Below, in pieces: positions 1 through 64,000 of a DNA stretch of 64,000 bases; position 1 is the stretch's first letter; the number at the start of each line of letters is the position of its first letter. Source of the stretch: Ectocarpus siliculosus (Eukaryota; Sar; Phaeophyceae; Ectocarpales; Ectocarpaceae). Below the pieces are notes generated by a model. That model had not been told where the DNA came from. It did no database searches and saw nothing but the letters and a program-made list of their open reading frames with translations. Position numbers and translations under genes: made by a program. The stretch lies in assembly GCA_000310025.1 (NCBI GenBank), contig FN648136.1, forward strand, positions 253,513 through 317,512. Reading direction: 5' to 3'.

Positions 1-3000
1 GCGTGCTTTCGTGTCGATGAACCTCTTGCTAATTTTCGAAAAGCTTCGTTCAAAGTACGGCGCAGGTTGTTTCTTTGCTCAGACATCACTCGAAACGACA
101 CCAACCGCCGTTTTGACGCAACTCGCTCTCTTATCTCGCGCAGGTCTTGAACGCGTCTGGTTTGCCGGCAACGTTTCCCCGGCAATTCACGTACTTCACC
201 GTGGACATTCGAGACAAGTGAGTCACCTCGAGCGTTGGAAAGGTCAATACAATATGTGGATGATTCGACCGCCGCACGGCGTACCCATCCTCGGAAACAA
301 GTCTTGACTTAAGATGCTAGTGCTAAGTTTGGGCGTACATATCTGCCACGCTGCTGTCTGCACGCACACACACGCACGGGCAACAGCTCTTCGTCTTTGT
401 TTGCCCCTCGGTGTCAGAGCATTCGGGAATATGCGCTGCTTCAGCAGAATCCTTTCGCACCACCTAAACTCAAACTTGCTCTTGCCCCGATGCCCCGATA
501 CACGGCCGCGCTCAACCCAGGGAGAGCTCCAACATCCTGACCGCCATCGGCGCTGTCAACATCTTCGTCGAGGCCGGGATAGAAAAGGGAGGCGTTCTTG
601 TCCACTGTGCCGGCGGACGGTCCCGCTCGGCGGCGTTTGTCGTGGCCTTCATAATGTCAACGCAAGGCTGTTCCTATGACGCCGCCTACGCGCAGGTACG
701 ACGGGCCCGGCCAGTCGCCTCCGTGAACCGCGGCTTCGAGCAGCAGCTAAGGGCGTATGGTGCCGCTCAGTGCGACGTTTTCGCCGCGCACCAGATGATG
801 CTCCGTATCCGAGCGGCGGCACTCTTGGATCGAAGAAATTTGCTCCTCCTGCGAAGGAGCAGTGGCGTCACGCCGTCGGAAACGGTCGGAGATGGCGCGG
901 CGGGAGGGGAGGCAGCAGAGCACACCAGGACATCGCCAACAAGGCCGTCTGCTCAACACCAGCTAGGTGCAACAGGGGCGGCGGCTGCGGCGGGGTCAGT
1001 GTCCACAGCGGGAATACCCCCTACCCCGAGGTCTCCGCGCGGAAGAGGGCGGTCGCCCGCCGGGATAAACCCGGCGATATCGTACCGGCAGCAAAGGAGA
1101 TGGAGCGGGAGCGGGAACGGGAGTGCGGCTGTCACCACTGCGGTGGTAGCGGCAGCTGCAGCAGCGGCAGCGGCAGCAGCGGTGGCGGCGGCGGGGGCGG
1201 CGGGGGCGGGGAAGTCCCGCGAGGAGCAAACGCAGTTTTTACCGAAAGATGTATGTATGTTCTGGAGTATCATTGCTACCGGGAGAGGGGAGGGGGGGGG
1301 TGGGGGAGATAGAATATATGTTGCTGTGTCTGCTTGCATGCTCGCAGTCTTGCCCGATTTTGCCGTGCTATCTGATTGTCGCAAGGCTGCGCTTACGTTT
1401 TTGGACGGGGGCAAAGATGGCGTCGTCCCTGAGATTCACAATGAGACCCGCGCAACTACATAAACTGGAGATGGCTCGGCAGATGAAGGCGATATTTAGG
1501 CGCAGGAGTGGTGCTCTGTTGGAATTGAGATGCGTGGTGAATGGTGGCAGACTGAGTCATCAACGGACCAGGACCTTCCCGAACCCCTCGACCCCCTACG
1601 TCCCTCCCCCGGCTTTCCACCGACTTGGACCTTTGCTGCCTTTGCTGTTTGACGTTCGGACCAACGATGGCTCAGCCACGACCCATAAGATTCCGTTTAT
1701 GCAGGCCGGGGTCTGCGTCTGTTCAAGTCATCCCTCCACTCAAGAGTTTGGAACGTGTCTACGCATGTCGCGGCTGTGGTGCCTTTCTTCTCACCGGCGG
1801 ACATATCATCAAGGTACCTGCCCCAGGTCCTCAATGTTTTCCCTCTTGCTTGCTGCTGGCGCGGACTTCAAACGTGTGTGGGAAGGTGTTTGTGGGGGTA
1901 CGCTGCTCGTAGGTGCGGGCGAATGATCGTGTGTGTAGCGAATCGCTAGTAGGCGGCGCATACGCCCAAATCCCTTGCCGACCAACAACGCATTGTCGTC
2001 TCGTATTCTCCGACCTTGCACAAAATGCAGCCCAACATCGACCTACCAAGTCTGCAGGCTGTCCTCGCTCGCAGCTCCCCGCGGAACCAGGCGGATCAAT
2101 ACGCACCGGATGCCGGTGCTTCGCCCCTCTCCCTGGTTACCTCGAACTCCACGGCAACGATCACGAGCTCCATGGCGGCATCACAACAACAATCTCCACC
2201 CTGCAGCGGGAGTGCCAGCGCCAGCGGTGGTAGCAGCAGCTGCAGCGGTGGCACGGACACAGTAGTCACCCGCGGGCGCGGAGATAGACGGTCACCTAGC
2301 CCGCTGTCGGAGCGGAGGGGCCAGTCTAGGGTGGCGGTAGCGACGACGACGACGGTTTCGGTTTCTTCTGGGTCTCCGACAACGAGGCGATCGGCCGCCG
2401 CTCGACGACCCCCACCACCGTTGCGAGTCATAACCACAGAGCTTGGCCCAGACCGCCCCCCCATGCACAATCGGTGGGTGCCGGAAGGGTTTCTTGCCGG
2501 GGTTCAGGCAACAACGGCGGGAGCAGGTCCTCCGTTGCAGGGGGCAACGGTGACGGTCGGAGGGGGCGGGGCAGGGGGCGGAGGAGGGACTGCAGTAGCC
2601 GAGGCAATACGGTTGCAGTCCCCGTTAGGGTTCACGCCTTCCCCAAGTAGGTTAAGACCTTGGGCGGCGGGGCGGTGCAGCAGTGGGACGGCGACCGGTG
2701 GCGGTGGCGGTGGAGGGTGTGCAGGAGACAGCCGGTGCGGAGATGGCCAGCGAAACAGCCCGGTGTTTGCCTTCGAAAGTGAGGACGATTCGAGCAACGT
2801 CGATCCGTTTGAGCGGGAGGGGGAGGGAACGCTTGCGGAGGCATATCCCGTGGCCGTGGATGCGATTTACACCGCTAGCGGCAGCGGTGGGAGCGGTGTC
2901 ATTAGCGTAGGCAGCGGCGGAGGCGGCATGTCGTACCCAGGTTGGGAAGGTGCGGTGGGAAGCGGGGGAGGGAGCGCGGGGTGCCGGAGATTACGCCGGG

Positions 3001-4937
3001 CGACTGGGACACCTACGAACGCGACCCTCCAGTCCGGAGAGTTTAATTTGATGCTGTCGTCAAAAGTGCCCCTGTCCGCGGGCTCTGGGATGGAGAGCGT
3101 GAGCCCCTTGATGACCCCACGATCCCCCAGGACGCCGGCTTCGTGCGGGAGCACCAGTCCATGCGCGTCGGACGGCTCATTTTCGAATAGCCTAAGCAGG
3201 CCGCAGTCGGCTGAGAAGCGGCAGTTCTTGATGCGGGTGAGGCTCGTTCTTGTTTTCTAGATCTCGGCTAAGGCTCGTAGACGAGCTATCAGTCTCAAAG
3301 GTTTGGGTGCTGGCGTGAGCAATCTTGCGGGAACGGTCGGGATTACATCAAGGTAACGGCACGCTAACTCGGTTCGCACGCATGCACACAGATGAACCAG
3401 ATGGAATCTCGAACACTGGCGACGACCGGGCCGCCTAGCTTCCCGGACACGGAGAGCCAAAATGAACGGCCCACCTCGCGGCCAGGGGGTCGATGGCTAC
3501 ACGTCGATCTGTTGGACTGGATGGGGGATATCATGGTAGCACCGACCGGCCACATCTGCTGTCCGAGCTCGGGATGCGGGTGAGACGCGCGTAAATGCCG
3601 TGAGCGGGCCTGGACAGGGAAAGTACTGCTGTGTACGATTCAGTTTGTCTCGGATGTCTGTTGATAATCATATTCATCAGCGGCAGGCCGTGTGGAGAGA
3701 GAGAGAGCACTATCTTTTCCGCGTGCAAAGCATCGCGTTCCCCAAGCTTATGCTTGATCTTGAGGGGCACACAACAATCTTGTTGTCCGCACTCTCACTT
3801 CGCGTGTCAACCGGTCTACTCGTATCGCGGCAAAGAGTAGGCCGATTGGCGATAGCCGCCCTTTTTCATGTTGTCGTTGCGTATGTGCGTCGCTTGCTTG
3901 CAACCGAGGAAGAGTTGAGCTCGGAAACTGGTCGTGGGAGAAGCCGGAGGCGGCAGGTCTGAAGTCCCCGACGGGTCCGCCATTGATCCGCCTGGACAAG
4001 GCGCTCATCAAAAACACGAGGTGCCGCGTTGGTGTATGCAAGTTGTATGTCAACGTCCAAGTGTTCTCGCTGGTGTGAGGTGTTGGGTGGTTTGTTCAAC
4101 ATCGAGTGTGCTCGGCGAGGTGCGGGGTTTACTATTGCGTCATGATAGACATGATCTTGCTGTTGCAGCGACGGGGACACGCAGTGGAATGACGTTTTCG
4201 TTTCGCATGAAGAGAAGAAGTTTTTACGCCGCGAGAGAAGAAGCGTCCAGGCCTCGCGTTGTAAAGCCGATTAACGGTATAGTTAATGCAGGTCAGTCCC
4301 GTGTTTCGCCGAGCCCCCGTACAGAGTAGCTGGTTTCCTGTCTTTGTTTTACTCCTCTTGCTTGTTTCCTCATCCTTGCAGAAAGCTCTGCTCCTCTCCA
4401 TCTTGATTCATGTCAGCAAGCAGGAGTTCAAGTTTTGTTTGCGGTGTGAGTAGGGACGCGTATCACTACGGTACGATCATCTGTGCCCTCCCACGCGGGT
4501 CTTGCTTTCAAAAACTCCAATCAGATACGCCGAATCTCACCGACAGAGTTGAAGCAAGTTTCACCTTCAATTTGGAGAAAGTGACGCCTTACGGAGAACG
4601 CTCCGCGACCAGTACTTGTAATTACTCTATCAAGATCGTCGGCGGACAAAAAGAACGCCGCCTATCACAACCCCACCCATCCCTTCCCACCCTGCTTTCC
4701 CCCCGTACCCTCAGCTACATGCGGTCGCAGCTAGACAGCAGTCGGTCGAGTCTGAGCCGAGACAACACGCCCAAAAGCTCCCCGTGTGCCAGTGCAAACA
4801 GTCCAAGCAAGGGCTCTCCTGGAAGTGCTTTGCCGGAGTCGGATTTGAGGCGGTCATCTGGTATTTTAGAGAGTAGGTTGGCTGGGCTGTCGGCATCGCC
4901 GCAGCTCACACAGCCCGCGCGAGGTTCTCCCGGGTAG
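1..4937 (+). CDS. DUSP12-like dual-specificity phosphatase (5' partial)
   Basis: Dual-specificity protein phosphatase, predicted to dephosphorylate Ser/Thr and Tyr. The 5' end lies outside the window. Exons that splice in phase: 144-217, 521-1250, 1676-1813, 2031-3236, 3392-3579 and 3913-about 4033. A final exon ending at 4937 is likely but its junction is unresolved. Exon 144-217 reads VLNASGLPATFPRQF and VDIRD, the start of the catalytic fold. The active site HCAGGRSRS (603-629) is the intact C-x5-R signature. Exon 1676-1813 has RLCRPGSASVQVIPPL followed by YACRGCG, the first Cys-rich segment of the DUSP12 C-terminus. Exons 3392-3579 and 3913 onward give LLDWMGDIMVAPTG, CCPSSGCG and LGNWSWE, the second segment. 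Between them, 2031-3236 encodes about 402 residues rich in Gly, Ser, Thr and Pro. A poly-Ala run lies near 1130-1210. Family assignment is firm; the 3' end is not. Confidence 0.8.
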
Positions 4938-5820
4938 AGCATAACCAGTATCTCGCTTCCCCGGTGTTTGTTCCATGTATGCTGTCTCATGCCGAAGTTT
5001 ACTTTTGCCAGATTTTGTGTCTTCTTTGTTTCAAAGTGTTTTAAGTGTTTAAGTGCTGTTTTCGCCTAGAGGAGGCAACTCAGCTGTGAATTGAGCCGGG
5101 AATGCTGGACCGCTGGTGTTTCGGAGGGGGTTGGATGGGTGGGGGGCATTGTAAGGGTGCAACTGGTGGCAATATGTCACCTTGCAATTTGTGAATTTGT
5201 CGGTGTATTTTCAGCCCAACAGGGTCGTGTGTTATTTATATGAATATTTACAAGACGCATATTTAACCCTTGAATTGAAAACGTGTTGATTGCCTGCCGG
5301 ACTTGCAAAAGAATTATGAAGAGGTATGTGGGGTGGCATGGGTGTTGGTTTGCCCCGCTTTAGTCATCCAATTGTGGGACAAGAGCATCATGCCAACCAA
5401 AATGTTTTTTCAATTTGAGGAGGATCCAAGTGCGGCGTCTTGAGCACAGGGTTTCTTTTGTCACTACCCGCGCACCTCCGACTAAATGGTTCTATGAGAG
5501 GCGAATTTCCCAAGGGCGAACTTATTCCCTCCGCACATAAAACTATATTAACGTACACACGAAACCATGAAATAAATGTCTGTAACACCAACCACAAGAG
5601 ATGCTTCGCCACACTCATACATAGCTCGACTCTGTTGGACGTTCCTTGTGCAGGTTCATTGGCATACACTTGAATGTAGGGCATGAGCCCCATGCGTGTT
5701 TCGGTGTAGCGACAGCATCAATCGGTCTATCCGTAACGTATTTTAGTCCAAGATCGCTTCTTCCTGAGTGCGAGGAGGATGGCTCGACCCGATCTGATCA
5801 TTCTCTCTCTCTCTCTCTCT

Positions 5821-5912
<92 letters not shown>

Positions 5913-6515
5913 CACACTCGTCGGTTTTCTAAAGACCTCCTTTCTACAGAGTGTCGGGCTCGAGTCCTTCGACTCTCCCAACTACCTTTCTTGGCTATGT
6001 AAGCACCACTTCAAAACATCCTTGGCTCTGCAAAACAAGTGCTTTGTGAGCCTCTGCAAAGTGTCAACGGACAGTCGCCACTTACAATATTCCACAAGGT
6101 GACGAACCAAGTTCAAACATGGACACTTGAGCCGCGCCATGTGCCCACAGGCATAGGTTTGCTGGCTGCCGCCGGGTACCCAGTGCTCCCGTCACTGCTG
6201 CTCCAGATAGGCGAACGTATTTACGTTGCTCTTTATTACCCCCTGTATCTGTATTTACTGTACGGTACGGTTCCCGGCGCCGCACCCCGGGTTTATCTCC
6301 AGTTCACACACAGGCAACGACCACACTTACCGGGAGGCAGATACCGTAGATGGCGATGCTGTTGGAAGCACGACGACAAAGAGGCGAATAGCACACGTCT
6401 GGGCAAAGGTCGAGCCACCGCCATCAACCATACACCAGATCCAATCAAGGTACCCTGCTCTATGAACACGTGCCGACGTGAGCGAACTAGACACGATGAT
6501 GTCGAATCGATATCT
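4938..6515. other. intergenic, convergent 3' ends
   Basis: No coding region recognised. It lies between the end of the DUSP gene (+) and the end of the LPA1-like gene (-), so it should hold both 3' untranslated regions. It contains the long CT microsatellite at 5802-5909. The Ser/Leu and Glu/Arg ORFs over that repeat are artefacts. Confidence 0.6.
5802..5909. repeat. (CT)n microsatellite
   Basis: About 108 bases of almost pure CT dinucleotide, with one GTGT interruption near 5821. It lies between two convergent genes. Confidence 0.97.
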
Positions 6516-9500
6516 TTACTTCTTGCCTTTTTTCTTGTCCGGAGGCGGGTCGACATCGTCTCTAATAATGTTCCACATGGGGATGCCCACCCCCCGCCTC
6601 AGCACCTTCCCCTTCTTGCTCACTAGCAACACAATCCCGTCCTTCCCCGAGGACTTTGCCACGACGCCTTGTCTCTCTGCAGCCTCGAACTCCTCTTCCA
6701 TGAGTGCGCGCCATCCATCTTCCTGTATGCGCGCGCCACCAGGAGCGGAAGGGCACGCATCAGGCAGGAATCGTGTTCATCACGAGGCGAGGGTCTCCGC
6801 AACGAGCTGCGCGAACTCAAACTCGTCCTTCCAAGCATCATTCCATACTAGGCATTCCAGTCCGCGCAGGGGTGTCGATATCGAATGAAGAATTCAGGCT
6901 GAGCCTGACACCTTGAGAGAATCGAGATCGAATATCGAGCCTCTACCTCAAAAGAAACGGTGAACCGGCGGGTTGTCGGAGTAGACAACAGTTGCTCACT
7001 GTGTACACGACAGCGGAGAATTATTGCCTGCTAGCGAGACTGCTTCGGCAGCAGAGCAACGCGCACAGGGGGGATGGAGATGGCATGGATACGTGCCATT
7101 CGTCCCAAGCAACACTGCGGCCAGTTACCGTTGTCCTCTGCTCAGATCCGCAGCAAACTGATTCCTTACGAACACTCACGTCGACAGGAGCGGCCACGTA
7201 ACCTTGCTCCTCGTAAGACAGCGAAGTTCCGAAACCCTTCGCCAGCCCTTTGGCCCCCTTGCCATCGTTAGCCACTTCCATCTCGACCGGCACCACCAAC
7301 AGGTTGAGGCTGGGGAAAATCTGGTTCTTGGCGAGCATCGCGGCCACGATGCTGTCGCGGACGAACTCTTTTCCTCCGGCTAACACGCAAAATGCTTGCT
7401 TCGCCTCGTCCATGAGAACGCCCACTGGCGCCTGTTGGTGTATGCATGTGTTTCAGTTACATCGAGGAGTAGATATGGAACAACTGAGAGTGGCCGTGAC
7501 AGCGCTATTGAAGACGGGGAGGTTGACTAAAAAAATTGAAAAAAATTGTCTGGACATTAAAAGGGGTATCCCCGATTGATCACGCCTCGAAAGCAAGAAG
7601 ACAAGACAAATAGTCTGGTCTGTGATCCTCTGTCCCACATCGCCTCGCTCGCGCGTTCGACCGGGTTTTAGATGCACACCCCATCCACAATGAAGTACTG
7701 GCCCGTATCGCAGGCTCATACATCAATCAGGCCTTGGAGGGCCTGGCAGCCTGGCTCGTCCAATACCTACCCCCAGATATGTATACACGAACTCGCGCAC
7801 CTCTTTCGCTCCTTCGAGTTCAGCACCACTTCCGCTACCAGGAACCTTGACACTAAGGGCCCGCAGCTGTTTCACTCTGTCGGCGTTGACGTCACCGGTT
7901 ATCTTGGTGGCCTTTAGTTTCTGCCGCTTCTCCCGGTTGGCCGCTTCCACTTGCTCCAGGTCTTCCTGCTGTGACCTGCCTCCAAAAGCGGCCGTCCCGC
8001 AAATGCCCATGCATGCATGCGTAAGCAAGCTTATCAGTGCTTCCAGGCCAACTGACTGATGACCGGCTAGAGTAGAACATCGACTCACAAACCCGAACAT
8101 TGACGCCCAATACACAATTGTACCAAATATGTGAAGGGCTTCATTTCTGGGTGAGGTTACGCCGGGCTATCCCATGGTGTGGCAGCAGCTCTGCCCCCTT
8201 CCAACGGCGAACTCTACCAAACCTACTGGAGGAACCGCGAATGAGTTGGTCTCCACTCTCTCTTCTTCTGCACGGTAAATATTTGCTATTCCGGAGTTGT
8301 CATTTTCTGGGTTCTTGGTGGTTGCTGAGTACTCCAGTAGGCTATCATACATGCCAACCACCCGTCATGAAACCGACCCAAACGTAGAATAGACGCGAAC
8401 TATACGTACGGCATCTACCGTTACGACGGCCTTCAACAGTAGATGCCAAGTATCAAGCGACGAGGAAAGACACGTCTCACGTTTCGAAATTGTAGCAGAA
8501 TGCAGCCGCGGCCATAACCCCGAAGTCCACCAGGAGGTTGATCAGCACCTTCTGAAGCTCCAGGGCTCCCGGCTGGTCAGAGAGTGCTGGAAGGAAGGAA
8601 AATATTGAAATACAGTTAGCTCGAATCCCCAGTCACGACCAAAAGAGCAGGATGGTGGGTAGATGAAATCTGAGTGGTCAGAGGCTACCGCTAAGGCACG
8701 GCCGGACTACGAAACAAGTGTACAGGACAATATAACCCGTACGAAGTTTTGTTCGGCTAATACACTGCGGCTTTCAACAGTAAGCAAGAACTTTGCAGCG
8801 GCACCACCAACAACGGCACATAGCCGAAATAAATGACACAAAGTTTTGACAGCTTTGGCCTTCCACCATTGACTCTGCTCGAGCAGCGCAATAAATATCC
8901 AGGGATGGTCAATAGCAGTTCACCCCCTTGTCTAGCCTATCACACATCGACTCACTTGCGGCCAGTTGGGTGAGCGAAGTTATTCCGCCGATCAGAGCAG
9001 ACAGACCAAAAGCCCCGTAGATGAAGATCCGAAACTGTTTTATAGGGATGAGAAAACATCAGCGCGTAGCCGCCGTGCGAGCGAATCAGGATACACCGCA
9101 CAAATTAATGGCTGTAAACTAATTTACACAAGAAGGTAGGGACTAGCTTAGACGCGCAGCACCTCCAAAAACACGATAGCAAGAGGATCACCACATCAGT
9201 AAGCGCCAAGGTGAGGGGATAATTTTTTGTGCGAACGCTGATGGCCTGATGGTGTAAGTGGGCAGAGCAGTGCGGAACAGAAGGGGCAGCGGAGAACAGA
9301 GCGAATCATGCAAACAAGTCCACAGGGAAATGCGGAACGGAGAGGTACAGAAGCAACATGTTTTCACATGCTTAGCCTGTTGCGTGAGACCAAGTGGCAC
9401 CAGTGAGCGCGAACCTCTTGGTGTCATCTAAAAGCTTTAGATACCGCGTGGGCAGCGGAACAGTATTACACCCCAACCACGCTGATCCAACCTCGCTGTA

Positions 9501-11204
9501 GCGTGGTTGGGTTTTGCAGCCTTGCCAAGACGGGGAGATCGGCGGATGAGTGGCCTTCGCCGCAGACCCGGGAAAGATTGGCCGAGACGACGGCAGCACT
9601 TACCGTGCGGAACGGAGTTTTTGTCTCCGCCTTGAGCTTGTCAATGTTAAACGCCGGCGTCGCTATCTCATCGTCTTCTTCATCTGCCTGCGAATCCGCA
9701 TCTCCCTTCTCCGTGGCAGCAGCGACGCTGTTTTGGAGAGAGAGGGAATGGATCATGGGAGGATTCACTGAGCTTTCTGAATACCATACGCAGGGCTGTG
9801 ATCGGTGTTGCCCACATCGCTTGAAAGTACCCACAGCAAAACTGGGTTTAGGGGACTCGTGTCAAACTGTGATACGGTCGAATTGCTGAGACATTGATTG
9901 ATGTGGCTCTGTTGCGCGTTTAGGCTGGGAAGGCTCGATACATGAAGATAGGGGGTGGAATCCTGGAGGAATAGCTGTGTCGCCAAACCGCCTTCTTCAG
10001 GGTCTAGCCCCCCAGAGGCCCACGACGTACGAAGTAGAGTACATCAGCATTACCATCAAACAAACCGCGCCAAGCCTCGGTTGAGAGGAGGGGGGGGGGG
10101 GGGGGGGTACTCATGGTCGTCCATGCCGTAGTCGTTAGACCATTGACCTCGCATCCCTACAAAGCCGGGACGGAGGACGCCGGGTTCTCACCGGACCAGG
10201 CTCGGGTCCATTTTCGCGGTAACAACACGGTGGGGATTTTCACTGACATATAAATCCAGCAAGAAAGCATCCTCCATATAACCTCAGTCTCCGAACGACC
10301 TGCGAATAGCTAGAAAAACCCAGATCTTTTCCTACCGTGCATTCGTGTGCCCTGTGCCCCCTCCCCTCAACATAGTGTTCGGTGGTTTTCCGTGAGAGAT
10401 TGTACTTGTATGTAGATAGACGTGGAAGGCTGGGTCCCCACAGCAGTACCCATCCGATACGAACCCCGAGCTTTTCTTGAAAGAATCGGTTTCAGGACAG
10501 GTGGATACTATCCTTGATATCCATAACAATACACTTGCAGGGAGGACACAGCAGTCACAAAGATGTGCACCTGCCTCTGGCGCGGCCGAGCAACAACGCA
10601 GCAACACCATGTCCACCATCATCGCGTATTTTGTCCAAAAAAAAATGAACAACTTGGAACAACACGTGTTCTTGTTCCCATAGACCTCTTGTCTCACATG
10701 ATTGCAACCCTCCTGTGCATGGCCAGTCCGTATATTATTCGATATGGCAGCAGTGTGTGATACGCAGAACGGTTGTAGTATTTGTGTGTTGCGCGCAACA
10801 AACTATTGCATTTGATCTTCATGTGTAATGTGTTGGCTGTGGACACTTGAAGTCGATGTATGTTTGGAACCAGGTCGGATTTCCAGACGCGAACAATTCC
10901 TCCTCTTCCCTGTCGCGCACCTCTCGATGAGCTCGAGACGGCCAGCCTTTCCCTTTCCTTTCTTCTTCCCTTTGGCCATCATCAGGGGACCGGCAGAGCT
11001 TGCACGACAATGAAGGTTGGCTTGGCGGCTGGAAACATTACATGAAGGGCTTATTCCGCCGCTCCCATGTGAGAAAGATGCTCGGTTGATAGAAGAAGCA
11101 GTCCTGGGTGTGCGTGCAATACCCCCGAAGAACGCGGGTACGAAGGAAACGCACCCATGAGTTACCAGCCCCAGTATCAGCGCGGTCGATCTCCAACGAA
11201 CCAT
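6516..11204 (-). CDS. LPA1: plastid LPA1/REP27-like DUF3493 protein
   Basis: Predicted thylakoid factor for photosystem II assembly or repair, as known for LPA1 (Arabidopsis) and REP27 (Chlamydomonas). Exons on the minus strand, in order: 11204-10921, 9727-9604, 9034-8956, 8586-8481, 7975-7771, 7431-7180, then a C-terminal part ending at 6516. All phases close as far as 7180. The N-terminus has a hydrophobic signal followed by CVSFVPAFF, a heterokont plastid presequence. A Lys/Gly-rich stretch follows. The DUF3493-like core is TKTPFRT/FRIFIYGAFGLSALIGG with two hydrophobic segments (exons at 9034 and 8586). The C-terminal half includes YEEQGYVAAPVDV, WNDAWKDEFEFAQL and KGKVLRRGVGIPMWN, and ends in a Lys-rich tail. 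The joins between 7180, the exon near 6780-6862 and the last exon (about 6516-6746) do not keep frame; see findings. The family call rests on remembered similarity. Confidence 0.65.
10084..10206 (-). repeat. repeat R1, 3' fragment, in LPA1-like intron 1
   Basis: The reverse complement matches the 3' end of the dispersed repeat at 52457-52990 and 57067-57671: GAGCCTGGTCCGGTGAGAAC, a shared core including GGGATGCGAGGTCAATGG, then GAGTAC and a C homopolymer (seen here as a G run near 10089). Only the last roughly 120 bases are present. Confidence 0.8.
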
Positions 11205-11457
11205 GCTGTATGTGTGTATTGGTCCGATCGTTGTACTGCAAGCAACGAGATCGGGAAACACGACGGGGGGGCTCCGTGATTGCAACCGAAGGGGATTGGC
11301 CCATGTGGTCCGGAGAGAGCATACACATCCGCTCATCGCTCCAGCACACACACACCCAACGCAACCGGTGGAGAGCCAAGGAGCGTGGAGAGACCAAGTG
11401 CGCGAGAGAATTGGAGAGTTGTCTGGACACTGACTGCTACAGCTCAGCTCTTGCCAG
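11205..11457. promoter_or_regulatory. shared promoter region of a divergent pair
   Basis: Only 253 bases separate the start codon of the LPA1-like gene (minus, 11204) from that of the HYOU1 homologue (plus, 11458). Both promoters and 5' leaders must fit here. I see no TATA box I would defend. The call rests on gene layout only. Confidence 0.45.
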
Positions 11458-14400
11458 ATGTATATCCGAGGCCTCGGAGGCCTGGGAGTGTCGCTGGCCG
11501 CTGGCTATGCGGCGCTTCTGGTAGCCTTGACACCATCAGCCTTTGCGAATGTCATCGGCATCGACCTTGGGGTGGACTTCATGAAGGTACGGCGGGTAGA
11601 AGTATCAGATGGACCTATGCTTATGCATGTGCGATTGCGTGCGATGGCGATAGAGCTGTGCAGTGATGATCTGGTGCGTCCGATGGGAGGACGGTGGATA
11701 TCATGGAGAATTTGCGCCGCCGCCGGGACTCCGGCGTCGTCAGTCGCACACTTGGCGCACCGGACACTCGATCGAACAGCGTGCCAAGTGGCAACACGAA
11801 CCTCACATCTACGGTGTATATAGGGAGGCATGTGCATGCCGTTCGTATACACCGGTTAAGTTTTCTCTAGCCGGCTGCGGTTCCCCGGCGCACCACCGCT
11901 AATTGTCCATTTGCCATTTGCTACCAGGGTGTCAAGAGTAACTGCACATAACGGGTGATGCTCGTAGGGTGTGTTCACCCTCGTGTACGTGGCGCGTCTA
12001 GCTGCTCGAGTGTTCGAGCCCAGTCAACCACACAGCGACTAGGAGTCCTTTGCGCCATGGCCCAGCTGTATCCCCTCTTCATCAAGGCCATCGCCCCCCC
12101 AGCAGACGTGGTCCAGACCGTGCACTGCATCTTCCGGGGTACCCGTCACCCGACGGGTACACCGTATGGTATCTTCCGTACAATAGTATCATACACGGAT
12201 AAACCCAGACCAGAAACATAAGATCTCTGCCGACTTCTTCTTTCTCGGCGTAGAGGTTCACCTGGTGCAAGATTGTCAACCATCTGAAGCGATGCAACGG
12301 TAGTGGTGTGGTTTCTATTACCTTTGAGGTGGTACACTCGAGATTCCATTCCCGGCGGCAGCAGCAGCAGCAGCAGCCGCCAGCAGAGGGTCAGTGTTCA
12401 GCGGAGAAACCAGGATGGAAGATTGTCGTGTTCGTCCCACGTCCTGTCCTGTACTGGACAAAGTCTCGAATCAAGTATCGCCATGTGAACTAACCGTGTG
12501 TATGCAAGAGCCTACGTAGGGTCATCCCTAACGCACAAGACAACTGACTTTTTCGAGCTCGGAGCACTTGGTTTTCATTGGAGTTAAGAATCACTCACAT
12601 TATTCTTCAAGTAACAAGTACTGACCCCAGGTGGTCAAGTAGTCCCAAAGTGTGTCGAAAACACACCAAAGCTCCATTTTCTAGCAGCACAATCATCGCG
12701 CAGGTTGCAACGGCCAGAAACGCGTGAATGATACAGCAGTGATCAAGCGTTTGTCGTCCCCCATCTCGTTCTGCTATCAGATGGCACTACTAAATAGTAC
12801 GAATACTTCAGTACTCAGAAGACTGCCGTTGCATCGAACGTTCACACAGGGACTACCCAGCGATGCTACAGCACGAACCAACCATTGGTGTGGAATAATT
12901 GTCCCCAGCGAGCGAAACAACGCCTCAACAGATTTTTTTATTCGTCTCTTTCTCTACTCTACCCGGATTGGCCGTTCGTCGTCGCGCTATGTACTCTCTC
13001 GAAGTCAATGCTACTGCTGTAACTTGGCCTCATGTCCACAGACGGGACAGCAATGGCCGAACCACTTTACCAGTTCGACTGCTGTGGTGGTGTCAATGGC
13101 CCTTTTTTTTTGCTCACGCGCAGGTCGCCCTGGTGGCACGAGGGAAACCATTGGAGATCGTGACTAACGCGGCCTCCAAACGTAAGACAGAGATGGCCGT
13201 CAACTTCGACCGCGGGGAGAGAAACTTCGGCTCCGACGCGTATGCTCTCGTGTCCCGCAAGCCCAAGCAGACGTATACCAAGATGACCACTATGCTCGGT
13301 GAGAGGCTCGAACGAGCTTTGCTGTACGTCGAGAGGGTTGGGCGGTGTTGTTGAACGTAATAATTCGCCTGTGTCTTGGTGCACCGTTGTCGCGTGCTGA
13401 CCCTGCCGGTCTCACGCGTCAGGCATCGAGGCTACTAGAGCACGATGCGCTATTGCTTGCGCTTGTAATTGCAGCACGGCGGTAGGTAGAGATTCGTTTT
13501 TACGCTTCCCAGTACGAAACAAGGCGCTGGGGCATTAGACGAAGCTCTTGACGAGGTACACCAAAGAACTGTCCCCACCCTCAGTCCCATTTCCCACATT
13601 ATTTCCCTCGAAACAATGAGCTGTCTGACTGTAGCTTTAAACCTCTTCGCTTTGCATGGCTTGCCGCGATGGCCAATACGTGTAGGACGAGATCTGGAAC
13701 ACCCATCCCTCGCGCCCATCTTGTCGAGGCTGCCTAATGACGTGAGCTTCAAGGCAGACGAGGGAGGAGTGGTGCTCAGCCTTAACGACAATGGGGCGGA
13801 AGCTGAATACAGTGCCGTGGAGCTCGTAGCTATGATCCTTAGCAGTGCACAGGTGAGCTCTTGGGCGAACGTTGTGCAGTCTGTTTCCGACAACAACATC
13901 GTTCCTTAGGAAAGTCGTTAACGGCTATCTCTTATGTATGGCCCCAATGAGGTTGGGGGGGTGCGTGTACGGTGCGGGCGACGCACTTGCGTCCAGTCGT
14001 TGTGCCTACAAATGTGCAAGCTTGTGAACTAGTTGCAACGTGCCCACGGCGCGACGAATTTGCAGTAAAATTTTGGCCGCACGTCCGACCGAGAACGCCT
14101 GAGGATGTGATCACAAGAATGCCGTGTTTTCCACTCACAACGACGTTGCACTTCGTGTTCCGCTACTACCATCCCCCACCCGCCGGCTCACTCGCACAGT
14201 GAGCGCGCTGAACCCAACGAATGAAACCAACTCAAACCGATTTTACTATTGTACTCTATTTCAGGAAATGACTGGCATGTTTGGCTACAGCGTGAAAGAC
14301 GCGGTCATCACGGTGCCGGAGTTCGCCACGGCGCACGAACGCCGCGCTCTCTTGGACGCCGCGGATGTGGCCGGCCTTACGGTGCTGTCGCTCATGGATG

Positions 14401-17400
14401 AGAACACCGCGGCAGCTCTGCAGCACGCCATTTCACAGACGTACGAGGAGGACACCAACGTGATGTTCTACAACATGGGTGCCAACTCCATCCAGGTCAC
14501 GATTGTCACCTTTGGGCCCAAGAAGATCAAGGACAGGAACGTGGGCAAGCTGATAGTGAGAGGAAAGGGCTGGGACGCTACCGTCGGGGGGTGGTGGTTC
14601 GACCTCAAGCTTACCGATGTGTTTGCCGAGGGTTTCAACGCGAAGGTAACTAAATTTTTTAGTCAGGTTTTTGGAAATACAGTCTTACCATCGGAGGTTG
14701 ACGGGATAAGTAGGCACCACGGAGCGGTGACGTCGTTGTCCTTTATTTTCCCGCTTTCTCCGTCTCCTTTTCTCACACTCTGCTGTGCTGTTCAATTCGT
14801 TGTTGAGATCGATCGACTGATCCTGTCAATGTTTCACGGTCGCAGTGGGGCAAGGGCGACGTCCGGGAGTTCCCCCGACCGATGGGCAAGATGATCACCC
14901 AGGCCACGAAAGTCAAGAAGGTCCTTTCGGCCAACGCCGAGATCCCCGTGAACCTCAACTCCCTCCACGATGACGTGGACTACTCTTCGACCGTGACGAG
15001 AACGTCCTTCGAGGCCGCCAGCAAGGACCTGTTCGAGAGGGTCACCGGACCTATCGATCGAGCTCTCGAGCAAGCGGGCATGAAGCTGAGCGACATCCAA
15101 GAGGTGGAGATCATCGGCGGCGGTTCGCGGATCCCCAAGGTAGGTGTGCTTCGACGAATGAATCCTGTTGTGCGTTATCCCTCGACGCGAGGCGTATGGT
15201 CTCGCCGGGTGCGGAGACTCGAAGATGTGAAAATGTCAATCAACGACGTTACTTCAAAGTAATTTATGTATCTACTGTACAGCGGCAGTAGGTGTTGGCT
15301 TGACGGATATCGTTCTCCCTCGGTGGATTCGGTTCGGTCAGGGCTGACTCGGTCATCCATTGCTGCTACATTTACAAATTTACCTGTTGTTCGCCTGTTG
15401 ATCTAGGTGCGAGAAACGCTGTCGAGATATTTGTCGATCGGAGTCGACCAGCCGCTTGCGCTTGGAGCCCACCTCAACGGCGACGAATCCCCCTGGTGAG
15501 AATGAAGAAACTGCTCTTTCCTTCCGGACTTGCCATTCGCCCCTTGTCCCGATTTTCTATGTTCCTATGACCATCCTCACGATGCGTGCATCTTTAGCAT
15601 GGCATATTACTAAGACTGCGGCCATGCAGCCAGATAGCTACACGATATTTTTGGCCAAGCGTTCGTGATTCCATCGGATTCAATGCCCTCCCTTCCCTCC
15701 CCCCGCTGTGCTCCTTTGGACATGGCATGATATTTTCGCTCGCCGTGATTGCTCGGCAAACAACGAACATGGTCCCTTGCCCATGCCAATGCGTACTGAG
15801 GATAATAGCCTGGGTGCTGCATTCCGCGGCGCCAACCAGAGTCGTGCTTTCGACGTTCGCAAGGTAAGCCAGTCCTAGAGTAAGTATTGCAAGTCGACCC
15901 TCATAATCAGGCTGCGAGCAAGCTTTATCGCGGATGGCGTTCGAGCGCCTGCGGTAGAGACGGCATGCATCTAGCTGCAGTTTCTCGTGTCAATGTGACT
16001 ATGCATAGGTTAGGCTAGGTGATACCCAGGCTATGGGATCAGCACATGGTGCGTGGTGCTTTCGTCCGTGACCCTCTCAATATCCGCTCCTCGCTCTTCG
16101 ACGGTGACCTCTCGCAACCCTCGCGGAAACCTGCAACCTCAATACTTACATACTTGAACAGGTTGGGATGACGGACGTAACTCCCTGGGCTGTAGACTTG
16201 AGCTTTGCTGACTTGGATGAGTCGAAGGGCTTCAAGGGCGTCTTGGGAGGGCTGTTCGGAGGGGGCAAGAAGGACGGGAAGGACGCCGCACCTACGCTCA
16301 AGACTGCGGGGGAGGTTTTCAAGGAAGTGCCGCTGTACGGCGAGAACACGCCTCTTCCTCTCAAGAAGACGCTAAGCATTACTCGCTCCGAAAATTTCGA
16401 GGTGGGCGAGCGTGAAAAGACGAGAGAGAACACCCGTAGCAAGCGAGCCAGGGGTTAACGTGCCACACTTTACGAACGGCCCGGCCGGTCGTGCGTGGTG
16501 GTGGTCGAGTCGAGACAGAGAGCGCCGCAGACTGACTTTGCGGCCTTCGTGAAAATGTTGAAACCGCTTGGTTGTTGGCTTGGTGCGGTGATAGCTTTGC
16601 TATGAGGTCTGACTCTGACCCCTTTTCTCTCTTTTGTCGAAAGTCTCGGGACTGCTGAAGGAAGATCAAAGCAAGATCGACCATCGACATTGTTCTCGTC
16701 GCGTTGGCTAGATCCACTCAATCCACTCAATCCACTTGCGTTGATGCCGTGTGTGCTTGATATCAATTGAACCAAATGAAACTCTCCTCGAAACGAGAAG
16801 CTTCTTTTTGACTCCCCCCCCCCCGATGTCCGTGCATGTTAACTGATGAACACCAGGTTAACGTAACGTACGCTGCACCGGCAGACGGAGGCAACACACA
16901 ACTGCCCGAAGGAACTCAGGAAATGATCGCCTCGTACCAGGTCACGGGTGTTGCAGACTTCGCCAAGAAGATGGAGGAAGAGGGTGAGTTTATTTTGTTG
17001 GCGCGCCAGCTGCTGCTGCCTTGTCGAGTTGGACAGCAGTACGTCCAAATCTTGGCCTGATTAATTAAAACTGGCCCCGACCGGTCTAACCGAAGGGGCG
17101 TTAAGATGTGCTAGGCAGATGCCCACCAATGCGGTACATGTTTGGTTTACTGTAGCGTACTGCAATAGCCATTGGGCTCAACTTTTGCGCACATAGGTAT
17201 CCCGCCACAGAGTACTTCCCGAAGTGATGCTGGTTCACGTGCTTCTGGCTGTCGTTATCGTGCTAACCTAACCTCGTTTCGCAGGACGCGGAGCACCCAA
17301 GGTTGCGCTGCGGTTCACCTCTGGTACCGCTGGCGTCCCCGAGCTGGCATCCGCAGAAGCCTTCGTTGAATTCGAGAAGAACGTGAGCAGGATTCTTGCC

Positions 17401-20400
17401 GGGTGTTTCGTAGATTTAGGGTGAACAGCAACTCTCTCGGTCAAACGCAGTTGGTGCCGCTGCTGCTGACTGCCGCACCTCGTCCACTCACACAAAAATA
17501 CCAGTCATCTCTATGGTGGAGGGTTGGGAGGAGGGAGGAGGGTCACTTGTGTTACGTGGAACTTGACAAGAGTTGAATCTGTCGAATCGAAAGTTGTGAG
17601 TCAGGTGGTTCAGAGGGGCTCCGGGAACTGTTCCGGTATAGAAACAGTTCCCATTCGAACAAATGAAGAAAGGGAAAAAGAGGAGGTCAATTCATGGCCG
17701 ACTCGACCAATCCACAGACGCATGCATTACCCGTACTCCAATCATCGATGCTATGGAAATCATATGCCGGAGCGTGTATTGATGTTCGTGATTGTTTGCC
17801 CACCAGGTGACTTACACCGAAGACGTGGTAGTTGATGACGAGGAGGACACGGAGACGGAGAAAGAGGGAGGGGACGGCGAAACGGCAGTGCCTGTCGCCG
17901 AGCAGGGGGACGACAGCAAGAACGAAGGTGTCATGCATTCATTTTTTTTTTGCTCGTCTTCTTCGGTCGCCGGCTTATTGTACCAGTGTGCATTGGGTCT
18001 AGTTTTTGGAGGCTAGCATCAGGTGTTTGTTTTTGCCCTCGACACTGGCTGGTGTGTGTTGTTGTTCGTACGCATTGAGGGCGACATAATAGAGTATATC
18101 ACACGTACCGTTGTTTGACACAGTAAAAGGAGATTTCGTGTCGTGTCATATTTTGATCGTGCTTGAAGGGGAATGCCGTAGCTGGATCGACCCTTCCGAT
18201 AATCAGTGATACCACGAAACGCGATCATAGGTGTTCGATTTGTATGTTGTATATGGTCGGTGTACTGATCCGGAAGCCGTTCACTCCCACGTTGCTGGCG
18301 TATGCGTCACCCCATTTCCACATCCCATGAAAAACGCCCCAGGCGACGCTGATGCCGATTCTGGCGCGGACGCAGCGGCAACCGATTCCGCCGACACCGA
18401 GGTAGAAGGAGCAACCGCTGCAGACCCGGCAACAGGAACGGAAGAAAATGAGGACAAGGCGGAAGGGGAGGGGGACGCAGGGGATGCTAAGGATGGCAAG
18501 GACAAGAAGGAGAAGTCGAAGAAGAAGAAGAAGAAGAAGAAGACCATCAAGGTTAACAAGACCAAGATTGTGACCGATCGCAAGAAGGCCAAGCTCGACG
18601 TTGTGCCCCACTTCACGGTGAGCATTCGCCGCGGCTGCTACCTTTGTTGTCATGGGCATCTTGGGCGGCGGGCATGAGTGTTAAGTTCAGGCTGTTCCCG
18701 AGCGTTGGTTTCCGTTGCAGCAGCGTGGAAGGTACCTCAGCTTTCGGCCAAAGAAGACGCCAGTCGATGCATCAACGAACCCGGGTTGCTTGCTACATTG
18801 TACCCTGTTGAGTTTTTTTCCATATCTTACGACGTGTGGGTGAGGACATGGGTGAGTGAATTTCTCGCGCTTGATGAGCATTTGCTTGGCCGCCACGTGG
18901 AGGGCCATAGCGCTGTGATGCATGAATGTAGTCGCAAGACACACTCAAAAGGATGATGACCCTGCAGGCTCTTGGCTTCTCGATTTTCCGAGAGTTGATG
19001 CTGATGATTTCACCAACCTGAGCGCTTTTGTACTGGAGGCGAGGCTCCCGCGGCTGTCCGTCTGCATAGCGTCGTCGCATTTTCGGCCGCGTGGGAAATC
19101 CCCATGAGACTCCTGGTTTTAACCTTCCGAAAGGCGTACAGCAAATAGCGGCCCGTTCGTAAGCATGCAAGGACTTTTATTTGGGGCTCAGTTGTTTTTG
19201 CATGAGGTTTGGCTGAAGGAATTGGGCTTAGCAGCTGGTAGACCCGGCATGATCGCTTGGCAGTAGCCTGTGCTCGATGATTGCGACACACCGAGGTTTT
19301 GATCCCCCGCCCGCAACGTTGTCTCTATTTTCTTTTACGAGCGGGCCGCTACTGCTGTAACGTAAAACATAGTTGCTGATCTGTCCCATCCTCGCTCTCT
19401 AAACTTGAATCCCCTATGCATCGCCTTGGCGATTTATTTGTACATGTTCTTGTGCCTTCCTGCCCTGGCTCATTTCAGTACATGCAAATTCACCCCCTCA
19501 CTGAGGAAGGGACGGTGGCCTCCAAGGCCAAGCTGTCTGCGCTTAGAGCCGCGGACGACGTCAGGCGGGAAACCGCTCATGCGAAGAACGATTTGGAGTC
19601 CTACATCCTCAAGGTAATCAATCTATTTAGTATCAGGTACAGTATATTTGGAGTTGGAACACCTTTCAACAAGGAGTTCGAGATATTATGCTGGCGACGA
19701 AAACCGGTTTTGTACATGGGGTATGCGTAGCACAGGTAGAAATATGATGTGTGTCCGTTTTTTTTTTTTTTCTAGAATGGGGAATCCCCTTTGTTGGGGT
19801 AGTTGGCTTGTGACCACGGAAGGCTTCCGCGTTGGTTGGGCCAGTACGGACATTAGAAGGTACTGAGCGGAGACCGGAACGGTTCTTGATGTGAAGACAA
19901 CAACAACACCTCAACAAGTTATCAATCACTGCTTTCATCTTAGGGTTGAGCTGTGGCAGTGGCATCGATGTACGCACCCCCGTAAGATAACATCCTGTCT
20001 CGACGCAAGAACCCTGCTGTTCGGTTGCTTTGTGTTGACTCCAATTGTGTGTTCTTGCTTGTTTCATGGTCTTTTTTTTTTTTTCGGAACAGGTTCGTGC
20101 AGCCCTGCGAGACTTCGACGCCAACCTTGAGGTCGTTAGCACGGAGCAACAAAGGGAGGAGGCGATAGTTTTGGCCACGGAACAGGAGGATTGGTTGTAC
20201 GACGACGGTTGGGACATGGACGCCACCACCTACCGGAAGAAGCGGGGGGAGTTGGCAGAGGTGGGCGGGTGGGGACAAAATTGATTTGGAGCGGGCCGTG
20301 GTCGCCAGGTCGTTCGTTGGTGTCGATTCCGTCTACGTTGCAATTATAGGGCTTTTGCAATATTTCCGCAGATTTGTTGGAGAGATTGTTTCGACGGTTT

Positions 20401-21556
20401 TTAGGATATAGAAGGGAGAGACTTGCTGGAACATGGCCGCCTTGAGTGTATCAACCCTCTTTGCCACGTCCCTTTCTCGAGCCAGAAGTGATGCACGGAT
20501 GAGTTTGGCTCTTAACCTATAAGCACGATGATGTTGACTGAGTCTTGCGTTTGGCACGTTTGGCTGTGCGCAGCTTGCCGAAGCCATCTTCTTGCGATCT
20601 TCTGAGCTCGTGGCAAGACCCGCAGAACTGGCGCGAGGAAGAGAGTTCACGGCAAAGGTATGCATCCGATGCTGAACGTTCGCCAGGTTGTTTCACGGCT
20701 GAGGCTGACCTCTGTTTCCTGTGCACTTTCCTCCTAAGCATGCTTTCCTCCTAAGCAATCAATCGTATGCAGGCAGCTTCCTCGCACTGTTTGTTTTTTG
20801 AAAATGAATAACAGTCAGGACGCCGGGTAAGAAATCGTCCTCCCGCTGTTTACACACCGATCGACTGGGTACCTCTCTGTGTTTTGCCTCTCCCAGGTGA
20901 GGGAATCTGTGGAGAAATGGGAGAAGACCAAACCCCACATTACAGAGCAGGAGCGGACGGATGTGATGGAGAAAATCGACAGGTGAAGGGAGGTGGCTGC
21001 CTTTTGTTGTTTTCAAAACATTAAAATATAGTAGCTCGTGGTGCCCTGTTCAGCAATAGTTTATTCCCGTTGCGGGAAGTCTGTTGCACACCGCACAACA
21101 AACTTGTAATCCCGTCGAGCGCGTACGGCAGGTCTCGTGTAGTCCCACTGATTCACCAGGTCTCGTTTTCTAAGTCACCCCGACCCATCCCACCGCCCTC
21201 TGTAACTGGTTGGTTCACTTCGCAGCGCGGAAAAGTGGATGTCAGACAAGGAGGCAGAGCAAGCCGCTCACCCACCTCACGAGACGCCAGTGTTCAAGTC
21301 AGCTGAGGTAGAACCAGCGCTGAAGGCACTTAAAAACCTTGTCACCAAGCTCTCCAAGAAGCCCGCCCCAAAGAAGGAGAAGCCAGCGAAAGCTGACAAC
21401 TCCACAGAGGAGGCGGCGACAAATGGGGATGGGGGTGAAGAATCCCCGGAAGGGAAGGGGGAGGAGGGCGTAGTAGGAGAGGGCGAGGAGGAGGGGGCAG
21501 AAGAGGGTACTGCAGCGGACGCAGAGGCAGACCCGTTGCGTGAGGAGGAGCTATGA
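11458..21556 (+). CDS. HYOU1: HYOU1/GRP170 ER chaperone (HSP70 superfamily)
   Basis: Large HSP70-family chaperone of the ER lumen; in other eukaryotes it is a nucleotide exchange factor and holdase for BiP. Seventeen exons, all in phase: 11458-11586, 13124-13298, 13686-13852, 14265-14645, 14846-15139, 15407-15495, 15809-15863, 16162-16401, 16857-16983, 17285-17382, 17807-17927, 18343-18617, 19479-19613, 20093-20260, 20574-20657, 20897-20982, 21226-21556. The sum is 984 residues, close to human HYOU1. A signal peptide ending TPSAFA is followed at once by NVIGIDLGVDFMK (ATP-binding phosphate loop 1). Exon 14265 has VPEFATAHERRALLDAA and the altered phosphate-2 loop YNMGANSIQV, as in GRP170 members. 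Exon 14846 ends in EIIGGGSRIPK. Acidic and Lys-rich insert at 17807-18617, then a helical C-terminal domain. The C-terminus REEEL may serve as an ER retrieval signal. Confidence 0.93.
19762..19912 (+). repeat. repeat R2 copy in HYOU1 intron 13
   Basis: Shares with 53040-53185 the blocks GGGGTAGTTGG, GTGACCACGGAAGGC, ATTAGAAGGTAC and GCGGAGACCGGAACGG, followed by GATGTGAAGACAA or AATGTGAAGACAA and an AAC/AAG-rich tail. It sits within the intron 19614-20092. Confidence 0.8.
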
Positions 21557-24092
21557 GCAGTTTTGAAAATTGAGTTGCGTGTGTGAAGCTCGAAGAAGTT
21601 GGTCGACAAGGACTAGAACTATCGAGTCGGTCAGTAGCTTTTCAGTCGCGCATGCACACGTGTGCATTTTTGTGTATGTTTGATTGTTCTTTTGTGGCTG
21701 AGTTTGGAAATTGCACTTGAGTCGTGTGCTGTTTGTCTCCGTTTTCTTTCTTTCGTGTGATGCTGGTGTGGTCTACTAGCGAATCTGGCATGAGCTTTTG
21801 GTCTGCCTGATTCACCGCAGTCAGGATCACTGTTGATCTGTTGATTGTCCCGTGTGCGTGTGGTTGAGAATGAGGTGTGTGCACACGCGCTGCCACGGTT
21901 ACCACCCAACTACCCGGTGGTTTCGCGTCCCACACAACAACTACCCTTCCATCAGATGTATTGACTGGCTACGTGTTTTTTAAAAGAATGCAAGCGGCGT
22001 AGAAATGACATCGAGGCGGTCGTCCTTCCTCCAATTATCGGAGCACCTGCCCGTGCGTCTTTACAGCAACGAATAAAGACTCAGCACCGTACGCCGTGCT
22101 GATATCTACCTCTGACAGGCTCAACTAAGCAGCATGTTCGACACAAACACGTCGTGCAATGTTGTTGTTATTGTTCGTGCATGCGGGCAGAAATTATGGT
22201 GAGGAAGAATAGAAGCACAGAGAAAACATGCACGCCGAGGGGTATGCCTCCTACCTCTGAGAAAACAGGCTCGAGCTCCATCATGTTTCATGTGCGTTTT
22301 GCCTGAGGCAACTACATATCATCCCATGGGTTGCCCCCAGTCCACCGTCTACGAAGTCGAGATCTTGGTTGCCGATACGACTCTGTGGGAGAAAGCGACA
22401 TGCTCGAGGGGGCAAAAATCTACACACAAAACTCTCAAGAGGGAATTTTTTTACCGTTCTCGCGGCAAAGATTCAAGACGCGCACTACCGCACAATTCCG
22501 GTGCTCGCGATATATCAAGGCAGGCACCGCAGACGGAAGGAGGGTGGAGAAGGAAAACACTCTTGCGTCGCCTTCCTCCGCTGAACCCGGCTGGTGTGTC
22601 AGAAATGGGACATGCACACACTCAGGGCAGGCTCACGTATCAAACCCTTTCTGTGGCAACAGGCCTTCGGGGAGTGCTGGACGAGAGCGATAGGCACAGC
22701 ATAAAATTCGATTAGGGCGAGCGACAACAGAGAAAGGGACTACCTGAACTCAGCTGCTTTTCTCAAAAGCCGAAAATGAAACACCAATCAATGCCTTTGC
22801 CAACAAATCAAGACAGCCACGTATTGAGGCCTGGCATTGTTTCAACAGCAAGCCACCGTTCGCTACACCTAACTCACGATTGGCGTGTAAGGAGGGCATC
22901 TACCTCGTGTGACGGGTCGTTCATTGTGATACGTTTACATCTAACGCCCGCCGCTGTTGCCAAGCAAACAATCAAACACGAGATCTAGAAAAAGGATGAA
23001 CCAAACAAGATTCAGAGCGCCCTACCGCCCAGAAGACAAGGGAGACAAACAGAACATTACTAATATGGAATATTAATACGATGGATATAAGCGTGTGGCT
23101 GTCCTACAAGCCATGGCCTCAGGCAACACCATACATATCCAACAACCAAGAAAATCCGACCAATTCAACAAGGGCGAAAAATGGCTGTACTCCGTTTGCC
23201 TAGAATACGAAGCACCGCCACAGCACAATTGTAGCAAATGACATCACATCCGCACCCCGTAGTAGGTTGGTTTTCCGCAGCAACCAAACACATTGCAAGT
23301 CAGTTGAGTCGAACCAATCCAAGCTATTTATTTCAGCGTGGACGGCACCAGCGCTGCTTCCACACAACAACGGATATTCTCAGATTTACATAAAAGCGGT
23401 GGACCAAATCGTTTCTTTCACTTAAACCTAGAAGGAACAATCTATTCAATGTCTCCTGTTGTACGCGGTGCGCGAACGGCACACAACACAGGCGATCAAC
23501 GCCAGCTACAACCCACACACACCTTCACTCCTCATAGCCGCTGATATATCGTGCTGTTCTGTACCAACGGCAACTTTAACATCTATCTTGGATCATGATC
23601 ATCAACCAAGTCTTTCCGAGTGGGCACTACTGTTAGCGCACCCCAACATGACGGCACCAACCCCCCCATCCACCCAGCCACCGCGCGACGAAGCAACTTC
23701 GAGTGGACCAAACGAATCACACGGAATAAAACTCCTGTAAGATGGGGGCTTGGAAACCTCCTCCATCTGTTTCAAGCCAAACAAAAAAAAAGCTCTATAC
23801 ATCAAATATTCCAAGCTCACAGGCGACTCCTATCGACTCTTGTGCTGTGCAGCAGTCTCAACACCACGTGAGCAATGTAGGCGCGCAAAGCAGCAATCAG
23901 AGAACAAATAATTACACAAGAGGACCTTTCGAAAGCAACTACAGACAATGACTGACCGTGGCCCCGTCCGCCATCGAACGGGGGAACAAGTCAATCTGAT
24001 TCAAAGCCCCGCGCGGCGCAATTTTCAAACCCTTCTCACCGGGACGTTCCGGCCAGGTGACTCTATCCAGATATGGCTAAAAATTGTACGCA
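21557..24092. other. convergent intergenic region
   Basis: Lies between the ends of HYOU1 (+) and the orphan gene (-). It holds their 3' untranslated regions. No ORF here has splice sites or composition that I could join into a gene, and I see no clear repeat. Confidence 0.5.
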
Positions 24093-26797
24093 TTACAAGG
24101 TGCGAGGGCGGTTACTGCTGCGAATGCGCCTTCGACGTCCGGCGAGGATTTTTCGTCTGCGCGTGTGCCGCTTAGCCCTCTTTTGTACCACCACGGCCCC
24201 TTCGCCCTGCATCTTCGCCCGCCTGAACGGTTGCATCAGCGGAATCAAACGGAGAGCCCCCGCGCAAGCTGCGGCGCTCTCGGCTGCAAACGCTTCTTGG
24301 TGCTGTGCTGGAGCGGTCTCTGTTAACGTGTCTGGCAAGAAGGAGTTGAGGTCGCTGCATCCGGAGAGATTGTTGAACATCTCGCTCGTGGAACACGACT
24401 TCTCCAGGATGCGCAAGCAAATTGCGGTCTTGAGATCTTCACCCTCTAGCGACGGGTCCTCGGAACGGATTTTCCTCTCGTACTTGTCCCACAATTCCGG
24501 CCATGTTTCCCCCGTCACCCTGCTCGTGTCGGGAGCATGCACAAAAGAGAGACGGAGCCATGGAAGAGGCAGAACGACGGCGAACGGGTTGGACGTTAGG
24601 CTTCCCAAGGGGGCAAAGCGTGAAGTGTATGTATAGTGGGATGTTTGAGGCGTTTGAGCAGCATATGGTGCGGACGGGCAATGCACGGGGTACTGCTGCT
24701 GTACACGTGCTGTGCCATGTGTGAATGTACGACTTCTGAAACTACGATTCCACCTTTGTGGATAGAAACGACACAGGAAGAGAGCCCCTACAGTACTTTA
24801 GAGCATGCAGCCGAGCGAACAGAACTAAAAAACAGAAACAGAAGAAAGAAGCAAAACGTCAACAAACACAAGAGGGTTTTCTCGCGTCTTGATATTTTAC
24901 CTGAAACTTCCATGCCTCTTCAAGTGCCGAAGCCCGTCATACAAATGCGCCACGACGCGAGATGGAAGCTTGCAGCGCTCGCGCACGTAAAGTCTTGCCG
25001 CATGCCTTGCCATCGACGCAAGGCGAGCCCGCTCCTCCAGAGTCTCCGCGGCTCCGAAAAAATATTCCCAATGCCCGCCTTGTTGCCTATTTGCGACGTC
25101 GACCACCGTAGCCAAGCCACCCCCGCTCATGCCACCGCCCAATGGTCTCTCATTTCCATCACATATGGCCTTCGCACCGACTGCGTCCACGTAAACGCTC
25201 ACGGGAAGCAGTTCGTGGTAGAACCTCCTTGTTTCCGCCGGAGTCAAATCGCCCCAGAAGTGACGCCTGGGGCCGTAAGCCTGGCGCAAGAGATCGACAG
25301 ACGGTAGCGCGCAGCGCGCTGGGATAGCCATTGCATGGAGAGCTGAGTCGGAGTTGGCCGACGATGAGCCGCTCGTGCGAGCGCGGGGCCGGCGGCGACC
25401 AGGGCTGGCCCGATCATTGCGTGAAGCGCCGCTTCCAATTCCGCCGGATGCGGAGGTGGCCGGCCACATGCTTCCAGCGCCGAAGGTTCGCGTCGTCGTC
25501 AGCATCTAATTCACGGGGCGGGGCGGGGAAGGATGAACTGCATTGTTATATACTGGTATAGCCCATTGATTCAGCGATCATGTGGATATTGCAACGATTT
25601 TGTGTGCATAAGTCAATCTCAAGAGAACACATGTCGCAGGCAAGCAAGGAGGCGTGAGGTACAGCAAGCCGTATATATAATATCTCGAACGGGTAGTCTT
25701 TCTGTGTAAATACATGTAACAGACCTGCGTGTGCACAGACTACAGCAGTTGTTCGAGCGGGTGCAGGTCGGCGTTGAAATTGCCCAAGCCTTTCACGTCA
25801 CAACTTCAGAGAACTTCACGAGCTGAAGTTGATTACATGCCCTCGTCGGGAGATCACTTTCCCCCTCTACTCGTGACGATATGTTTGTGTGCGGGTTTGC
25901 TCTCAGCACACGCATACCCGTCCAACTTCATCTTGTGAAGTTGTAGAAAAGCAGCTTGTGAAGTTGTAGTTGTGAGATTGCAAATCCACGTGGTGTGACA
26001 TGTTGAAGGATGCACTGCTGTAGCGAAAAACACAAAAACAGCCTGCCAAAAATGATAAGTGACCGGGTTCAAAACTTGCCACAGGGCTTGCTCATGGTTT
26101 ATGCACCCAAAGGTGAGAGATGAGCTTGTCCTGCACTCTCAATGCTGTGCTCTCGACCAATTTGATGATGTTCCGGTTAAGAGCAACTAAAGTCAACAAG
26201 CGTGCCTGGTGAGCGGAGAAAGTGGTTCAGCAACTTCACTTCCAAGATATTTCTCTTCCGCTTTTATCTCTCCGACCCGGCGCGAAAGCTCTGATGTAAA
26301 TGTCCAACCCCAACGCGTGTTCACTTTACACCAGAAACGTCCCCATGAGTCACAAGAGCGGAACTTAACATTTTGGTGATGGTGACTGGGGTCATCAACG
26401 TTTCGTTTCATGCACGCTGTCGTTCGCATCATCACGGTCACTCTCAATTCGCTCTTTTTTTCTGCGCCTCCCTTCGTCTCTCAACACTTCTAAATTGTGC
26501 TACAATACCACTGCACACGCACAAATGAATGTCATTGTCCGCGGGTACACGCGCTTTGTTCTCATTTGTTCACGTGCTCACCGTAATAGCGGTCTTCTCC
26601 TGTCTCCTCGGCCCCACGGTGGATGAGTCCTTTCCCACCACGGCTTCCGAGCGTCCATGTCGAGGGAGTTCGGGTTGGAGACAAAATGCCAAGCCGCCAC
26701 CTCTTGCGGCAGACAGGTCATCGCCTATGAACCCCGACACAAGAGCACATGCCGCCGAAAGTAATGGGAGGAGAGCGAGGAGGAAGAACGGTAACAT
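24093..26797 (-). CDS. unrecognised protein with plastid-type presequence
   Basis: I do not recognise this family. Three exons join in phase on the minus strand: 26797-26582, 25505-24901 and 24519-24093, giving 415 residues. Exon 1 begins with a strongly hydrophobic signal (MLPFFLLALLPLLSAACA) followed by LVSGF, resembling a heterokont plastid cleavage motif, and ends at ACG before GTGAGC. Exon 2 starts after ATTAG, directly behind an in-frame TAG, which supports a splice there. It has a low-complexity Ser/Arg/Gly start, then a more conserved-looking part with WGDLTPAETRRFYHELLP and YVRERCKLPSRVVAHLYDGL. Exon 3 carries ETWPELWDKYERKIRSEDPS and ends in a very basic tail. No catalytic motif was seen. 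Exon 2 to 3 is solid; exon 1 is probable. Confidence 0.6.
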
Positions 26798-27252
26798 CCC
26801 TTTCCTCACCGTTCCCCTTCCCGTACGCTTCTCAATACCGGGGCCGTCCCTGCTCTTCGCCCACCGAGGACCTCCCTCTTCTTCGTTCCTCTGCCCTCTT
26901 TCCGAAGTACAATAACCCGGCGGGGCAGAGTTGGAACTGAGAACGAGGGAAACTCGCACTTTGATGGCCACGAACTTTCCCGAAGTCGATGAACAGTCGT
27001 TGGGGTCAACCTGTGCGGTTCGAATGCGGGGGGCTTGAGGGCGCCGACGAAGGCTAGTATGACAACTGACAACGACGCTGCCGGAGTCAGGTGTCAGCGG
27101 GGGTGCCGTAGACTAGGAGATATAGCCCTATCTCCAGGCTGCGTGTCCCCCGGGGGGAGTGTGCTCCGTGTCTGTCCAGCGGCGAAGGGCCTTTTACACC
27201 ACAGCCATCGCAGCACACGACGCTGGAAGTGAACGCATTGAACGGGAAAGTG
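26798..27252. promoter_or_regulatory. divergent promoter region of two plastid-type genes
   Basis: These 455 bases separate the start codons of two genes transcribed away from each other (orphan at 26797 and SDR-like at 27253), both with plastid-type presequences. No specific element was identified. Confidence 0.35.
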
Positions 27253-30200
27253 ATGCGGCGCTGTTTCGCCCTAAGCTTGGCTCTCGCGACTAGCGTGGAA
27301 AGTTTTCTTCCTGCGGTGAGGATACGTGACAACAGCAGCGACGATTTGCTGCATACGTGTACCCGAAGACGTGTAGACTGACTACTTGTAGGAAAATCAT
27401 GTGCCGCAAGCAGATTTCATACCCAGGAAATCTCGTCGAACGCTGCGGCTACAGTCCAGCGACCCGTGAAGGATGATGTAGACACACGTTGAGCGGGAGT
27501 CCTTTTCTTGTCTTGGGCTGAAACGTTGCTGGTTTATCATCGATACATACTGAACGTGGTGGTTTGTGCGATCGGTACAGAAAGGGCGTGTCCCCAAGGG
27601 CATTTTTTTCTTTCTCGCTCCAGCGCTGAAGCTTGCTTTTGGCTTTTCGCCCCGCCGCCGCCCCCTTGCTGCACGCCGGACGCCGGACGCCATGGTTTGA
27701 TCTTTTTACAGCCTGGTGTGAACTCGTTTGTCAGCAGATCAGGTTCTTACGGCACGGGATTAAACAATGAGCGCTCTGGGTTGCCAGCTGCGCGCCAGAG
27801 GGCGGCAGATATCGCTATGAGCGCTGACGGGGGGAAGGTGTTGGTGACGGGCTTTTTAAACTCGAAGCAGCGCACGGACCAGTTTGTGTTTGATATCTTG
27901 CAGGCGCAAGGCCGGTGGGAGAAGATTGTCGCGTTTTCCGATAGCGTCTCGTTTGCCAAGAAGCGGTTGGTGAGCCGCAAGTCTCGCTACAGCGGACTCT
28001 TGGATGTGTTGGAGTTCGAGGAGGGAGATAAGTACGACGCAGCAACCATGGAGGAAAAGCTCAAGGGGATCTCAGCATGGTTGTGTTTCGACTGCGAAGG
28101 CGACAAGATCAAGGAGTCGGTCGAGTTCGCCAAAAAGGCTGGCGTGAAGAGCATGGTGATCTCGTCCACCGTCTCTGCGGCCGACGCGTCCAGTGCAGGA
28201 GTGGAGGACGCCTTGAAGGTATGGGCAGAATTTGAAAATTCGACACAAAATCAAATACCGACCAGGTTCGGAGTCATGTAAGCGGATCCAAGGGAAAAGT
28301 TAACTCAAAAATCAACACAAATCCGTAGTCGTAAAAAATCTGCGTCTGCTGGTCTGTTGGTGTTTAGAATTACAAAAGTTCTCGGTTCTGCCGCGCAGTC
28401 TTACCACTCTCTCGCGCAATATTTGCAAATCATGGCCCTGCCTACTGCATACGCAGGATACATCGAGATTGCTGCCGCCTCCCACCTTTACGGTTTAACC
28501 ATCGAAGTAAGGACAGCGGGCACCTCTTTCCCGCCTCCGCCTCATCCACCCCAGCCAAACCTTCTCGACGTCCTCTGGCACCAACATTCGGGCCACTACT
28601 CCACCCTGTCCCCTTCATACCCCGCAAACGCCCTCAACCGGTGATCATAGTGTCTTCTTCTCAATTACTTTGCGAAGTTTACCCCTCTGTCTGCTTTTTG
28701 CATACTCTTGCATCACCCCTTGAATTATGCCCTGCCAAAACCAGACAAAAAAAGTAAAACCAACCACCCCACATGTATATTGCTCTCGCCACCTCAACAC
28801 TCAGATATGGATGGTTATTGTTGTAAGGACTCGGGCAAACCTCAATACAAAACGTTCAGGAAGAACGTGACGGAGGCCGAAGCTAACACCGCCCTTACGT
28901 ACCGCGAAACGGCAGTCGTCAGGTTCTTCCTGCTGCGTTTTATTTAAATCACGTTGCCAAACTTCACATGTATTATTTGATCAATTATGGCGTGTGCTGC
29001 TCGCCGATTCAAAGTTTGGAGTGTGGGCTCACCTCCAGGTGTTGGCGTTCAGAGGCGTGCTACAAGTGCAAGTAACATGTTTTTCACGTGCAGCGTCGAT
29101 CTCATCGATTTACTTTGTCCGGAATATGTCACGTGCTGCGAAGTATTTTCTTGTTTTCGAGTTCGCAAACGCACATCGATCGAGATTGCGTTGATTTTTC
29201 GGAGTCCCGTTTTTCTGGTTGGTTTCATAGGCATACGTTAGTGTACTTCGGGAGTTCGCCTTTTGACCATGGAACGCGTCGGCCTAAGTTGAACCAGTAC
29301 ATGTTAAGAGCATTTGAAGGTGCCCGAGCAGATATCGTTACGTCGTTTGAAACAGACGGTAACATCGACAAGAACAACAGGGTCCTCTCATAGAAATTTC
29401 CGAATAATTTTGGGCTCTCGTATCTTTCAAAACTGGGTCTGACAAACCGGTGGAGGAACAAATCTCCGAACAACCGTCGTCTCATTGGAGCTTTCACTTT
29501 CGGAGTTGCCGTTGTGCTTGGTGGGGCGGTTCCCCAGTTGTTGTGATATCGAGTATTACAGTAGCAGCAACAAAGCACGCCACGGCAAAAAACGCAAGCG
29601 TAGGGAAGATGCTTGTGTAGATTGTGCGCATCTGCCCATGCTGAAAGGAAAGGTGGGTTTCGTAGAGCTCGCAGGTCATCCATTCAAAGGTCGATGCCAA
29701 TCTGCCGTAAGCATTATTCTGCGAAATCTACTTTATGGTGGGTGCAGTCGTGGTGGGATGAAAGTCATGCAGAGTTGTTGGTTAAAGGAATGGAACTCGA
29801 ACGTGAGCCCGCGTGTTGCAGCCGTAGCTAAATAGATGCTTGCATGTTTACACAATTGCAGAGGTTGACACTATTCGGGGCCTCCCCGTGCAAGAGGCAC
29901 TGTTGCAAATCAAGTTTGTAAGGATGCTGTCGCCTTTGGCAAAACGGTCAGTAGGGGCCTCCGGTATGACCCCCCCCCCCCTTCTGCCCCCCGCTCCTAC
30001 TTGATTCTCATGTGTTACATTTATCGAAGGATTCTGGGCTAGAATACACGTTCATTCGTGTCGGCGAGGTCGTGGAGGGTAAGGAGGGCGGGTCGGTCAT
30101 GGTGGGGAATGTCACGGATGAGCTTCCCATGGAGCAAGTGGTACGCGACGACATTGTCCGTCTTAGCGCGGAGGCGTTCATGATGGAGAACGCCACTAAC

Positions 30201-31926
30201 ACGGTGAGATGCCGCAGTCCTGTGACCCGTGCACTGCGTTTCAAACCGACAACACCTGATTGATTATCTTCCATGCATGATCGCGCCCCCCGAGGTGTAC
30301 CTATCAAAAGCTGTCTCTTCCGGCATGTTTCAGGAATATTCACACTGTTTCCGGTCACGGTCGCGCTACGACGGGGAACGAATACGGTATACAATCCCTT
30401 GCATGGTGCGGCTTCGTTAGATACTTGCCGACATTCAACGCACGATGCTACACGATGCAGCAAAGCTACCGTTCCTGGTGAACGGTCGGATGTAGTTGGT
30501 TGGGGATGGTGACAATCGGGCGCGTGTGCTGCGTTCTACTAATGACGTTTGGTCTGTTCATGCTCCCTTGCCCCGTCTGGCACGCCCAAGGTCAAGCAGG
30601 TATCCCCCACGATCTGGAATAATAAACTTCGCCCGTGTTTTCACTCCCCCGCATTCACTCTCAGGCTTTTGCCTTTGGCAAGGGCGATGACATCGCTCTC
30701 GCGTACCTCAAGGAGTTGCGTCAAAATGGAACTGATCGCCGAACTGAAATGAGCACGCTCATTTCCGGCGGCTTTCTGGAGTACCAAGCAATAAAGGAGG
30801 CCGAGGAGGCGGAGGTGAGCACGTCGGCATATATGGCATTCACGGCTGATCACTTGTTGGAATGTGCGCCTTTACTCCCCACATGTTTTCATGTTTACAT
30901 GGTCCACGTTGCGGATGCGTTACCCTTGATCGATAATTGTGCTCTTATGGTTTGCAGAAGAATAAGCCTCCACCGTCGAAGGAAGAGCTGGAGGCGCAGG
31001 AGAAGGCCTTCCAAGAAGAGAGGGAGGCGGAGTACGCCGCAATAAGGGAGCAGAACGCCATCAAGCGACAGGAAGACGACATCAAGCTGGTCGAAGTAAG
31101 TATGCCAGCCTGCCCACCGACGTTGACATGCTGCTATATTTTCGTATTTTCAGATGGACAGTCGAACAAAAGCCCTGTTAAAACCACACGTGTAGGATTC
31201 ATCAGTATCTCAAGAATTTGTTGTGGACGAGTGCTCGCCGTGACAGTGAATGGTTACCGAGACAGGTTTTGCTGACAACTCATGGACTTGCGGGGGTGTC
31301 TTGTCTTACTCGCTCAGAAAGAAGCCAAGGAGTTCCTGGAGAAGGAGTGGAACGCCCAGTTTTGGTCCCGCACAACTAGCTTGACGGAGGAAGAGTATTT
31401 CGAGGACGACGACAACTGGGATCGTGCGATGAAACACGGGTACGACGTGGTGAACACTGCTCGAGGCTTTCCTCCCAAGTACAAGAAGGAACTTGAGGGG
31501 GAAGAGGAGGCAGAGGACGACGATGACGATGAGGACGACGAGGACGACGAGCCAAAGGAGGCAGACACAACCACCTCTTCCGAGAACGACGCCGTCAGTG
31601 TTACCAAGCCCACGAAGACGGGGTCAAAAGCTGACGTGGAGGTGTCCAAGGTACGTACAATCGCTCGTGTCAAGTAAATACGTCTTCCCCACACAAGCGC
31701 TGTGCGTGAGATACGGTGCTGGTTGGATCCTTGGTCCATCCGCAGCCTTCTGTTGACATGACACAATCGCAATGCCGAGAAGCGCTGTCCGTCCACCTAT
31801 TCTCACTGCAGCAGATCTGATACGCAAGACCTGTGTTGTTGCCTCCCCTTGCAGGAAATCACTGCCGAATCCAAGGACGAGGAGTCGGACGGTCCAGCCG
31901 AATCTCCAAAAGCGAAGTTGGATTAG
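27253..31926 (+). CDS. plastid NAD(P)-binding SDR-like protein
   Basis: Rossmann-fold protein of the atypical short-chain dehydrogenase type; the substrate is unknown. Exons: 27253-27315, 27712-28218, 28828-about 28900, 30030-30203, 30665-30814, 30958-31095, 31318-31650, 31855-31926. Exon 1 is a short hydrophobic leader ending SVESFLPA, a plastid presequence close to that of the DXR gene. Exon 2 has GKVLVTGFLNSKQRTDQFVF (nucleotide-binding start; the usual GxxGxxG is altered) and VKSMVISSTVSAAD. Exon 30030 has DSGLEYTFIRVGEVVEGKEG, the SDR strand where YTIIR is common. From 30958 the protein becomes a charged helical tail with WNAQFWSRTTSLTEEEYFED and an Asp/Glu run near 31500-31560. The exon at 28828 (KNVTEAEANTA) fits, but its 3' junction phase (2) does not match 30030 (0), so a small exon may be missing. 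Confidence 0.72.
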
Positions 31927-32917
31927 TGGCGCGTATTCGTTTTAATATTCTTGGCTAGGGAAACACCGAGAGTATTGTCATGAGCATCATTGCACACAGG
32001 GTTGAGGACGGGTCTTCGTCAGTCAAGGTGTTTCAATGCACGTTGTGGTTCCGGTGCCGAGTCCTCACACCGTACGATCCTGTTGAAGGCATGTACATTG
32101 TGTTGTGAAGTGCTGTCGCGCTGTGATTTCAACGTAGTTGAGTGGTGGCTGTCGACCTTTGGCAGACAATCGGAGCGCTGTCACGGGCCGTATGCGTGTG
32201 TTGATTAGTCATTCGGCATTCGCCTTTCATCTGTAGTCACCTTCTCCAAGTTGGTCGCTTAGGGTTAGAGAATTATGTCCGTGTGTGGCACAGGGCTTGA
32301 GAATTCTGTTTCACAAGTGGGCACCAGTGAACCACATGTCATCGTGAATATCAGCCGCTTCGCCCCCCATTGGTACTACTGAACAGGTGCTTGATAGAGA
32401 GCGTTAGCCACGTATGGCTTGGGAAACCCAACGGATGCGGTGACAAATGATATGCGGACCTCGTAAAATACCTCGGTGCTTCAGTTGAAACCTGCCAAAG
32501 TTTGGACACGAGGGTTCGGATCTTGGCACAGTCACGCGACATGTGTGTGTGTGTGTTTTTTTTTCTCATGCATGCCCGCCGAAAAGTGTGCGCAACGAGT
32601 AACGCAAAGTCGAACTTGACGTCGCCGAGGCGAAAAGGACGGAGGGACCCTTGTCACGATGACACATTGAAGGCAGCACCGCGAAAGGAAGGAGGAGAAA
32701 AAGTCTTTGGACCTTCCTTCTGTGAATGTGTGAACCACCCGCTGGTGCGTCCAAAACATACATGTACACCGAAAGGTGTAAACATGGACGCCCAGAATAC
32801 ATGGACATCACCCACACAAGCAAAAACTAGAGAGTGGATTTTATTCCCTAAATGTATTTGTCTAGATAGACGGAGCACGAGCAAAACACACGTTCAATCA
32901 AGTGCGCAAATTCTAGT
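31927..32917. other. convergent intergenic region
   Basis: About 1 kb between the stop codons of the SDR-like gene (+) and DXR (-), expected to hold both 3' untranslated regions. A short GT run lies near 32543. Nothing else recognised. Confidence 0.55.
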
Positions 32918-35900
32918 CTAAGCTCCAACCAGCTCCTTGAGCTGTGCAGCGGCTTCGTCCACCTTTCCTCTTGCCCACAGATCCACCTGGCGGTAATCGC
33001 ACGAACAGCCACCCGTTTGGACTTGAGTTCTCGCAAATAATCTCGTAACGACCCATTGTTGCAGTAAGTGCCCTAACCCTCGCAACAACAATGTTGCAAC
33101 ATTTCCACCGGTGGGAAACAAACCAAGCATGTTGTACGTCCATATTGCAGTTACACAGGCATTGCATGGGAGACTCAAATTGACACAAACGCTCGTCCAA
33201 CCCACACCGGCGACTTGCGCGCCACTACGGAACACCCATCGATACGAATCGCTATCGAACCACTGTATGGTGCGGACCATCGACGCCCCAACTTACGTTG
33301 ACAATGTCTTCGATGGACGGTGTTGCCATGAGGTCTGCCTTGTGAGCTTCCATTACAACCTCGATCACTCGTGGAATATCCACGAACTGCGAAATTCCAT
33401 CGAAGCGGGAGAAATAGGGTCGGTGATACACGCCAGTACTCGATGGAAGCCCGATCAAAACATTCGGAAGGGAACAACGCGCGCTCCTGCCATCGAGAAA
33501 TAATCGTGACAAAAGAGGAAGTATCGACAAAGTTTCTTGTGCACGTGAACCACAAAAACGTTGTGTGAGGACCGGACATGCTCGAGTTACTCGTGCTTCA
33601 TCTACTGCACAGAAAGAATAGAGGGCCACAACTCACAGAAATTACTTCCTTCCGGAAAATCTCGTTTGCCCGCTCGTTAGCAGCATTCATCGCAGCAGTC
33701 ATGCTCCCTCCTTCTCGACCAGCAGCATAGGCCAGGTCGATACACGGGTACTTGACACGGTCAGGCTCCTTGAACGTCATCTTAGCTGCCAAGATTAGGA
33801 TATACCGGGACAGAAGAGGGTATGACACAATCACCTGTCAGCCGCGGTGGAGCGTGCATATTTCATTCACCATTTCACCAAGTGTTCATGCCCACAGGAG
33901 AATTCAAGCCCTACCAACAAAGAGGGGTTTTTCCGTGCAGACGAGCAGACCGAACGCTTAAGAGGTAGGCGCCGCACAATCGCTGCCTCATTTTGCCTAG
34001 TCCGCTACTATACTACCAAGAAGTTGCCACTAACACAGAGCAGAACCAAACACCAAATAAGTAAAGCCGGAAAGAGTGTCGTGGAGAGTAAAATCCTCGA
34101 ATCTTGGCTGTAGACGACATGATCGTTCAAGCAAAATACATTTTGAGTACATCACGCGAGGAAACATAAACTCACACAGCTTTGCCAGGTCCAGCTTGTC
34201 GTATGACATACGTACTCGATGCGGCCAGGAGAGCGAATAGAGCAATGGCAGTCGCATGTCCGGCCACCCCAACTGCCCAATAACGCTTGTATCCTGAGCC
34301 TCGACCTGCATTGGAAGCGTTTGGTGCAAATTTCGACACGATTCGCATTCGAATGGTCAGATATCGAGCGTGACGACATGGGTGAGAGCAGTGGGTCATG
34401 TGCGGGAAGCACTCTCGGGTGTATGATTCGCGAACAGCCACCGCAGATTAGGGTTAGGGTTACAAACACCATCAGTCCATGAAGTGCAATAACGGCAGTC
34501 GTGTGCCCCACCGACAGGAGATTGTGGTCGAACTCATACCCTACCTACAGTAGGCTCACCATGGAATGGATGATGCTCTCGGGATGCACGACGATGTCAA
34601 TATCATCGTAGTCCGCGCCAAAGAGATAGTGAGCTTCGATTACCTCAAGACCCTTGTTCATCATCGTGGCACTGTCCACGGTGATCTTTGCACCCATGTC
34701 CCAGTTTGGGTGCGTCAGCGCATCAGCTACAGTCACCTGCGGTGGTACGGTGGGCAAAAGTGTACGCACCTCATTCGTAGGCAAAATGCAGGTTGTGGCA
34801 AGACATCGTGCACGCGAAAACGCGTGAGACAACATAAATCTGAAGCTAGCCATTCCAGCACCAATAGGTCAATGCAAAGCGCTGCGTTTCTCGCATCGGA
34901 AGTACGAGAAAAGCCACAAAAGGGGTGTAAAACCCGAGCAACTTCTCTCTTGCTCTGCTCTTTCTTTACAGACGTTTCCACCCTGCAACACCAGCCCAAA
35001 CATACCGGAAACGCTCTATGCTCACCTTCGCCAAGTCCGCCGCCGGCCAGTCACGGAAAGCACCCCCAGAAGCTGTCAAGATAATCCGACGAAGTGCGCC
35101 TGGTGGGAATCCCTGGCACAGGCAACCGAGGACGGAATAAACGGATAGACGAACGCGTAAGGCTAGTATGCAAGGATGCTCACCAAAAAGGCGTTGTAAA
35201 AAGGGGATAGTGTTTCGCAGATCCAAACGAGACAACTTGAAATTGGAGTAAGGGATGCGCAAAAAGCAGATGTTTACGGGAGACGGAAGACCGCACAAGT
35301 AAAAATGTGCCAAATCCAAAGCTTCTACATGTTTCAATAGCTTGAGAACACCCGGTGAACCAGCTACATTCGTGTTCAATCCGTTTGTTGACCGGGCATA
35401 CACACGTAGAGAACGGCGGCGGCCAGTCAAAGGACCCAGAAGACCCGTCATTTTCGCCAAATTTCGGGCTGCTGCATGAAACTACATGCAGGTCACCTCT
35501 AGAGTCGTTTCTGGTTGTCTGCTGCTGCTGTCAAGTCATGCGACACCACTCATACACCATATCGGTAATGCTCTGGCAGTTTCGAGCGTGTGGTTGATTG
35601 TGGCGAGCTGTAGCTGTCGGCAACGGCAGCACACCTGTTGCGCTGGTTCACCGAAAATCTCGGCGGGAAGATTGTCCTCAAATCGCAAAGCTTCAAACAC
35701 CTCGATCTCGCGCTACACGGCCTAAACTGATAAGCGGCACATTTTTGTCACGTGTCACAGAAAATCAGGGTTGGAGATTCAAAACAGGATCTCACTTTGA
35801 AACCCCATTTCCGTTGTGTGTGTCTTGGTTAGGGCTCCCTTTTTGTCACGTTTCACAGAAATCAGGGTTTGGGGGTTGAAATCAGGATCTCAGTTTGACA

Positions 35901-38900
35901 CCCGATTTCCGTTGTGAATGTGTTGGGCTAGGGTTAGGGTTAGGGCCCCCGTTTTGCCACGTGTCAGAGAAAACAGGCTTGGAGATTCAAAACAGGATCT
36001 CCGATTGAATTTGTCGACGAGGTTGCTCAAGCTGGTATCATTTCTCCAACAAGATGCAGATGTTTGTGTCTCCTGGGGCTAAGCGTCAGAGGGGAACTGA
36101 GATCTTACAGCAGCCGGCACGGGCACCGCCCGTGATTTTTTATCTAGCAGTTTGACCTGAGAAAAAATATATATGGTTGGGGAACAAAAAACCATCGCGG
36201 AGCCCCGGGGACAAAGGGGACGGTGAGGAACCTTGCGCAGCCTCAAAAAATGAAAACTTGATCATTTTTTCAGCCATAAGGATATGACATGCCCCAGGGG
36301 ACACAATAGTGCGGATACTGATATTATAATCTGGCAACATGACCTACAATACAACAGGAGGCATGTCATCAGCATAAAACATAAACCTCCGTCCTTGACC
36401 CTCCGCCTCGTCAACCCGATCCCCGTCTTTGCTTTCGTATTACCCCAAGCCTAAGCCCTTACAGCAACTCCCTAACCCTAATCCTCAAGAATTTTGCTGG
36501 GGGTGTCAGAGCTACAGTACTGGCGCATAGTACCGCCGATATGGAGTACATCTTGCCTGCAGGCACTGGAAGATTGCAGAGTGTTCAGAATCAGCAGGAA
36601 CCATGTCCACGCCATATTCTTTGAGGAGGGGGAGTACTGCTGGTCCACCGGCAATGAGAGTTTCCTTATTCGCCAGCGCAATGGTCTTCTTCCTCTTGAT
36701 AGCCTCAACTGTTGGGAGTAGCCCTGCACAGCCGACGATACCTTCGGAGCAGAAAAATCGGAGGTGAGCTGACCGCATCAAGGCAAGACGCCACGACAAA
36801 CTACAAAGGGAAGAACCGTTTCGACCAACATAGGGGAGCAACCGACTACCAGTTGTCGTACAGCTTGCCATCTGTGCGAAAAATATAATAACAACCTCGC
36901 CTGTTGCAGAATTTTGGACGCCGTCCATTCTGCAGTTCATCAGATGCGTACTGCAAGCATGTTCCAATTAGTCAAGTCGAGTGTCGCGTTTCACGTGAAG
37001 AATGTACAAAACTCCGAAAGGATCTGGCAGCCACAGGTGATTCTCAAAAGTTTGGAGTACCTCGGTCTAATGTAACACACCTGTCACAACCGTGTCGGCA
37101 TCATCGTGGCACGCAGTGGCAACGATCCCTTCCGCACCCGAGGTGACGGTTGGCAGGTCTGCCTGTGTCATTGGACACAAAAACGGGTAGTCAGTTAGCG
37201 AACTAGTTTTCTCCATAGCCAAACACAACACGCTGCGCGCGCTCGGTCTCCTGCAGAGTGCCTTCACCACAAGGATTTGCTTCGGAAACAAACACTCTTG
37301 TACGAAAATGGTGAGAACCCTGTCTCCTTCGCTCACCCCTCTAACCCCCATGTCCGACAGGCGCTCACGAAGTGCGGGGACGAGGTCCTCCGTCGCCACA
37401 GAAACCATCTTCGGCCTGGGCGATTCGGGAGAGAAAGGAGAGGAAACAATAACAATCATCCACTTTGCATGTTGCAGTTGCCGAAAGAAAATCAATAGGT
37501 CGACCTCTGAAAGGGCATGTAAAAATGTTTACCGTGTCAAGGACGAAGCGTGTGTGTTCAACCCGGGCGTATGTGACTCTTGCATCCGCGGCGGACGCCT
37601 CGGCGAACAACATATCAATATACTTACGAAAGCGTTTTCCCGACAACTTAGGCAACATCAGACGAGATATGCATTTCTCGGGTTATTACCGAAGCTACCT
37701 CGGGCTGTTCACAATGCGTCCTGTCTGGACGAAAAACCGTGGCCGTACGCACCGTATCCAAGCTTTTGTTTCTGTCGCCAGTGAAGCTACGCTCTTGCCT
37801 ATTATATCATTAGCATGGTCTAGAACACTCACTTGAAGAGAGCAATCTGCTTCGCCAGAAGGTCAACGTTGGATCCAGCAGCAAGAGACACAACCTCGAA
37901 GTTCTCGGGCTTCTCCCGACAAATGTCCAACGTCTGCGTGCCGATGGAGCCCTGCCCAACGCATCATAGAGCACACGAACGCGATACATTTTGAATATTT
38001 TCTGCAGTTAATATCATAAAAAATACACCCAGCCTTCACCATTTGAAAGAGGTACAAGCAGTACACTGTAGGGGAATAATGAACAGTTTTGGCCAAATAG
38101 TTGAAAGTATCTTCAATCGTTCGTGTCTCGACCGAGATGCTACATGCGCGTTGGCATGCTCAAATGTGTTGCTGGTACCGAGGGCTTCAGCTACATGTAG
38201 GTTAAAAAATGAAAATCTGGGATCAACCCAACATTCGTCACAGCTGGTCGCGGCCACGAGCCCCGTTCCCTTCGATCGTGGGTCACCCAAATTTACTTCC
38301 GAATGAGCTACTGCTGCACACTGCCCGTGCTCCAGGAGAGTAACGGTGTAGGCCCGGCTTTGTGCAATATTCTGAAGCGTTCGACATCATACACAGCACA
38401 CAGCATATCTGAGCATGGCAGCGGGAACGCTGCTCCAGGAGCCCTCTACTGATAGCTAGAACTTCGAAATTTGAGGTCGTGCAGGAAACGTACCGACCCA
38501 ATGACCCTTCTGAAACAACAAAGCCCGCTCGTTTGGCCGTTTCGTCTCATTAATTAGTTTCCAAGAGTTAATTCCTGAATTTTGCTCGGTTTGAGAGGAA
38601 ATGCTTTGTAGGTCATACTCTATAATAGTATGCATCTCATATGCTGGTGGAGATAGCTCCAACCGCTGTACTGCTATTCGACAACCGACGGTTTCTTGGT
38701 GACCAACGTTTTCTAAGCTGAGGAATATACACAGATATTTCGGGTGTGATCGGAGCTCGCTTGCGACTTTCGACAGTATTCAACCTGAGCAAGGTCTAGT
38801 TGGTATCCTCGAAACCTTCTAGAGGTCAGGTCAGGGGTTCCGGCGTAAGCGAGCTTGCAAAGTGAGTTTTTCTCTCGCTTCCGCTTCTGGCCTAGTGGAT

Positions 38901-39624
38901 AGCGCTAGTTCGTGTGTACACAGAGGGAAGAGAGTGCTGAACTCTTCTCGTATTAAAAATCGAAGGGCAAAGTACCGCAGGAGGGGAGGGTAGAGAAGGG
39001 CTCTTCTGTGTGACCACGGGTTGGAGTAAACGGCACTAGTGCTGTGAGCGCTGATGTGAAGTAAAGACAAAAAAAAAAAAATGTACCCGATCTCGTAATC
39101 TAGACATATTCCGTACTGCTGTATGTTGCACGCCGTTCAAACGTTTTAGCATACAATCCTCTCAACCCAGGTATACACTGACTGTTGCCAACGCTTGCAG
39201 CGTATTGCGTGTGAGGAGCGCAGCAGTGTGGTATGCGTATGTGCTCAACTTGCGTTATGCGCCACTATGCTACCTCTGTGGTTGTACGTCTAAATAGAGC
39301 AAGATAGAGACGCTGCTTGTGGGTTGCATCCAAACGGTGTCTGCTTTCCCAGAAATGCGACACACAGGTGCTCACCGTCGAACCAAGCAACGCAATTTTT
39401 TTCTTTGCCCCTGTTTCTTCAAGTGCCAGATCCATTGTGCGCTGGAAGGTTTCCCGGGTATTGACGGGTGAAGCACTGAAGTCCAAAGCGGCCATGCGCA
39501 TGTTGGACCTGCTCTTATCGGAAGCTGCTCTCCCAACTGCTAAAGGGTCATGGGTGCAAGGAGGCAAGAACGATTCCACTCCAGTAGCTCCTAACGCAAC
39601 TAACGCCAGCTGGTGAGTTTTCAT
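32918..39624 (-). CDS. DXR: 1-deoxy-D-xylulose 5-phosphate reductoisomerase, plastid
   Basis: Converts DXP to 2-C-methyl-D-erythritol 4-phosphate with NADPH, the committed step of the plastid MEP isoprenoid pathway. Eleven exons, all in phase: 39624-39376, 37951-37833, 37415-37337, 37162-37081, 36741-36557, 35112-35026, 34736-34560, 34305-34176, 33785-33637, 33386-33297, 32986-32918; 471 residues. The N-terminus has a hydrophobic signal and VESFLPP (plastid presequence). [19 protein letters not shown] is the NADPH-binding motif. [37 protein letters not shown] (metal and substrate site), [35 protein letters not shown] and [16 protein letters not shown] are the family's catalytic blocks, in order and intact. 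Intron 5 uses a GC donor. The gene lies head to tail with the RimP gene upstream. Confidence 0.96.
35742..36012. repeat. tandem repeat of about 105 bases in DXR intron 5
   Basis: About two and a half degenerate units, each with a CACG(T/G)-type block then GT(T/G)TCACAGAAA-like sequence, CAGGGTT, GATTCAAAACAGGATCT or a variant, and CCGTTGTG. Units start near 35745, 35850 and 35957. The second ends in CTAGGGTTAGGGTTAGGG, a short interstitial telomere-like stretch. It lies in the intron 35113-36556. Confidence 0.75.
36551..36556 (-). other. GC-type 5' splice site (DXR intron 5)
   Basis: On the minus strand the exon ends TGCCTGCAG and the intron starts GCAAGA. The flanking protein reads IFQCLQ then [10 protein letters not shown], as DXR requires, so the junction position is fixed by homology. 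The CAG before GC and AAG after it match the known stringent consensus of GC-AG introns. Confidence 0.8.
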
Positions 39625-41250
39625 GGCCTAAGCTTGCTGAAGAACGGCCTAGAGTGTCGGTCCGTCCAAGCGTTCAACACAACAATGAGCACATGTGAGC
39701 AACCAACATGTCTCGTTGATTTTGCTTGATTGAGCAAGGGGGTACCGCACACGGGAACAACGCCCATTACAGTACTGGCCAAGTATTATTATGGTGTGTA
39801 TGCTGCGGAATCCCCGTCTATTTGACGCGGACTGCTGGCCTGTTCATTTGACACCACCGTCAGTTCAGCTGTCAATATTGCCATTACACACAATGTCAAC
39901 ACTACTTGCACCTGCCGGAGATGGGAACGTCAATTTTGGGCGAACTCCAATATTATCGTAGTTCGTCGCCACGATCGAGCAAGTTATAGTATAGTATGTG
40001 CTCTCAAATATTTCCAGGTTCCACTCAATATTTATTTTCATTTTGTCTTCAGTAACATGACTCTTCGTATGTAAGTACAGTTTTTTACCCACAGACAGAG
40101 TAGGAGCGTCGGCTGAGCTATGTCAACCCGGTTTTCGGCAGCACGCATTACATTAAATATTTGAAATTGTCTTGTGCCTATAGACTACTACTGCTGTTGC
40201 GGAGTAAAGCGAGTATCTACTGCGTGCGGTAAATAGAAAACTGCGGCGCGTGTGCCTCGATCGCCTCGGATATATTTCCAGTAACAAAAAATATGTATGG
40301 CTAGAGGAGGCTAGGACAAGGAGAACTGGCTCTGGGGAATGATAGGTATGTATGTGATACTGTAGTATAGGAACAACGGGGTATGTATGCGTAGCTCCTC
40401 ATGTTGAACCAAAACCGGGTAGTAATACTTGTAGATACCAGGTTGTTGACACAAATCTATTCCCAACACCGACGATTGCTCAAAAATTCATATCCACAAC
40501 GCCGGCACTAGTTCCGTCATGACTGACCCATCTGCATGTAAGTGCTAAGCCCAAAGTTGTACAACCGTTCCTTGTTGCAGGATAAACGAAATGTCTCGGC
40601 GACGCGGCAAGCGTGCCTCCACTCATGCGTACTTTGACTTGGTAAGGTGCAGGTCCAATTCGTCCGGTGAACATCTCCCCAAAATACGAAACTCTGAGTG
40701 GGTCGCCTCATGCGCTTTTGTAATTAGTCCCAAAAGGACTCAACTGAAGAAAACGTTAAGTCTCAATGAGCTCCTCGGCGTGGTTTGTTCAAAACCGGCC
40801 TGAAAAAATAAGTACACCCCACACTCGGCTACAAAAACTATTTCAAAATGTTTTGCAAAATCTTGACGGAATCGCAAACAAGATCATAAAAACCCGCTCC
40901 GATCAAACGATCCGCCGAACACACAAGATTTCTCACGATATATTCTAATTTTATGTCACTACAGGGTGTATGTCAGTCACTAGGAACATATTCCATTCCC
41001 AAGTGATTCTGGCAAAACATGGAAATTTTAACCGGACGGACTACATTGCATGACAACGTATTCTTTGAAACGACCATACTCCACATTAGCCTCGCGCCAA
41101 AACGTTGCGTGAGGGTTGATAACTGTGCGACCAACCTCAGCCTCTCAGCGCACGACGAGCGTAAACTCGGTTCCAGATACGTTGCACATGATATACCATG
41201 CTGCGCGTTGCTCTTCAAGGGGTGACAAAGCATTCTTTGCAGCCGATGTT
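39625..41250. other. intergenic between DXR and RimP genes
   Basis: It should hold the DXR promoter (minus strand) and the RimP 3' end. Composition is AT-richer than the exons. No further gene could be assembled. Confidence 0.5.
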
Positions 41251-44200
41251 TCAAAAAACCTCGTCTCCGGCTTCGACGAGCGCCGGAGGAAGGCGGACCT
41301 CGTCCACAAGTGCCAAAGGAATTCGCACTTTTCGCCCTGCCTTCATAATCATGAGCTCGTCGAAAGTACGCTCAAGTAGTTTTCCTTTCAACTCGCGCTT
41401 CTTCTTGAATGGTCCTCCCCTGTGATAAACGACGCAAAAAATCAGAAAGTTAGCGGTTCAGCGACATGAAAAGTTAAAACTGTGTTTTTTCAGAAAATCA
41501 CATCGGATTCATGTCGATCCACCCATCAGAGTCCGGGACAAATCAGCAATAAATAAATTTGTTTTTTCGCTGGTGACTTTGTTGTGAAACTGCTGGGAGA
41601 GATACCTACTATTTCCCGGTTGCTGTCGACCTTTTCAATGCAACGACCGACTGCTGTGGAGGTTTTGCACGCAAGTACGTCAGCGATACGTGCCAGCGAA
41701 GTAGCGACTGTGAAAACGTGCACCGTCGGTATGTATGTATTCGCCTGTAGCCGTGTAGATACGTGGTGAAGAGATGTATCTGAAAAGGAACACCGAGCAG
41801 CAGTTTCGGGCGACGACCACGGTCACAGCCGCGTCAGCGAGCATGGGACTAGAGCGACAGGCGACCGGCTGAGTCAGTTCCAAATTAGGGTAAAAATATG
41901 GTAACGCTTCAATCGGACTCTCCTACCGGCGGTGCAAAGGTCTTGGCGCCATGGTGTTTGTGGGCAACAATTTTGGTTTCATCGGTACAAACAAATTGTG
42001 GTTGAGACGATCATGTGCAACCGGAAGCTCCGAACCACGAAAAATTTTCCCCCGAGGCGCGAGAAGTCATTCCACGGCCGCCTTGCAACACTTAACATAA
42101 GTTTGAGCTTGATTGGTGCCTGCCTCAATGTTTGGCAGCGTCCATGTTCAGCAGTCTCGGCCTCGAAACAAGCAGCTGCCGCAGGTGCTCCAGACACCAT
42201 ATTGGTGCGATCAATTTGTGCGTAAAATTTTCGCATTCGCCATCAGATGTAAGCCCCCTCCAATGTCCAACAGGATGGACATCCCTTCGGCGCCTGAATG
42301 GCTTGTGTCTACATACTTCGCCAGCCAATGAGAGGTTCGGGGCAAACCTTGTTGACCAACCCCATGGAAGTTATTATTTCTCGCGTTTCGACAGTTACTT
42401 TCATTCGTTCGTTTACGCAGCACGACACGACATCTTCTTTACTTTTTGAACTGGGAGGAGTGGTCGCCCTGTGGTGTGCTGTACAGCAGCGTGGTTGTTT
42501 AGCGTGACACAGCAGTGTGTGTTGTGTGACGTTTTCGAAGGCAACGATGACTCTTTAGTTCGGAACACATCGTCTGCCTCTGTTCCGTGCACTCGCGGGC
42601 CACTTGTTCCTAGTGACAGCGAACGCTGTGAGATGCAAAACATAATTAATGCACACATAGTCTTGCATTCAGGCACTCAGGGACTGGTGGTTGTGTGTGC
42701 GTCTACATCAGAATGAGGCAAGGCTGTCCGTACTAGCTTGTCGATTTTAACGCGGTCGTTACGCACTGTCCCGCATCATGGCAACAACACTAAATACTGA
42801 GGTGAGAGCTGCGTTGCCAATGAGGGCCATTTTCTGTGGCCGCTGAAGTCCTTCGAAACAACCAATTTCGAGGTGAACACAGAGCAGCTACTCACGCTTT
42901 CACGATGACTTCGAACCCCTTGTAGGCCTTGAACTGCTTGTCCGTTGTGAGGACGTCCTTGGCTCCGGGCGTTGCTACCACAAGCTCGTGCCGCCCCAAC
43001 ACGAACAACTCCTCTTCCCTCGCCTCTAACGCAGCGTTCACCCCCCTGCACACCAATATCAAGTGTTGTTCGTTACATGCATACCTACCGTCGTCACAAA
43101 TATCAAGACAATCCGCACCGATCTTGTCTAAGTTGGAATTCCGTTAACCTTGCACACAGAACACCATCAACGGAGCACAACAAATCATAGATCAGGGATC
43201 GTACAACAACCACGCTGCTATTACTCTTTGGATGTTATCACCAACTCCTGTAGCCGAGCTAATCAGTGCATAAAATCATAAAAGAAAGCGCTATTCGGGT
43301 GATAGGACCGGCGCATGCGTGAACCGAAACACGCGTAAATAACAGGCACACTGAGTTGGGAATGGATTTTTTCCAGAGAGGATTTAGCTCACTACAGAAC
43401 TGGACTGCACGTGTACCACCACTCCCGCGTACGTCTCCTGACATGAGCGAGACACATACATGGCTCGTGGAATTTCATTCTAGTCTTAGCCTGGGTGGAG
43501 CTGTGAATACAGTACTTCCGAAAACAAACCACCTGAAGAATGGGTCACAGCCAGTGTTTTCACTTGATTCATCGGAAGAAGACAGTTATTATGAGTAGCA
43601 AATTTAGGGACGTACTGATACCAGCTTTGCCCTCAACAATATTCATTGCATCAACGTGATGGATACATCGCTTGCTCGCTACCGAACAACGGAATCACCA
43701 CCGTCACCTATCATGCTTGCTCACTTGATGGCCTGCATTAGTTTGTCGCTATCCACATATGCTGCTTCCTCAATGGGTCCATCGCCCTCTGCTCTTGTCA
43801 CGGTAACCTCCAACCTGTGAAAGGTCCACAAGATATCGTAGCAGGTGAGCCCACACGCCTGCACCTGATCTCGGACAATCTTCTCCGCCTGCAGAGAATC
43901 ACAGGCATTGCACATTCGAGTTGGGGACAACTCCGTCACAGCACTCAAATGAATCACTGATAGGATGATAAGGCGCCACAGGCATCACCGCACTCTTCAG
44001 TTGTTTGGCAATAATGTTGTACCACAAGCCAGGCCATTGTTGGTTCAACCAAACATACCAAGACCTGAAACTACGAGCAGGGCAAAGCCCCGGATGTAAT
44101 CACGGGATGTCAAAGCACACGCAACACGCACTATCTCGCACAAAGGTAAAGGGGAAACCACATGCATCCTGATGACTGCCCCAAGGACATCTAAGGTAAC

Positions 44201-47081
44201 AAATCATGGCTGACCGGAGTGGCATAGATATCCCCTGGCGTGAATATTTGTACTCAAGCAACGCTACACGCCCTGCGGTAGCCTGCTGGTCTTGGGGCAT
44301 TAGACGGCCGGTGACAAGTTGCCGAAATAGCCACAGCACCCAAGGACCATGACCATCCATAAATCCAGAGAGCACCGTGTGCCACTATCGACCCGCACTT
44401 TAGCGGAAATAACCTGTGATTTTGGTTGGGGGTGTTTCGCTTTCGTCCCCGACAATAACACATCCTTCGGGGACACCTGTCAGTCTGATTTGGGGTGCTA
44501 TTTGGCTGCCTTGACGTATGTTGAAGCTTCGCTCATGTACCATCGAGCAATGATTACGCCGGGGATGAATTAGTAAATAGTACCAAGAGTTGGACATGTG
44601 TTTTCAGCTGTGTGGTTGTCAAGAAACCTACTGGGATGAACGACAAACGAAAGCCAGGGGCAGCAACCCTGCACCTTCATTCTCTCTCTAAATTTTATGA
44701 CATCGTGATGTCGGCAACATTTACTTACCGACGCCAACCGGTTGCGTTGCGTGTGGCAGCTTGATGCAGGTTTACACTATTGGGAACTATGCCAACCCAC
44801 TGTTGTATCGACAGACAATACCGACATCTTCAGGAGGTGTGCGTGCTGGAAGAACCACGACACCATCTCCCATGCAGAGCAGCCGGCGAACTTTTGCATT
44901 GAATACGAAGCTAACACCTACAGGACTCTGAAGTGTGAGCAACAACTGCTTGCGATCGACATGAAAGGGGCAAGAGAGCCCAACTCTCTCTCCGCGATAA
45001 GACTATCGTGCTATTTAGTGCCGTACTCAATCTTGTAGCAGAACGGATACCAGGGTTGTACCTGACGTGCTTCAACATCTCTCCGTAAAAAGACGACCAG
45101 GTGATTCCTCCCTGTGGTAGAGGCCTAGCTACGACGGCCAACATTTCGCAACTGCTGTACAAGGCTCAAAACTTCTACTGTGCTGAGAGTCTCACCTCCA
45201 GCCTCCAAGGCGCATCCGCGGGATCGTCCATTCCTGCTATCACACCAGCCACCTCTGGGAAATCCTGAAGGAACGCACATCAAAAACGGTAATCGTTAGG
45301 CTGGAATGCTGTAACTTAAGCATACGGTGCCCTTATCGATAAAACGCTGCGGGACAACAGCTGCTACCGCTCTTGACTACTACGTGTATCAAGCACCTTC
45401 TAGCCACAGTATTGCTCGTTTCTCCTAACAGCAGCAATCGGACATGTCATCCTAGGTCAAGCGTGAATGACTTCTCCTTCGTAGGGCACAACAAAGTCAG
45501 TACTATCTGCTTGCATATTGTTACAATAGTCATACCGGAGAATCGAATCATCTTTATCAATCCATGCAGTGAACTACGCTTCCTTTTGTTTGTGATTGGT
45601 CAGAACCTTGGTTGCCCTTTGTAAACTGCAAAACATCTCATCCAAAAACATCGTGAATAGGAAATTTAAATTTTCCTCTCGACAAACAGAATGCAGCCCA
45701 CACCTTTTCGTCATCATCCGGTATTGGCTGATCCTCCAGCTTGACATCTGTGCCTTCGAAGGGATTGACACCTCCAACAATATTCCCAAACTTATCCACC
45801 TTCACCCGGCCGATATCCGGAAATTTTCGAGCAAGCTGCAACAAGGAGAACCAACGGAGCGAAGAATTAGGGCTGATATCTTCATTTTCCGCGCAAGGAT
45901 CCATAATGTAGATGCCTGTCGTGCACGAACCGAGACCGAAGAGCTCGCATCAAGAGGAAGTATTTCACGAGGTCGGTACCCTGAAATCAATCAAAACAAC
46001 AAACAACCACACTACAGCTCGCAGAACAAACGTACCCTACTGTTTCCCATGATGATTGCGTTGGCCCTTTTGCCTCTTCTGGCCGTTCTACGCACGTGCG
46101 CACTAAACTTCTCGCGTTCCTCGCCCTTTCCCCGTCTCTTTCTTGTGGACAATCATCGCAGACATGGCATACGAACGATGAATGCGCGACCTACTGCACT
46201 TCGTCCTATCAAGCTTCCTGCAAGCAACCAGCTAGTGGCCGTGCAATGTACAGTAGTAAAACTACTGTAACAGGCTGCATTCCGATTGTTTTGTTCGAGT
46301 ATGTGCTTCGCTACAAGGTAGCCCCGCGCCTACCTCTTCTGCTAATCTCTTTTCGTCCTGCTCCCTCGCCGCTAAATCGTCCGAGAAGTCGTACTTCTTC
46401 CGTCGTTTCCTCCGTTTCCGCTTCTCCCCGGTTCCAGTCTCGCCCGAACCGCCTTCTTCTCCACCCTCCTCCTCTTCTTTGCGGTTGGATTTCACGGCTG
46501 GCTTGATAAGTCCGGGTTGGCCCTGGAATGTCCCACCGCATGGAATACTTGGAAATAGGAAATAGCATGCATTGATGTGTACAACGGTGAATCGCTACAT
46601 GAAACAGATACACGCATGAAACAGAAACGCACGTACTGCACCAGACACAGCCTACAACCTAGTATCATCAGGCCCGACCACTAAAAACTCTTCACATAGC
46701 CCAAAGTTTTCACTTTTTATCTTCGATGGAGCACCTGCGGGGGTGGTGTAGGCTCATCCTCGCCGAATATCTTGCCACCAACGTACAATCGAGTCGCCGT
46801 CGCCTCTCGTCCTCTCGTTGAACGCGTCGCCGCACACCTGATCCACACCATACACACCAAGCATTATCGATTCTGCACACCTCAGTTTGTTTTTCAAAAT
46901 ACATATGTTAAAATGGTAGAATACAGAATTCATGGTCACAAGGCCACATCGAAAGCCGTAACCCTTGCCTTGCGAAGAGTGTACCCTGCTGACCCACATC
47001 GTGTGTTGGTAACGGTAGCAGGAAACCAGGAACGCACGGACACGCCGCGACAACCAGGCCGGCTGCGCACGGTAGGCGCAT
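41251..47081 (-). CDS. rimP: RimP-like (DUF150) ribosome maturation factor, probably plastid
   Basis: RimP in bacteria assists 30S subunit maturation; a nuclear copy with a leader suggests a role on plastid ribosomes. In-phase exons on the minus strand: 46837-46735, 46522-46334, 45835-45704, 45264-45196, 43888-43725, 43045-42896, 41419-41251. A first exon from the ATG at 47081 (hydrophobic, PCVPGFLLP) is likely, but its donor is unresolved. Exon 46522 is an acidic then basic stretch (EEEEGGEEGG, KRKRRKRRKK). Exons 45835 and 45264 add RVKVDKFGNIVGGVNPFEG and a DDP-rich piece. Exon 43888 is the RimP N-domain: AEKIVRDQVQACGLTCYDIL, then RLEVTV. Exon 43045 carries LVVATPGAKDVLTTDKQFKA, matching the bacterial V-S-S-P-G region, and the next carries the C-terminal barrel (GRKVRIPLALVDEVRLPPAL). 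The roughly 190-residue N-terminal extension exceeds bacterial RimP. Function is inferred. Confidence 0.72.
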
Positions 47082-47571
47082 AACTATGATCGCCGACAAA
47101 TATTGCCAGTCGGGGGAGTGGTGGGTGTGAACTTGGTGAGCCGGCCGCCTTGATCCTCGCGACAACGGCACTGCAGCAGCATCCACAGCACCACCACAGC
47201 GAGCACACACACGATAGACAGCAGCAGGAACCGGATAGGGGTCTGGGGTGGGTGGGGGTGTCGTGTTTGGGAGTTCTTGTACGACGCCTCCTCGCCTCGA
47301 AAACCTCAAAATAAGGGGGTTGGGGTCGTTTGCTGGGTCACGCCGCTTCCCAAACAACCAAAGATATCCTCCGTTGTATCCTCTCCCAGCGTGTGCTAGG
47401 CCTTGCTACAGAGCGTAACCCGGTGTCCGGTGTTTTGGATTGTATAGAAGGGCAACTTCAGTTTTTTGCTGGACCATTCAAGACATGAGAGGTGGGTGAC
47501 GACAGGGGAGGACACATTCATGTGATATGTGCGAAAAAGATGTAGCCGCTGCCTGTGGTGCGTGTAAGGCT
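47082..47571. other. short intergenic region
   Basis: 490 bases between two minus-strand genes, expected to hold the RimP promoter and the 3' end of the next gene. Nothing else recognised. Confidence 0.45.
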
Positions 47572-49432
47572 TTACAGCTCTACCGCTTGTAGATGGACAT
47601 TATCTCGCAGACGGGGCTTAACAGTCAACGTGTAATGCGTGGGAGTGTATGTGCACCATGTATTTGCAAACATCAGTTCCGGGTAGATTATCCAGCCTAC
47701 TGGAGTCCAGTAGTAGGTTCCATGCGTAGAAACGCAGCATCTATCTGTGGCCGTGGGCACCAGCTATGACAACAGCAGTTGACACAGCAGTAGACAGAAT
47801 AGGTTGAAGAATGTCTTACCCTTATTATGCGGCATAGATAATCTGACTTTAGTAAATCTGACTTTTGCTTTTGCCTCCCCCTCAAGAACTGGCTCTTGGA
47901 ACACAAATGCTCCAACATCGCCAAGGTAGACACACTCACGAATCACGAGGAGGACGCCATATGTATGTTGGCGATCTTTCTGCAGACATAAAGTGATCGG
48001 CATCGGAACTGTCGGAAGGCTCAGTCTAGCACGGCTAGAATTGGGCAAGACAAGAACACGTGTAGATAGAAATAACATTAACCCTGTTCCGTCAAGTAGA
48101 GAGGTAAAAAACTTGTGAGACAAGGGGAGACCAAAAGACTGAGCCATCGAGAACAGGCGTGCGATAGCATGGAGCAATCGGCCAAACGGGTGATTGCCTG
48201 CGGGTCTGTGGATTTCTTGGGTTTTTCACCGACATATGACGTATGTTGTGGGGTTCTTTCTAGTTGGAGTTCCATCACTTTCACGGGGAGCCACCTAACT
48301 TGGCAACCTGGGAAGGCATTCTTTGCTTTGGTTCGTGTATTGATTCTTGTTTTTGTCGATTGGGGGCTTCGTGCATAGAAGATAGGTTGTCTGAGAGAGA
48401 CGAAACAGGAATCAGCAACTCAACACTTCACGTGTAGGTACTTGTAGGTGGCGGAAGCAGGGAGAAAATCACCCCCATGACGGCAGATTCGACAGCCAAA
48501 CGTAAAGACTCTTTCGTATCAAAACAAAGCCGAACGGTATGCTGAGCTGGCGCTTTTACCCAAAACAAGGTATTGATCCTCAGCAATGAGTCTCATACTT
48601 GCTGTCTGTTGATGAGAATACTAGCATCGAAAGTGTGGTAGTTTGGAAGCACCTACGGTTCGTCTGTCTGAGCTACACCACACGGGCTTCACTCACTAAA
48701 AATGGCCAGTGCTCTACGTTGTGCCTGCTGTCAGTACGGGCATCTTCAAATGCGGACAGGAAATGACACAAGGATGAAACGACCGCAAATGTGACAACTA
48801 CAGAAGTGCCCCGTACAACAGGCGCGTACAGCACAGAAACGGAGCGGTCTGACAAGCCATTCTTTCACTCGAAAGATGAAAAAACGTCACAAAATTCATT
48901 CACAGAAGAAGTTGAAAAAACTGGAATTGTCACATTGTGACCGTCACAATACCAATACTGTATCCAGAATGCTTGGTTTGGAAAATGATTGTAAGGTTTG
49001 CCCTGTTTGTCAGCCCTCCTTTCTCGCTCCAGTCTTTCCCGGGCACATCTTCCATCACTCCACTTTTCAGTATAGGCATCATCCCGAGAACGATTGGTCC
49101 CTGTTGTGTAAGTTGTGAACGCACGAGATTAGATCTCGACGATGCAAAAACGTTGTGCTGATTTGGTTATTTAGGTGCACAGGGCCGAGAGGGGAGGGTT
49201 TCATCGAGAGTGCGCTCCAACATTCTTTTACGCCCGGCTGCAGCTGGATTTTGGGCAATTATGCTTCTTGTGATACCAGGTGCGTACAGTGTGCTCGCAG
49301 AATACAAGTCACAGTGTGCGAGATCCTTCGTGGTTCTCAAGGTATCTGTTGGGGGCACGATGTGTTTTGCAATCACGTCGAAATAACACCTCTGTTCGGA
49401 CGAGAGTCTATACCAATTGGCGTCCGGTAAAT
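47572..49432 (-). CDS. unrecognised six-exon gene, 5' end not found
   Basis: I do not recognise the family. Six exons join in consistent phase: 49432-49277, 49100-48948 (or to 48942), 48848-48697, 48508-48432, 48034-47820, 47744-47572. They encode about 308 residues with a stop at 47572. Visible segments: LPDANWYRLSSEQRCYFDVI, a Arg/Glu-rich stretch (ARERLERERRADKQGKP), then FPNQAFWIQYWY, a hydrophobic VVVTFAVVSSLCHFLSAF, AVMGVIFSLLPPP, HTYGVLLVIRECVYLGDVGA, and a Tyr/Trp/Cys-rich end (THGTYYWTPVGWIIYPEL). One or two membrane-associated segments are possible. Conventional donors (GTGAGT, GTAAGA, GTGAAG) and matching phases across five junctions make a real gene likely. Further 5' exons are expected above 49432. 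Confidence 0.55.
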
Positions 49433-50289
49433 CTGAGAAGCGTCCATGGCCGACCATGGCGACCAACGGGTGCTTCTTCGGACAAGAAACAAAGTTGGAT
49501 AGTTCTGGAGTACGCGCAAATACTAATAGTTAGAGGGTATCTTATGCTTCTCTCTGCCTTGTTCAGCGCATTGGATAGATCACAGAATGGTGGGGTAGGC
49601 AATAGCTTTTTTTCGGCCCGCCGAACACAACGGCTTGTTTTTTGTAGACGGGTATTTCACGTTGCAATTTGCTGCTGCTAAACGTGTGGTTTCTTTTTTT
49701 GGTCGCTTGAAATCGTCACTTTACCTACAGACAGAACTCTTTGAACATTTGAAAAGAGTACCAAATCTCCATTTCTTTGGGTACTACGACTACAACCGTT
49801 CCCGTACCCAGGAATTAATGTTGGTATAACCTCCAAAACACACCCTTGGGAGAGTTTAGGTCGACACCTGCTGAAGGTATGTGGGTGGAAACACTTGAAA
49901 AACAAAGGTTGTGCAGCAAATGACGCAGCTAATGTTTGTTCGCACTTTTACGGACACGATAGTGAAGCGTTTGGGAGTAAACGTATCCTGAGCTGCTGTT
50001 CATGTGGTGAGACGCTTTATCACGCCGCCATCGCCAGCACGCTGTACGGTAGGGATACATACCCGAACCCTGTGCTGCGGACAGCCCAAGTCGATACATC
50101 GATGGTTAACAAAGGCGGTCGATGTTGTTGTACTTTTCTCGTAGGCTCAGGATAACTGAGAGTGAACGTATAATACTTGGCTAGACTTGCGGGTACAGTT
50201 CATCCAAAACCTTGACCAGCTAACAGACCAGCCCAACGTGAGCACCCAAAGCTATCCTTGAAGCAGCGCAGTCAGTGCTGCCGGTATAG
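49433..50289. other. upstream of the minus-strand gene and LINE 5' flank
   Basis: Probably holds missing 5' exons or the promoter of the gene at 47572-49432. Several short open stretches exist on the minus strand, but none could be joined with confidence. Confidence 0.35.
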
Positions 50290-52357
50290 ACCCGGATTGT
50301 GTACATAACCACGTGGTATGGCAGAGTGGTGCCAGAGCCCGGAAACGAGAACAGCAGTCGAGGCAGCTCTTGCCGAGCGAAGGAAGGCACGCCGGGAGAT
50401 GAAAACCGACCGAAATCCAGCAACATGGAAAGTACTCCGGGCCAATTGTAAGGCAGCACGTGCAGCAGTCGATGACGGCATTTATGCCCACCTAGAAGTA
50501 TTTGGCGAGGATGGAATCCATCCTCGAGGATAGCGACATGCGGGGACTGTACTGACACACACCTCGAGAGCTCGGTAGGCGTAAATGGGAAGCAGACATG
50601 GGAATAACAGCCCGTGAGAGATAAGAATGGTGTCGTGCTGAGGAGCAAGGATGAGACTCTCCAACGGTGGGCGAGGTTCTTCGGCTCTCTACTCAACGCT
50701 AAATCGCTCACGTTGAACCCGCCCATCATCGGGGAGGTAAAACAACGACCGAAGGTGCCAACCACTGAAGGCTCGCAACACCTAGGGTCCACACTAACCC
50801 TGGAGGAGACTCGGAGAGCAGCACGGGGGATGAAAAACTGGAAAGCGTGTGGTCACGATTCCCTGCAGGTAGAACTACTCAACATTGACGACGTAGATGA
50901 GCCCATCGTGATCAAACGCTTCCACGCCATCCTCGTCGACGTGTGGAACGGGAGTGAGGTCCCGCAGGAATGGAGCGATGCCACCATCAAGGTACTCTGC
51001 AAGAAGTCGAGCCGATCCAACTGTAGCAACTACAGGGGGATATCCCGTCTGTCGCACGCGAGCAAGGTGTTCCTGAAAATCGTCGCTAACCGTCTCGGTG
51101 ACTACTGCGAGAAACACGACATCTTGCCGGAAGAGCAGTGCGGCTTCCGACCTGGCAGATCCACCTTCATCATGGTGTTCGTCGTATGACGACTGCAGGA
51201 GCTGGCACGGAGACGGAGTAACCCGCTGTACATGTGCTTCGTCGACCACCAGAAGGTTTATGACTCAGTAGACCGGGAGCTGCTGTGGCGGGTGCTGGCC
51301 CGAGCGGGAATTCCGGAAGATATGATCGCGGTCATCCGTCAGTTCCACGACGGCAGTCAAGCTCGGGTACGCATGCATGGACGACGGAGAGCTCTCGGAA
51401 TGGTTCGAGGTCACCCAGAGACTGCGACAAGGATGTGTACTGTCTCCACTGCTGTTTAACATCTTCTTCGCGGCAGCGCTTGAGGTAGTTCTGCTACGAT
51501 TTAGCGAAGACGACGTTGTCCTCAGGGATCTGGAAACCTTGAGGAGGAGACTGGGACAAGGGCAACGACACCGCTGGAACGAGTCCGGAAGGCGGTGTGG
51601 GGTATGCTGTACGCCGACGACGCTGGGTTTGTATCGAGATCGGTCGAAGGCCTGGCGAGGATTATGACCATTTTCGTCGAAGTGTTTGGAGCTTTCGGAC
51701 AGACCGTGTCGGAGAAGAAGGAAGAGACTCTCGTGATGAAGGAAGATGTCGGAGAAGAAACCAAAAAAGGGAGCGCCGCCACCGCCACACCCACCAGATC
51801 TCGTACGCCCAAGCCCTCAAAAAGGTCGGATGCCAAAGCGTGGAGGCTACTGTTCGAATACGGCGACTACTGTTTGCTGGGGCATGGCCAAACAACCGGA
51901 CGGGCGACTCCCGAAGCGATTGATGTTCGGAGATATCGTTGAGGGGGGAGGACCCAGGCAGCGGGCACCCAGAAATGATTGGGTGTTTGCTTGAAGGACG
52001 ACTTTGTAGAATTCGGTGGCGATGCCGAATCCACGGATGACGACCTGAGGACATTCGGGATACCGCGTGGCTGCTAGCCTATCGCAGCGAAGGTGGAGAA
52101 AGGGGTGTCATGGTACAAGGGGTGATAGAGGGAGCGGAGAAGTTCATGGTCAAATGGTACAAGGAGCAAGAGAAGCAAAGCAGACTACGGGCGGAGGAAC
52201 GGAACAAGAAAAACACCGGACAGAAGACCAAAAGGACAGCAGAGCAGGGGCGGAAGGGGCCACTGTGGGGGTAATGTCGAAGATAGAAGGCACGACTGAA
52301 ACTGAAGAGAGCAGGACGGAGATGGCTGAACGGATAGAGAGACATATTCTGGAGTGA
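50290..52357 (+). mobile_element. degenerate 5'-truncated LINE (non-LTR retrotransposon)
   Basis: Remnant of a non-LTR retrotransposon reverse transcriptase ORF. In order: a helical linker (TAVEAALAERRKARREMKTD, from about 50318), [72 protein letters not shown] (catalytic D region), RQGCVLSPLLFNIFF, MLYADDAGFV (catalytic YADD), then YAQALKKVGCQSVEATVRIR and LPKRLMFGDIVEGG from the usual C-terminal region. It is broken by a TGA at 51187, frame changes near 51370, 51570 and 51770, and a stop near 50531. No endonuclease domain lies upstream, and no poly(A) tail was seen. The order of motifs is diagnostic; the element is dead. Confidence 0.9.
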
Positions 52358-52424
52358 TGATGAATGGCTATGGCAGGAGTACCAGCCGGACGTATCCCTA
52401 TATATTCCGTCATTCCACTACTCC

Positions 52425-52990
52425 CCCCCCCCCCTCGCAGTGCACACGCCCCCCCCGGTGTTTGCCATCGGGGTTGGGTTTTCATCGCTTGGCAGCGATG
52501 TTGTAAAACAAGCCAATCACTTCGTGAGCTCAGCAACCAGGTCACCGCTTTTTTTTTGCTTTTTTTTTTTCGGTAACCATGAATGGCGGTCGCGCAGATT
52601 ATGTTGTGCGGGGTCGAGAACCCTCACTTCGCGCAATGGGGATGATCGCACGTTGCGTTAAATTGGTCAAGCACCTTCGAGACAGTTTCACAGCGCTTAT
52701 AACTTTCTCTGGAAGTGAAAGCACCAGAACATAAAGTAAGTCATCCGCAGCTGTCATCCGTACACATAGAAGTAAGCACAAGATGCCGAACACCCTTAGC
52801 AGGATGCAGCGCACCCTTCATGCGACTCGCCGAATACCTTACAGCGCTTCGCGCTTGGTGATGTGAGAGCCTGGTCCGGTGAGAACCCGGCGTGCTCCGT
52901 CCCGGCTTTGTAGGGATGCGAGGTCAATGGTGTAACGACTTCGGCATGCACGACTATGAGTACACCCCCCCCCCCCCTCGCAGTGCACCC
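52425..52990 (+). repeat. dispersed repeat R1, copy 1
   Basis: About 550 bases, closely matching 57067-57671. It starts with CGGTGTTTGCCATCGGGGTT, runs through CGGTAACCAT, ATGTTGTGCGGGGT and GATGATCGCAC, and ends with GAGAACCCGGCGTGCTCCGT, GAGTAC, a C homopolymer and CTCGCAGTGCAC. A C homopolymer plus CTCGCAGTGCAC also lies just before the repeat (52425-52445), so the ends carry a short direct repeat. No ORF. Confidence 0.85.
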
Positions 52991-53039
52991 GATGAGATAT
53001 TGTGTCGTTGTAAGTCATTCAGTTGTGTGGTGTCGCGTT

Positions 53040-53185
53040 GCTTGTTTTCTAGAAGGTATATCCCCTTTTGGGGTAGTTGGTTTGTGACCACGGAAGGCGT
53101 CCGCGTCAACTGGACCAGTGCGGATATTAGAAGGTACCGGGCGGAGACCGGAACGGTTTTTAATGTGAAGACAAGAAGAAGAAGA
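53040..53185 (+). repeat. repeat R2, second copy
   Basis: Same blocks as 19762-19912 in the same order (TTTTCTAGAA, GGGGTAGTTGG, GACCACGGAAGGC, GGAGACCGGAACGG). It begins about 50 bases after the end of R1 copy 1, so R1 and R2 may be parts of one larger family. Confidence 0.75.
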
Positions 53186-53251
53186 ACAACAACAACCGTT
53201 GATGACGAAATGGGCAGAATTGGGCGCGATGCCTTGGTGTCTAGCTGACTG

Positions 53252-53808
53252 CTACGGCAACACCCTTGCGGCAAAGAACGAAGTACCATCGTCTCTACAG
53301 AGGTCTTTTGTGATTGAGCTCGCTCGAAGTACTTCCAGGATAACTGGCCTCTCATGATGCCGGGAGGATCGCTGCCAATCCCACTGCCAAAAATGATATT
53401 CCCGTGTTCCTTCAAAACCAATGGCTATTTCGTGAAGGGCAGCAATGAAGGCCTCGGACATGCAAGCGACTTCGACGTTGACGATCGAGTCCCCACGGCT
53501 TATGTGATCAATTCAAACGCTCTGTGCATCATGTTCCCTGAGCCAGCGCCGACTTTGTAACGCAGAGTTGATCGCTGCTATCAAACATCGAGCAAGACTG
53601 CCTGATATGTCTGATTCTCATGCACTGGTTCCAAGACGCAGTACGTATGTTTCACGGAATAATAGTCATGGTGGTGAACACTGAATACTTTGAACAATTG
53701 GCTTCCGTTCGCTTGGATGTCATCAGGAGAGAAACCCTTTGGCTGCGCAAGTACAGCAGGGCAGACTTCTGGCAAAGAAGGTGAGATTAACCGATTTGGT
53801 AGTATCAA
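53252..53808 (-). pseudogene. possible broken gene of unknown type
   Basis: Reading the minus strand from 53808, a protein-like stretch (FSPDDIQANGSQLFKVFSVH, then VLEPVHENQTYQAV) meets a frame break near 53588. It then continues in another frame with CLIAAINSALQSRRWLREHD, an in-frame stop near 53516, and EAFIAALHEIAIGF. Residue composition looks coding, but the frame is broken twice and no family is recognised. It could be a transposon-derived fragment. Confidence 0.3.
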
Positions 53809-53917
53809 GGGTATTGAAAATGAGTGGGCGCCGAAACGGCCTTAGCATATCTCAACTCATTTTCCCACCCGCGTAGCTTTGAATTTGTTACCCGGGGGTA
53901 TTTACACAAGATCTTCA

Positions 53918-54241
53918 CAGGTGGACGTCGACCCCCCTTCCCCAAAATGTCGGATGCCTTCGTCCCCTTGTGGAGACCTTGACAAGGTCGAATACCTTGG
54001 AGAANNNNNNNNNNNNNNNNNNNNNNNNNNNNNNNNNNNNNNNNNNNNNNNNNNNNNNNNNNNNNNNNNNNNNNNNNNNNNNNNNNNNNNNNNNNNNNNN
54101 NNNNAAGGCCTCGAAAGGGGAGAAATCGTGGTATTTTTGAGGCCTTGGTTGTCTTCTCCAAGGTATTCGACCTTGTCAAGGTCTCCACAAGGGGACGAAG
54201 GCATCCGACATTTTGGGGAAGGGGGGTGAACGTCCACCTGT
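53918..54241. repeat. inverted repeat around an assembly gap
   Basis: The left arm (about 53918-54004) is repeated in reverse complement at 54156-54241 with only one or two differences: GGTGGACGT, CCCCCCTTCCCCAAAATGTC, TGGAGACCTTGACAAGGTCG. The 100 Ns at 54005-54104 lie between the arms. Next to the gap on the right (54105-54155) is a second, smaller inverted pair built on AAGGCCTC and GAGGCCTT. Arms of about 86 bases would form a strong hairpin. Confidence 0.9.
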
Positions 54242-54555
54242 GTTCTCACGCAGGTTCCTATTTTTCCTTCTGTGTGATTTGCCTGCCTTTGTAGTGCGAA
54301 GTCATCACCGGCTCTAGTGAATGAACAAAGAACAAAAGCTTCCTACGACGGTGTCGGCTTGACATTAGTGGAGCTACAGAGGCGGAACGCCAAACTCTGA
54401 GGCCGAACCGTCAGGAAGGTGGATCGACTTCCCCCTCACGAAAATATTTTCAACCATGGCACCAGTTGAGAGCTGATCCCGACGTTTCGATTTTCCCGAT
54501 GAACGCTCGTATGTTTCACCCACCTGTTCTAATCTACTTGCAACACATGAACCAG

Positions 54556-57500
54556 GTGAGTACGACAGTGGCTACGACGTGAGCAGGCGGAACATGATCA
54601 AGGCGATTGCTGATCTCTACAAGGAGGAAATGAGAAGACAGGTTAGTGTAGGAGAGGTGGTGTGGAGTCGCTGCGTCGGCCAAGGGAGTTTGTTTGTTTC
54701 TTGAAGTTCTGCTTTTTCATGCTCGAGGATTCCACCTAAGACGAAACAAGATCAGCAACTAGAGAAAAAGTCGACTTGGCAACAAAGAATGAAAAATGGA
54801 TGTGTGTGTGTTCGCCCCCGTTTACTTTGGTGCCAGTCTCTCTCGGTGTATATGTTTGACGTATCAGCCGGGGTCACAGGTAGAAGTTCACACAGGACCC
54901 TTGTGTGCCCGACCTGTCCTCCTGCGAGGCTTGTCTTAAATGTAATCGCGAAAAGGGTTCAGCCGCCCGTTCCCTCGTAGATCGTGAAGTTGAAGTGTGT
55001 GTACTCACGAAATGTTTATCGTTGGCCACCACTGCAAACTGTAAGCAAAGAAAACCTTCCAGAGAGAGAAACGAGCCCACAAAATCTGCTTCTAGTAGGT
55101 TTGCGCGGTGTAGTACCACCACGGGGCGACCGGCTCTGATGCTTGCTGAGGAAGAAACTCACCACCTCAACACTAACTACGGTGGAATAGGGAAAGTGAA
55201 AGAGAGAAGGGGGACGAAAAACAACAAGTACGCTTAAATATCACTCCGATTAAGCACGTGGGGAGCATTAATAATTTGGGGAAAGTACACGCTGGTACAT
55301 ACTCAGAGGTAGGGAGGTCATTTTCGCCAACCCAATGCCCTGGGAGTCATAAATCCTCTGGGTTTGTGTCGTTGTCATTGTTTTTACTGTTCGGGGCACC
55401 CTCAGACATGTAAATACCCTTGTATTGCCCCGGACCTCTCGAGCTGGACCCCACGGTGTTCAGCCACTCATCTAAACCTTAAAAAACCTGTTCAGTGTTG
55501 GTTAGGGGCTGTTTCTTGTGTTCCATCGCCTCTTTTCTTTGGCCATGTGTTGTTTCGAAACACTTGCGTGTTTCTCTGCTGTCCGATGTCCGGTGACCGA
55601 CGGCATGCTGAATGCGGCTTCCGTAGTCAATGGGCAAGAGCAACTTGATGCTTCGCGAGTCTTACGGTACCAGCAGGCCTGTGACAAGCAACTCGGATGT
55701 TTGTAGGCAAGAATACGGTGACTCTCAATTGAAATCGTTGGAGAAATAGGCGCCGAAATGAAAAACAACCGGACGGCAGCAACACCAACGATAACAACAT
55801 GCCGAACGAAAAGCCTCCAAAGCTTCTGGCAACAAGACGACTCATCGACGGGCCAGAAAATTAGGGTATTGTAAGAAAGACGGACGAAGAGATGAGGTGC
55901 GAAAAAGTACTACAAAAAATCGGCGTTGTCTAAGTTTCTTCTCGGCAATATTTTTCGGGGAGGGGGGGCGTCCGGGGCTCTCCCTCAAAGGGTATCACAG
56001 CGAATAGGAAGAAGTTGTGTGGACCACGTATACGAGGGAACGGCCGAGGCGAGACGTAACTTCTCAACGTGTAAAGAATTTGCGGGGCGCCATCAAATCA
56101 GTTGGCGGGAAAAGACAACAAAACTGAAGATGGATGTCTGTACGTTTAGGGAAAATATACACCATAAACCCAACAATGCGACAGCAAGAGTCAGTTTCTA
56201 GTTCCAAGGGAAGAGTTGACCACCCTTTGCTATACTCCCACGCACCCACTGCACACGTTACAATAATCTTAGTCTTCATATCACCACAAAGAGCGTCAAA
56301 TCTACCGCTGATAGGTTCTGTCAGTTGTTTACAACGTTTCATGCACGCGCTCTCGAGCGCTGAAATGTCAGCAGTTCAGTGTGGCTGGCCATGCTCTCCC
56401 GTCGGAATTGTTCATCCGTTCTACAATAACCGAACGCCGGCTATGCCTGACATTCTCGTTCGACCCGCTGCTGCCTGTTCTCTCAGAGAGCAAGGTTTCC
56501 ATGGACCTGAGGGGCACGTCATTCTGCGGCGCAGCTTCCCCCACAGGACGTTGCTGATTTGTGTGGAAATCGAGTCTCTTTCGCGCACACCTCCCCACTC
56601 CGCTCTTCCACTTTTCATCCCTTTTTACCGCACAAGTTAAAGAACTGTCACCGCTTGCGCAAGCCAAACAAGCACGTGTGCCTGGCCTTGCTTTCGGTAC
56701 CCTCGACTGGGCCCGAACCATAGCTTCCCGGGTTACTTGTCTATGCGTGATTAGTGTCTTTCTCCCCACTGCTTACACTCCACGACCAGTCTCCTCCCCA
56801 TGTTTGTGAACTGAATCGTGTTGGTGCACTCCACGCCTTGAAGCAGAATTTGGGGTATAGTATGGGGCAATGTTTGTCAACCCAGGACCGAACGATGACG
56901 ACACCACCCTTTGCTTGAGTGCTCCTAGCAGTACTTAAAACACCGCACACAGACAACGAGACAAGGACACGAAGAATTTACACACACATGTGCGTGCTCT
57001 GTCTTGGGGGGCGCGCGCTCGAGTCCCCACACAGTATACCCCCCCCCCCCACAGTAGCCGCCCCCCGGTGTTTGTCATCGGGGTCGGGTTTTCGTCGCTT
57101 GGCAACGACGTTGTAAAACAAGCCCCCTCTCGGTGTTTGCCATCGGGATTGGGTTTTCGTCGCTTGGCAACGACGTTGTAAAATAAGCCAATTCACTTCG
57201 TGAACTCGGCAACCAGGTTACCGGTTTTTTTTTTACCTCTTTTTTTTTGGCGGTAACCATAATGGTGGTCGAGTAGATCATGTTGTGCGGGGTGGAGAAA
57301 CCTCACTCCGCGCAAGGGGGATGATCGCACCACGTTGTGTTAAAATGGTCAAGCATCCTCGAGGCAGCTACACAATGCTTATACCTGTCTCTGGAAGTGA
57401 AAGCACCAGAAAATAAAGTAAGTCATATGCAGCTGTCATCCGTATGCAAGGAAGTAAGCACAAGATGCCGAACACCCTTAGCAGGATGCAGCTCACCCTT

Positions 57501-59337
57501 CATGCGACTCGCCGAATACCTCACGGCGCTTCGCGCTTGGTGATGTGAGAGCCTGGTCCGGTGAGAACCCGGCGTGCTCCGTCCCGGCTTTGTAGGGATG
57601 CGAGGTCAATGGTGTAATGATTACGGCATGCACGACTATGAGTACAGCCCTCCCCCCCCTCGCAGTGCACCTGTTGAGATATTGTACCGAAGTTGCCGCA
57701 CCCCATTATAGTGAATAATATTCACCCCGTTCTACGCAAGCATGTCATCGTAATACTCCCTGTCTCTCGTCGTTGTGCTTGTATACTTTGTCCCTCGACG
57801 TAGCCACATGTTTGTCCTATCATGTTCGCGATCTGTCCACTAGGATGTTTGTTCGAAACCTGGCTGCGCACAGTGGACTACAACATGGTTGACGATGCGG
57901 ATTTCTGTCATGATTCGGCAAAAGCTGTAGCTCGGTGCTAGGTAGCATATGTTCTTCGTGGTGGCACCCATTCCGTGCGTTAGTAATAATTTCATGCCAA
58001 TGCACGCATATGTTACAACTACGGGTGCCTTCTTGAAAGTAGCTTGGAACCGATCCGTGGACGGTGGCGACCTAGGCCACCTGAACCTAGTGTCATCAAG
58101 ACACACATGGCACCGTGAAGCAACTCGAAACCTACATGTTAAGATGGTGGTTGTGTTCCTGGCATCGAGATGGCAACATATACGGTATACATAAAAAAGG
58201 TTTTAGGTGTACGCAGTGGTATTGTATTTTGGTGGTCAGAGTTCTTTCACAACCTGGACGTTCCCCGCCGACGTAGCTTTTAATTCCCCGACCGGCCCCC
58301 CCACCGGTTTGAGTTGGCCTTCGGGCCTTGCTATTGCATCGCGTAGGATGAACCTCCCTGCCCCCCTGGCCAAATTGTACTTACACCCAAGTCGGAAGTT
58401 GAGAGCGGACGGGGGATACACGTCTATTCTGTTCCCAAAGATGTTGTCCTCTTTCATAGACAAAATAATTCGACGTCTGCGGAAGGGATTATTTTGATGT
58501 GCTGCTCTCTCCTTTCGTTCCGTTCTGACGAGGGCATATTCCCTCTCTTGAATCTTCTACAATACATGACAGGATATGGTAGCAACGCCTCCCTCTTGGG
58601 ATGTGGGGCAGTGAGCTGACGGGTCTGCTGGGGGAGCCAACTGCCCTCACGTTTATTAGTCCCTTGAGATGTGTTCTGCTTATACAGTGCAAGCATCTAT
58701 CTATCTATAACTAACTGCAATAGAGAATGAATCATGTTCTGGTACTCGAAACACTCTGGACGCATTGTTTTTTCTCGGTCACGCGCATTGTATCTTATCT
58801 ATGCGGTGGTGGCTTGTGACCGCAGAAACTCGCGTATATTCCTCAGAAGATACCACTAAGCCTGAGGTGATATGGAAGTTAATTAGATGACGACAATCTG
58901 CACGCTTGCCTCTTCCTTGTGGTGATGTTTCTTTTGCTGGGTTCAGGAAGATATGAGCATGGAAGATGCCATACTGTGCGATAACGGTCCCAAGGAGATA
59001 TCGATATTCTTCCACGAAAACCCAGAAGTGAAGATCGTGGACCTAGCTCAAGATCATCGGAACAACAACGATTGTCTGTAAGTCGACCATATGTGTGTGT
59101 GATTGTTTTCTTGAATATCCCCTGCACAGGAACTTGGTATGCTCAAATCGTCGGCAAGAGTCTGATACCGCATCGTGAGACATGAGACGCGATCCTAACC
59201 CTGTAACCATCGCCCGTTCGCCTCCTTTCGATTGCAGCGTCCTTAACATCAACTCTCCGGATGTTTCGAGTAAGGTGGTGCTCAAGTGCGACGGGAGCAT
59301 TAGTGGGGATGATTTTGGATGGGGAGAAGATTGGTGA
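54556..59337 (+). CDS. short unrecognised gene (three exons seen)
   Basis: I do not recognise the family. Exons 54556-54641, 58947-59077 and 59238-59337 join in phase and end at a TGA (59335-59337). Exon A reads YDSGYDVSRRNMIKAIADLY and KEEMRRQ. Exon B reads EDMSMEDAILCDNGPKEISI, FFHENPEVKIVDLAQDH and NNNDCL. Exon C reads VLNINSPDVSSKVVLKCDG and ends DDFGWGEDW. The C-terminal part looks like beta strands of a small globular domain. Upstream exons are probably missing. The acceptor of exon A, CCAG before GTGAGT, is also a perfect donor consensus, so exon A is less sure than B and C. The 4.3 kb intron contains repeat R1 copy 2. Confidence 0.5.
57048..57672 (+). repeat. dispersed repeat R1, copy 2
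   Basis: Matches 52457-52990 over its whole length, within the large intron of the gene at 54556-59337. It differs by a tandem duplication at its start: the roughly 60-base unit beginning CGGTGTTTG and ending in GACGTTGTAAAA(C/T)AAGCC occurs twice (57066-57189), and once in copy 1. It ends in GAGTAC, a C run and CTCGCAGTGCAC. Confidence 0.85.
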
Positions 59338-62324
59338 TGCAAGTAGAGTAGAGAGGATAAAACAAGCCTCAGCTGATTAGAAATGGAACAAAAGCCTCAC
59401 TGAATCGGGTCCTCGTTGTCTCGCTTTCAAGCAAAGAAGCACCCACCCGCCTCGGTGAACCCCGGGGGATAGAAACGCCTTACAGGCCAAGCAACACAAC
59501 CAGGAGCTCTATTGGCCCGGCCGCACCAGCAACCACCAGTGGCAGAGGAAAGGGAGACGATGAGGTTTATCGATACTGTGGTTGATTGGCTCGCCTCAAT
59601 TTCAGTTTGCAGTAGATTAGAGGAGGCCGGATATGCTTGTCGTAGACAGCGCGTCTTCCTTCTCATTAGCCTTGGCTATGGCAAGAGACTCCCTATTTGT
59701 CGGCCTCGTTTGGCAAAGCCAGGGAATGGATCGGACGCCGGTGTAAGTCTTGAAAACAATGGTTCTTTTGTGAGAGTAGCGTCTCCGTCCACGTATGTAT
59801 GTATGTATCGTCTCTCGCCAGCCTCCTCCATGAGAAGAAAATGAGGCAGCTAGACTAGGGTGGGGGTGGTGGGTGTGACGTTGCAGTCAGATAACACGGA
59901 TGGATGGCTCCGACGCACCGTTTGGTCATGATCACAGCCAACGCACAACAATAAGAAAGGCTCGCACACGGATTAAAATGTCTCGGATAACACAGATCCC
60001 ATAGCGATCAGGGCAGGCTTCAAAGAAGTCACAGATGTTGTGCGTAGAGCCAGCCTTCAAGGTTTTGTGGCGACGCGACCATCATCGCGGGGGCACGCTG
60101 TGGTAATGTGGGGTGAGGTCTGTCTTTAGGAGATTTTGGGCGCGGGGGCTTGGCAAACGGGGGCGGGGGGGGGTGTGCCCATCGAAATTAAATCGTAAAT
60201 CGTACCAGTAGTCCCAACTATCGGTTGCCTGTAAGAAGTCACCCTTGCGTGCGTTGACTTTATTTCCGCGCACACCCTTGATTGCGGATACAATTTTTCT
60301 TCTACAGGCATCACAGGCATTTTGATACCGTCGTACCAAAAGGTGGCGGATTGGAGGCAGCCCTAGCCGTAGAAGGTTTGGAAGCGCGAAGTGACTCAAT
60401 GCTGCTGTGTTTTTTCTGTTCGCTCACGATATTCCAGGCCATTGCCTCTTGGCGATGCGCGTGAGCGCATCCTCAAAGAGACTGTTACGGTCTAGTAGGT
60501 CTCACAGAACGGTAAGAAACATGTGAATGGGTGAATGAATGAAGGATCACGATCAGTCCGGAGGCTTCAGCCTACACCCCCTTGCCCCTCCCTTCGATGT
60601 GTAGACCAGAGAGCGGATACTTCCGATGTAGTTGCCTCCGCCGCTTGTTTTTGACCAACGAAACAGCTCACAGCTGCCCAGTCAACCTGAATTCTTCAGT
60701 ATTAAAGACCAGAGAGCGAAATGCCCTCAGTCGACCCCCTAGGGCAGTCTCCCCCGGGTGTGCGGGGAGATATCAGACCTCTAAGCCCCCATAGAGAGGG
60801 GTAGAAGACAGGAGATGAGTATACTTACTATCTTCAGAGGTCAACCGAGGCCCCTGACGTGGAAACAAGGGGGTACCATCATCATGTCCAATTTCCATGT
60901 CCGATTCCAGGCATGAGGATAGTCTTACATTAGAAGATACCAAGTGCTCAAGGTAGAGAAAAAGTTTGACGATTGTGTTCCGGGAAACGAGCTGCTATTG
61001 TTCTGTGCTGTATGTACTGTACAGCCAATCACTTAATTGAGACGTTAGAATGTGAGACACAAAAATACGACCATCCAAGCGTGTGCTCGTGTGGACCTGT
61101 CGTGTCGGCATATCTTCGTGCTGTTTGTGGCCCCCGCGCTTTTCGACGGAGGCTGAAGCGCCCACCCACGGTAGTATGGAATACAGTGTGGGGAATACCG
61201 ATGTTAATGCATGAAACCTCGACTAGAATACCTCGTGCTCCTTCAAGCACAATTAAAAACTGATATACAGTGAACACATGTGCGCGCTCTCTCTCGAGGG
61301 GCCTCACACTTGGACCCCCAACAGTACCCCCCCACGCACAAACTCTCCAGATCGTATCTTGTATCCAAGTACACCCTAAACAGCCGCCCTGCTTAATATG
61401 CATATGTAGGATTACGACCTTGTTGGTAGTCTCCTTCGTTTTTTCTCCATGACAGCGTTTTTTCTCGCACTTTCTTCTGCATGGCACGCAGAGGGCCCGT
61501 CGGTATATTACCCGTTACGTGTGGGGCTCGCGAGACACCGATGGTGCGCGTTCGGGCCGCCTGAAGTCGCTGGGACTGGCTCTTTTCTCAGGGGTTCGGA
61601 ATCCGAACCATGAAAGTCTCCTCGAACGGGATGAAAACCGAAAACGGAACTTTTGATTTTTGCCACGCGCCCACGCGCCTACACAGACAGCTGCTGTGAC
61701 AGACAGCTGCTGTGTTGTTGTGTGCACACCCACCACACCAACTGGGGCGTGCGTACCCGCAGCGTGGACCAAGACTCCTGATGTTGCTCATGGCAAAACA
61801 CGACGCGACACAGAAGTCCTCTCGCACAACTCTGGCAGCGGTCATTTACATTTCAATTCCAAAAGATCGAGAAGTTCAAACATAGAAGTTGTGGTACTGA
61901 GCAGTCTACGTCTATGACTGTTCTTGGGCACGTTGAGCGTCTCTTTGATCCGTTGTTGGTGTTTGCGAGAAAAAGTCCCACAGACCATGGGAAACACGAT
62001 CACACAAGAGGAGTAAGTTCTGAAGCTTTAGCTTCAGTCTCATATTTCAATATCCGTGGGTGGGTGGAACTTTTATTCGCATACCCCACCCCTTGCCCGA
62101 CCCGGTCTCAAATGCTGATCTCGAGCTACAGTGCAAATATCGTGGCGCCCCAAGTACGGTTCGGTAGGGAATCGCAAACCATGACCCCTCCCCGAGTTTC
62201 AGCAGCTTCCACTTCCTGTGGCCGACACGACTCGGCCTTGAATGTTCTTTGTTTGTTTCGCCATGGAAACGGCCGGTTGAACAGCGAAAGAGGGTCCTGC
62301 GTGCTGCGCGCCACAATTGTTTTT
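59338..62324. other. gene-poor region, repeat remnants
   Basis: No gene could be assembled. 59540-59740 (+) has a short open stretch with RVFLLISLGYGKRLPIC, vaguely like a damaged helicase P-loop. 61263-61340 resembles 56970-57050 (ACATGTGCG, CTCT and CCCC-rich blocks), a further weak dispersed repeat. Confidence 0.4.
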
Positions 62325-63831
62325 GGGAAAATGACACAACAGGGTATACCCTGGTCGAAAAGCGACACACCTGGGTACACAGTCATTAACAGCAGTAAAT
62401 GCATTCATATGATTGGTCAGCGCCCAATTTCACCCCGGTACGTCCGAAAAGGCGCAGGGTATATACCCTGCTGTGTCTACTTTTCTCACCAACTGTACCC
62501 TGTTTTCGGAAGTGTACCCTGACCTGACGGGAAATAAGACCCATTCATCAATCATTTCCCCCGCAGGAATCTTCCCAACTCCTTTTCCTCTCCAACCATG
62601 GGGTACCAAACGGCGAATCTTCCCACCCAATAACAACCATGGCAACGCGGCAGGAATCAGTTTCCGCCCCTGCCAAACAACACCAACCATCAACTCTTCC
62701 GCTCGAAATCAACAATGGCCGGGCACTACCCCAGCACAGTTGTTCCGTTTGGAATCATGCACACGCGTGCAATACCCCGTGCACCACTGCTTGCTGCAGT
62801 CTATATGCGAGATGCACGGGTCACGCTATGAAAGCGAGACCGATCCAGCATGGTTGACATACATATACATATATGCATGTATGGACACAGCACTACACGG
62901 GTAACGTTGGGCGCCGCCACTCCCTCCTGCCTGTGCCGTGTGTGCGTGGGTGTGTTGTCTGTTGTGTCTCAATTGCGATGTGTTTCTTGCTTGAACTACT
63001 ACTACTGCTGTAACAGCAGCGGTCGCGCTTACCAGCCGACCAAGCCGACCAACCAATCAATGTATGTAGTAAGAAGACGTCAGGCTTCAGCGGGATGAGC
63101 CGATGAAATACACCGCGAACACAGGGAGGGTGATTGAGTTGGACGACACAGTCCTGCTGCTAGAGTTGTTAGCACTCGCTCCTCCTTCCATGATTGGTGT
63201 CAAGGGCGTGTCTGTGTGTGGTGTTGCTGCCTCTCTCCTCCGCCCGCTCAGCGCAGCGCCACACATCATGGGCACATACATGCATATATATATGCATGTC
63301 AACCATGCTGGATCGGTCTCGCTTTCATAGCGTGACCCGTGCATCTCGCATATAGACTGCAGCAAGCAGTGGTGCACGGGGTATTGCACGCGTGTGCATG
63401 ATTCCAAACGGAACAACTGTGCTGGGGTAGTGCCCGGCCATTGTTGATTTCGAGCGGAAGAGTTGATGGTTGGTGTTGTTTGGCAGGGGCGGAAACTGAT
63501 TCCTGCCGCGTTGCCATGGTTGTTATTGGGTGGGAAGATTCGCCGTTTGGTACCCCATGGTTGGAGAGGAAAAGGAGTTGGGAAGATTCCTGCGGGGGAA
63601 ATGATTGATGAATGGGTCTTATTTCCCGTCAGGTCAGGGTACACTTCCGAAAACAGGGTACAGTTGGTGAGAAAAGTAGACACAGCAGGGTATATACCCT
63701 GCGCCTTTTCGGACGTACCGGGGTGAAATTGGGCGCTGACCAATCATATGAATGCATTTACTGCTGTTAATGACTGTGTACCCAGGTGTGTCGCTTTTCG
63801 ACCAGGGTATACCCTTTTGTGTCGTTTTCCC
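62325..63831. mobile_element. Mutator-like foldback element with about 555-base terminal inverted repeats
   Basis: A 1,507-base element. The left arm (62325-about 62880) recurs in reverse complement at about 63280-63831, nearly identical: both arms translate to the same roughly 150-residue string, an artefact of the palindrome. Ends are GGGAAAATGACACAACAGGG on the left and the complement of GGGAAAACGACACAAAAGGG on the right. It is flanked by the 9-base direct repeat ATTGTTTTT at 62316-62324 and 63832-63840. The roughly 400-base centre encodes nothing recognisable, so it is non-autonomous. Long arms with a 9-base target duplication are typical of Mutator-like elements (established knowledge). 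Assignment to that superfamily is inference. Confidence 0.85.
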
Positions 63832-63840
63832 ATTGTTTTT

Positions 63841-64000
63841 TTTTGTTCTTCCTGAGTGACCATGCTGCTGTTACTGAATTGCTTCAGACAAGGTTGTAGG
63901 CTATCGTGTCTGCCGCTTTGGGGTGCACGCGTCGCGTAGTAGGCGATGCGCGTCGCTTACTTGGTCGCCCGTTGTGTCGTTATACATGAAAAGCAACAAC
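63841..64000. other. flank beyond the foldback element
   Basis: 160 bases to the window end, starting in a T tract. Nothing recognised. Confidence 0.4.

Follow-up and report, generated by a model that had tools for sequence, protein, structure and literature searches.

Introduction

The Mu system includes internally deleted partner elements. Mutator-like transposons (MULEs) are described as having long terminal repeats and target site duplications of 8-11 bp in a paper whose main text contains no occurrence of Ectocarpus or brown alga (PMC6446971). The MuTAnT family of Medicago truncatula is a foldback-shaped, non-autonomous MULE family with 9-nt duplications and GGGG tips, and has a larger autonomous-type partner of 4873 bp with five exons. 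As given in the main text (PMC4486113), MuTAnT arms measure 144 bp in the first described element and 47 bp on average in the family; the target preference is strongly A/T, and the targets are (TA)n microsatellites. Tm1, a Mutator/Foldback family of root-knot nematodes, is described with arms made of 13-15 bp tandem repeats (PMC3169594). For Ectocarpus, the main text accompanying a transposable element library gives one DNA/MuDR family (56 copies, 42 of them intact, 0.13% of the genome) and 51 DNA/Unknown families (PMC12477816). Our literature search, which covered main texts, found among the papers listed no publication describing a MULE family with long arms in brown algae.

Here we analyse a palindromic element, the window element, in a stretch of 64,000 nucleotides of the Ectocarpus siliculosus genome (the window; contig FN648136.1, positions 253,513 to 317,512), together with its relatives elsewhere in the same genome. 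Sequence content also points to an Ectocarpus host: one exon agrees at 90 of 90 residues with PDB 4b0n, the Ectocarpus siliculosus polyketide synthase, and the EsV-1-7 domain, which has proliferated in brown algae according to PMC12477816, gives at least 150 matches with 150 of 880 candidates scored.

Results

The window element is a complete non-autonomous element of 1507 bp (62325..63831) belonging to the group of copies that we call subfamily A. Its left arm, a long terminal inverted repeat (62325..62883, + strand), is 95.9% identical to bases 1-559 of C27, a transposase-bearing element described below. An internal-deletion junction follows at 62883..62884, where C27 base 559 is joined to base 8951; the left side of the junction falls at an AT-rich microsatellite. 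The loop (62884..63274, + strand) corresponds to the subterminal region on the right-hand side of C27. The right arm (63275..63831, - strand) is inverted, and its resemblance to the C27 left end continues inward as far as 63175 (657 bp). The whole element equals C27 bases 1-559 plus 8951-9895, with about 8.4 kb missing. The original prediction of near-identical inverted arms of about 555 bases agrees with the BLAST alignment, in which the arms share 99.1% identity across 559 bp with 391 nt between them; an ungapped comparison gives 549 nt that are 99% complementary, separated by 411 nt. The outermost 20 bases of the two ends, said to differ at only a few positions, mismatch at two. The predicted 9-base duplication is present and perfect: ATTGTTTTT directly abuts the element at 62316..62324 and 63832..63840, as read directly on both sides and, for the left copy, also from empty sites.

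The arms contain no tandem modules, repeat analysis revealing only short repeats of two or three copies; the arm also harbours part of the element end in inverted orientation (pair I3). The 560-bp arm contains 10 GGGTA/TACCC motifs, whereas 2000 single-base shuffles gave 1.2 on average and never more than 6. Seven of the 10 sites form a partly palindromic cluster at 62340..62519 (CAGGGTATACCCTG, GCAGGGTATATACCCTGC), and the order of these seven end-proximal sites is the same in C27. Our guess is that the cluster is a putative transposase-binding array. Outside the element, a stretch around TTCTGAAGCTTTAGCTTCAG at about 62012-62050 of the window was seen by eye to recur near position 3100 of locus L072, and may be a terminus of a different transposon.

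Allowing three mismatches or fewer, the 27-base terminus is present at 145 places in the 189-Mb genome (492 contigs), 74 forward and 71 reverse. The reversed pattern, used as a control, occurs nowhere on either strand of the same genome, so the end matches are not due to chance. A 585-base query gave at least 42 matches with 40 of 205 candidates scored. The 27 element loci first fetched comprised 22 copies aligned as subfamily A, C27, the copies on C129 and C20, which were completed later, and L016 and L029, which had one end only and were left out of the flank counts. All 22 aligned copies share the layout C27 1-559 plus 8951-9895, with a mean pairwise identity of 98.0% and a mean K2P distance of 0.0203 (range 0.0047-0.0358). 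One of the copies, L009, has an extra tandem 89-bp end at its left tip (L009:652-743), resembling MULEs with tandem terminal repeats.

A second group, subfamily B (C2b, C26, C1, C6 and C14), is older than subfamily A and has a different junction. Its loop shows about 80-84% similarity to the A loop, and some 50 junction-adjacent bases common to subfamily A and C27 are missing or replaced. The interior of C27 is absent from subfamily B too. The B junction could have arisen by an additional deletion across an A-like junction that was already there; separate deletions in A and B are the simpler reading because the ends of C27 are nearer to A than B is. Three further copies were considered as carriers of a transposase or of a captured gene. 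Those on C14 (10 kb) and C120 (8.1 kb) were rejected as transposase-bearing elements, their interiors having no blastn match to C27 apart from arm and loop pieces. The extra 1.3 kb or so in the C12 copy (2.7 kb) is repeat sequence present dozens of times, not a captured gene. The C120 copy contains an insert (L068:1618-2811) with open frames that look by eye like a tyrosine recombinase and perhaps stem from a DIRS/Ngaro or Crypton-type element.

The original prediction had looked to other copies with different 9-base flanks, and these are abundant: perfect 9-bp duplications, representing 22 different 9-mers, border 24 of the 34 elements for which both flanks were compared. The C14 copy is outside these counts, its right end not having been fetched. 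In the first flank set (22 A copies, C27 and C120), 19 of 24 duplications are perfect. In the second the figure is five of 10 (C1, C6, C79, C2b and C129), the remaining pairs having one mismatch (C26, C340), three (C12), four (C89) or no match at all (C20). Runs of A or T make up some of the perfect duplications; there, nine matching bases are easily obtained and the box boundaries are less certain. Pure T runs account for three of the 24.

The duplicated sites are strongly A/T-biased. At least eight A/T bases are present in 18 of the 19 perfect duplications of the first set, compared with 1.6% of all window 9-mers; judged by eye, four of the five perfect duplications of the second set are similarly A/T-rich. 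The left 9-mers of the five imperfect pairs in the first set, which lie outside these statistics, have 6 to 9 A/T bases. The bias has sharp limits: the A+T share is 0.95 in the 9-bp box, 0.58 and 0.68 at the immediately adjoining bases, and 0.50 and 0.55 at 11-40 bases outside the box.

When the flanks of the window copy were joined, keeping one duplication, at least 43 genomic matches were obtained with 40 of 520 candidates scored. Of these, 41 span the join, at 88-97% identity. The joined flanks match 41 uninterrupted places, and an empty site is therefore directly observed; at least 41 matches across the join also mean that the window copy was inserted into another repeat. This host repeat occupies 62160-62315 and 63841-63959 of the window and occurs at least 41 times genome-wide; three matches to it lie close together in C14 (L067). 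Among the fetched loci, spanning matches are also present for the joined flanks of L021 and L027. The site is read through cleanly in the alignments of the window copy and L027, and less cleanly, in a poly-T stretch, in that of L021. Most of the 22 copies' joined flanks had no spanning match among the fetched loci, which means little because the search covered those loci only.

The expected autonomous-type relative with the same ends is C27 (C27:4263943-4273837), an element of 9895 bp with its own 9-bp duplication, AAACAAATT. Its terminal repeats of 659 bp are 98.6% alike and 94.7-96.2% identical to the window element. The left repeat runs 100 bp past the point corresponding to the junction, matching the right one. 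An open stretch of C27 without any stop contains the Pfam MULE domain PF10551 (E=5.8e-12, 46.3 bits, cut-off 27.6). Other open stretches of that strand look by eye like the remaining parts of a MULE transposase: an N-terminal stretch that starts at the inward boundary of the left repeat, a CxC run (CxC...C in the 5694-5993 stretch) and a basic C-terminus. An AES motif may, on a by-eye reading, mark the site of the catalytic glutamate. Pfam found nothing significant in the other four open stretches, and no zinc-finger, SWIM or FAR1 domain in any of the five; one stretch weakly matches an RNaseH-like model for zinc-finger SWIM proteins (E=0.01). The gene is spread over several frames, and we assume that it contains introns.

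A genome search with the C27 transposase gave four matches, among which C27 was the only element found to combine both ends with the transposase. Part of the genome is N, so other full-length copies may have been missed. The second-closest transposase copy (C24:354921-355328) has 85% protein identity to C27, and the DNA around it follows the order of C27 775-8820 colinearly, with 87.7-89.2% identity. The N-terminal stretch of the C24 copy has one in-frame stop, and more stops lie in a weakly aligned part of its third stretch, perhaps an intron. We found no arm beside the C24 transposase, in a region that is partly N. C24 was accordingly rejected as a second complete autonomous copy, given its in-frame stop and the absence of visible ends. 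The dN/dS ratio of C27 and C24 is 0.68 over 754 codons, which gives little indication that the protein is maintained by selection; with one of the partners decayed, purifying selection on the transposase was rejected as a reading.

We also compared the arms of the 22 A copies pairwise. Arms of the same copy are on average 99.00% identical, compared with 98.25% (left-left), 98.28% (right-right) and 98.18% (left-right) between copies, and reshuffling of partners reached the within-copy value in none of 5000 trials. The effect is modest: of 46 arms, taken from the 22 copies and C27, just 13 are closest to their own sister. The arms within a copy thus appear to be homogenised, likely by gene conversion or within-copy repair. 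Because of this apparent homogenisation, arm identity overstates how recent a copy is. The predicted recent transposition holds in a relative sense only, the 22 copies having an average K2P distance of 0.020.

A second MULE family emerged among the fetched loci. Its 26 copies (L040-L065) are mostly 99.5-99.9% alike where aligned, with L036-L039 at 96-97%, and most copies have an open frame of 233 amino acids. This family looks recently active and may be the single MuDR family of the published Ectocarpus table. A link to the window family was rejected, since all 30 loci (L036-L065) lack the window family's ends in the fetched 1.5-kb flanks.

Discussion

With a probability of roughly 0.9, the window element is a non-autonomous member of the Mutator (MULE) superfamily of DNA transposons that carries an internal deletion and is mobilised in trans by a C27-type transposase. 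Its placement in the superfamily is based on a MULE domain encoded by an element that shares its ends, a 9-bp duplication, and terminal repeats of 559 and 659 bp. The element would have originated when a MULE of about 9.9 kb, with terminal inverted repeats of about 659 bp, lost bases 559 to 8950 including the transposase gene; the hairpin shape would result from a 659-bp-repeat MULE losing its middle. The retained ends would have kept what the enzyme requires, letting a C27-like transposase mobilise the copies in trans. Insertion would occur into short A/T boxes, with staggered cuts and repair producing the 9-bp duplication. We infer that the C27 transposase or a lost close relative moved the copies, and that it did so by cut-and-paste.

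It is improbable that the copies were instead moved by the near-identical L040-L065 family. That family accounts for most of the 45 MULE-domain matches in the genome, and the near-identity of its copies suggests activity, but the window family's ends are found in none of the 30 loci within the fetched flanks and no locus of the family matches the window-element arm. We consider it quite improbable that the non-autonomous form came first and that C27 is one of its copies, interrupted by an unrelated MULE. In favour of this reading, C27 is the sole element found to combine both ends with a transposase, and the interior is missing from the older subfamily B as well; if the B junction lies over an older A-like junction, the non-autonomous form would predate the split of A and C27. 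Against this, the left repeat of C27 continues 100 bp past the junction and mirrors the right arm, which fits a deletion and not an insertion. The A and B junctions differ, and the C24 relative has the same 8-kb interior order, indicating that the interior is a regular unit rather than a chance nested insert.

A true Foldback (FB-type) element, with modular arms of its own and only distantly related to MULEs, is very unlikely. The hairpin layout, the short loop and the inverted partial end copy within the arm are all in keeping with such an element, but the arms are the ordinary ends of the transposase-bearing C27 element, and the variable numbers of short tandem modules that define Foldback elements in the strict sense are absent from them. 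Of the predicted Mutator-type foldback element, the Mutator part is borne out by the MULE domain of C27, whereas the foldback part holds for the shape and not for the modular arms. Finally, a segmental inverted duplication or assembly palindrome, suggested by inverted arms of 99.1% identity, can be dismissed, as copies dispersed over many contigs share the same end bases with site-specific 9-bp duplications and an empty site exists, which rules out segmental duplication and upholds the original prediction of a palindromic non-autonomous transposon.

On the internally deleted MULE reading, a brown alga harbours a long-armed MULE with hairpin-shaped derivatives. We suggest, as a tentative and rather doubtful extension, that this is a brown-algal MULE lineage with a sharply bounded 9-bp A/T-box target, arms kept alike by within-copy exchange, and two separate deletion derivatives mobilised by one system, of which perhaps a single transposase-bearing copy is left. 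If true, this would be a natural two-component system near the loss of its engine. The A/T-box rule is easily testable. The ends, the target rule, the empty sites and the transposase-bearing partner described here might help to assign some unclassified Ectocarpus repeats; the chance of naming them, the target rule and the arm exchange are the main value of this analysis.

The window family shares long terminal repeats, 9-bp duplications and a MULE-domain transposase with Mu/MuDR of maize and other long-repeat MULEs, as described in the main texts (PMC3310237, PMC6446971), the comparison being one of traits. Relative to Mu/MuDR as described there, the C27 stretches have the Pfam MULE domain without a SWIM or FAR1 match. 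Like MuTAnT in its main-text description, the window family combines a foldback shape, 9-nt duplications, GGGG tips, a larger transposase-type partner and A/T targets; it differs in its arms of about 557 bp, its short A/T-box target and its brown-algal host. Insertion into (TA)n of the kind described for MuTAnT is not its habit, as only one of the 19 perfect duplications in the first flank set is a TA run. Hairpin-like elements, 9-bp duplications and a transposase-bearing relative are also features of Tm1 as published, but the window-element arms lack its tandem repeat array. The published Ectocarpus DNA/MuDR family comes from the same host genus and the same superfamily. Dividing the main-text figures ourselves, we obtain about 4.6 kb per copy, which fits the L040-L065 MULEs better than the 1.5-kb elements; the window family may be one of the 51 DNA/Unknown families of that library. 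As a new family of a well-known kind, the Mutator-like transposons, the window family is well supported.
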